From Alphaproteobacteria bacterium (GTDB taxonomy: Bacteria; Pseudomonadota; Alphaproteobacteria; Rhizobiales; Beijerinckiaceae), in NCBI GenBank assembly GCA_016870035.1, contig VGCJ01000012.1, positions 1-37,212 of the forward strand: a DNA stretch of 37,212 nt. The letters run 5' to 3'. Position 1 is the stretch's first letter. Every line of letters begins with the position of its first letter. This document shows positions 1 through 37,212 of this stretch, in pieces. A program made the position numbers and the translations under genes. Under the pieces are notes generated by a model that worked only from the letters and a program-made list of their open reading frames with translations, had not been told where the DNA came from and did not search any database.

Positions 1-174
1 CACCCCAAGCATCAAAATGATAAAAGTCTGCATCGTCATCGGCACCGGCCAGAAGGGCACTTGTACCTTGGCCGAAATCGCCAAGAGAACAGAACCGAGA
101 ACCACAAGCACCGCATCACGGGCGAGACTCGGGCGCGCGGCGAAGGCGCGAAGGGGGGCAAAAGCGGTTTGCAT
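1..174 (-). CDS. bioY: Biotin transporter BioY, N-terminal part only
   Basis: Only the first 58 codons are present; the gene runs off the left edge. Translation from the ATG at 172-174 gives a short basic N-terminus, a hydrophobic helix (about residues 21-33), then AKVQVPFWPVPMTMQTF. This is the hallmark segment of BioY, the membrane S component that binds biotin in ECF-type or stand-alone biotin uptake. A Shine-Dalgarno-like AGAGGG lies about 18-23 bases upstream of the ATG, rather far. The gene shares strand with selO, which ends 103 bases upstream, so cotranscription is possible. I saw no obvious BioR-type operator in the gap. The family call is firm; completeness cannot be judged. Confidence 0.88.
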   Translation of the reverse strand, partial: MQTAFAPLRAFAARPSLARDAVLVVLGSVLLAISAKVQVPFWPVPMTMQTFIILMLGV

Positions 175-208
175 GAGATGAAATTCCCTCTATCAATCTA
201 AATTCCTG

Positions 209-229
209 AAGCCGAAGCGGCTTTTCGGC
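209..229. other. Alternative small hairpins between selO and bioY
   Basis: Two mutually exclusive stems share this stretch. AAGCCG (209-214) can pair with CGGCTT (218-223), or GCCGAA (211-216) with TTCGGC (224-229). Neither has a T-run in the direction of the flanking minus-strand genes, so a classical terminator is not supported. A further GCCCTT-C-AAGGGC palindrome sits at 253-265. The function is unknown; chance structure is possible. Confidence 0.25.
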
Positions 230-277
230 GCCTACCTTACACAGCCGCGCTCGCCCTTCAAGGGCCGGAGCCCTTCG

Positions 278-1759
278 TTACGTTCCGCAAAAAGTTACCC
301 TCACCCGTTCATGCGGTTCGGCGGGCGCTTCATAGGCTTCATATTCAGGATCATCTTCATAAGGACACTGCAACGCACGGGCGAGGCGATAAAAGGGTTC
401 AAAATCATCAGAAACTTGCGCGGCTTGGATGGCCTCTTCGACGCGATGATTGCGCGGTATGCGTTTAGGGTTCACCGCTTTAATCCGCGATTGAATTTCT
501 GTTTGTGAAACCTCTTCGCGTTGAAGCCGCTCGCGCCACCGTGCAATCAAAGCTTCTGCCACTTCGTCATCGCCCAAAAATTGCCGAAGCGTTTGATCAT
601 TTTGAGGATCAACGGCATTTAAGAAGGCGCGAAAGGTTAAAGTGAAATCCGCTTGCTTCTGTTGCATGCGCAAAAGAAGTGAGGCGACAAGATCTTGGTC
701 TTCGTCTTCGCGCTTCCGAAGACCCAGCTTGGAGCGGAACGCCTCATCATAGGCTTTATGATAAAGATGTGCGAAACCGGAAATCGCATCGGATGCTTGT
801 TTCACAGCGCGTTCTTCATCTAAATCAATCAAAGGCAAAAGCGCTTCGGCAAGGCGCGCAAGATTCCACTGCGCAATCGCGGCTTGGCGTCCATACGCAT
901 AGCGACCAAATTGGTCGATAGAGCTGAAGACCGTCGCCGGATCATAGGCTTCCATAAAAGCGCAAGGTCCGTAATCAATCGTTTCGCCAGAGATCGTCAT
1001 ATTATCGGTGTTCATCACACCATGAACAAAGCCGAGCGCCATCCAGCGCGCAATCAAATGCGCTTGTCTTTCAATGACACCTTTTAAGAATGCCAGCGCG
1101 GGATTATCAGACTCTTTTGCAGAAGGATCATGCCGCTCAATCGCAAATGATAAAAGCGTACGCAATGAAACTTGATCTTCACGCGCAGCAAAAAATTGAA
1201 ATGTCCCGACGCGAAGATGACTTGAAGCCACACGCGTAAACACCGCACCCGGCAAAGGGCCTTGCTCCCGCAAAACACGCTCGCCTGTCAGCACTGCCGC
1301 GAGCGCCCGCGTCGTCGGCACGCCCAAAGCATGAATCGCTTCGCTTACGATATATTCGCGTAACACAGGGCCCAAAGCGGCACGTCCATCACCGCCGCGT
1401 GAATAGGGTGTGCGACCCGACCCCTTGAAGGCAATGTCACGCAATTTCCCAGAACGATCCCTCACTTCACCCAAAAGGATCGCACGGCCATCGCCGAGCT
1501 GCGAAACGAAACTTCCAAATTGATGACCGGCATAGGCCACCGCCACGGGCGTCGCACCCAAGGGAAGTTCATTGCCAACAAAGAGCCGAGCCAACTCTTC
1601 TGACGAAACGCCGTCGAGGGAAAGCCCAAGCTCGCGGGCGAGCGAATCATTGAATGCGATCAGACGCGGGGCCGCGACCGGCGTTGGCGGCAAGGCGGTG
1701 AAAAACCCCTCCGGCAAGCGAGCGTAATGCGCCTCAATCTGTCCAATCGATATGAACAT
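278..1759 (-). CDS. selO: Protein adenylyltransferase SelO (YdiU family)
   Basis: A full-length SelO pseudokinase-fold enzyme of 493 residues. The family transfers AMP from ATP to Ser/Thr/Tyr of protein substrates and is linked to redox stress. Visible landmarks are YAGHQFG (76-82), the Lys-bearing [11 protein letters not shown] (111-121), HGVMNTDNM (246-254) with the metal-site Asn/Asp, and DYGPCAF (262-268), the DFG-like site. The protein ends in TFCGT, keeping the C-terminal Cys that replaces selenocysteine in bacterial members. The ATG start at 1757-1759 fits the usual short N-terminus; an AAGGA lies about 12 bases upstream. It is divergent from pgi, with the promoter space between them. 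No lesion was seen. Confidence 0.95.
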
Positions 1760-1906
1760 GATGATTTTTGGTCCTTCCCCAAGCCAAGTATGTAAAAGTG
1801 CGCCCGATTGCCTCGAAAGATCAAGGGGATCATCCGCAACCCCGCTTTGTCTATCGGAAGGGGCGGTTTATGGTCCCTTCCTCATTTTGCTTCGGATTAC
1901 CTGATC

Positions 1907-3538
1907 ATGAGTCCCACTAAAGATGTCGCGCTCGCAAAGCTCCGAGCCCATTGGCAAACGAAAAAGACGCAACCGATCAAAACACTCTTTGATGCCGATC
2001 CGAACCGCTTTGTAAAATTCTCGCGAAAACATGAGCGGATGCTGCTTGATTTTTCAAAATGCGCGCTGACCGATGAGACGTTGTCACTGCTGCTTGATCT
2101 CGCGCGCGCGGTTGATCTTGAATCAAAACGTGACGCGATGTTTCGTGGTGAAAAGATCAATCAAACCGAACATCGCGCCGTATTGCATACGGCGCTGCGT
2201 CGTCGCGATCAAAGCCCTCTGCTTTTCGATGGTCATAACATCATGTCGGATATTGCCGCGGAGCGCGCGAAGATGTTCGCACTCGCTGAAGGCGTTCGCT
2301 CAGGAAAAATTTCAGGTTCAACGGGAAAGACTTTTACCGATGTTGTCAATCTCGGCATTGGCGGTTCGGATCTCGGTCCTGCGATGGCAACACTCGCGCT
2401 GGTGCCATGGCATAACGGACCAAAACTTCATTTCGTATCAAATGTTGATGGCGCGCATCTCGCTGACACGCTGATCGGGCTTAATCCTGAAACGACATTG
2501 TTCATTATCGCCTCGAAAACTTTCACGACGATTGAAACAATGACCAATGCGATCTCAGCGCGAAGCTTCATTGCCGAGCGCTTGGGCGATGACGCAGTCG
2601 CACATCATTTCATGGCCGTGACAACCGCGCTTGATAAAGCTGCTCAATTTCCCGTGCGTGCAGATCGCATCACCGGCTTTTGGGATTGGGTCGGCGGGCG
2701 TTATTCAATCTGGTCATCAATCGGATTGCCGCTTGCCATTGCGATTGGCTCGAAAAATTTTGAGGCTTTTCTCGATGGCGCCGGCGCACTCGATGAGCAT
2801 TTCACATCCGCGCCGCTTACAGTAAATCTTCCGGTCCTATTCGGACTGATTGGCGTCTGGCATCGTTTGATATGTGAGTATCCAACACGGGCGCTGATCC
2901 CTTATGATCAACGCCTCGCGCGATTTCCCGCCTATGTGCAACAGCTTGATATGGAATCAAATGGCAAACACGTTGCACGTGATGGAACGGCACTTAATCA
3001 TGCCTCTAGTCCAATTGTGTGGGGTGAGCCGGGCACCAATTCACAACACGCATTTTTTCAATTGCTGCATCAAGGAACCGATATCATTCCGGTCGAGTTT
3101 CTTATTGCGGCAAAAGCGGAACGCACAGATCTGAAAAACCATCACGATTTGTTAATTGCCAATTGCCTTGCGCAATCAGAGGCGCTACTTGTTGGCCGCA
3201 CAAAGGAGGAAGCAAAAGCTCAGCTTTTGGCGCGCGGTCTGCAACCTCAAACAGCCGAAGAGCTGGCACCCCATCGCGTCTTTCCCGGCAATAGGCCCTC
3301 TCTCACGCTGGCATATGAACGGCTTGATCCCGCGCAACTCGGCGCACTCATCGCTCTTTACGAGCATCGCGTTTTTGTCGAAGCCGCCATTTTCGGAATC
3401 AACGCTTTTGACCAATGGGGCGTCAAATTAGGCAAAGAACTGGCCACAAGCCTTTTGCCGCTTGTAAAAGGTGAAACCCAAGATACGCGTGCGAATGGGT
3501 CAACTGCGGGGCTCATCGGATTTTTAACAAAATGCTAA
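1907..3538 (+). CDS. pgi: Glucose-6-phosphate isomerase
   Basis: Interconverts glucose-6-phosphate and fructose-6-phosphate in the cytoplasm (glycolysis, gluconeogenesis, entry to Entner-Doudoroff and pentose phosphate routes). Signatures include GIGGSDLGP, the sugar-phosphate-binding [25 protein letters not shown] and the C-terminal [16 protein letters not shown] start at the ATG at 1907 (MSPTKDV), giving 543 residues, the normal length. The frame stays open to a TTG at 1808, but that would add a 33-residue extension with no family counterpart that I know. Neither start has a strong Shine-Dalgarno. It is monocistronic by appearance: selO diverges upstream and a pseudogene follows after about 100 bases. 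Confidence 0.95.
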
Positions 3539-3562
3539 AAAACTCGCTCCAATTTGATGCAA

Positions 3563-3592
3563 TTGGCACGCTTTCATTTTGGACTTTTTAAT
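3563..3592 (+). promoter_or_regulatory. Possible sigma-70-like promoter before the TPR pseudogene
   Basis: TTGGCA at 3563-3568 is followed 18 bases later by TTTAAT (3587-3592), about 45 bases before the ATG at 3637. The match is moderate only and rests on sequence resemblance. Confidence 0.3.
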
Positions 3593-3636
3593 CTATTTTC
3601 CTAAGGTCAAGTCCGATATATAAAGTCGGAGCTCCA

Positions 3637-5925
3637 ATGGCCTTACTCGAAGATTGCCTTGCCCTCGAAGCGAAAGGACAACGCAACAAGGCCGTACGAA
3701 AATTAACCCACTGGATCGAAAGTAAAGACAAAAAGAAGCCAAAAGAAGCACGCCTCGCCTGGTATCATCTTGCGCGGATGGTGTTGCAACTTGAACGCCC
3801 GGCCGATGCCGCTTCTTATCTCACCAAAGCTCGTAGCTTTTTAAAAAAGATGCAGAGCTTCTCAATCTATCAGGGATCGCGGCAAAGCGCTCGCGGAATT
3901 TTGATGAAGCGCTTGGCTTTTTTGATGAGGCTTTTAAAGCGGATAAAATAGCCATCGCGGCTCTTGCAAACAAAACGCTGCTACTCGTGGAACTAAAGCG
4001 GAGCGATGAAGCGAACCTCAACGCCAAAGCTCAAAGAGGTTGACCCTCAAAATCCTGCGGCTGCGCGTTTTCTTGGCAATGCTCATTTACAAAAAGGTGA
4101 TTTACTGAGCACGATTCGTTTTTTGACAAGGCGGTTCAGCTCAATCCTAAAGACGTGATTACATGGATTGACCGCATCAAAGCGGATATGGATTTTGAGC
4201 GCCATCAAGAGGCAATCAAGGCGGTTGAAGCCGCAATTCGTGAAATGCCGCAGGAACACCGAATCATCGAAGCGCGGATTATGGTTTATCGCCGGGCTGG
4301 AAAATTCACTGAGGCCGAAAGGTTTCTAATTCAGCGGATTGAAGAAGAGCCGGACGACGCCTGGGCCCATTTTCAACTTGCGGAAACCGTTGCGCGTTTT
4401 GATCGTGAGCGTGGCAACAAGCATTATCTCCGCGCGGTTAAGCTAAAGCCCGACGATGAAATTTATTGGATGAATTACGCCAATAGTCTTTATCGTTCTC
4501 GTTATGGCAATAAAGCTGATCATATTCAAGCAGGCTATGAAGCCGTGATGAAGGCCTTAACCTTAGGCCCTCTTCCTTCACGCTTTGTACGTATGGCTCA
4601 CAACATTCTCGTACGGATGGGACGTTTTGATATTGTCAAAACCTTGGGTTCATTTCGCGATCTTGGACGCACTTGGACAAGTGAAAGCCTTCATGACGCA
4701 TTTCATTATCATCTTGCGCGCATTGAAACGGATGAAGACCGTTATGATATTTTAGAGCAACATCGTATTTGGGGCCGGATTGAGCTTGCGAAAACCAAAC
4801 TCAACCCTTTGCCCAAACCTGCATTGGTGAAAGGTCGCGACAAAATAAGACTGGGCATCATGTCTTCTGATTTGAGACATCATCCGGTGAGCTATTTCAC
4901 CATGCCGCTTTTTGATTTTATCAATCGGAATAGATTTGAAGTCTATTGCTATTCATGGTGTCGCCATGATCCCGATCCGATCTAGCAATATATTGCAAGG
5001 CGTGTGAATGAATTCCGCTGGCACAAGGCGATTGCGGATCGCGATGCAGCAGAACTCATTGCCAAAGATCAACTCGACATCTTGTTTGAACTTGGCAGCT
5101 CTACCGACATGAACAAAAATCGAAGTGATGGCGTGGAATCCGGCACCCGTAACAGCGAGTTGGCTTGGTTATCCGCATTCGGCGGGGCTTGAGACCATCG
5201 ATTATATTTTGGTCGATCCGTTCATCAATCCACCTGATCCCGCACTGCTAATTGAAAAGCTTTTTGAGATGCCAAAGAGTTGGGTGGCGATGGGGCGTTT
5301 GGGCTTCAATGAAGCAGAAGAAATCAAACCCGTTATTCCTTCGGCGCGCAAAGGCTACATCACCTTCGGCACCGCAAATAACCCCTATAAATATAGCCCT
5401 AAAGTTTTATCGACATGGGCACGCGTGTTAAACGAAGTGCCTGAATTAAAATTTTTATTTGTCAGACCTGAAGCGGGAGCCGCAGCATTCCGCGAATATA
5501 TGACCAAGGCCTTTGTTGATGAAGGCGTCGCGGCTGATCGCATTCAGTTTGTATCTGTGCGCGGCAAACATATGCGTTTTTACAATGAAATGGATATTTC
5601 GCTCGATACATTTCCGCAGACGGGCGGTACGACAACTTGCGAATCCATTTTCATGGGCGTTCCCGTGATCACGCTGGTCGGCACTGCCTTTTTTGAACGC
5701 TTAAGCTATTAAAATCTTTCCAATGCGGGCTTGGGTGATCTCGCTGCCCTCTATCACGATGACTATGTGAAGAAAGCCGTAGCGCTTGCACAGGACACCA
5801 AAAGGCGGACTTATCTGCGCAGTGCTTTGAGACGACAAATAAAAGACCGGCCTTTGGGACAACCGGAACAATTCGCGAAAGATTTTTATAATCTAGTCGC
5901 CAAAACGGTTATTGAATCGCGCTGA
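3637..5925 (+). pseudogene. Broken TPR and O-GlcNAc-transferase-like (GT41/SPINDLY) gene
   Basis: Read across three forward frames, this is one decayed gene of roughly 760 codons. The N-terminal half is TPR repeats (for example DEALGFFDEAFKADK, DKAVQLNPKD, EAIKAVEAAIRE). The C-terminal half matches the SPINDLY-type glycosyltransferase 41 domain: KIRLGIMSSDLRHHPVSYF, PAPVTASWLGYPHSAGLETI, SFDTFPQTGGTTTCES-like text near 5595-5645, and GVPVITLVGTAFFERLSY. Frame changes occur near 3840-3848 (beside an A-run), 4000-4036, 4095-4110 and 5110-5135. In-frame stops are TAG 4983-4985 and TAA 5710-5712, after which the homology continues as NLSNAGLGDLAALYHDDY. Intact family members are thought to glycosylate proteins, often surface or flagellar ones. 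Sequencing error could explain a homopolymer shift but not six lesions. Confidence 0.88.
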
Positions 5926-5927
5926 AT

Positions 5928-6485
5928 TCACTTCACCGCAAAAACGCGCGCGCCGTCGCGATGCCCCCTCCAATTATCGAGATAGGCTTTCGCCATTTTT
6001 GCATCATCGATCACAAGGAGATTTTCAGCATTCAGTGATTCAGCGCTTTGTGTAAAATTACAGGAACCGGTGACAACTTTTTTGCCATCAATGACCATCA
6101 CTTTATTGTGGGCAATCGCGCAACAATAATCAACATAAAGCGGAATATTCGCTTCGCTCAGAAGTGACATCACAGAATAGCGTTCGGAATTTTGGCTTTT
6201 ATCGACAATAACAGCCACATCAACACCGCGACGATGTGCTTCAACCAGAGCTTCGGCAATCGGACGCGCGGTAAAACTATACGCTTGAACACGGATCGGT
6301 TCACGCGCTGACGAGATCGCTTCAAGAATCAAGGTGGAACAGCGGCCATCAGGCGAGAAGCACAACTTCCATGGCGGCGCTTCACCCGCTTCCAGGCGAT
6401 GAGCCGCAGAGCCAAGCACCACCAATGCGAGGAGCACAGGTGAAATCAGCCAAAACCGTCTGAGCGTGATCCGCTTACCCATCAT
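5928..6485 (-). CDS. Secreted single-HKD phospholipase D family nuclease-like protein
   Basis: A 186-residue protein with one HKD motif, AHNKVMVIDGKKVVTGSCNF (about residues 125-144), giving His126, Lys128, Asp133, Ser141 and Asn143. A single HKD in a small protein fits the Nuc/endonuclease branch, which dimerises to form one active site. The N-terminus (MMGKRITLRR, then a hydrophobic stretch to about residue 27) looks like a signal peptide or membrane anchor, so the enzyme is probably periplasmic. Four or more Cys are present, including CC at 121-122. The frame extends upstream to 6605, but that part reads as non-coding. I start at the tandem ATGs at 6480-6485, with a G-rich run about 12 bases upstream. 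It converges on the TPR pseudogene with 2 bases between them. The substrate is unknown. Confidence 0.8.
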   Translation of the reverse strand: MMGKRITLRRFWLISPVLLALVVLGSAAHRLEAGEAPPWKLCFSPDGRCSTLILEAISSAREPIRVQAYSFTARPIAEALVEAHRRGVDVAVIVDKSQNSERYSVMSLLSEANIPLYVDYCCAIAHNKVMVIDGKKVVTGSCNFTQSAESLNAENLLVIDDAKMAKAYLDNWRGHRDGARVFAVK

Positions 6486-6611
6486 GAACGTTACAGGCCC
6501 CCACACAACCGTTGGAGCACTATACAACTTCAAGATGAAAAATGTCAGATCTACAACCTGAATTTTTTTGAGTTGCCCTACGGTCTGCCCGTAAACCAGG
6601 CGCAAGTCATG

Positions 6612-6836
6612 TCAAAATTTGTCAAGCAAAGACGAGGTGTGATCTTCTTCGTCCGGATCATCTGTTTCAATGGCAGGAATCGCGTAACTACCGGTAAGCC
6701 ATCGCCCGAGATCCAGATCCGCACAGCGTTTCGAGCAAAAGGGACGGAAGTCACGGACAGCCCTTTTGCTGCAACTCGGACAGCGACCAAGCATAACAAC
6801 TTTTCCGGTTTCGTCTTTTTCAGGAGTGTCTGTCAC
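6612..6836 (-). CDS. yacG: Zinc-binding protein YacG (DNA gyrase inhibitor family)
   Basis: A 74-residue protein with the YacG zinc site: CPSC (about 19-22) and FCSKRCADLDLGRWLTGSY, supplying four Cys ligands. The tail is acidic, as usual. Members bind GyrB and inhibit gyrase in Escherichia coli; the role here is inferred from the family. The start codon overlaps the maf stop by four bases (ATGA, 6833-6836), so it is probably coupled to maf and forms the last gene of an infA-maf-yacG unit. Confidence 0.92.
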   Translation of the reverse strand: MTDTPEKDETGKVVMLGRCPSCSKRAVRDFRPFCSKRCADLDLGRWLTGSYAIPAIETDDPDEEDHTSSLLDKF

Positions 6837-7447
6837 GGCACCCTCTTCGCCTTTATGCCGAAGCTCCCAAGCAGTTGTGCAGTTTCGTAAAGTGGCAAGC
6901 CGACAACGCCAGAATAAGAGCCTGAAAGAAAATCGATATAGGCAGCCGCCAAGCCCTGAATTGCGTAGCCACCCGCTTTACCTTGCCATTCTTTAGAGGC
7001 GATATAAGTTTCGATCTCTTCTTGCGATAATCTTTTGAAACCGACTTTTGTCTCGACGTGACGAAGGCGACGTTGTCCATCACGGCCAATTATAGCGAGC
7101 GCCGTATGAACGCGATGCGCACGTCCAGACAGAAGTGCGAGACATGCGCGCGCATCCTCTTCGGTTTCCGCTTTGGGTAGAATGCGACGGCCTACGCCAA
7201 CAACCGTATCGGCAGCCAAAACAACAAAGGCGCCGGCAAGAACAGCGATTTCGAGTTTTCTACAAACCGCTTCGGCTTTTTCGCGCGCCAAGCGGATCGA
7301 ATGAACTCGCGGCAATTCATTCTTCAAAGGCGTCTCGTCAATGGACGCAGCGATTAAATGCTGCGGCTCACACCCGATCTGACGCAAGAGATCAAGGCGA
7401 CGCGGAGAGGCTGAAGCGAGAATAAGCGCCGGGTCTGCCACGGACAA
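6833..7447 (-). CDS. maf: Maf-family nucleotide pyrophosphatase
   Basis: A 204-residue house-cleaning pyrophosphatase that hydrolyses non-canonical or methylated NTPs. It has the N-terminal ILASASPRRLDLL (phosphate-binding), DETP (about 38-41), the catalytic-region VLAADTVV and the C-terminal GKAGGYAIQG. Sub-family (dTTP/UTP versus 7-methyl-GTP type) cannot be decided by eye; SIDETP leans to the YhdE side. It lies 49 bases downstream of infA on the same strand and overlaps yacG by 4 bases, the common alphaproteobacterial order. No defect was seen. Confidence 0.93.
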   Translation of the reverse strand: MSVADPALILASASPRRLDLLRQIGCEPQHLIAASIDETPLKNELPRVHSIRLAREKAEAVCRKLEIAVLAGAFVVLAADTVVGVGRRILPKAETEEDARACLALLSGRAHRVHTALAIIGRDGQRRLRHVETKVGFKRLSQEEIETYIASKEWQGKAGGYAIQGLAAAYIDFLSGSYSGVVGLPLYETAQLLGSFGIKAKRVP

Positions 7448-7496
7448 TCCTGTTCACAGAGAATATGACGGAGTTGAGGCTAAACCGCGTCCGTAA

Positions 7497-7715
7497 CTAT
7501 TTGAAGCGGTAGGTGATGCGCCCCTTGGTCAAATCATAGGGGGTCATTTCCACGAGAACCTTATCGCCGGCCAAGACACGAATGCGATTTTTGCGCATTT
7601 TACCTGCAGTATGGGCGATAATTTCATGGTCATTTTCGAGCTGAACGCGAAACATCGCATTCGGCAACAATTCCGTGACCATGCCGGGGAGTTCCAAAAC
7701 TTCTTCTTTAGCCAT
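7497..7715 (-). CDS. infA: Translation initiation factor IF-1
   Basis: 72 residues, the standard length, as one S1/OB-fold domain: [20 protein letters not shown], then [20 protein letters not shown] and a [15 protein letters not shown] ending typical of the family. IF-1 binds the 30S A site with IF-2 and IF-3 during initiation. It is the first gene of the minus-strand infA-maf-yacG group; about 100 bases separate it from the 3' end of pssA upstream, enough for its own promoter, though no clear -35/-10 pair stood out. Confidence 0.98.
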
Positions 7716-7819
7716 CCTGAACCTTCAATCAGCGGGGATCCGTGAACGGGCCACCCTTTTAAGAGCGGCGGACCCTAAACGAAACCGCGCCATTTGTGAA
7801 CCATCCCCCGCATATGCCC

Positions 7820-8629
7820 TTAAGGGTGCGCACCGGCCGTCCGGTGTAATCTTTCGAGCATCCGATAGCGACGAGAACCCCACGGAATCATCAAAAGATA
7901 GAGAATCGTCGTGACCGCGAGAAACTGGAACATATAAGTCACAAGCAACCCGACAATCGCAATGACAATCACGAAGAGCGGTAACACCCATTCACGCGGC
8001 ACGCGGCTACCGAAAGTCTTACCGGCAAAAGTCGGAATGCGGCTTACCATCATAAAGGCAATGAAGAGCACATAGACCGCTTCGACCACCGCAAAGCTCG
8101 CCGGAACCTCTAAACCCAATTCGAGAAAATAAGCTGGCAGTAATCCGGTCAGCGCACCCGCCGGCGTGGGAATTCCCGTGAAGAAATTCTTCTGCCATTC
8201 AGGCCGTGTAGGATCATCAATCATCACATTGAATCGCGCCAAACGAAGTGCTGACGCAGATGTAAACAAGACTACGGTGATCCATCCAAGCGACTGCAAT
8301 TCGTTCAATCCATAAATATAGAGAATGATCGCAGGCGAAACGCCAAAACTTAAGAAATCAGCAAGACTATCAAGCTCTGCACCAAAGCGTGAGGTGCCTT
8401 TGAGCAAACGCGCGATGCGTCCATCAAGTCCGTCAAGAATCGCAGCGACGAGAACAGCAATCAATGCATAACGCAATTGTCCTTCATACGCGAAACGGAT
8501 CGCGGTCAATCCAGCGCACAAAGAAAGCATTGTAACAAGATTGGGAATAAGAACGCGTAATGGCACCGCATTAAAACGACGCGGTCGCGGATCCTTATCA
8601 GGTTCAAAGGGAGGAAAAAGATCAGTCAT
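7820..8629 (-). CDS. pssA: CDP-diacylglycerol-serine O-phosphatidyltransferase
   Basis: Makes phosphatidylserine from CDP-diacylglycerol and serine in the inner membrane. The CDP-alcohol phosphotransferase signature is complete: Asp66, Asp69-Gly70, Ala73-Arg74, Gly83, Asp87 and Asp91 ([13 protein letters not shown] followed by GAELDSLAD). The rest is six or more hydrophobic helices; 269 residues is usual for the type II PssA. Its ATG overlaps the psd stop by 4 bases (8626-8629), so translation is probably coupled and the two successive steps to phosphatidylethanolamine are made together. Confidence 0.95.
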
Positions 8630-9324
8630 AGATTTTGAAAATGCAGTTCGCCGGTTGCATCTTCACGTGCAGCAATGACAGTCTCACCTGCAATCATTGT
8701 CTGTCCAACACCCACAAGCAGATCATAGCCATCAGGGAGATAGACGTCTACACGCGAGCCAAAACGAATGAGGCCAAATCTTTCGCCAACCGACAAACGA
8801 TCACCCTCTTCAACAAAGCCAACGATACGCCGAGCGATCAATCCCGCGATCTGAACAACACCAAAACGTTCACGGCCCGTGTTCACAATGATCGCGTTGC
8901 GCTCATTATCTTCACTCGCTTTATCGAGCTCTGCATTGAGAAAGAGACCCGGGCGATAGGCAATGGTTTCAATCGTGCCGGAAACGGGAACGCGATTCAC
9001 ATGGCAATTAAACACATTCATGAAAATCGAAATCCGCGTCATCGGCTCATCGGAGAGGCCGAGCTCTGGCGGCGGCACCGCCTCGACAATCATCGACACC
9101 CGCCCATCAGCCGGCGAGATCACAAGCCCCTGACCCACCGGCACCGTGCGGACCGGATCGCGGAAAAAATAGATGCACCAGACGGTCAAAATACCGCCGA
9201 TCCAGCCAAGCGGCGACCAGATCCAGGCCAGCAGATTGGCAACCACCGCAAAAATGGCAATAAATGGCCATCCCTCACGGTGGATGGGCACAAGCTGCTT
9301 CCTGACAGAATCCAAAATCGACAT
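8626..9324 (-). CDS. psd: Phosphatidylserine decarboxylase proenzyme
   Basis: Converts phosphatidylserine to phosphatidylethanolamine; the proenzyme self-cleaves to create a pyruvoyl group. It is the short alphaproteobacterial form: an N-terminal membrane segment (about 21-57), [32 protein letters not shown] and the self-cleavage site FGS (cut expected between Gly189 and Ser190). I start at the ATG at 9322-9324 ([18 protein letters not shown]), with GGGA about 8-10 bases upstream. This matches the usual family N-terminus and gives 232 residues. An in-frame GTG at 9357 forms a GTGA overlap with the ABC exporter stop and is an alternative. Middle gene of exporter-psd-pssA. Confidence 0.94.
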
Positions 9325-9353
9325 CACACCAGTCCCGAAGGGGCGAGTTGCCC

Positions 9354-11261
9354 TCACCCCTTATTGGCCAGAATAACGGGCTCGGTCAATGTTTCGCCGG
9401 TTTTCTCAAGCGCCTGACGCGCTTCCGCTGCCTCGCGCTGCCGTTCCCAGAGTTCGGCATAGATGCCCTTCTTTTCAAGCAGCGTTTGATGCCGCCCGCG
9501 TTCGGCAATGCGACCTTTCTCAAGAACGAGAATTTCATCGGCATTAATGATAGTGGACAACCGATGCGCGATGACAAGCGTCGTGCGTCCACGCGAGACC
9601 GCTTCAAGCGCGTTCTGGATTTCACGTTCTGTAAAACTATCGAGTGCCGAAGTCGCTTCATCAAGCACGAGAATGGGCGGGCCTTTGAGAATCGTCCGCG
9701 CAATCGCAACACGCTGCTTCTCGCCGCCTGACAATTTCAAACCACGCTCACCGACATTTGTTTCATAGCCGTCGGGCAGCGATTTGATGAATTCATCAAT
9801 TTGCGCGAGTTTGGCTGCCGCTTCGATTTCCTCGCGCGTCGCGTCCCAGCGTCCATAACGGATATTGTAATAGATCGTGTCGTTAAAGAGCACCGTATCT
9901 TGCGGCACCATACCAATCGCTGCGCGCAGATCCGCTTGCCGCACATCGCCAATATCCTGCCCATCAATCAGAATGCGCCCCGATTGCGGTTCATAAAAGC
10001 GGAACATCAAACGCGAAATTGTAGATTTACCTGCGCCTGATGGGCCGACAATCGCAACGGTCTTTCCAGCGGGCACTGTAAAGTCAACACCATCAAGAAT
10101 GGTGCGTTCCGGCATGTAACAGAATTTGACGTGATCAAAACGCACTTCACCTTTTTCAATAAGCAGTGGCTTCGAGCCCGGACGATCCGCAATTTCCGGA
10201 TCCTGATCGAGAATATCAAACATCTGATCAATATCGATCAAAGCCTGTTTGATTTCGCGATAGACCATGCCCATAAAATTCAATGGCTGATAGAGCTGGA
10301 TCAACATCGCATTGACGAGAACAAAATCGCCAACCGTATGGCGGCCCTCGCGAATACCTTGCACAACAAGGGCCATACAAACCGTAAGCCCAAGCACGAA
10401 AATAATAGCTTGGCCGGAGTTCAGAACTGCAAGCGATACATAGGCTTTCACGCTGGCTTTTTCGAATTTCTCCATTGCCTTGCCATAACGCGCGGCTTCG
10501 CGCGTCTCGGCTCCAAAATATTTGACCGTTTCGAAATTCAACAAACTATCAACCGCTTTACCGCTCGCATCCGTGTCGCTATCATTCATCAAGCGCCGAA
10601 TGTCCATGCGCCATTCAGTGGCTTTGGTGGTGAACACCATATAACCGATGATCATCAAAATCGTGACGATCGCATAACGCCAATCAAATTCATAAAGAAG
10701 AACCGCAAGAATCATTACAAATTCAACGATGGTCGGCGCCAGCGTCAACATCGTCATACGCACTATGGTTTCAATCCCTGCGCGCCCGCGATCAAGCACA
10801 CTCGTCAAGCCTCCCGTTTTGCGTTCAAGATGAAAGCGCAAAGACAAGCTATGCATATGTTCGAATGTTTCATTGGCAAGACGCCGCACGGAATGCATCG
10901 CAACCGCAGCAAAAAGTGCGTCACGGACTTGCGTGAGCAACGCCATCAACACGCGCGAGAAACCGTAAAGCAGAGTCAAAGCGACGGGAATGCCGATGAA
11001 AAAAAAAGTTTGATCCATCTCGGCGAGCGCTGCGGGGGCGAGCGCATCGGTTGCCCATTTGAATGTATAAGGCACAGCAATGGTTACGAGCTTGGCCGCG
11101 ATCAAAAGGCCTGTGGCCATAATTATGCGCATGCGTAAATCGGCGCGATCTTCCGGCCAAAGATAAGGCCAGAATCCTTTGACCGTCCGCCACATCGAAG
11201 TCTGGGGCCGAATGCTAACGGCCTGAGAGGACGGGCGACCGCGGGACATGGAACGAGCCAT
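9354..11261 (-). CDS. Atm1-type ABC exporter (fused permease and ATPase)
   Basis: A half-transporter of 635 residues: six-helix exporter domain, then an ATPase with Walker [10 protein letters not shown], signature [14 protein letters not shown], Walker [13 protein letters not shown] and H-loop IAHRLST. The membrane domain (WKWATDAL-type start, [19 protein letters not shown]-like [17 protein letters not shown]) is characteristic of the Atm1/HMT1 group. That group exports glutathione conjugates, glutathione-bound metals or sulfur species across the inner membrane; the actual substrate is inferred only. I start at the ATG at 11259-11261, which has GGAG 6 bases upstream; the frame continues to a TTG at 11282. 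It overlaps or abuts psd, so it is probably the first gene of the phospholipid operon. Confidence 0.9.
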
Positions 11262-11290
11262 AACAACTCCAAACTGGATCAAGACATCAT

Positions 11291-11316
11291 AAAAAAGGAA
11301 CGGCCCCGAGGGGCCG
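11291..11316 (-). terminator. Rho-independent terminator of the LysM gene
   Basis: On the minus strand, CGGCCCC pairs with GGGGCCG (11301-11316), followed after a few bases by TTTTTT (complement of 11291-11296). It lies about 100 bases past the LysM stop and 30 bases before the ABC exporter start, so it isolates the exporter-psd-pssA operon from upstream transcription. Confidence 0.85.
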
Positions 11317-11418
11317 AAGCGAAAGTCTTATCACCCAAATAAGAGCGAAGCGCAAAAATTTCGCCGCGCCCAGATACGCGCGAGCTTTGCAGAAATGCAA
11401 GAGCTTGAAGGACGACGC

Positions 11419-12576
11419 CTATCGCAGTTTCGGCAACACAAAGATCTGGCCCGGATAGATCAAATCCGGATCGCGGATTTGCTTGCGATTGGCCTGATGG
11501 ATCTCCGTGTAGCGGAAGCCCGACCCATAGGTTTTGCTGCTGATGCGCCAAAGACTGTCGCCGCGCACCACGGTGGCCGTCTCAATTTCGGGGATTGTGA
11601 CCGCTGCCTGTTTTGCCGGTGCGGACGCCGCTTGAGTGGAAGCCACGGTATTCGTCGAGGGTGCTGCGGGCTGGGCCGTTGCGGGCGTTGAAAGCGCCGG
11701 CATGTCAAAACCAACTTCTGCGCGGGAGAGGACTTTTCCTGTTTTAGGATCAGCATCATCAACCCGAACATTATAATGTCCTGCGACCACACCCTTCTCA
11801 ATCCGGAAGGACCAAGACGAATCAGCTGATGTTTCGGCGGATCCGACAAAACTTTCATTCAGGTAGAGTCGCACCGAGGAGCCGCCTGAAGCTTTACCGG
11901 CAACATAAAGCGCGCCCGTCTCATCCGCTTCGACTACCGTTATGCCCACCATCGCACGCGGTCCATTGGCGGTCGGTTTATTGACGGCCAATTCTCCATT
12001 TTGGTCCACGTTCAAAGGTGCAAGAAGTTCGGTCGCTTTGCCGGGCTCACTTTTTGCGACAAGAACGGCGCCTTTTTTGGCTTGAGGGACATCGACGGCG
12101 ACGCTTTGCGCGGAGGGAAAAGTTTTTCCGTCTGGCAATATCATAAGCAAAGTCAACACATGCGGGCCAGAAGATAAAGCGGGCGGCACCATCGCAAATT
12201 GACCAGTCTCGCCCACTTTTGATGTCTCAATCGATTTTCCATCCGCCAGAAGTGTGACGGTGGAGCCAGATTGCGCCCGACCGCCGACGACCAAATCCCC
12301 ATTCGGCTCGACCCGAACAACGTCAAAACTTGGCGGCACGATCTGTGGCGCTGGAGCCAGTTCCGGTGTTTTAGCGGCCTCGACCTCGGAAGCGGGGGCT
12401 GGAGCTGGGGCCAGTTCAGGCGTTTTGGCGGCTTTGACCTCGGGCTCGGGGGCGTTGGAGGCCGATGGCGACGCAGTTTCGGTCTTTTGCGTGCTAAATC
12501 TGGGCAAAAACTGGAAAACAGCGATCGCTGCCACAAGCAGCAACAGGCCAACGCCGATCCACACACGGTTGCTCAT
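11419..12576 (-). CDS. Membrane-anchored LysM-domain protein
   Basis: 385 residues. One N-terminal transmembrane helix (about 5-24) is followed by an Ala/Pro/Glu-rich linker (about 30-80) with a duplicated AAKTPELAPAP unit. Then come two Ig-like or bacterial-repeat stretches (DLVVGGRAQSGSTVTLLADG and GALYVAGKASGGSSVRLYLN) and a C-terminal LysM domain (RGDSLWRISSKTYGSGFRYT ... DPDLIYPGQIFVLP). LysM binds peptidoglycan glycan, so the protein probably spans from inner membrane to cell wall. This architecture is common in rhizobial 'peptidoglycan-binding LysM' proteins of unknown task. It is divergent from the LOG gene and followed by its own terminator. No catalytic domain was seen. Confidence 0.88.
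   Translation of the reverse strand: MSNRVWIGVGLLLLVAAIAVFQFLPRFSTQKTETASPSASNAPEPEVKAAKTPELAPAPAPASEVEAAKTPELAPAPQIVPPSFDVVRVEPNGDLVVGGRAQSGSTVTLLADGKSIETSKVGETGQFAMVPPALSSGPHVLTLLMILPDGKTFPSAQSVAVDVPQAKKGAVLVAKSEPGKATELLAPLNVDQNGELAVNKPTANGPRAMVGITVVEADETGALYVAGKASGGSSVRLYLNESFVGSAETSADSSWSFRIEKGVVAGHYNVRVDDADPKTGKVLSRAEVGFDMPALSTPATAQPAAPSTNTVASTQAASAPAKQAAVTIPEIETATVVRGDSLWRISSKTYGSGFRYTEIHQANRKQIRDPDLIYPGQIFVLPKLR
12351..12443. repeat. Imperfect direct repeat within the LysM gene linker
   Basis: Two 39-base copies (12351-12389 and 12405-12443), 54 bases apart start to start, differ at about six positions. They encode the duplicated AAKTPELAPAP block, in phase (18 codons), consistent with in-frame tandem duplication of a flexible linker. 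Confidence 0.8.
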
Positions 12577-12699
12577 GGTAAAGCCTCTCCCCCCGACGTC
12601 ACATCACTTACTCAAACACAATTTACGGTGTTTCGCCATCAGCGATAAAGCCAGATGTCACCTTGACCTTTACCCAAAGTGAATGCGAAAAATCTTGTT

Positions 12700-13299
12700 A
12701 TGAAAAATCCACTTTCAATCTGTGTTTATTGTGGTTCTGGTTTTGGAACCGATCCTGCTTTTAAAATTGCAGCAAATGAACTCGGCAAAAGCATGGCAGA
12801 AGCCGGTATTCGCCTCGTTTATGGTGGCGGCAATGTTGGCTTGATGGGTGAAGTGGCAAAAGCCGTGAAAGATAATGGCGGTTATGTCACCGGAATCATT
12901 CCACGCTTTCTCAAAGATCGCGAGATTATGTTTGAAGACGCAGATGAAAATATCGTCGTTGACGATATGCACACGCGCAAAAAAATGATGTACGAAAAAT
13001 CAGATGCATTTGTGGCGCTACCCGGCGGCGTTGGCACATTGGAAGAACTCATCGAGCAACTCACATGGGCGCAGTTAGGCCGACACACCAAGCCGATTGT
13101 GATCGCCGACATCAAAGGCTTTTGGCGACCCTTGATCACACTGATGGCCCATATGCGGAATTTCGAATTTATACGCGAAGGCCTCGAGGTAAATTACGCC
13201 GTCGCGGAACACGCGCGCGACATTGTGTCTATGATTGCACAAAAAATTCAACATCTACCGCGAGGCGAAGACAGCGAAACATCACTTACAAAAATGTGA
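12700..13299 (+). CDS. LOG-family protein (cytokinin riboside 5'-monophosphate phosphoribohydrolase type)
   Basis: A Rossmann-fold hydrolase of 199 residues that cleaves the N-glycosidic bond of nucleoside monophosphates (AMP or cytokinin nucleotides). Family marks are CVYCGSGFG (8-16), YGGGNVGLMG (41-50), the Arg/Lys of MHTRKKMMYEKSDAFVALPG and PGGVGTLEE (108-116). I start at the ATG at 12700; a GTG 21 bases upstream is in frame but not needed. Neither start has a clear Shine-Dalgarno. It is divergent from the LysM gene and converges with cimA, one base separating the two stops. The physiological substrate in this organism is unknown. Confidence 0.92.
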   Translation: MKNPLSICVYCGSGFGTDPAFKIAANELGKSMAEAGIRLVYGGGNVGLMGEVAKAVKDNGGYVTGIIPRFLKDREIMFEDADENIVVDDMHTRKKMMYEKSDAFVALPGGVGTLEELIEQLTWAQLGRHTKPIVIADIKGFWRPLITLMAHMRNFEFIREGLEVNYAVAEHARDIVSMIAQKIQHLPRGEDSETSLTKM

Positions 13300-13300
13300 A

Positions 13301-14899
13301 TCATAAGGCAGTAGCGCCGCTTTTCAGCAATTTATAGGTTATGGAATCGATGAGCGCCTGGAAGGACGCGTCAATAATATTGCCGCTCACACCAACCGTG
13401 GTCCAACGCTCGCCACTTTTATCGGCGGTTTCTATGAGAACGCGCGTGACAGCATCGGATCCGCCTTGAAACACACGGACCTTATAATCGACGATTGCGA
13501 GCGTTTCGATATGACGCTGATATTTGCCGAGATCTTTGCGTAAAGCGAGATCGAGCGCGTTGACAGGACCATTTCCTTCCGCTGCCGAGATTAACACCTC
13601 GCCACCGACATTCACTTTGACAAAAGCTTCAGCGACCGTCTCCGTCTCGCTGCCTTCAACAAAGCGCCGCTCGACATTCACGCTGAAACGCTCGACACGG
13701 AAAAATTCCGGTACTTCGCCAATGATGCGACGCGCAAGCAGAAAGAAGCTCGCATCCGCACCTTCATAAGAATAACCCAAACCCTCACGCTCTTTCACTT
13801 CATCAAGAAGACGCAAGACCCGCGGATCATCTTTTTTGACAGCGATGCCGAGACGTTCAAGCTCGGCAAGGATATTGGACCGCCCCGCTTGATCCGACAC
13901 AAGCACTTTGCGACGATTGCCGACGCTTTCAGGTGCTACATGTTCATAGGTTTGCGGATCTTTCATCACGGCTGATGCGTGAATGCCCGCTTTCGTCGCA
14001 AAGGCCGATGCGCCGACATAGGGCGCATGACGGTTGGGCGAGCGATTTAAGATTTCATCGAGCCCCCGTGAAACCTGCGTGAGCCTTTTTAAGGCCTCAT
14101 CACTTACACCGGTCGTAATATGATTTGAAAATTCGGATTTCAGTTTCAAAGTCGGGATGATCGTCGCAAGATTGGCGTTGCCGCAGCGCTCGCCAAGCCC
14201 ATTTAATGTACCTTGAATTTGCCGCACTCCGCCGCGTACGGCCGCAAGCGAATTCGCCACGGCCTGCCCCGTATCATCATGAGCATGAATACCGAGATGA
14301 TCGCCTGGAATCTGTTTGACCACCTCGCCAATAATACGTTCGACCTCATGCGGTAAAGTGCCACCATTCGTATCACAGAGCACAACCCAACGCGCCCCCG
14401 CGTCATAGGCAGCTTTCGCAACGCTCAACGCATAATCGGGATTGGCTTTGTAACCATCGAAAAAATGTTCGCAATCAAGCATTGTTTCCCGATCGGCTTT
14501 CACGGTCGTCAACACGCTATCGCGCACACTGTCGAGATTATCTTCAAGCGAGGCCTCAAGCGCAACGCGAACCTGATAATCCCAAGATTTACCAACATAG
14601 CAAATCGCATCGCTTTTTGACTCAAGCAGCGCCGCAATGCCCGGATCATTCGACGCCGAATGGCCAATTTTTTTCGTCATACCGAATGCGGTAAAACGCG
14701 CCTGTTTCGTGCGTTTTTCAGAAAAGAATTCTGTATCCAGCGGATTGGCGCCAGGATAACCGCCTTCGACATAATCAATGCCGAGACCATCAAGCATCGC
14801 GGCAATTTGGACCTTGTCAGCAAGTGAAAAATCAACTCCTGTTGTCTGCGCTCCGTCCCGCAAAGTGGTGTCAAACAGATAAACACGATCAAGAGACAT
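13301..14899 (-). CDS. cimA: (R)-citramalate synthase
   Basis: 532 residues with an HMGL-like TIM barrel: FDTTLRDGAQTTGVDFSLADK (start), CDTNGGTLPHEV and the metal-binding HAHDDTG. A C-terminal LeuA-type regulatory domain follows. The enzyme condenses pyruvate with acetyl-CoA to citramalate, giving 2-oxobutyrate for isoleucine without threonine deaminase. The length and N-terminus fit the citramalate synthase subfamily rather than isopropylmalate or homocitrate synthase. It lies 12 bases downstream of the GNAT gene and is probably cotranscribed with cysS and GNAT. Feedback inhibition by isoleucine is expected from the family, not shown here. Confidence 0.92.
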   Translation of the reverse strand: MSLDRVYLFDTTLRDGAQTTGVDFSLADKVQIAAMLDGLGIDYVEGGYPGANPLDTEFFSEKRTKQARFTAFGMTKKIGHSASNDPGIAALLESKSDAICYVGKSWDYQVRVALEASLEDNLDSVRDSVLTTVKADRETMLDCEHFFDGYKANPDYALSVAKAAYDAGARWVVLCDTNGGTLPHEVERIIGEVVKQIPGDHLGIHAHDDTGQAVANSLAAVRGGVRQIQGTLNGLGERCGNANLATIIPTLKLKSEFSNHITTGVSDEALKRLTQVSRGLDEILNRSPNRHAPYVGASAFATKAGIHASAVMKDPQTYEHVAPESVGNRRKVLVSDQAGRSNILAELERLGIAVKKDDPRVLRLLDEVKEREGLGYSYEGADASFFLLARRIIGEVPEFFRVERFSVNVERRFVEGSETETVAEAFVKVNVGGEVLISAAEGNGPVNALDLALRKDLGKYQRHIETLAIVDYKVRVFQGGSDAVTRVLIETADKSGERWTTVGVSGNIIDASFQALIDSITYKLLKSGATAL

Positions 14900-14911
14900 G
14901 GGTTTCCACTT

Positions 14912-15412
14912 TCACTGCAGAGTGGGCGCTTTAACGCCAAAAGATTTCATCATCACGGTGTGGCCGAGCCACTCCTCGCCAAGCGGCACGGTGTTGCGGC
15001 TTTGCGCTTCATAGCCACGCGCGGAGAAAAACGGACGCGCAACATCACTCGCTTTCACTGTAATTTTTGTGGTACCGCGCGCGGCTGCGAGTTTCTCAAG
15101 CGCTTCAATCAAGACCGAAGCGACACCGCGTCTCACAACGCCCGGCGCGACATAAAGAAGATCAATTTCATCCTCCCCTTTGAGCATTGCATAGCCTGCC
15201 GGAAACCCATCAAGCGTTGCAATCAAAGTGAGGCCCGTTGTGACACGCGCTGTGAATGATGCTTGGTCTTCAAAGCTTGCGACCCATGCTTCGATTTGTC
15301 CGGGCGAATATTCATCTTGCGCCAATTGTTCGATGCTCGCACGCGTAATGCGCAAGAGAAACGGGATATCTTTCGGCAAAAGCGGACGAAGCGCAGGCGC
15401 GGAAGTGTTCAT
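14912..15412 (-). CDS. GNAT-family N-acetyltransferase
   Basis: 166 residues, single GNAT fold: an N-terminal beta-alpha ([20 protein letters not shown]), core [20 protein letters not shown] carrying the acetyl-CoA-binding V..RRGVAS loop, and the [15 protein letters not shown] end strand. The acceptor substrate cannot be told. The ATG at 15410-15412 overlaps the cysS stop (ATGA), with GAGG about 8 bases ahead. This supports that start over the GTG/ATG five codons upstream and suggests coupling to cysS. Confidence 0.88.
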
Positions 15413-16872
15413 CGCTTCACCTCGCATGTCGTAACGGGATTGCCGTCAGCGTCTTTGCCGTCTTTCAATTGAATGCCCAAGCCAAGCAACTCATCGCGAA
15501 TGCGATCCGACTCGGCAAAATTTTTATTGCGGCGAGCATCTAAGCGAGCGGCTATGAGTGTATCGACCTTTGCCTTCAATACCGGATCAAAATCTGCTTT
15601 GGCGCTGGTTAAATCGGCGCGCGAGAACCAACTCTTTGTATTGAAGCCTAAAAAATCCGCGCAGAAAGTAAGCTGTTGCGCATCATTGAAATTGGTCCGC
15701 GCTTTACGCGCAAGATCCGCTAACACAGCAAAAGCAAAAGCTGTATTCAAATCATCGTGTAAGGCTTCAAGCAAAGCGGGTTCAATGAGGCCGGATGTCA
15801 AAGAAACTTTATGACGATCCGCGAGTTCAGCCCAAGTCGCTAGTGTCTTTTCTGCCTCTTCCAATGCCTTTACAGTAAAATTAATCGGCTGGCGGTAGTG
15901 TGTTTTGAGCATTGCGAGGCGCAAGACTTCACCAGACCAAGAGCGTCCACCGAATTGATTCGTTGCAACCAACTCATTGATCGTCACGAAATTGCCGAGG
16001 CTCTTGGACATTTTCTGACCTTCGACTTGCAAGAAGCCGTTATGCATCCAGACATTAGCCATGCGCGGTGTGTTGAAGGCGCATGAGCTTTGCGCGATTT
16101 CATTTTCATGATGCGGGAACACGAGATCAATGCCGCCACCATGAATGTCAAATATTTCTCCCAAATAACGATGACTCATCGCCGAACATTCGATGTGCCA
16201 ACCCGGACGGCCATAGATCGAGATCGTCTCGCCGCGATCAATGAAATGCCCTGTCCATCCGAGCTCCGTGCTTGAAGATTCTTTCCACAAAACAAAATCG
16301 GCTGGGTGCTTTTTATGCGCTTCAACAGCCACGCGCGCGCCTTCGATCTGCTCGTCGAGTTTGCGGTTTGAAAGCGCGCCATAAGAGGCCATGCGACCCA
16401 CTTCGAATAGCACTTCGCGACCTTGATCACCTTTCGCGATATAGGCGTGGCCATTGGCAAGAAGGCGATTGATGATGCCAATCATTTCTTGAATATTATC
16501 GGTCGCGCGCGGCTCGACATTCGGCGGTAAGCAACCAAGGGCAGCAACATCTGCATGAAATTGCGCGGCGGTTTTTTCAGTGACGAGACGAATGGCGTCA
16601 TTCAATGGCAAGTTCGGATAATCACGCGCAGCGCGATCATTGATCTTGTCATCCACATCCGTGATGTTGCGCACATAAGTGACATGAGTTTCGCCATAAA
16701 TGTACCGCAACAAACGATAAAGCACATCAAACACGATCACCGGCCGCGCATTGCCGATATGGGCAAAATCATAAACCGTCGGTCCGCAGACATACATGCG
16801 CACATGCGCCTTATCGATCGGCGCGAAGGGCTCTTTCTTACGGGTGAGCGTGTTGTAAAGCGTAAGCGACAT
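15409..16872 (-). CDS. cysS: Cysteinyl-tRNA synthetase
   Basis: A class I synthetase of 487 residues charging tRNA-Cys. It has the zinc Cys in [10 protein letters not shown] (Cys29), HIGN (38-41), the ECSAMS and HHENEIAQS zinc ligands and KMSKSLGN. I start at the ATG at 16870-16872 because AGGAG lies 5-6 bases upstream and [16 protein letters not shown] is the usual N-terminus; the frame runs 10 codons further to 16902. It is first gene of cysS-GNAT-cimA. A stable hairpin sits about 70 bases upstream. Confidence 0.96.
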
Positions 16873-16937
16873 GAGGGCTCCTGCCTGACTGGCCCCGGTC
16901 ATCTTTGCCCTGGATCAGAAGAGTAAAAGGGCCCCGG

Positions 16938-16957
16938 CCAGCTAAGCGATTAGCTGG
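16938..16957. other. Perfect 8-bp stem-loop upstream of cysS
   Basis: CCAGCTAA (16938-16945), loop GCGA, then TTAGCTGG (16950-16957). No T-run follows on either strand, so it is not a standard terminator. It could form in the cysS 5' untranslated RNA. GGCCCCGG also occurs twice nearby (16891-16898 and 16930-16937). Confidence 0.4.
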
Positions 16958-17147
16958 TAATAATTCCGCAAATGCAGATCGGCGAGGTCTTTACCATGGA
17001 ACGTATTGTGCCGTCGGACGCTTCGCCCGTCAAGCCACGCCTCGCGTCAGAAAATGAAAAAACATCGATTTTAGTGTCGAATTTTAACCATGTTTCAATC
17101 AATCGGGGAGAATTTGCCGAAAATTCTAAATTTGGATCTCTGCCCTT

Positions 17148-17441
17148 ATGCGTTCTGTTCTGTTTGCCGCCTTGCTTGCGGCTTGTGTATCTCTGAGCCT
17201 ATCTCACGCAACCGAGACAACTTTCGTTGTGCCCGCCAATGATGGTTATGGAATGGATGATTGCCTCGCCGAAGGCAAAGCCTGCGCGAAACTCGTTGCG
17301 GATTCCTGGTGCCAAGTGAAGGGCATGTCTGTGGCCGTCCGCTTTGAGCGCGCCTCGGCAGAGGACATTACAGCCTCGCTTACGTCAAAAGCGGCCGTTA
17401 AACCTTCGGAAACGGCCTATCTGATTACCTGCCAGAACTGA
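17148..17441 (+). CDS. Small secreted conserved protein, unknown function
   Basis: 97 residues. A signal peptide (MRSVLFAALLAACVSLSLSH, likely cut near residue 20) is followed by a 77-residue mature domain with Cys39, Cys46, Cys55 and Cys95 in a DGYGMDDCLAEGKACAKLVA context. I recognise this from small alphaproteobacterial periplasmic proteins without assigned role. The even Cys number suggests disulfides. There is no good Shine-Dalgarno except GGA about 15 bases upstream. It sits alone between cysS (divergent) and the DUF2865 gene. Confidence 0.75.
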   Translation: MRSVLFAALLAACVSLSLSHATETTFVVPANDGYGMDDCLAEGKACAKLVADSWCQVKGMSVAVRFERASAEDITASLTSKAAVKPSETAYLITCQN

Positions 17442-17559
17442 ATGGGCCCGCTTGACGCGGACCACACAAGGGTGGAATGAGGGGGCGGTGTCGGCCCGGC
17501 CATGAAATTGACGCGATCCTTTGGCCTTTCGACAGTTTGGTCGCCCCTCATTTCTGGTC

Positions 17560-18693
17560 ATGCCCCGTTTGCACCCGTTCCGTCAAATCTTTGCCCTATG
17601 TGTTGTTGGTGCTCTAAGCGCGCCCGCTTTTGCACAACAGCAGCCGAATGCCTATTGCGATAATCTGAAAGCGGAACTCGCGGCCGTCGAACAATCGATT
17701 GCAGCGGCAAGCAATGTGTCTTTTGCGAGCCAAATCAAAAAAGCGCAACGTGAACATGACAAAACGGCCGCTTATGCCAAATCAATCGGCTGCTCGGATT
17801 TACGCCTGCCTTTGATCTCTTCACCCGCTCCGGCAAAATGCGCGGCGCTTGAAGCACAGATCGGCCAACTCGAACAAGATATCAAAGCGCTCAAAACAGA
17901 AGCCGCACGTGGTGGCTCTGATGAGCTGCAACAACAAAAGCTCGGTTTGAAAACCGCGATTGAAACCACCTGCACACCGGGCGCGATCAATAACCAAGCC
18001 AAGGCCGGTGTCGGCTCGCTCTTCGGTGACACACAATCCACATTGCAATCTTCAGAAATGCCGGATGATCCCTTCGCGCGGCCCGAGCTTGGTTTGCAAA
18101 ATGGTTTCCGCACGATCTGCGTACGTTCATGTGACGGCTATTTTTTCCCAATCAGTCAATTCGGCACCAATCAACGCATCGAGACAGATATCGAATTATG
18201 CAAAGCGTCATGCCCCGGTGCGGTGGTGAATCTCTATTTGCAACCGAATGATCGCGAAGTGGATGGCGCGGTGTCTGCCGAAGGCGGTATGCCCTATACC
18301 ACTCTACCCACCGCTTATAATTATCGCACATCGCTTGATTCAAGTTGTTCATGCCGCGTACCCGGCAAAACATGGGCAGAGACTCTCGCCGATGCAGAAC
18401 GCATTCTCGATGCTAATGGCTCACCTGATGCGCAAATTACAGAACTAAAGGCACAAGAACTTTCGCGTCCTCGCGAATTGCGCGTGGCTCCCAAAGCAAA
18501 ACCGAAAAAAGGTGAGCCTGTACCCGCGCCCGTTCCTCCGCAAAATGTCGCTGTGTTGCAAAGCGCCATTCCCTTAGGCACCAATATTGTACCGCTCGGT
18601 GAAGGTGAAATCCGCGAGATTATCGCCGCCGATGGCACCAAGCGCAAAATCAGAATCTTGCGCGCACCCGGCACTGCAGCGATTACCGAGTAA
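17560..18693 (+). CDS. DUF2865 secreted protein
   Basis: 377 residues. A signal peptide (MPRLHPFRQIFALCVVGALS, cut after AFAQ) precedes a predicted helical or coiled-coil segment rich in Ala, Gln, Lys (about 20-150). Then comes the DUF2865 core RTICVRSCDGYFFPISQFG, with paired Cys, CKASCPGAVVNLYLQPNDRE, PYTTLPTAYNYR and SCSCR. A Pro/Lys-rich tail ends in RKIRILRAPGTAA. DUF2865 is a Cys-rich domain largely of Alphaproteobacteria with no known activity. I choose the ATG at 17560 because it begins the signal peptide; the frame opens at a TTG 13 codons earlier. It converges on gltX with adjoining stops. Confidence 0.85.
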   Translation: MPRLHPFRQIFALCVVGALSAPAFAQQQPNAYCDNLKAELAAVEQSIAAASNVSFASQIKKAQREHDKTAAYAKSIGCSDLRLPLISSPAPAKCAALEAQIGQLEQDIKALKTEAARGGSDELQQQKLGLKTAIETTCTPGAINNQAKAGVGSLFGDTQSTLQSSEMPDDPFARPELGLQNGFRTICVRSCDGYFFPISQFGTNQRIETDIELCKASCPGAVVNLYLQPNDREVDGAVSAEGGMPYTTLPTAYNYRTSLDSSCSCRVPGKTWAETLADAERILDANGSPDAQITELKAQELSRPRELRVAPKAKPKKGEPVPAPVPPQNVAVLQSAIPLGTNIVPLGEGEIREIIAADGTKRKIRILRAPGTAAITE

Positions 18694-20028
18694 TCAATCG
18701 CTTAAACGGCGACGCGTCTCCGTCTCGCCAATCAAAGGCAGTATCCGTTTTAACTCAGGACCATGCTTAAGCCCTGTGAGGGCAAGACGCAATGGCATGA
18801 ATAGATCTTTGCCTTTGCGACCTGTTTTTTCTTTCACGACTATCGTCCACGCGCCCCAGGTTTCTGTATCCCACGGCGAAGCGGGTAATACAGATAATGC
18901 CTCCGCAAGAAAGGCATGATCACGCGCACCATTCGGCGCAATCGGCCCTTCAATCACTTTGGCCCAATTCACCGCATCGGCAAAACGCTCAAGATTGCCG
19001 CGCACCGCCATCCAAAACGCTTCGCCACGATCAATGCCGAGCGCGCGTAAACGGGGTGCTGCGGTTTCATAAGCCATCGCGTGCAAGGTTTTGGCGTTAA
19101 GCCCATCAAGTTCGGCTTCATCAAATTTCGCGGGCGCACGTGAAAGACGCACTAGATCAATGAGAGCGCCCAATTCATTAAGCTTGGCGATGGGCCGAAC
19201 AGATTCAGATGAACCCACAAGAACCGCAAGAGAGGCAACCGCCATCGGCTCCATGCCGTCTTCACGCAAAGACGAAATCGAGAAATGGCCTTTACGTTTT
19301 GAAAGCCCCTCACCGCTCGCATTCGTCAACAGATTATGATGACCAAAGAGCGGCGATGAGCCCGAAAGCGTTTCGAAAATTTGAATCTGCACGCCGGTAT
19401 TGGTGACATGATCTTCACCGCGAATGACATGCGTCACTTTGGTGTCGATATCATCAAGAACAGAAGGCAAAGTGTAGAGATAAGTGCCATCAGCGCGGAT
19501 CAAGACCGGATCAGAAAGCGAAGCGCAATCAACCGTGCATTCACCGCGCACCAAATCATGCCAAGCAACTGTTTTATAATCGAGAAGAAAACGCCAATGC
19601 GGTTTGCGACCCTCCGCTTCATAGGTCGCTTTTTCTTCCGCTGTGAGTTTCAGCGCCGCGCGATCATAAACGGGCGGCAAATGCCGTGCCGCCTGCCGCT
19701 TGCGTTTACGATCTAATTCTTCTTCTGTTTCATAGCACGCATAGAGCTTGCCCATCGCGCGCAATTTATCAGCAACCGCGTGATAAAGATCAAAGCGCTC
19801 GGATTGGCGAATGACGAGATCGGGCTTGATGCCCATCCAGTCGAGATCCACCGCAATGCCATCGGCAAATTCTTTGGTCGAGCGTTCGATATCCGTATCA
19901 TCATAACGCAAGATGAACTGCCCACCGGCTCGATGCGCGAAGAGGTAATTCAGCAACGCCGTGCGGGCATTGCCGATATGAATGCGGCCTGTCGGAGAAG
20001 GCGCAAAGCGAACGATGGGTTTTGTCAT
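18694..20028 (-). CDS. gltX: Glutamyl-tRNA synthetase (short, zinc-less type)
   Basis: A class I synthetase of 444 residues with [20 protein letters not shown] (8-27, HIGH-type site) and LSKRKG (242-247, in place of KMSKS). Only one Cys (98) remains where zinc-bearing GluRS has CxC, so the zinc site is absent. This short form is the second GluRS common in Alphaproteobacteria beside a longer canonical one. In some bacteria with two copies one favours tRNA-Gln for later amidation by GatCAB; which tRNA this one charges cannot be told. Its ATG overlaps the nadE stop by one base (TGATG), so the two are probably cotranslated. Confidence 0.93.
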
Positions 20029-21770
20029 CAGAAATCAACCACTTCGGTTTTGGTGAGCGTTGTGTGGGACGCGAGTTTCGGATCGGGACTATGCGCTGCG
20101 CGGCCCTGATCGCGAAAGCGATTGACAATCGGGTAGCGGCGATCGCGGCCGAAATTTTTGAGCGTGACTTTGACGCCAGGCGCAGATTGGCGGCGCTTAT
20201 ATTCGGCGGCATAAAGCAGACGCTCGATTTTTTTAACGGTCTCAAAATCAAAACCTTGAGCCACAAGATCGCTCACGCGCATTTCTTTTTCAACCAGACC
20301 TTCAAGAATGGCATCAAGCACACCATAAGGCGGAAGCGAATCCTGATCAGTTTGATTTTCGCGCAGTTCGGCCGAGGGCGCTTTGGTAATGATGCGTTCA
20401 GGGATCACAAGACCTGAGGGGCCTTTTGCATCATCAGGCTTCCACTCATTGCGCAAAGACGAGAGACGGTAGACCTCCATTTTGTAGAGATCTTTGATCG
20501 GGTTGAAGCCGCCATTCATGTCGCCATAGATCGTGGCGTAACCCACCGACATTTCCGATTTATTGCCGGTCGTCATCGCCATCGCGCCGAATTTATTCGA
20601 GATCGCCATAAGGATCGTACCACGCGTGCGGCTTTGCAGATTTTCTTCCGTGATGTCGCGATTTGTGCCTTTGAATAGCGGCGCGAGCGCGTTTTCAAAA
20701 CCCTCAACCGGCGGTGCAATCGGCACAACATCATAACGGATGCCAAGCGCTTTCGCGCAAGACCCCGCATCTTCAAGGCTTTCCGACGATGTATAGCGAT
20801 AAGGTAGCATCACGGCATGAACACGGTCAGCGCCTAAGGCATCAACCGCAAGTGCCGCGCAAAGTGCTGAGTCAATGCCGCCTGAAAGGCCAAGCACAAC
20901 ACTGGGAAAACGGTTCTTTTCGACGTAGTCTTTCAGGCCCAAAACACAGGCTGCGTAATCGGCTTTGTCTTCTGCAAGCGGCAAAGCTTTCGGACCTGGA
21001 GCGCAACGCCACCCTTCAGCGCTACGCGTCCACTCAGTGATCAAAATCTGCTGCGTGAAAGACGAGAACTGGCAGGCAAGCGATGAATCCGCATTTAACA
21101 CAAATGAAGCGCCGTCGAAGACGAGATCATCTTGCCCGCCGACTTGATTGAGATAGACAAGCGGCAAGCGGCTCTCGGTGACACGCGCCACTGCAATGTT
21201 CAAACGTACATCGCTCTTGCCGCGAAAATAGGGTGAGCCATTCGGCACAAGAAGTATCTCAGCACCCGTCTCGGCGAGACATTCGACAACATCTTCACCC
21301 CAAATGTCCTCGCAAATCGGGACACCCAAACGCACGCCACGCAGATTGACGGGACCCGGCATCGGCCCTGAATCAAAAACGCGCTTCTCGTCAAAGACGC
21401 CGTAATTCGGCAGATCGAGTTTGAACCGCACCGCGTCGATTTTGCCACCATCAATCACCGCGAGCGCATTATAGAGCTTGCCGCTTTCTGCCCAAGGCAG
21501 GCCGATCAAAACGGCCGGACCACCATCCGCTGTCTCACGTGCAAGCGTTTCGCACGCCGCGCGGCAGGCGTCTTGGAAAGCGGGCTTTAACACCAGATCT
21601 TCGGGCGGATAGCCCGCGATGAAGAGTTCCGGAAACAGGATCGCGTCGGCTTTGGCATGCGCTGCTTCGGCGCGCGCGGAGCGTGCCAAAGCGAGATTGC
21701 CCTCAACATCCCCCAAAGTCGGGTTCAGCTGGGCCAAAGCAAGGCGGAAACTGGCGGGCGAAGCGGTCAT
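20028..21770 (-). CDS. nadE: Glutamine-dependent NAD+ synthetase
   Basis: A two-domain enzyme of 580 residues, last step of NAD synthesis from deamido-NAD. The N-terminal nitrilase-type glutaminase has the catalytic triad Glu48 (FPELF), Lys117 ([13 protein letters not shown]) and Cys153 (VPICEDIWG). The C-terminal ATP-pyrophosphatase has [16 protein letters not shown] near residue 295 and [19 protein letters not shown]. Ammonia is channelled between the domains. The start at [20 protein letters not shown] is conventional. It is first gene of nadE-gltX, divergent from the PemK-like gene. No defect was seen. Confidence 0.96.
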
Positions 21771-21916
21771 ATGGCTCGTTTAACGGACGCAACCTGCCTC
21801 TGCAATGGGGGCAATTTTCACGGCCAGCCGCCGAAAACAAAAGCCTCGGCACTACCGGAGGCAACAAGCGTGCGATCCATTGCCAAATGTTTGCGCGTTT
21901 GAGTTACAAAACGAAA

Positions 21917-21922
21917 TATAAT
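21917..21922 (+). promoter_or_regulatory. Consensus -10 box TATAAT before the PemK-like gene
   Basis: A perfect TATAAT lies 33 bases before the TTG start. The best -35 candidate, TTGCGC at 21891-21896, is 20 bases away, which is long, so the promoter call rests mainly on the -10. Confidence 0.45.
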
Positions 21923-21954
21923 GAATTGCGCGCTTTTTTTGAAACAGGCCACAA

Positions 21955-22362
21955 TTGGCATTGGTATTTCATCCGCGTGCGGGGCAAGTTTTCATGTGCG
22001 ATCTTTCTGGCTTCAAGGAACCGGAAATGGTGAAGTCGCGACCTGTTATTGTTGTTTCACCGCGCCTTTCGCACCGCCAAGATATCGTTGCCATCGTTCC
22101 GATCAGTCCTACGCCGCCGCGTCATTTATTACCCTTTTGTTTCAAACTTTCGAAAAATTATCACCCCGGCGAACCGGATGATGTACCGACTTGGGCAAAG
22201 GCTGATATGCTTTTGAATCTTGGCACTTATCGACTGTCCGTCTTCAAAATCGGTCGTCGTAAATATGCTTATCCCACGCTAACGCCTGAGGATTTAGCGG
22301 GCGTTAGGCATGCGATTTTATGTGGCCTTGGACTTGATCCCATTGCCAAGCGCGAAGGATAG
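21955..22362 (+). CDS. Solitary PemK/MazF-family toxin-like protein
   Basis: 135 residues: FHPRAGQVFMCDLSG, PEMVKSRPVIVVSPR (the conserved K.RP.vvvS core), IVAIVPISPTPPR and a C-terminal helix. MazF/PemK proteins are sequence-specific endoribonucleases normally neutralised by an upstream antitoxin; no antitoxin reading frame could be supported between nadE and this gene. An upstream TGA at 21940-21942 rules out longer versions, so the start must be a non-ATG codon. TTG 21955 has AGG about 7 bases upstream; a second TTG is at 21961. A consensus -10 precedes it and a strong terminator lies 110 bases past the stop. This stand-alone form is widespread in rhizobia; activity is unproven. Confidence 0.82.
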   Translation: MALVFHPRAGQVFMCDLSGFKEPEMVKSRPVIVVSPRLSHRQDIVAIVPISPTPPRHLLPFCFKLSKNYHPGEPDDVPTWAKADMLLNLGTYRLSVFKIGRRKYAYPTLTPEDLAGVRHAILCGLGLDPIAKREG

Positions 22363-22381
22363 CACTATTTTGATTTTGTTC

Positions 22382-22430
22382 CCGGTAGTCGGGCATTCAG
22401 ACCTAGCTTGCTAGGCAGACTACTCACCGG
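22382..22430. repeat. Nested palindromic element downstream of the PemK-like gene
   Basis: Inner hairpin CCTAG-CTTG-CTAGG (22402-22415). An outer stem is formed by TAGTC (22386-22390) with GACTA (22418-22422), extended by CCGG at 22382-22385 and 22427-22430. It lies between the PemK-like stop and the terminator. It may be a structured 3' untranslated RNA or a small repeated palindromic element. Confidence 0.5.
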
Positions 22431-22472
22431 CAATGACAAGCCACGAGAAGTCTCGATATTTTCAAACGTCCC

Positions 22473-22496
22473 AAAACCCCGCTTCGGCGGGGTTTT
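22473..22496. terminator. Bidirectional rho-independent terminator
   Basis: AAAACCCCGC-TTCG-GCGGGGTTTT, a perfect 10-bp stem with a stable tetraloop and T/A runs on both sides. It is placed between the convergent PemK-like gene and the extradiol dioxygenase gene, and can serve both. Confidence 0.95.
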
Positions 22497-22512
22497 GTGT
22501 TTCGTTTTCAGC

Positions 22513-23289
22513 TCACAAAAACTGATAACAATCCATCATCAGCACGCCATATTCCTGGCTCGTGTGAATGCGGTTGCCATGCGCGCCCTCACCCGCTGCC
22601 CCCATCGCCACGAAGAACGGCAGAAGATGTTCTTCGGTCGGGTGGTTCTTTGCACCATTCGGGGTAAGCATGCGGTATTGAACGAGCGCTTCGGTGTCGC
22701 CCGCCGTGATTTTGCGATCAAGCCAATCGCCACAGCTTTTCACCCAATCGGGCGCAGGCGAATCGGGGCGATATTGGCCGCGAAAAAATTCATGGAGATT
22801 ATGCGTTGCCGCGCCCGAGCCGATGATCAACACACCCGACCCCGCAATTGGCTTTAACTCGCGCCCCAGTTTCAGATGATAGGCCGCGCCTTTATCGGGC
22901 TCGACCGAAAGCTGTACAACAGGAATATCCGCTTCAGGGCGCAAGAGAACAAGCGGCACCCATATGCCATGATCAAAGCCGCGATCCGCAAAAGCGGGAT
23001 TTAACCCCGCTTCATCCAAAAGCTTGAAGGCCTCGGAGGCGACTTCCGGCGAGCCGGGTGCGCGATAGTGGACCGAACGCAATTCGGGCTCAAACCCCCC
23101 GAAATCATAAATCATCGGCGGATGCGCGCCATTGGTGAGCGTGGGGCGATGGGCCTCGAAATGCGCCGTCACCATCAAAATAGCGCGCGGTTTACCAAGG
23201 TTTTTGCCGAATTTTTCGAGAAAATGTCGCGCTTCCGAATTGTGCAAAATAGGATTGGGGGCGCCGTGCGAAACAAAGAACGTTGACAT
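22513..23289 (-). CDS. Class III extradiol ring-cleavage dioxygenase (DODA/LigB-like, YgiD type)
   Basis: 258 residues with SHGAPNPIL (His8 metal ligand), MVTAHFEAHRPTLT, a YDFGGFEP core, RGFDHGIWVPLVLLRPEADI and GSGAATHNLHEF. The family uses a mononuclear Zn or Fe site; E. coli YgiD cleaves L-DOPA in vitro and plant DODA makes betalamic acid. The natural bacterial substrate is unclear. I start at the ATG at 23287-23289 (MSTFFVSHG), the usual N-terminus; the frame opens 15 codons upstream. It lies 122 bases downstream of arsC on the same strand, so it could be read from the aqpS-arsC transcript, though no functional link to arsenic is established. Confidence 0.9.
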   Translation of the reverse strand: MSTFFVSHGAPNPILHNSEARHFLEKFGKNLGKPRAILMVTAHFEAHRPTLTNGAHPPMIYDFGGFEPELRSVHYRAPGSPEVASEAFKLLDEAGLNPAFADRGFDHGIWVPLVLLRPEADIPVVQLSVEPDKGAAYHLKLGRELKPIAGSGVLIIGSGAATHNLHEFFRGQYRPDSPAPDWVKSCGDWLDRKITAGDTEALVQYRMLTPNGAKNHPTEEHLLPFFVAMGAAGEGAHGNRIHTSQEYGVLMMDCYQFL

Positions 23290-23411
23290 GGTCGAGGTTC
23301 CATCCTGAGGACTATTGCCCCTTACATGGCTCATCGCGTCGAAACCACAAAGTGCATAGACGCAAAGGCGCTTTTGCGGGGAAGCGGCGGCATTTGCCTT
23401 ATCCCTTGGCC

Positions 23412-23813
23412 TTATGGCTCAATAACTTCGCCATCTTCCTTCACGAAGCGGCCGATATGGGGATTGGGGAGGATTTCGAGCACGGCCTCGCTGGGGCGGC
23501 ACAATTTGACACCTTTGGGTGTTTCGACAATCGGGCGATTCATCAGGATCGGATAGGCCATTATCTGATCAATCAAATGCTCATCACTACATTTCGGATC
23601 AGCAAGGCCCAGCTCCACGTAAGGCGTGCCCTTTTCGCGCAAAAGGTCACGTGGTGATATACCCATCGCCTTGATGAGTTTTTGCAATTTTTCGCGCGTC
23701 GGCGGTGTCTTCAGATACTCAATGACAATTGGTTCTTCACCGCTCTGACGGATCATATCCAATGTGTTGCGCGACGTGCCACAAGCGGGATTGTGATAGA
23801 TGGTTATGGTCAT
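23412..23813 (-). CDS. arsC: Arsenate reductase, glutaredoxin-dependent
   Basis: 133 residues of the thioredoxin-fold ArsC/Spx family. The catalytic Cys11 is in HNPACGTSRN (7-16), and the arsenate-binding Arg residues appear in PRDLLREKG, MNRPIV and KLCRPSE. It reduces arsenate to arsenite using glutathione and glutaredoxin. I start at the ATG at 23811-23813; an AAGGA lies about 9 bases upstream, and a TTG three codons earlier is less likely. It sits 28 bases downstream of the aquaporin gene; the pair resembles the rhizobial aqpS-arsC arrangement, in which arsenite leaves through the channel. Confidence 0.93.
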   Translation of the reverse strand: MTITIYHNPACGTSRNTLDMIRQSGEEPIVIEYLKTPPTREKLQKLIKAMGISPRDLLREKGTPYVELGLADPKCSDEHLIDQIMAYPILMNRPIVETPKGVKLCRPSEAVLEILPNPHIGRFVKEDGEVIEP

Positions 23814-23841
23814 GCGTGACAATCCTTTTTTAATCGCATTA

Positions 23842-24516
23842 TCATTGTGATCGCGTTTGAGGCGCGAGCACCCATGCCATAAAGGCTAGAGCCAGCAAAG
23901 CACCAACCAGTTCAGCACCGATGAAACCGATCAGATTTTCCGGCGCTATGCCTGAAAATGTTTTAGTAAAAGAGCGCGCAATCGCAACAGCCGGATTGGC
24001 GAAAGATGTTGAGGCCGTAAACCAATAGGCCGCCATGATGTAAAGACCGACAAGAACCGGTATCGCCGCGCGCGCAAAGTGGAGGCCGCCCAAAATCGTC
24101 ACAACAAGACCAAAGCTCGCGACACTTTCAGCAAACCATTGCGGTAAGCCGGTGCGGATTTTTTCCGATGTTTGAATAAGCGGTAAATGAAACATCGAAT
24201 GCGCGACAATCACACCAATGATACCGCCAAAAATTTGCACAATTGTATAAATCACAAAGTCACTTTTTGCGAGCTCGTCGCGCAGTGTAAACACCAGTGA
24301 AACCATCGGATTGAAATGCGCGCCTGAAATCGGACCGAGCAATGTGATCAACACAACAAGCATGGCGCCGGTTGGTATTGTATTGCCGAGCAATTGAAGC
24401 GCGACGTCACTGGTCAGCGTTTCCGCCATAATGCCGGAGCCCACAACGGTTGCGACCAACATAGCCGTGCCGAGAGCTTCCACCGTCGCGCGGCGCGTCA
24501 AATCAAACTCGCTCAT
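23842..24516 (-). CDS. aqpS: Aquaporin/MIP channel, AqpS-like arsenite exporter
   Basis: 224 residues with six transmembrane helices and two half-helix motifs: HFNPMVSL (NPM at 69-71) and FANPAVAIARSF (NPA at 174-176). The Arg that normally follows the second NPA is replaced by Val177, widening or de-charging the selectivity filter, as expected of ars-operon aquaporins that pass uncharged arsenite. The context (arsC next) supports the AqpS role, by analogy with Sinorhizobium meliloti. I start at the ATG at 24514-24516, with AGAGGG 5-6 bases ahead. No ArsR repressor or ArsB/Acr3 pump is in this window. A strong hairpin ends only 38 bases upstream. Confidence 0.88.
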   Translation of the reverse strand: MSEFDLTRRATVEALGTAMLVATVVGSGIMAETLTSDVALQLLGNTIPTGAMLVVLITLLGPISGAHFNPMVSLVFTLRDELAKSDFVIYTIVQIFGGIIGVIVAHSMFHLPLIQTSEKIRTGLPQWFAESVASFGLVVTILGGLHFARAAIPVLVGLYIMAAYWFTASTSFANPAVAIARSFTKTFSGIAPENLIGFIGAELVGALLALAFMAWVLAPQTRSQ

Positions 24517-24554
24517 AAATTCCCTCTCTCCCCCCACCACCGAACGCTTCAATA

Positions 24555-24594
24555 AAAAAGCGATGATCTTCAATTCAGAAGATCATCGCTTTTT
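24555..24594. terminator. 17-bp perfect inverted repeat, terminator after the DAHP synthase gene
   Basis: Arms 24555-24571 and 24578-24594 are exact complements around a 6-base loop, flanked by A-runs and T-runs on both strands. It lies 64 bases past the DAHP synthase stop and 38 bases before the aqpS start, so it probably terminates the former. Its nearness to aqpS leaves little room for an aqpS promoter (see findings). Confidence 0.9.
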
Positions 24595-24657
24595 GTGTCT
24601 ATAAATCTAACTTCAACGTTCAGATATAAGAGTTTTTTGACTGTTTTTTGACAGCGT

Positions 24658-26058
24658 TTATTCCGCGGCTTCAACCATCGGACGACCCTTGGCGAGCTTG
24701 GCTTTTTTCAAAAGCTCGGCCACGAGGAATGCCATTTCAAGCGCCTGTTCGGCATTCAAACGCGGATCGCAATGGGTGTGATAACGGTCTTGCAAATCCA
24801 TATCCGAAATCGCGCGCGCGCCGCCCGTGCATTCGGTCACATTTTTGCCGGTCATTTCAAGATGAATACCGCCCGCAATCGTGCCTTCTGCCGCGTGAAC
24901 ACCAAAGAAGGTCTTCACCTCTGAGAGGATCATATCGAAAGGCCGCGTCTTATAGCCTGACACCGCTTTCACCGTGTTGCCATGCATCGGATCGCATGAC
25001 CAAACGACATTGCGGCCTTCACGCTTCACCGCGCGCACGAGTGCGGGCAAATGCGCTTCGGCTTTATCAGCACCAAAACGGGCGATCAAAGTTAAACGAC
25101 CCGCTTCATTTTCGGGGTTTAGCACATCGATCAAACGGATCAATTCTTCCGGATCAAGCGATGGGCCGCATTTCAAGCCAATCGGATTTTTGATGCCGCG
25201 GAAATATTCAACATGCGCATGATCGGGTTGCCGCGTACGATCACCGATCCAGATCATATGACCAGATGTTGCGTAATAATCGCCCGAGGTTGAATCAACA
25301 CGCGTCATCGCTTGCTCATAACCAAGCAGCAACGCTTCATGCGAGGTGTAGAAATCAGTCGTGCGCATTTCGGGATGCGATTCCGGATCAATGCCGATGG
25401 CGCGCATGAAATCGAGCGCTTCGGTGATACGGTTTGAGAGTTCCTGATAACGACCCGATTGCGGGCTGTCTTTCACAAAGCCGAGCATCCAGCGATGGGC
25501 ATTATCGAGATTGGCGTAACCGCCCGTTGCGAAAGCGCGAATGAGATTAAGCGTGGCGGCTGATTGACGATAGGCCATCAATTGACGCGTCGGATCGGGA
25601 ATACGCGCCTCCGGTGTGAATTCGATTCCGTTGATCACATCGCCGCGATAGGAAGGCAATTCGACATCGCCAATTTTTTCATTCGGAGCCGAACGCGGCT
25701 TTGCAAATTGTCCTGCAACGCGGCCCACTTTCACAACGGGTGACGAACCCGCAAAAGTGAGAACGACGGCCATCTGCAAGAAGAGGCGGAAAAAATCGCG
25801 GATATTGTCAGCCGAATGTTCGGCAAAGCTTTCGGCGCAATCGCCGCCTTGCAACAAAAACGCTTCGCCCGCGGCAACTTTGCCCAGTGCGCGTTTGAGC
25901 TTGCGCGCTTCGCCTGCAAAAACGAGCGGCGGAAAGCCAGCGAGTTGCGCTTCCACGGCTTCAAGGACACCCTGATCCGGAAAAGCAGGCACCTGCTGAA
26001 CCGACTTTGATCTCCAGCTCGACGGGCTCCATTTTTGCGTGGTTCCGCGCTCAGTCAT
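24658..26058 (-). CDS. Class II 3-deoxy-7-phosphoheptulonate (DAHP) synthase
   Basis: First step of the shikimate pathway, phosphoenolpyruvate plus erythrose-4-phosphate to DAHP. 466 residues of the plant/mycobacterial class II type: [19 protein letters not shown] at the N-terminus, [48 protein letters not shown] and [16 protein letters not shown] start at the ATG at 26056-26058 (MTERGTTQ). The frame is open another 74 codons to 26280, but that part is unlike any family N-terminus and overlaps intergenic DNA. Gene symbols differ between organisms (aroF, aroG, aroA), so none is given. It is followed by a strong terminator and stands alone. Confidence 0.95.
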
Positions 26059-26290
26059 GGCTCTTCGTCTCCCATAATCCCACCCGAAAAGGCCAGATAT
26101 TCTCATCATTACGGCCCGGGAAGCGGCTTCTATAGCCGAGGCGGCGCATGAAGGCCAGAGATGTGTGCTGTAATCGTTTACGACGAACCGGCGACCCATT
26201 TTAAAGCGCGAAATCCAATCCAAAAAAATAAAATTGGACAAAATAGGAAAATTATCATATTGACACAGCAAGTTTTGCACGGGCTTCCCT

Positions 26291-26824
26291 ATGTCTCACC
26301 TTCGCACCAGAAGGTCTATACAAGAGCGGTATCCAAACGATCCTCTTTCGGCTGTGCTTCAAATCTGCGCTTATCAATGCTTCCTCAGGCGCGGCAAAGT
26401 CCCAAACATTGTCAATACGCTGTTAGCGCTCGCGATCAATGAGGATCAAAAAAAATCAGGCACGCTTCTCAACCGGAAAAACTCACGTCCAGGGACCATC
26501 AAATATAGTCCTGATCAACCTCGCGTTCCTGCAGGCAATCCGGATGGCGGGCAATGGACGAGTGTTGATGGAGATGAATGGCCTCATTCCCCGAATGGTC
26601 GACAAAATGAAAACATTCGAGTCGCTGCTGATTTGTCGGGCTTTACAAAACATGGTCTAAATTAAGCGATAAACCAAGAGGTAAGCCCATCGGCGATATT
26701 GGATGCTTTAAATAATCCAATAAAAATTATTCCCAAATCAAACGGAACGACACGCTACATTGGACGTCATGCAGTCGTTGTATTAAATCCAGCCGGAAAT
26801 GTTATTACAGTTTGGGGGCAATAA
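26291..26824 (+). pseudogene. Small toxin-like protein with PRVPAGNPDGGQW motif, broken by one stop
   Basis: Opens at ATG 26291 and reads 124 codons to TAA 26663-26665. The same frame then continues with sensible coding text (AINQEVSPSAILDALNNPIK ... RYIGRHAVVVLNPAG, NVITVWGQ) to TAA 26822-26824, so an intact form would be 177 residues. The middle holds YSPDQPRVPAGNPDGGQWTS, a motif I know from alphaproteobacterial proteins that carry a small C-terminal effector domain. The C-terminal block (TKHGLN, then VSPSAILDAL..P, then VVVLN..G.VITVWG) resembles compact RNase-like polymorphic-toxin domains, but I cannot name the family with confidence. The premature TAA sits where Gln would fit (CAA to TAA). 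No export signal was seen. It is coupled (TAATG) to the next gene. Confidence 0.6.
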
Positions 26825-27073
26825 TGACCGATGACAGCTTAGACTAAATTTTGCTTCGCGAATGGGATCCGATAAGACATTGCCGATACCTCAGCTGCAC
26901 GAGATGAATATAAAATCTATACTAAAATAATAAAATCACTTCTTGTTCGGCGTACTCAAAAGGTAGAAATTGCTCAGACCCTATTTGACATAGAACTTGA
27001 TGAAATGGGTCTTGCTGGAGATTTTCAGCGAGCTCATCGCGTTGCCGAAAGATTGCTAAAACTTAGAACTTGA
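26824..27073 (+). pseudogene. Broken immunity-like partner of the toxin-like gene
   Basis: ATG 26824-26826 overlaps the upstream TAA. Seven codons later a TAA (26845-26847) stops it, yet ILLREWDPI follows in frame. A frameshift between about 26868 and 26879 then leads into IADTSAARDEYKIYTKIIK and onward through LFDIELDEMGLAGDF and VAERLLKLRT to TGA 27071-27073. The reconstruction is an acidic helical protein of about 80 residues of the REWDPI ... DEY ... MGL ... VAERLL pattern. I associate this with small proteins accompanying toxin domains; this is recall, not a search. Coupled start and joint decay fit a toxin/immunity pair. Confidence 0.55.
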
Positions 27074-27163
27074 TCTTCAGCCTAACCTGCTTCGCGATCT
27101 TAAACTCCCGTTCACCTAGCAGGTTTATAAGAAGAATACATCTTTGTTTCGGGTACTCCTCTC

Positions 27164-28357
27164 TTGCGTAAACTCATCTTCGCTGTCCTTCCCGTCCTCA
27201 TCGCTGTGTTCATCATGATCATGGGGAACGGGTTATTGAACACGCTGATCCCTTATCGCGCGACGGTTGAAGGCTTCTCGCCAACAACTGTGGGGATCAT
27301 CGGCTCGGCCTATTTCATCGGCATGCTGGCGGGCACTTGGACGGCTGCACCCATTGTGCGCCGTGTGGGCCATATCCGGGCTTTTGCCGCCTATTCGGCG
27401 GTGGTGTCGGTCGCCGTGCTCGCCTTTCCGCTCGCGATTTCGCCATTGCCTTGGGTGTTGTTGCGCGCGCTTGTGGGCTTTTGTTTTGCGGGACTTTACG
27501 CCGTTGTTGAGGGTTGGATTTCGGCCAAAGCGGGTTCATCCCATCGCGGGCGGATGCTCGGCATTTATAACATCGCGAATTTCACAGGCTCGATGGCCGG
27601 ACAGCAGACATTGCGCTTGTTTGAGGCGAAAAGTTTCGCGCTCTTCTCGGCCGCCGCAAGTTTTCTGACCCTCGCGCTTGTGCCGATGGCGATGACGCGC
27701 GCTGAACCGCCGCCAATCCCCGCCAAAGGCAAATTGGTCATTCGTGAACTTTTGCGCGCCTCGCTGATCAGCTTTGCAACCGCAATTCTACTCGGGCTCG
27801 CGAATGGCACATTCTGGTCGATCATTCCCGCTTATGTGCAGCGGTTAAATCTTGGCCCGGGCACAGTGGCAAGTTTCATGACAGCAGCCATTTTAGGCTC
27901 CGCACTGATTCCTTGGCCGATTGGACGTCTGTCCGACAAATTTGATCGCCGTCTCGTGATTGGGGGATTATCGGCGGCCATCATGATTGTCGAAATCGCG
28001 CTGTGGTATTTTGTAAAACCTTCGCCCGCTTTGATTTATACGCTCGGATTTTTTGCAGGCGCCTTTATCACCGCTATTTATCCTGTAACCGTATCGCTTT
28101 CGGTTGATCGTTTAGGGCCTGACAAGGCCGTGCCGGTTTCATCGACAACTTTGTTTCTCTATTGCCTCGGCGCCATCATCGGTCCCGCTTTTGTCGCGAG
28201 CCTCATGACACGTTATGGCGACCGCATACTCTTTGCACATAACGCGATCATTCATTTAATGATGATCGGCTTTGTGGCGTGGGGCGTGTGGCGCGAAGGT
28301 CCCGCAGAAATCCATGTAAAGATGACGGTGGAACCTCCCAAAGCGCCATTGAATTGA
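27164..28357 (+). CDS. MFS transporter, YcaD-like
   Basis: 397 residues and about 12 transmembrane helices with a central cytoplasmic loop (about 185-200). It has the MFS loop motif after helix 2 in reduced form (APIVRRVGHIRAF) and again after helix 8 (GRLSDKFDRRLVIGG). YAVVEGWISAKAGSSHRGRM and the N-terminal MGNGLLNTLIPYRATVEGFS fit the YcaD/UPF0226-type group of unknown substrate. An upstream in-frame TAA at 27128-27130 leaves TTG 27164 as the only sensible start, unless the first ATG codons inside helix 1 are used. It converges on gor with directly adjoining stops and no hairpin between. Confidence 0.88.
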   Translation: MRKLIFAVLPVLIAVFIMIMGNGLLNTLIPYRATVEGFSPTTVGIIGSAYFIGMLAGTWTAAPIVRRVGHIRAFAAYSAVVSVAVLAFPLAISPLPWVLLRALVGFCFAGLYAVVEGWISAKAGSSHRGRMLGIYNIANFTGSMAGQQTLRLFEAKSFALFSAAASFLTLALVPMAMTRAEPPPIPAKGKLVIRELLRASLISFATAILLGLANGTFWSIIPAYVQRLNLGPGTVASFMTAAILGSALIPWPIGRLSDKFDRRLVIGGLSAAIMIVEIALWYFVKPSPALIYTLGFFAGAFITAIYPVTVSLSVDRLGPDKAVPVSSTTLFLYCLGAIIGPAFVASLMTRYGDRILFAHNAIIHLMMIGFVAWGVWREGPAEIHVKMTVEPPKAPLN

Positions 28358-29713
28358 TTACCCCACCGGTGTGCGCATTGTGACAAGTTCTTCAGCCGCT
28401 GTGGGATGAACGGCAAGCGTTGAATCAAAATCGCGTTTGGTTGCACCCATGCGCATCGCGATGCCGACAAGCTGAATCATTTCGCCAGCACCCTCGCCCA
28501 ATATATGCACGCCAAGCACCTTGTCGCTTGGCCTATCGACGAGAATTTTCATCATCACTTTTTCGGAATGGCCCGAAAGTGTCGCCTTCATCGGGCGGAA
28601 GCTTGTGCGATAAAGCACAACATCATGCGCTTTGCGCGCGTCTTCTTCGGTCAAACCACATGTGCCAAGTTCCGGCGTTGCAAATACGGCCGTGGGCACA
28701 GGACCAAGATCCACCGCTGTCGGGCGCTTGCCAAAAACCGTATCAGAAAACGCATGTCCTTCACGGATGGCGACCGGTGTGAGTTGTACGCGGTTTGTGA
28801 CATCGCCGACCGCATAAAGCCAATCAAGATTTGTTTTTGAATACGAATCGACTTTGACACCGCCTTGCGCATCAAGCGCGACGCCAAGCGCCTCAAGGCC
28901 CAAGCCTTTTGTATTCGGTTTGCGCCCGGTGGCAAAGATCACGCGTTCGACATCGAGCGAGACATCGCCATGAAGCTTAAGCGAGAGATTGCCGCAATGG
29001 TCCGAGATCATTTCAACATCATTGCCAGTAATGATTTTGATGCCACTTGCGCTCATCGCATCATGCAAGCCTTGGCGCAGATCATGATCAAATTTCGGCA
29101 ACACCAAATCGCGCCTTGTGATGAGCGTGACCTTCACACCCAAGCGCTGCAGAAGGCAGGCAAATTCAACGCCGATATAACCGGCCCCGACAATTGCGAG
29201 CGATTTCGGCAAAGAATCCCATTCGAAAAAAGTGTTTGAATCTTCAGCTAGCGTAATGCCCGGCGTTGTATCAGGAAAAGACGGCGCACCGCCGGTTGCG
29301 ACCAACACATAGCGCGCGCGAATGAGGCGACCATCGGCGAGCAACACTTCATGCGGCGCTTTGAGCGTCGCGCGCTCTGCAACAATCTCGACGCCATTTT
29401 TTTCTAGTGTCTGACGATACAGCCCTTCAAGCCGTGTGATTTCTTTGTCTTTCGCGACTTTTAGTTTGGCAAAATCAAAATGCGCATCCTTAATCGACCA
29501 CCCAAAGCCGCGCGTATCCTCGAGATCATCGGCAAAGCGGCTTGCTTGCACATAGAGTTTTTTCGGCACACAGCCGCGAATGACGCAGGTGCCGCCCATG
29601 CGGTGCTCTTCAGCGAGCATGACCTTCGCGCCATAAGACGTTGCGATACGCGCCGCGCGCACGCCGCCCGAGCCGCCACCTATGACAAAAAGATCAACAT
29701 CAAACGATGACAT
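28358..29713 (-). CDS. gor: Glutathione-disulfide reductase
   Basis: An FAD-dependent class I disulfide reductase of 451 residues that regenerates glutathione with NADPH. It has FAD-binding VIGGGSGGVRAAR (10-22), the redox pair Cys43/Cys48 in GTCVIRGCVPKK, NADPH-binding GAGYIGVEFA with the following TRRD arginines that favour NADPH over NADH, YAVGDVT and the C-terminal catalytic HPTAAEE. GGAG lies 8 bases before the ATG at 29711-29713. It is 24 bases downstream of rpiA, forming an rpiA-gor unit. Glutathione supply would serve ArsC and the Atm1-type exporter elsewhere in the window, but these are separate operons. Confidence 0.95.
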   Translation of the reverse strand: MSSFDVDLFVIGGGSGGVRAARIATSYGAKVMLAEEHRMGGTCVIRGCVPKKLYVQASRFADDLEDTRGFGWSIKDAHFDFAKLKVAKDKEITRLEGLYRQTLEKNGVEIVAERATLKAPHEVLLADGRLIRARYVLVATGGAPSFPDTTPGITLAEDSNTFFEWDSLPKSLAIVGAGYIGVEFACLLQRLGVKVTLITRRDLVLPKFDHDLRQGLHDAMSASGIKIITGNDVEMISDHCGNLSLKLHGDVSLDVERVIFATGRKPNTKGLGLEALGVALDAQGGVKVDSYSKTNLDWLYAVGDVTNRVQLTPVAIREGHAFSDTVFGKRPTAVDLGPVPTAVFATPELGTCGLTEEDARKAHDVVLYRTSFRPMKATLSGHSEKVMMKILVDRPSDKVLGVHILGEGAGEMIQLVGIAMRMGATKRDFDSTLAVHPTAAEELVTMRTPVG

Positions 29714-29737
29714 GAGCGCGCTCCGTATATTGTCTCT

Positions 29738-30439
29738 CTATGTGCGTTTAATCACGCGCACGCCTTCGCGTGTGGCAAGATAGGCCCGCTCAGCCATGCC
29801 GATAAACAAACCATGTTCGACAAGGCCCGTGACATGATCGAGTATATAAGCAAGTTGTGCTGGATTTTTGATCACCCCTAAATGAGCGTCGAGAATAATA
29901 TTACGGCCATCAGTTTTCACGATGCTCCCGTCAGCTTTCAAACGTAGGCGTAACTCACCCGCAGATCCCGCGCTTTCAATCGCACGTTTCAAACGCGCTT
30001 TTGTCGCTTCTAACCCGAAAGGTACAACTTCAAGAGGTAGCGGAAATTTACCAAGCGTCTTTACTTCTTTCGTTTCATCCGCAATCACAACAAAACGCTT
30101 GGCTGAAAGCTCAACGATTTTTTCACGTAAGTGCGCCGCACCCCCGCCTTTGATCAAATTGAGATCAGCATCAAGTTCATCGGCGCCATCAATCGCCAAA
30201 TCGAGCTCAGGCGTTTCATCAAGTGTTGTGAGCGGAATACCGAGCGTTTCAGCCTGACGGCGTGTGGCTTCCGATGTTGGCACAGCAACGAGCTTCAAAC
30301 CTTCTTGCTTCATGCGCTCAGCCAGAAGATCGACAAATATTTTGGCGGTAGACCCCGTGCCCAAGCCCAAGCGCATGCCGCTTTCAACCAAAGTGAGCGC
30401 TTCCGCAGCGGCGGCTTTTTTCAACTCATCCATCGACAT
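29738..30439 (-). CDS. rpiA: Ribose-5-phosphate isomerase A
   Basis: 233 residues interconverting ribose-5-phosphate and ribulose-5-phosphate. Family blocks are GLGTGSTA (25-32), AIDGADELD (82-90, catalytic Asp), [12 protein letters not shown] (97-108) and [13 protein letters not shown] start at the ATG at 30437-30439 (MSMDELKK), with GGGGA about 6-10 bases upstream. In-frame ATGs four codons earlier (30451) and two codons later (30433) are alternatives, and the open frame back to 30766 runs antisense into gph. First gene of rpiA-gor, divergent from gph. Confidence 0.95.
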
Positions 30440-30566
30440 CGGGGTCCCCATCACGAGCAGACTCAAATTGTTTCTTCGCCCTTCTCCATGTCGCACCCGG
30501 CCTGAAAAGCCAAGGGCTAGACGCGAAAACAAGGGCCGAGAATTGACGCCCGCATTCATTTCCATC

Positions 30567-31259
30567 ATGGCTCGGGACATGACCAAACCGACAATCGTTT
30601 TTGATCTCGATGGCACCCTTGCCCACACAGCGCCCGATATTTTGGGCACGCTTGACCATATTCTCGCCCGTGAAGGCTTGCCGACACTGCCCCACACGGA
30701 AGCGATCGGGCTTGCGGGGGCGGGCGCGCGCGCACTTTTGAAACGCGCTTTTACCGTCTCGAACATGCCGCTGCCTGAAACACGCCTTGAGACACTCTTC
30801 GAGGACTATCTCGCCCATTATGAGACGCGCATTGCAGAGCGCTCGCATCTTTTTCCCGGCGCTGAAATGGCGCTCAAGACTTTATCCGCTGACGGTCACG
30901 ATCTGGCTGTCTGCACCAACAAGACGGAACGCTTGGCAATCCTGCTCTTAGAAAAACTCGGCGTCGCGGATTACTTCAAAGCGATTTGCGGCCGCGATAG
31001 TTTTGCCTATCAAAAACCCGATGCGCGGCACCTCACCTCAACCATTCAAAAAGCGGGCGGGCTCCCCCATCACGCGATCATGATTGGCGACACGCGCACC
31101 GATATTGATACCGCGCGCAATGCGAAGCTTCCGGTAATTGGCGTGCGTTTTGGTTATAGCGACACGCCGATTGACACGCTCGCGCCTGATCTCTTGATCG
31201 ACCATTTCAATGAGTTGCACGCGGCAATTAGAACGATTTCGCTGAGTACCGCGCGCTAG
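30567..31259 (+). CDS. gph: Phosphoglycolate phosphatase-like HAD hydrolase
   Basis: 230 residues, HAD superfamily with an alpha-helical cap. Motif I is FDLDGTL (nucleophile Asp13, acid/base Asp15), motif II is AVCTNK, motif III Lys lies in [11 protein letters not shown] and motif IV is [13 protein letters not shown]. These fit phosphoglycolate phosphatase, which salvages 2-phosphoglycolate from DNA repair or photorespiration. HAD substrates are hard to fix by sequence. The start may be ATG 30567 or 30579; neither has a clear Shine-Dalgarno. The frame is open far upstream across rpiA, but that is shadow. Divergent from rpiA, convergent with the PCuAC gene. Confidence 0.88.
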
Positions 31260-31272
31260 ACTCATAGGCTAA

Positions 31273-31779
31273 TCAATTCGTTGTTGTTGTCGCAGCCCCA
31301 TGCTGGTGTTTTTCAGCGGGGTTAGCGCCCACCGCTTCAACCTTAAAATCAAGATCGGCCGATCCCGCTTTCTCGAAAGTGATTTTGCCCTTCACCATCG
31401 TGCCTTCAACAAAAGGCTGCGTGAGGCCAAAAATCATCACGTGAAACGAACCCGGTTTTAATTCAACAGTGGCACCGGCTGGAATGAGCAAGCCGTCTTT
31501 CAACGGACGCATACTCATCACACCGTTCTCGGTTTTCATTTCATGAATTTCAACGCGCGCGATGCCTTCGATGGTTACTGAAACCAAGCGATCATCCTCT
31601 GTACCGTTATTGGTGATTTTCAAAAATCCACCCGCGACTTCTGCGCCATTAGGCGTCGCGCGCGTCCAGGGATGGCCGATTTCAAGTGCGCCGAGCTTGA
31701 AACCATGTGCGAAAACGAGCGACGGCAAAATAATCAGCGATAAAAGCGCTACAAAGTGCGATAGACGAAGAGTGCGCAT
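31273..31779 (-). CDS. Periplasmic copper chaperone PCuAC family
   Basis: 168 residues. A signal peptide (MRTLRLSHFVALLSLIILPS, cut after VFA) is followed by the PCuAC copper(I)-binding set His79, Met81, Met90, His113 and Met115 (HEMKTENGVMSM and SFHVMIFGL), plus a His-containing C-terminal tail (EKHQHG). These proteins deliver copper to cytochrome oxidase assembly or buffer periplasmic copper. I start at the ATG at 31777-31779 because GAGG lies 6 bases ahead; longer versions reach 31833 without a ribosome site. It is 50 bases downstream of the DUF2946-like gene and is the probable last gene of fliN-DUF2946-PCuAC. Confidence 0.92.
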   Translation of the reverse strand: MRTLRLSHFVALLSLIILPSLVFAHGFKLGALEIGHPWTRATPNGAEVAGGFLKITNNGTEDDRLVSVTIEGIARVEIHEMKTENGVMSMRPLKDGLLIPAGATVELKPGSFHVMIFGLTQPFVEGTMVKGKITFEKAGSADLDFKVEAVGANPAEKHQHGAATTTTN

Positions 31780-31829
31780 AAAAAACCTCATGCATTGATT
31801 TGATTGAAGTGAGTTTGAAAAATGGTCAA

Positions 31830-32228
31830 TCAAACCGCAACAGGTGGCGCGCGCAACATTCCAGGCGCTGATAATGGATAACCCGCTACGGGGTTATGAG
31901 ACGCTGGAAGCCACGAATTTAACCGCGAAGACTCCCCATCGATCCGTACCGCGTGAAACGACGAAAGAGACACGATCGCCGAAAGAGCCGGCACGCAACA
32001 AGGGGAGTCGCTGTGATCATGGTTCGGCACTTGATCGGGCGCCGGTTCGGTTCCACAGACAATCTGATTGAGAGATACGTCCATGCCCTGAAAAGCCGGA
32101 AGCGCGTGGGCACCCGCGAGAACTGCGCTGAAAAACAACCCGTAAGCCAGGCAAAGCGCTTGAATCCGCCAACCCCATAGGACGCCGCCAAGCCGTGAGC
32201 CTTTTTGTAAAAGCGCGCTTAATCGCAT
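31830..32228 (-). CDS. DUF2946-like membrane/periplasmic protein
   Basis: 132 residues: a basic N-terminus, one hydrophobic segment (about 20-42, possible signal anchor), then a short exposed region with VCGTEPAP, NHDHSDSPCCVPAL and a Pro/Ala-rich end. The HDH plus CC pattern and the gene order next to PCuAC match DUF2946-type proteins found with copper genes. The function is unknown; metal binding is an inference from the His and Cys. It lies 54 bases downstream of fliN on the same strand. Confidence 0.72.
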   Translation of the reverse strand: MRLSALLQKGSRLGGVLWGWRIQALCLAYGLFFSAVLAGAHALPAFQGMDVSLNQIVCGTEPAPDQVPNHDHSDSPCCVPALSAIVSLSSFHAVRIDGESSRLNSWLPASHNPVAGYPLSAPGMLRAPPVAV

Positions 32229-32282
32229 GCCGATTGTGATAGCGGGAAATTGATGCGGCGGAAAGTGGGACTGGCGTGAGTT

Positions 32283-32570
32283 TTAGTTATCCGGCGTAAT
32301 CACATCAGTAAAACGGATCCCCAGCGTCTCACCCATAATCACAATCTCACCCCGCGCTACGGGGACGCCATTGACCATAATCCGCAAATGTTCGCCGGCC
32401 ACCGTATCAAGCTCAACGACCGAGCCGACATTCAATTTCAAAAGATCGCGGATGGTAATGAAGGTCGAGCCCACTTCCACCGTGAGCTTGGTTTCGACAT
32501 TCTCGATCTTCTTGAATTGATTCCCAAGAACGTCAGTCTCGGTAGCACCTGTCTTGCCGTCGTCGGACAT
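32283..32570 (-). CDS. fliN: Flagellar motor switch protein FliN-like
   Basis: 95 residues ending in a complete SpoA (FliN/YscQ) domain: LTVEVGSTFITIRDLLKLNV, GSVVELDTVAGEHLRIMVNG and VPVARGEIVIMGETLGIRFT. FliN forms the lower C-ring, binding FliM and FliH for export and switching. The N-terminal extension is short, as in minimal FliN. No other flagellar or type III secretion gene is in the window; downstream are DUF2946-like and PCuAC genes. ATG at 32568-32570. The gene is intact. Whether it serves a flagellum encoded elsewhere cannot be seen. Confidence 0.9.
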   Translation of the reverse strand: MSDDGKTGATETDVLGNQFKKIENVETKLTVEVGSTFITIRDLLKLNVGSVVELDTVAGEHLRIMVNGVPVARGEIVIMGETLGIRFTDVITPDN

Positions 32571-32648
32571 GGCCCCCTCCTACGCACACTTACAACCACA
32601 TGAACCCATATTCTCGGCATAGCCGATTATACTTAGCATCGGAATAAC

Positions 32649-32679
32649 AAAAAACGGGCCAGATCCCATTCGGGAGCCC
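32649..32679 (-). terminator. Weak candidate terminator upstream of fliN
   Basis: On the minus strand, GGGC-TCCC-GAAT-GGGA-(bulge TCTG)-GCCC is followed by TTTTTT (complement of 32649-32654). The stem is split by a 4-base bulge. It would stop minus-strand transcription coming from the right before fliN, yet no firm minus-strand gene lies just there. Confidence 0.35.
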
Positions 32680-32717
32680 CCTTTCTGAAAAACAAGCATT
32701 TTGATACAAAACCTGTC

Positions 32718-32879
32718 ATGCAACGGAGACGAGCTCAGAAATCAACCCGACATCGGGCCTCATTTTGGGCCGCCGGGATCGTGATGGCCCTCATGATCGG
32801 GACGAGCCTGATGAGTGAGCCCGCAGAGCCTATCCTTTTGCAAGAATCTGAATACACTGCCCCTCCGGAAACGCTGTAA
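32718..32879 (+). CDS. Small one-helix membrane peptide, hypothetical
   Basis: 53 residues: an Arg/Lys-rich N-terminus (MQRRRAQKSTRH), one hydrophobic helix (about 15-33, FWAAGIVMALMIGTSLM) and an acidic, Pro-rich tail. Positive-inside charge suggests an inner-membrane protein with the tail outside. No Shine-Dalgarno stands out, so the call is tentative. Thirty-eight bases separate it from the His-rich gene on the same strand, so they could share a transcript divergent from fliN. Confidence 0.4.
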   Translation: MQRRRAQKSTRHRASFWAAGIVMALMIGTSLMSEPAEPILLQESEYTAPPETL

Positions 32880-32917
32880 TGAGTGCCAACTAGCCCAACC
32901 CCGTGAGGACCCCTTCG

Positions 32918-33106
32918 ATGAGCAAAAAGCAAAAACGCACAGATTACCCCTTAAATTCAACCCGCAGGAAGGCTCCCGCTCCGGCTGCGGCGCATGCCTC
33001 AGAAAGCCACGGCGATCACCAGGGGGACGCCGGTCATCAAGCCAGCCATGATCACCAAGAGCATCAAGGCGGATCCCATAAGAAGGATGATCATTCCCAT
33101 CATTGA
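32918..33106 (+). CDS. Histidine-rich small protein, probable metal binder
   Basis: 62 residues: a basic N-terminal half (MSKKQKRTDYPLN...RRK, then APAPAAA) and a tail with 11 His among the last 37 residues, in HxxH and HxH spacing with Asp, Glu and Gln (for example HASESHGDHQGDAGH, ending KKDDHSHH). There are no Cys and no signal peptide. GAGG lies 9 bases before the ATG at 32918, and a clean terminator begins 7 bases after the stop; both favour this strand over the Met-rich antisense frame 32999-33211. Such tails bind Ni, Zn, Co or Cu. Neighbouring copper-chaperone genes suggest, but do not prove, metal buffering. Confidence 0.62.
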   Translation: MSKKQKRTDYPLNSTRRKAPAPAAAHASESHGDHQGDAGHQASHDHQEHQGGSHKKDDHSHH

Positions 33107-33112
33107 TTCTTG

Positions 33113-33135
33113 GGGGCAGACGCCCCGCATTTTTT
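33113..33135 (+). terminator. Rho-independent terminator after the His-rich gene
   Basis: GGGGC (33113-33117), loop AGAC, GCCCC (33122-33126), then GCA and TTTTTT (33130-33135), starting 7 bases after the TGA at 33104-33106. Confidence 0.82.
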
Positions 33136-33337
33136 GCGCACATCCATGATGGCCGACGATCTCGGCCATCAATTTTTTTAATACAACTTGGTTTTTTGAC
33201 TTAAACTCCACGCAAAGCCTTCATCTGGGCTTTTTATTGCCGCAAAGATGAAATCCACTCTGCCAAAGCAATCGTATTTCTCATAATATAAATTTGCTGT
33301 GTTCTCGATTTCACTTGTAAACAAGGATGGTCTTCTC

Positions 33338-33577
33338 ATGAAAAATCTCGCTTTCGCTGCGCTTCTTGTCATTGGTATGGCCTCACCCGCTCTTGCAGGC
33401 CACTGCCCGATGGATATGAAAAAGATTGATGCGGCAATGAAAACCGCGATGCTTGATGACGCCAAGAAAAAGAAAGTCATGGAGCTCTATGAAAAGGGTA
33501 AAGCCGAACATGAGGCAGGCAATCATAAAGCCTCTGAAGCCGATCTTGCCGAAGCGATGAAATTGCTCGGAATCTAG
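33338..33577 (+). CDS. Small secreted protein with N-terminal HCPMD, unknown function
   Basis: 79 residues: a signal peptide (MKNLAFAALLVIGMASPALA, cut after ALA at residue 20), then a mature part starting GHCPMDMKKIDAAMK, with one Cys next to His and several Met. A Lys/Glu/Ala-rich amphipathic helix pair follows (DDAKKKKVMELYEKGKAEHE, then EADLAEAMKLLGI). His/Cys/Met at the mature N-terminus could bind metal. I recall similar short proteins in Alphaproteobacteria without assigned function. AAGGATGG precedes the ATG. It is followed by a terminator. Confidence 0.78.
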   Translation: MKNLAFAALLVIGMASPALAGHCPMDMKKIDAAMKTAMLDDAKKKKVMELYEKGKAEHEAGNHKASEADLAEAMKLLGI

Positions 33578-33607
33578 TTGCTCTACAAATTTTAGCAACC
33601 AATCATG

Positions 33608-33636
33608 AAAGCCCGAACCACGGTTCGGGCTTTTTT
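33608..33636 (+). terminator. Rho-independent terminator after the HCPMD protein
   Basis: AAAGCCCGAACC (33608-33619) pairs with GGTTCGGGCTTT (33622-33633), followed by T to 33636. It could also weakly serve the minus-strand Crp/Fnr remnant. Confidence 0.9.
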
Positions 33637-33660
33637 ATTGGGCATTATTTCAATCGTTCT

Positions 33661-34381
33661 TCAACTGTTTAAATCATCAATTAAAGGATCGGGATGAGCG
33701 TAAGTCTGTAATGCCACGCGATCAATAATGTCAAATTTCAGACCACGCAATACAACACCATGAGTCCACAACGTGTTGAAGCCGCGCGATAAATGTGCAT
33801 TCGTCATGCCGAGACGCGAAGCGAGGACAGTTTTCTGGATACGCAACTCAAAGCTTGATTGACTTAACACATCGGCTTCAGTGAGAATCCAATTCGCAAG
33901 GCGTTGCCCTGCATTTCTCACTTTCATATTTTTGGGCTCTTTCACCATATCGCGATAGTGCGTTGCCACTTCACGACAGGCAGAAAGTGCAAGAGCGGGG
34001 CTCGTCTCCATCACATCGTGAAATTCCTCAAGCGGTAACTAAAATACGCGCGAAGATACTAAAGCGCGCGCACTCACAAGATAAGATTGTCGCAAAACAA
34101 CGGCCGCGAGAATGAACGCTGTTGGAGGCCTGATGATCGAGACAATGGTTTGACCCCCACCATGGCCAGAAATAAGTTCAAAAAGTCCTTCAGTAAACAC
34201 ATATAAAAAATTTGGGTGCTTCGCCTTCGCGCCCCAAGATGCGCTGCGGGCCGCATTCGATCATTTCACCCCGATCAGCAAGGGCGACAAAATCCGAGTC
34301 CTGTAATGTTCGAAAAATCGGGAACCCCTGAAGCAATCGATAATCACTCTCTCTCACACGGCCCATCCCTCTGCGTACCAC
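33661..34381 (-). pseudogene. Broken Crp/Fnr-family transcription regulator
   Basis: Read through two lesions, this is one regulator of about 240 codons. The N-terminal part (ESDYRLLQGFPIFRTLQDSD ... GREGEAPKFF) loses frame at an A/T run (34198-34210). Homology resumes as VFTEGLFELISGHGGGQTIV and RPPTAFILAAVVLRQSYLVS (cyclic-nucleotide-binding-type barrel), meets an in-frame TAG (34039-34041), then runs through the dimer helix and the C-terminal helix-turn-helix (LASRLGMTNAHLSRGFNTL). No Cys cluster for an FeS centre is visible in the N-terminal fragment, so it is more CooA/FixK/Dnr-like than FNR itself. The start is GTG 34381 or ATG 34366. A perfect FNR-type box lies 12 bases upstream. Confidence 0.85.
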
Positions 34382-34392
34382 CCTTACTTTAT

Positions 34393-34406
34393 TTGATATA
34401 AATCAA
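34393..34406. promoter_or_regulatory. FNR/FixK-type box, perfect
   Basis: TTGAT-ATAA-ATCAA matches the TTGATnnnnATCAA anaerobox exactly. It lies 12 bases upstream of the possible GTG start (34381) of the broken Crp/Fnr gene, where it could have served autoregulation or regulation by another FixK/FNR protein. Confidence 0.75.
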
Positions 34407-34418
34407 GGAAAAATCAGT

Positions 34419-34436
34419 TTGATTGCGCTAAATCAA
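34419..34436. promoter_or_regulatory. Second FNR-like inverted repeat with wider spacing
   Basis: TTGAT (34419-34423) and ATCAA (34432-34436) separated by 8 bases instead of 4. It lies 12 bases from the perfect box. It may be a degenerate or secondary operator. Confidence 0.4.
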
Positions 34437-34581
34437 ATACAATTAGGGTTATCCCGCTCATTCATGCATTCTCGACGAGACGACAAAAGAGGCCCGAGAA
34501 ACATAAGGTCCAGAGCTACTGCTCTAAAACAGGGAACGGACCCAATCGACGAGAAAACAAAGATAATCGCTCTGTCATATC

Positions 34582-34976
34582 TCAGGCCGTTTTCTGCTCA
34601 TACGGAAATTTATACACAATATCTGCAATGCGATCGGCTGCGAAAGTGTAAAACCATTTTAGCGGACCTTTGGCGCGTGGAACGCCATGCAGCGCATTGC
34701 CTCGAATGAAAATGGCAATGCCGAGCGCAAGGCGATGAGGAGTCCGTCAATCATCACATCGCCCTCACCTTCAAGGCCAAAATAGATTTCCGGATGTTCA
34801 TAAGAATGCAGCGCAAATGTATCGCCGGCTTCCAACATAGCCACACCACAAACAATTTTATCCGTATCAGTTTCAAGTGCTGAAATCAACGTTCTAAAAC
34901 GAATTGTTCCTCGCGCTTGATCATCCCACCTCTTGTCTTGCAGGGCACAAAAATCAACACTCGTTACTTGCGATAC
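34582..34976 (-). pseudogene. Broken cupin-domain gene
   Basis: The minus strand reads SVDFCALQDKRWDDQARGTI, RFRTLISALETDTDKIVCGV and AMLEAGDTFALHSYEHPEIY, then FGLEGEGDVMIDG, the first cupin motif with His and Glu. Frame is lost at about 34715-34735. The second motif follows in another frame as IAIFIRGNALHGVPRAKGPL, KWFYTFAADRIADIVYKFPY and a TGA at 34582-34584. No ATG, GTG or TTG suits the N-terminal end. Thus a small cupin, perhaps 130 residues, has lost its start and suffered a frameshift. The substrate of the intact relatives is unknown to me. It lies between the Crp/Fnr remnant and the HxlR gene. Confidence 0.72.
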
Positions 34977-35246
34977 TATAAAAACTCCGATGGTTGGGCG
35001 GAATAGATTTCAAACTTAGCACTCTCATAAGCAGAATTGGACAACAAGAAAACTGGTGACGAAGGCCGAATGGCTAAAGAGGCAACTTTGCCTGTTAGAT
35101 CCAAGGCATTATAGGAAATCGAAGGGAAACGACACCATAAATATTTTGAAATTTTTTCACGTGGCGCTCATGCATATCTAAGAGCCGCGAGATTAGGCTA
35201 ACCTTCATACAAAATTTTATTTCATTCCTTTTTGGCGCCTGAGATG

Positions 35247-35600
35247 CTAAGAGCCCCAATTGGCGAGAGCCTCAATAACAGGCTTCAATGATCGACCATG
35301 CTGGGTCATCCTGTATTCAACCCTTGGCGGAACTTCGGCGAAAATCGTGCGCTGCACCAATCCGTTTGCTTCAAGCTCACGAAGGCTCGTCGTGAGCATA
35401 TGCTGGGTAATTCCCGGAATTGTCCGCTTTAATTCATTGAAGCGGGCGACCCTTTTTGAAAGTTGACAGAGGATCATCAGCGTCCATTTGCCAGATAATA
35501 CCTTTAGCGCCACCTTTATTTCGGGCGGCGGGCCGTCCAGCACATCACAATCCGTAACACAGTGATCATCAACTTTTCGCTTTAAAGTCATATTTTTCAT
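35247..35600 (-). CDS. HxlR-family winged-helix regulator
   Basis: 117 residues with the MarR-like HxlR fold: the Cys pair in DDHCVTDCDV (an N-terminal Cys often senses redox or aldehyde stress in this family), LSGKWTLMILCQLSKRVARF, FNELKRTIPGITQHMLTTSL (recognition helix) and the wing VEYRMTQHGRSL. ATG at 35598-35600, with a second ATG at 35591. HxlR proteins usually act on a nearby oxidoreductase gene; the flavin reductase 600 bases upstream on the same strand is the only candidate here. About 270 bases downstream of it (34977-35246) hold no supportable gene. Confidence 0.88.
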   Translation of the reverse strand: MKNMTLKRKVDDHCVTDCDVLDGPPPEIKVALKVLSGKWTLMILCQLSKRVARFNELKRTIPGITQHMLTTSLRELEANGLVQRTIFAEVPPRVEYRMTQHGRSLKPVIEALANWGS

Positions 35601-36197
35601 ACTACACCACTTTATTCATCCTACTTCATCAATTCGTATTACAATGATAAGCAAAATTATCGAAAATGCGGCCACAAAATCACATCAAGCAATAATGAGG
35701 TAAAAAGCAGTTATTTCAGGTGAAAAAATGAGAAGATCCGTGGTAAGCGGTGGTTCTGGACAAAAGACGCTAAAACCCGACTTCCCTTTGCAGGCAGACG
35801 GCCTTCCAAAGTGCAACAACACAAAGAGATACGATTGAAAATTACATTGCCTGTCTCTGGCTCGGAGAATGAATGAGACAAAAACTCTAATGATGCTGTT
35901 TAAAGCCCTTTTAGAGGGCCTAGGCGGCCTTTCGTGACTCTAGCAAAAAACTGCTCCGAAGACAAAACAATTGATGAGGCGCCTTCTAAATCCATCTGGG
36001 AGCTAAAGGTCTTTGACGAACTGAAATAAGCATCGACACCCCCCCTCTGGCTTGATGATCAACCCTATGTTGGATGATACTGTTTGCTCTCATTTTTTAA
36101 AATCACAGCGAAGCAAAGGAAGATGTTATTCTTCTATCGGATTAAGCCTGCCAGAGGCGTGGCCGTATTTATGCGCCTAAAGAATTCAATTTTTATA
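35601..36197. other. About 600 bp without a supportable gene
   Basis: Both strands were read. Only short frames with no recognisable family appear, such as 35 codons from ATG 35728 on the plus strand. A small hairpin GCCCT-TTTAG-AGGGC lies at 35907-35921. The segment between the flavin reductase and HxlR is AT-rich and may be decayed coding DNA, but nothing can be identified. Confidence 0.5.
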
Positions 36198-36794
36198 TTA
36201 ATCAGGCCTTCTCATCCGCCACGCTTCGGTGACCGTGGCATATTCTGAGTATCCTAGCCTTGCGACGAGTTGCATTGCGGCGGTGTCAACGCGTCCGTCG
36301 GAAATAAATCGCTCGTCGATATGGATGCCCACCACTCTGCCAATCACCAGAAAGTCATCGGCAACGCCATTGTCCTGCGGCAATGGAACGACCTGAAAGA
36401 GACGGCACTCCAGAGAAGCGGGACTATCGGCGACTCTTGGCGGTGTGATCATCCTGCACGGCATCCTTGATATACCTGCCAGATCAAACTCGTCCGTTTG
36501 CGGCCCAACGCTGGCCGACGTGGCGTTCATCTGCTCCCGTTGGCCATGGGAGACAAGATTGACGGCAAACTCGCCATTGGCCTCAATATTCCTCAGCGTG
36601 TCTTTACGAGGACCTGAGCCAAAGGCGACGTAATGGGGTGACTGGGCAAAGGCATTGAAAAATGAATACGGTGCGAGATTGGCGATGCCGTCTGCCCCAA
36701 GGGTTGAAATCCACGCAATCGGACGCGGCGCCACTAGGGCCTTAAACGGATCATTGGCCAGTCCGTGGTTATTCTTGATGGCGTCATAGAACAT
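36198..36794 (-). CDS. Flavin reductase-like FMN-binding split-barrel protein
   Basis: 198 residues with ALVAPRPIAWISTLGADGIA, NLAPYSFFNAFAQSPHYVAF and GSGPRKDTLRNIEANGEFAV, which form the FMN-binding split barrel of the flavin reductase family. LECRLFQVVPLP and VIGRVVGIHIDERFI complete the fold. These proteins reduce flavins or act as small reductase components; this longer type often has an unknown partner. I start at the ATG at 36792-36794, with AGGGGA about 9 bases ahead; the frame continues 21 codons upstream. The HxlR regulator lies downstream on the same strand. Confidence 0.88.
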   Translation of the reverse strand: MFYDAIKNNHGLANDPFKALVAPRPIAWISTLGADGIANLAPYSFFNAFAQSPHYVAFGSGPRKDTLRNIEANGEFAVNLVSHGQREQMNATSASVGPQTDEFDLAGISRMPCRMITPPRVADSPASLECRLFQVVPLPQDNGVADDFLVIGRVVGIHIDERFISDGRVDTAAMQLVARLGYSEYATVTEAWRMRRPD

Positions 36795-36947
36795 GCCCGA
36801 CGTTCCCCTTTTCAAGCCAGAAACTAGCGTCTCCCACTTTAGCGGATAACAATCCATGCCAAAGATAACGAATTCGACATCATACTAATCTTCGCAGTAG
36901 GTCGGCTTTCTTGACAAAGGACTATCGTTCTTGTTTTGTTCCTATCC

Positions 36948-37202
36948 ATGTCAAAGCAGTCAAAACGCCGATTTCCGCCGCCGTGGAAGGTCCAACCAAT
37001 CGCAGGAGGCTTCACCGTTCAGGACGCCAATGGAACGGCAGTTTGCTACATTTATGCGGAAACAAATAAGATGGTGTCCGCCTCATATGCTCATGAGAAA
37101 TTGTCCGTTGAGGAGGCTTTTCTGATCGCGAGATGGATTGCGCGACTTCCAGAACTGGTTGCAAGAGACAATACTCTAAAGCATTATAGAAGTGTCGACT
37201 AA
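36948..37202 (+). CDS. Small conserved protein with RRFPPPW start, unknown function
   Basis: 84 residues: SKRRFPPPWKVQPIAGGFTV, then QDANGTAVCYIYAET and a helical C-terminal half with EAFLIARWIARLPELV. I recognise this pattern (RRFPPPW...GG..V.DA.G.A..Y.Y...I..LPEL) from many short rhizobial proteins of unknown function. The ATG at 36948 is preferred to an in-frame TTG four codons upstream. A TTGACA at 36911-36916 could be a -35 element, but no good -10 follows. The gene is complete, ending 10 bases before the window edge. Confidence 0.78.
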   Translation: MSKQSKRRFPPPWKVQPIAGGFTVQDANGTAVCYIYAETNKMVSASYAHEKLSVEEAFLIARWIARLPELVARDNTLKHYRSVD

Positions 37203-37212
37203 ATATTCTATC

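What the first reader, a model, noticed from the sequence alone, without database searches (positions are those of the whole stretch)
32718..33135. His-rich mini-protein locus opposite the copper genes
A 62-residue protein with 11 His in its last 37 residues has a Shine-Dalgarno at good spacing and a terminator 7 bases after its stop. It follows a one-helix 53-residue frame and faces fliN-DUF2946-PCuAC. A secreted HCPMD protein comes next. Together they suggest an undescribed metal-handling neighbourhood.
Basis: partly seen in the sequence, partly recalled or inferred. Interest (0 to 1): 0.5.

Follow-up and report, generated by a model that had tools for sequence, protein, structure and literature searches.

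The report
Small histidine-rich gene near copper genes
A tiny, unannotated, histidine-rich protein gene is real and kept by selection in a small group of lake bacteria, near a copper-handling gene pair, so it is probably a metal-binding protein, while the second small gene reported beside it is only a scar left by a deletion.

Summary
The 62-residue histidine-rich frame (32918-33106, +) is a real gene. Intact orthologs lie in 3 of the 11 other held genomes of the genus. They share a basic head (MSKKQKRTxYPLNSTRR; MGKKTRRTAFPANSQRH in the most distant) and a His-rich tail of variable length. Changes fall mostly at third codon positions, dN/dS is about 0.16 (0.02 in the head), and antisense coding is excluded. 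In all four genomes it lies on the opposite strand from a DUF2946-type gene and a PCuAC copper-chaperone gene: 0.4-0.7 kb away in three, about 6 kb away in the fourth, where other genes lie between. In the most distant genome it is directly divergent from them, without fliN.

The 53-residue frame is a deletion scar. The terminator 7 bases after the stop is not conserved; a stronger one 41 bases on is. FliN and the HCPMD gene are missing at the most distant locus.

The likeliest function is a disordered cytosolic metal buffer. Metal binding, the metal and co-regulation are inferred, not shown. It would work like Hpn-type proteins, but kinship to them was not tested. Novelty is modest: an unnamed, lineage-restricted His-rich family.

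The parts
32918..33106 (+). His-rich 62-aa protein gene (basic head, His/Asp-rich tail)
   Evidence: Frame; orthologs in G149, G154, G120; third-position bias and dN/dS
32905..32909 (+). Shine-Dalgarno GAGGA, 8 nt before the ATG
   Evidence: Sequence; GAGGA kept in G149 and G154
32826..32917 (+). Conserved leader, probably holding the promoter
   Evidence: 88 of 92 bases identical to G149; blocks GAGCCTATCCTTTTG and TCCGGAAACGCTGT kept in G154; no fold better than shuffles
33147..33171 (+). Conserved terminator hairpin followed by a T run
   Evidence: 10-pair stem; kept in G149 and G154; z -6.21
33113..33126 (+).
   Evidence: absent in G154, no T run in G149
32718..32879 (+). 53-aa frame: deletion scar, not a gene; junction about 32819-32828
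   Evidence: The two halves match G149 5.2 kb apart; the first half is the start of a 122-aa frame there; 2 synonymous and 9 nonsynonymous changes in 36 codons
31830..32228 (-). DUF2946-type (CutF/CruR-like) protein, RAPP end, CC in place of CXXC
   Evidence: Orthologs match PF11162 in G120 and G154; CC and RAPP 47 residues apart in all four
31273..31779 (-). PCuAC periplasmic copper chaperone gene
   Evidence: PF04314, 122.6 bits; 80-83% identical in G149, G120, G154
32283..32570 (-). Extra fliN copy between the copper pair and the His-rich gene; probably incidental
   Evidence: FliMN_C; best hits 95% in G149 and 89% in G154, 68% or less in the other 9 genomes; not at the G120 locus
33338..33577 (+). 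Exported-looking HCPMD protein, separate and not constantly linked
   Evidence: homologs in 5 of 12 genus genomes, two without the His-rich gene; three helices predicted

Best explanation
The gene makes a small protein, probably cytosolic. A strongly conserved basic head is followed by a disordered His/Asp-rich tail that drifts in length and order while staying rich in His. The likeliest function is a buffer or chelator of a metal ion (Zn, Ni, Co or Cu) in the cytosol, transcribed as a single gene from its own conserved leader. It lies near, and may be regulated together with, the oppositely oriented DUF2946-PCuAC copper pair. Shown here: the gene, its reading frame, purifying selection, lineage restriction among the genomes searched, the shared locus with the copper pair, and a conserved terminator-like hairpin after it. 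Inferred: metal binding, location, transcription as one unit, co-regulation, and which metal. In the window genome a deletion just upstream left the 53-aa scar frame.
For: Orthologs in 4 of 12 genus genomes, counting the window's. Third-position changes 19 of 30, 35 of 55 and 32 of 51. 11, 14, 11 and 14 His in the four proteins. No structure predicted for the window's protein (mean pLDDT 62.3, pTM 0.12, from 3 rows). Opposite strand from DUF2946-PCuAC in all four, 0.4-0.7 kb away in three. Conserved leader and terminator. Works-like analogy: Hpn sequesters nickel in the cell (PMC4671568, abstract and passages).
Against: No binding was tested. The head, not the His tail, is the most constrained part (dN/dS 0.019 against 0.286, window-G149). 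In G149 about 6 kb and several genes separate it from the copper pair. His tails suit Zn, Ni, Co or Cu(II) better than cytosolic Cu(I) (general knowledge), so the copper link rests on synteny alone. No tie to urease: G154 has the gene but no urease hit.
Confidence: 0.6

Rival explanations
1. The head is the functional part (it binds a partner, a nucleic acid or a membrane), and the His-rich tail is a weakly constrained or pH-sensing appendage.
For: Head dN/dS 0.019 against 0.286 for the rest between the window and G149. A near-identical head starts an S15-type hydrolase in G120 and G149.
Against: His richness is kept in all four orthologs although the tail is rearranged, which suggests selection on composition.
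Confidence: 0.25
2. It is a translated leader or stalling peptide that controls a downstream gene, like the facing DUF2946 protein.
For: Small size, conserved leader, and a copper-regulated uORF family opposite (PMC9426467, passages).
Against: A conserved strong terminator follows it; the downstream gene is not constant (G149 and the window differ, and G120 has no HCPMD gene); no RAPP-like end.
Confidence: 0.06
3. The frame is chance: an artefact of GATCAC/CATCAT-rich DNA, or the coding strand is the Met-rich or 127-aa antisense frame.
For: Such compositions do occur by chance (3 unrelated frames in 378,594 bases), and long antisense frames exist; one of them is open across the gene in all three genomes.
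Against: Third-position bias fits the plus frame; the one antisense frame that could share the bias has stops in all three; a syntenic fourth ortholog exists.
Confidence: 0.02

Closest known systems
Hpn and Hpn-2 (Hpn-like) of gastric Helicobacter (PMC4671568; abstract and passages seen)
   Same: Small, His-rich, lineage-restricted proteins missed by automated annotation; Hpn sequesters nickel in the cell
   Different: Here a basic, His-free head of about 25 residues precedes the tail, the neighbours are copper genes, and there is no urease in one carrier. Homology to Hpn was not tested.
CutF / CruR, DUF2946 copper-responsive upstream regulators (PMC9973294 and PMC9426467; passages seen)
   Same: The gene facing the His-rich gene is of this type: DUF2946, RAPP end, followed by PCuAC, a frequent neighbour of CutF-like genes
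   Different: CC replaces CXXC in all four orthologs, and the spacing to RAPP is 47, against 45 plus or minus one or two. The His-rich gene itself is no member: no Pfam hit, no RAPP.
RcnA-type cytosolic His-rich loops (cable bacteria, PMC11247825; passages seen)
   Same: Cytosolic His-rich stretch thought to handle nickel
   Different: A loop of a membrane exporter, not a free small protein

Membership tests
Hpn / Hpn-like | Sequence homology to Hpn | not tested
   No Hpn sequence was compared. The window's protein has no hit in Pfam, PHROGs or NCBIfam, and the profile of three has none in the PDB.
Hpn / Hpn-like | Small protein very rich in His | tested here: met
   11 of 62, 14 of 66, 11 of 64 and 14 of 67 residues are His
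Hpn / Hpn-like | Binds nickel and controls its level in the cell | not testable with these tools
   Needs a binding assay or a mutant
DUF2946 (CutF/CruR), for the facing gene 31830-32228 | Pfam PF11162 | tested here: inconclusive
   Window and G149 proteins: no hit; G154 21.9 bits (below 23.7); G120 25.1 bits (above)
DUF2946 (CutF/CruR), for the facing gene 31830-32228 | CXXC motif | tested here: not met
   CC instead, no CXXC in any of the four
DUF2946 (CutF/CruR), for the facing gene 31830-32228 | C-terminal RAPP, about 45 residues after the Cys motif | tested here: met
   RAPP in all four, 47 residues after CC; published spacing 45, kept within one or two
PCuAC chaperone, for the facing gene 31273-31779 | Pfam PF04314 | tested here: met
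   122.6 bits against a cut-off of 29.4

The most novel reading that the evidence does not exclude
The 16-17 residue head (MSKKQKR[TS]xxPLNSxR) is a portable module carried by two otherwise unrelated proteins of this clade: the His-rich small protein and an S15/CocE-type hydrolase of G120 and G149. It would recruit both to the same partner, so the His-rich protein would be an adaptor that brings its metal-binding tail to that partner rather than a free chelator.
Probability: 0.15. Interest if true: 0.55.

Novelty: new variant of a known kind. Interest (0 to 1): 0.37.

Why it matters
Very small, compositionally biased genes escape annotation, and none of the libraries searched here covers this one. 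Four orthologs, an exact frame and a shared copper-gene locus make it a testable candidate for a new lineage-restricted metal buffer. The case also shows how a neighbouring mini-gene that looks plausible in one genome can be a deletion scar, visible only by comparison.

Tried and rejected
Antisense coding (Met-rich frame or the 127-aa frame): rejected. Plus third positions map to antisense first and second positions in those frames, and the remaining antisense frame has stops in all three genomes. The 127-aa frame is open across the gene in all three, which I take as chance.

The 53-aa frame as a gene: rejected. One thing stays unexplained: this stretch differs from G149 at only 11 of 108 bases, less than synonymous sites of neighbouring genes.

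Leader as a structured RNA: not supported (Rfam none; z 0.30; no compensatory pairs). A possible pairing of CCTCCGG with the Shine-Dalgarno region appears in all three, but it folds no better than shuffles.

Leader as a conserved short uORF: rejected. G154 has an early stop, and the two window-G149 changes in that frame are both nonsynonymous.

Nickel-urease tie: not supported. Urease passes the cut-off in 10 of 12 genus genomes but not in G154, which has the His-rich gene.

Wider relatives. The single protein against 149 family genomes: 40 genomes had a match at E 0.1 or less, but apart from the window's own all were at E 0.006 or weaker and I did not inspect them one by one. The profile of three against 298: 9 genomes at E 0.01 or less, of which three are the His-rich gene itself, one is the G120 hydrolase, and five other-genus matches were not inspected. 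The head-only profile against 397: 29 genomes at E 0.05 or less; it added the G120 ortholog; one further G149 match has no start at the match; the matches in 25 other-genus genomes (E 7e-4 or weaker) were not inspected. A DNA pattern for the head in 397 order genomes matched 3, namely G000 and two without a usable frame; the reversed control pattern also matched in 3. Nothing in viral contigs or, by the single protein, in plasmids. Genome contigs gave only the two records that correspond to G149 and G154.

His-rich frames beside PCuAC elsewhere: none convincing in the 38 other PCuAC loci examined. These were chosen among the best hits of 336 genomes with a match, not all of them. One of the 38, G150, ends inside PCuAC and cannot be judged. 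The regex meant to mark PCuAC missed many loci and was used for no count.

Full report
What was checked. The window is contig 12 of a 2.38 Mb, 177-contig draft genome. Twelve genomes of its genus are held, its own included. That these are lake samples is my reading of the isolate names (recalled), not a call. G120 is unnamed.

The gene. The frame 32918-33106 translates to 62 residues with 11 His. G149 has a 66-residue and G154 a 64-residue ortholog, 85% and 69% identical, with the same head MSKKQKRTxYPLNSTRR and tails that differ by insertions, deletions and reordering of His/Asp-rich words. Between the window and G149 there are 16 synonymous and 14 nonsynonymous changes (dN/dS 0.16). For the first 17 codons the ratio is 0.019 and for the rest 0.286; against G154 synonymous sites are saturated. 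Changes fall at third positions in 19 of 30, 35 of 55 and 32 of 51 cases (binomial p 7e-4, 4e-6, 2e-5). Plus third positions lie at antisense first or second positions in two antisense frames. The third antisense frame, which could share the bias, has stops in all three genomes. So the plus strand codes for protein. As a yardstick, FliN and the HCPMD gene of the same two genomes show pN/pS of 0.029/0.327 and 0.043/0.437.

A fourth, distant ortholog. A profile of the head found G120 contig 7 at E 1.5e-4. The frame there is MGKKTRRTAFPANSQRH followed by a His-rich tail, 67 residues with 14 His. It is directly divergent from a DUF2946 protein (PF11162, 25.1 bits, above its cut-off) and PCuAC (80% identical to the window's), with no fliN between. 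So the gene was found in 4 of 12 genus genomes. Those other than the window have PCuAC copies 80-83% identical to the window's. Of the remaining eight, G150 has one at 79% but its contig ends inside PCuAC, six have PCuAC at 52-57%, and G152 has no match at the cut-off. Start to start, the His-rich gene lies 690, 715 and 367 bases from the DUF2946 gene in the window, G154 and G120, but 5,954 bases away in G149, where several genes lie between. In 38 further PCuAC loci no convincing His-rich frame lies nearby; over 378,594 bases in all, three unrelated frames met the composition criterion, which is the chance baseline for composition alone.

The 53-residue frame. Window 32570-32828 matches G149 6440-6697 (86%), and window from 32819 on matches G149 from 11954 on (82%), 5.2 kb further along. 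In G149 the first part begins a 122-residue exported-looking protein. The second part is the leader of the His-rich gene, continuous in G154 with upstream DNA that G149 shares and the window lacks. So the window carries the derived state: a deletion fused the signal-peptide end of a lost gene to the leader. It was about 5.2 kb if the G149 layout is ancestral to both. Selection does not visibly keep the fused frame: 2 synonymous and 9 nonsynonymous changes in its first 36 codons. These are few changes, and the stretch as a whole diverges less than nearby synonymous sites, which I cannot explain. The genomes are drafts, and an assembly error at the junction cannot be excluded.

Signals around the gene. 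GAGGA lies 8 nt before the ATG. The 92-base leader is 88 of 92 identical between the window and G149, far above synonymous sites, so it probably holds the promoter; I could not name a promoter class. It does not fold better than shuffles. The hairpin 7 nt after the stop is not conserved. A 10-pair terminator at 33147-33171 is (z -6.21).

Neighbours. Facing the gene are FliN, a DUF2946-type protein and PCuAC. The DUF2946 protein ends in RAPP, 47 residues after CC, in all four genomes. The published family has CXXC and RAPP 45 residues apart, within one or two (PMC9426467, passages). CutF-like genes often neighbour PCuAC genes (PMC9973294, passages). The facing pair is therefore a probable copper-responsive unit, with a changed Cys motif. 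The HCPMD protein is a separate exported-looking protein with three predicted helices. Homologs occur in 5 of 12 genus genomes, two of them without the His-rich gene, and at 42-50% identity on 14 plasmid records. Of the 4 plasmid places I looked at, one lies beside a heavy-metal-domain protein, Spy/CpxP and nirK (pSinB) and three do not.

Function. No family profile matches the window's protein, the three-member profile matches no solved structure, and AlphaFold predicts no structure from three rows. With no visible signal peptide (by eye), a basic head and a His/Asp-rich disordered tail, a cytosolic metal buffer is the best guess, by analogy with Hpn (PMC4671568, abstract and passages). A urease link fails, because G154 has no urease hit (92% complete). 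The copper link rests on synteny alone. Against a pure chelator, the head is by far the most constrained part. A near-identical head starts an S15-family hydrolase (PF02129; the name CocE/NonD is recalled) in G120 and G149. It was found at E 0.0012 by a profile that did not include it (further). The five other genus hydrolases whose starts I could read lack that head; the sixth, in G097, could not be read.

Novelty. Five searches of the open-licence PMC set (listings and first abstract lines) showed no report of this gene. That set omits most subscription journals.

Noticed in passing
L118:1-738 (-), L131, L124 (G120 and G149): An S15-family hydrolase starts with nearly the same 16-residue head as the His-rich gene (MSKKQKRSAFPLNSAR in G120); five other genus hydrolases whose starts could be read lack it.
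   Followed up: partly
31273-32228 (-): A DUF2946 (CutF/CruR-like) protein ending in RAPP directly before PCuAC, with CC instead of CXXC in all four genomes: a possible variant of the copper-sensing nascent-chain regulator.
   Followed up: partly
L108:1588-6855 (G149): A 5.2 kb island with a 122-aa exported-looking protein, FAD oxidoreductase, Rieske oxygenase, M20 peptidase, DUF1028 and RidA-like genes lies between fliN and the His-rich gene in G149 only; the window keeps just the 5' end of the first gene.
   Followed up: partly
L112:3544-5088 (G000 contig 109) and L108:7502-9067: A second HCPMD copy in the window's genome has a 65-aa frame before it and a 300-aa protein after it, the same order as around the G149 HCPMD gene.
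   Followed up: no
32283-32570 (-): An extra, short fliN copy far from other flagellar genes in the window; close copies only in G149 and G154 of 12 genus genomes.
   Followed up: partly
33661-34381 (-): Pieces in different frames, one with a Crp-type helix-turn-helix (PF13545), look like a decaying Crp/FNR-type regulator.
   Followed up: no
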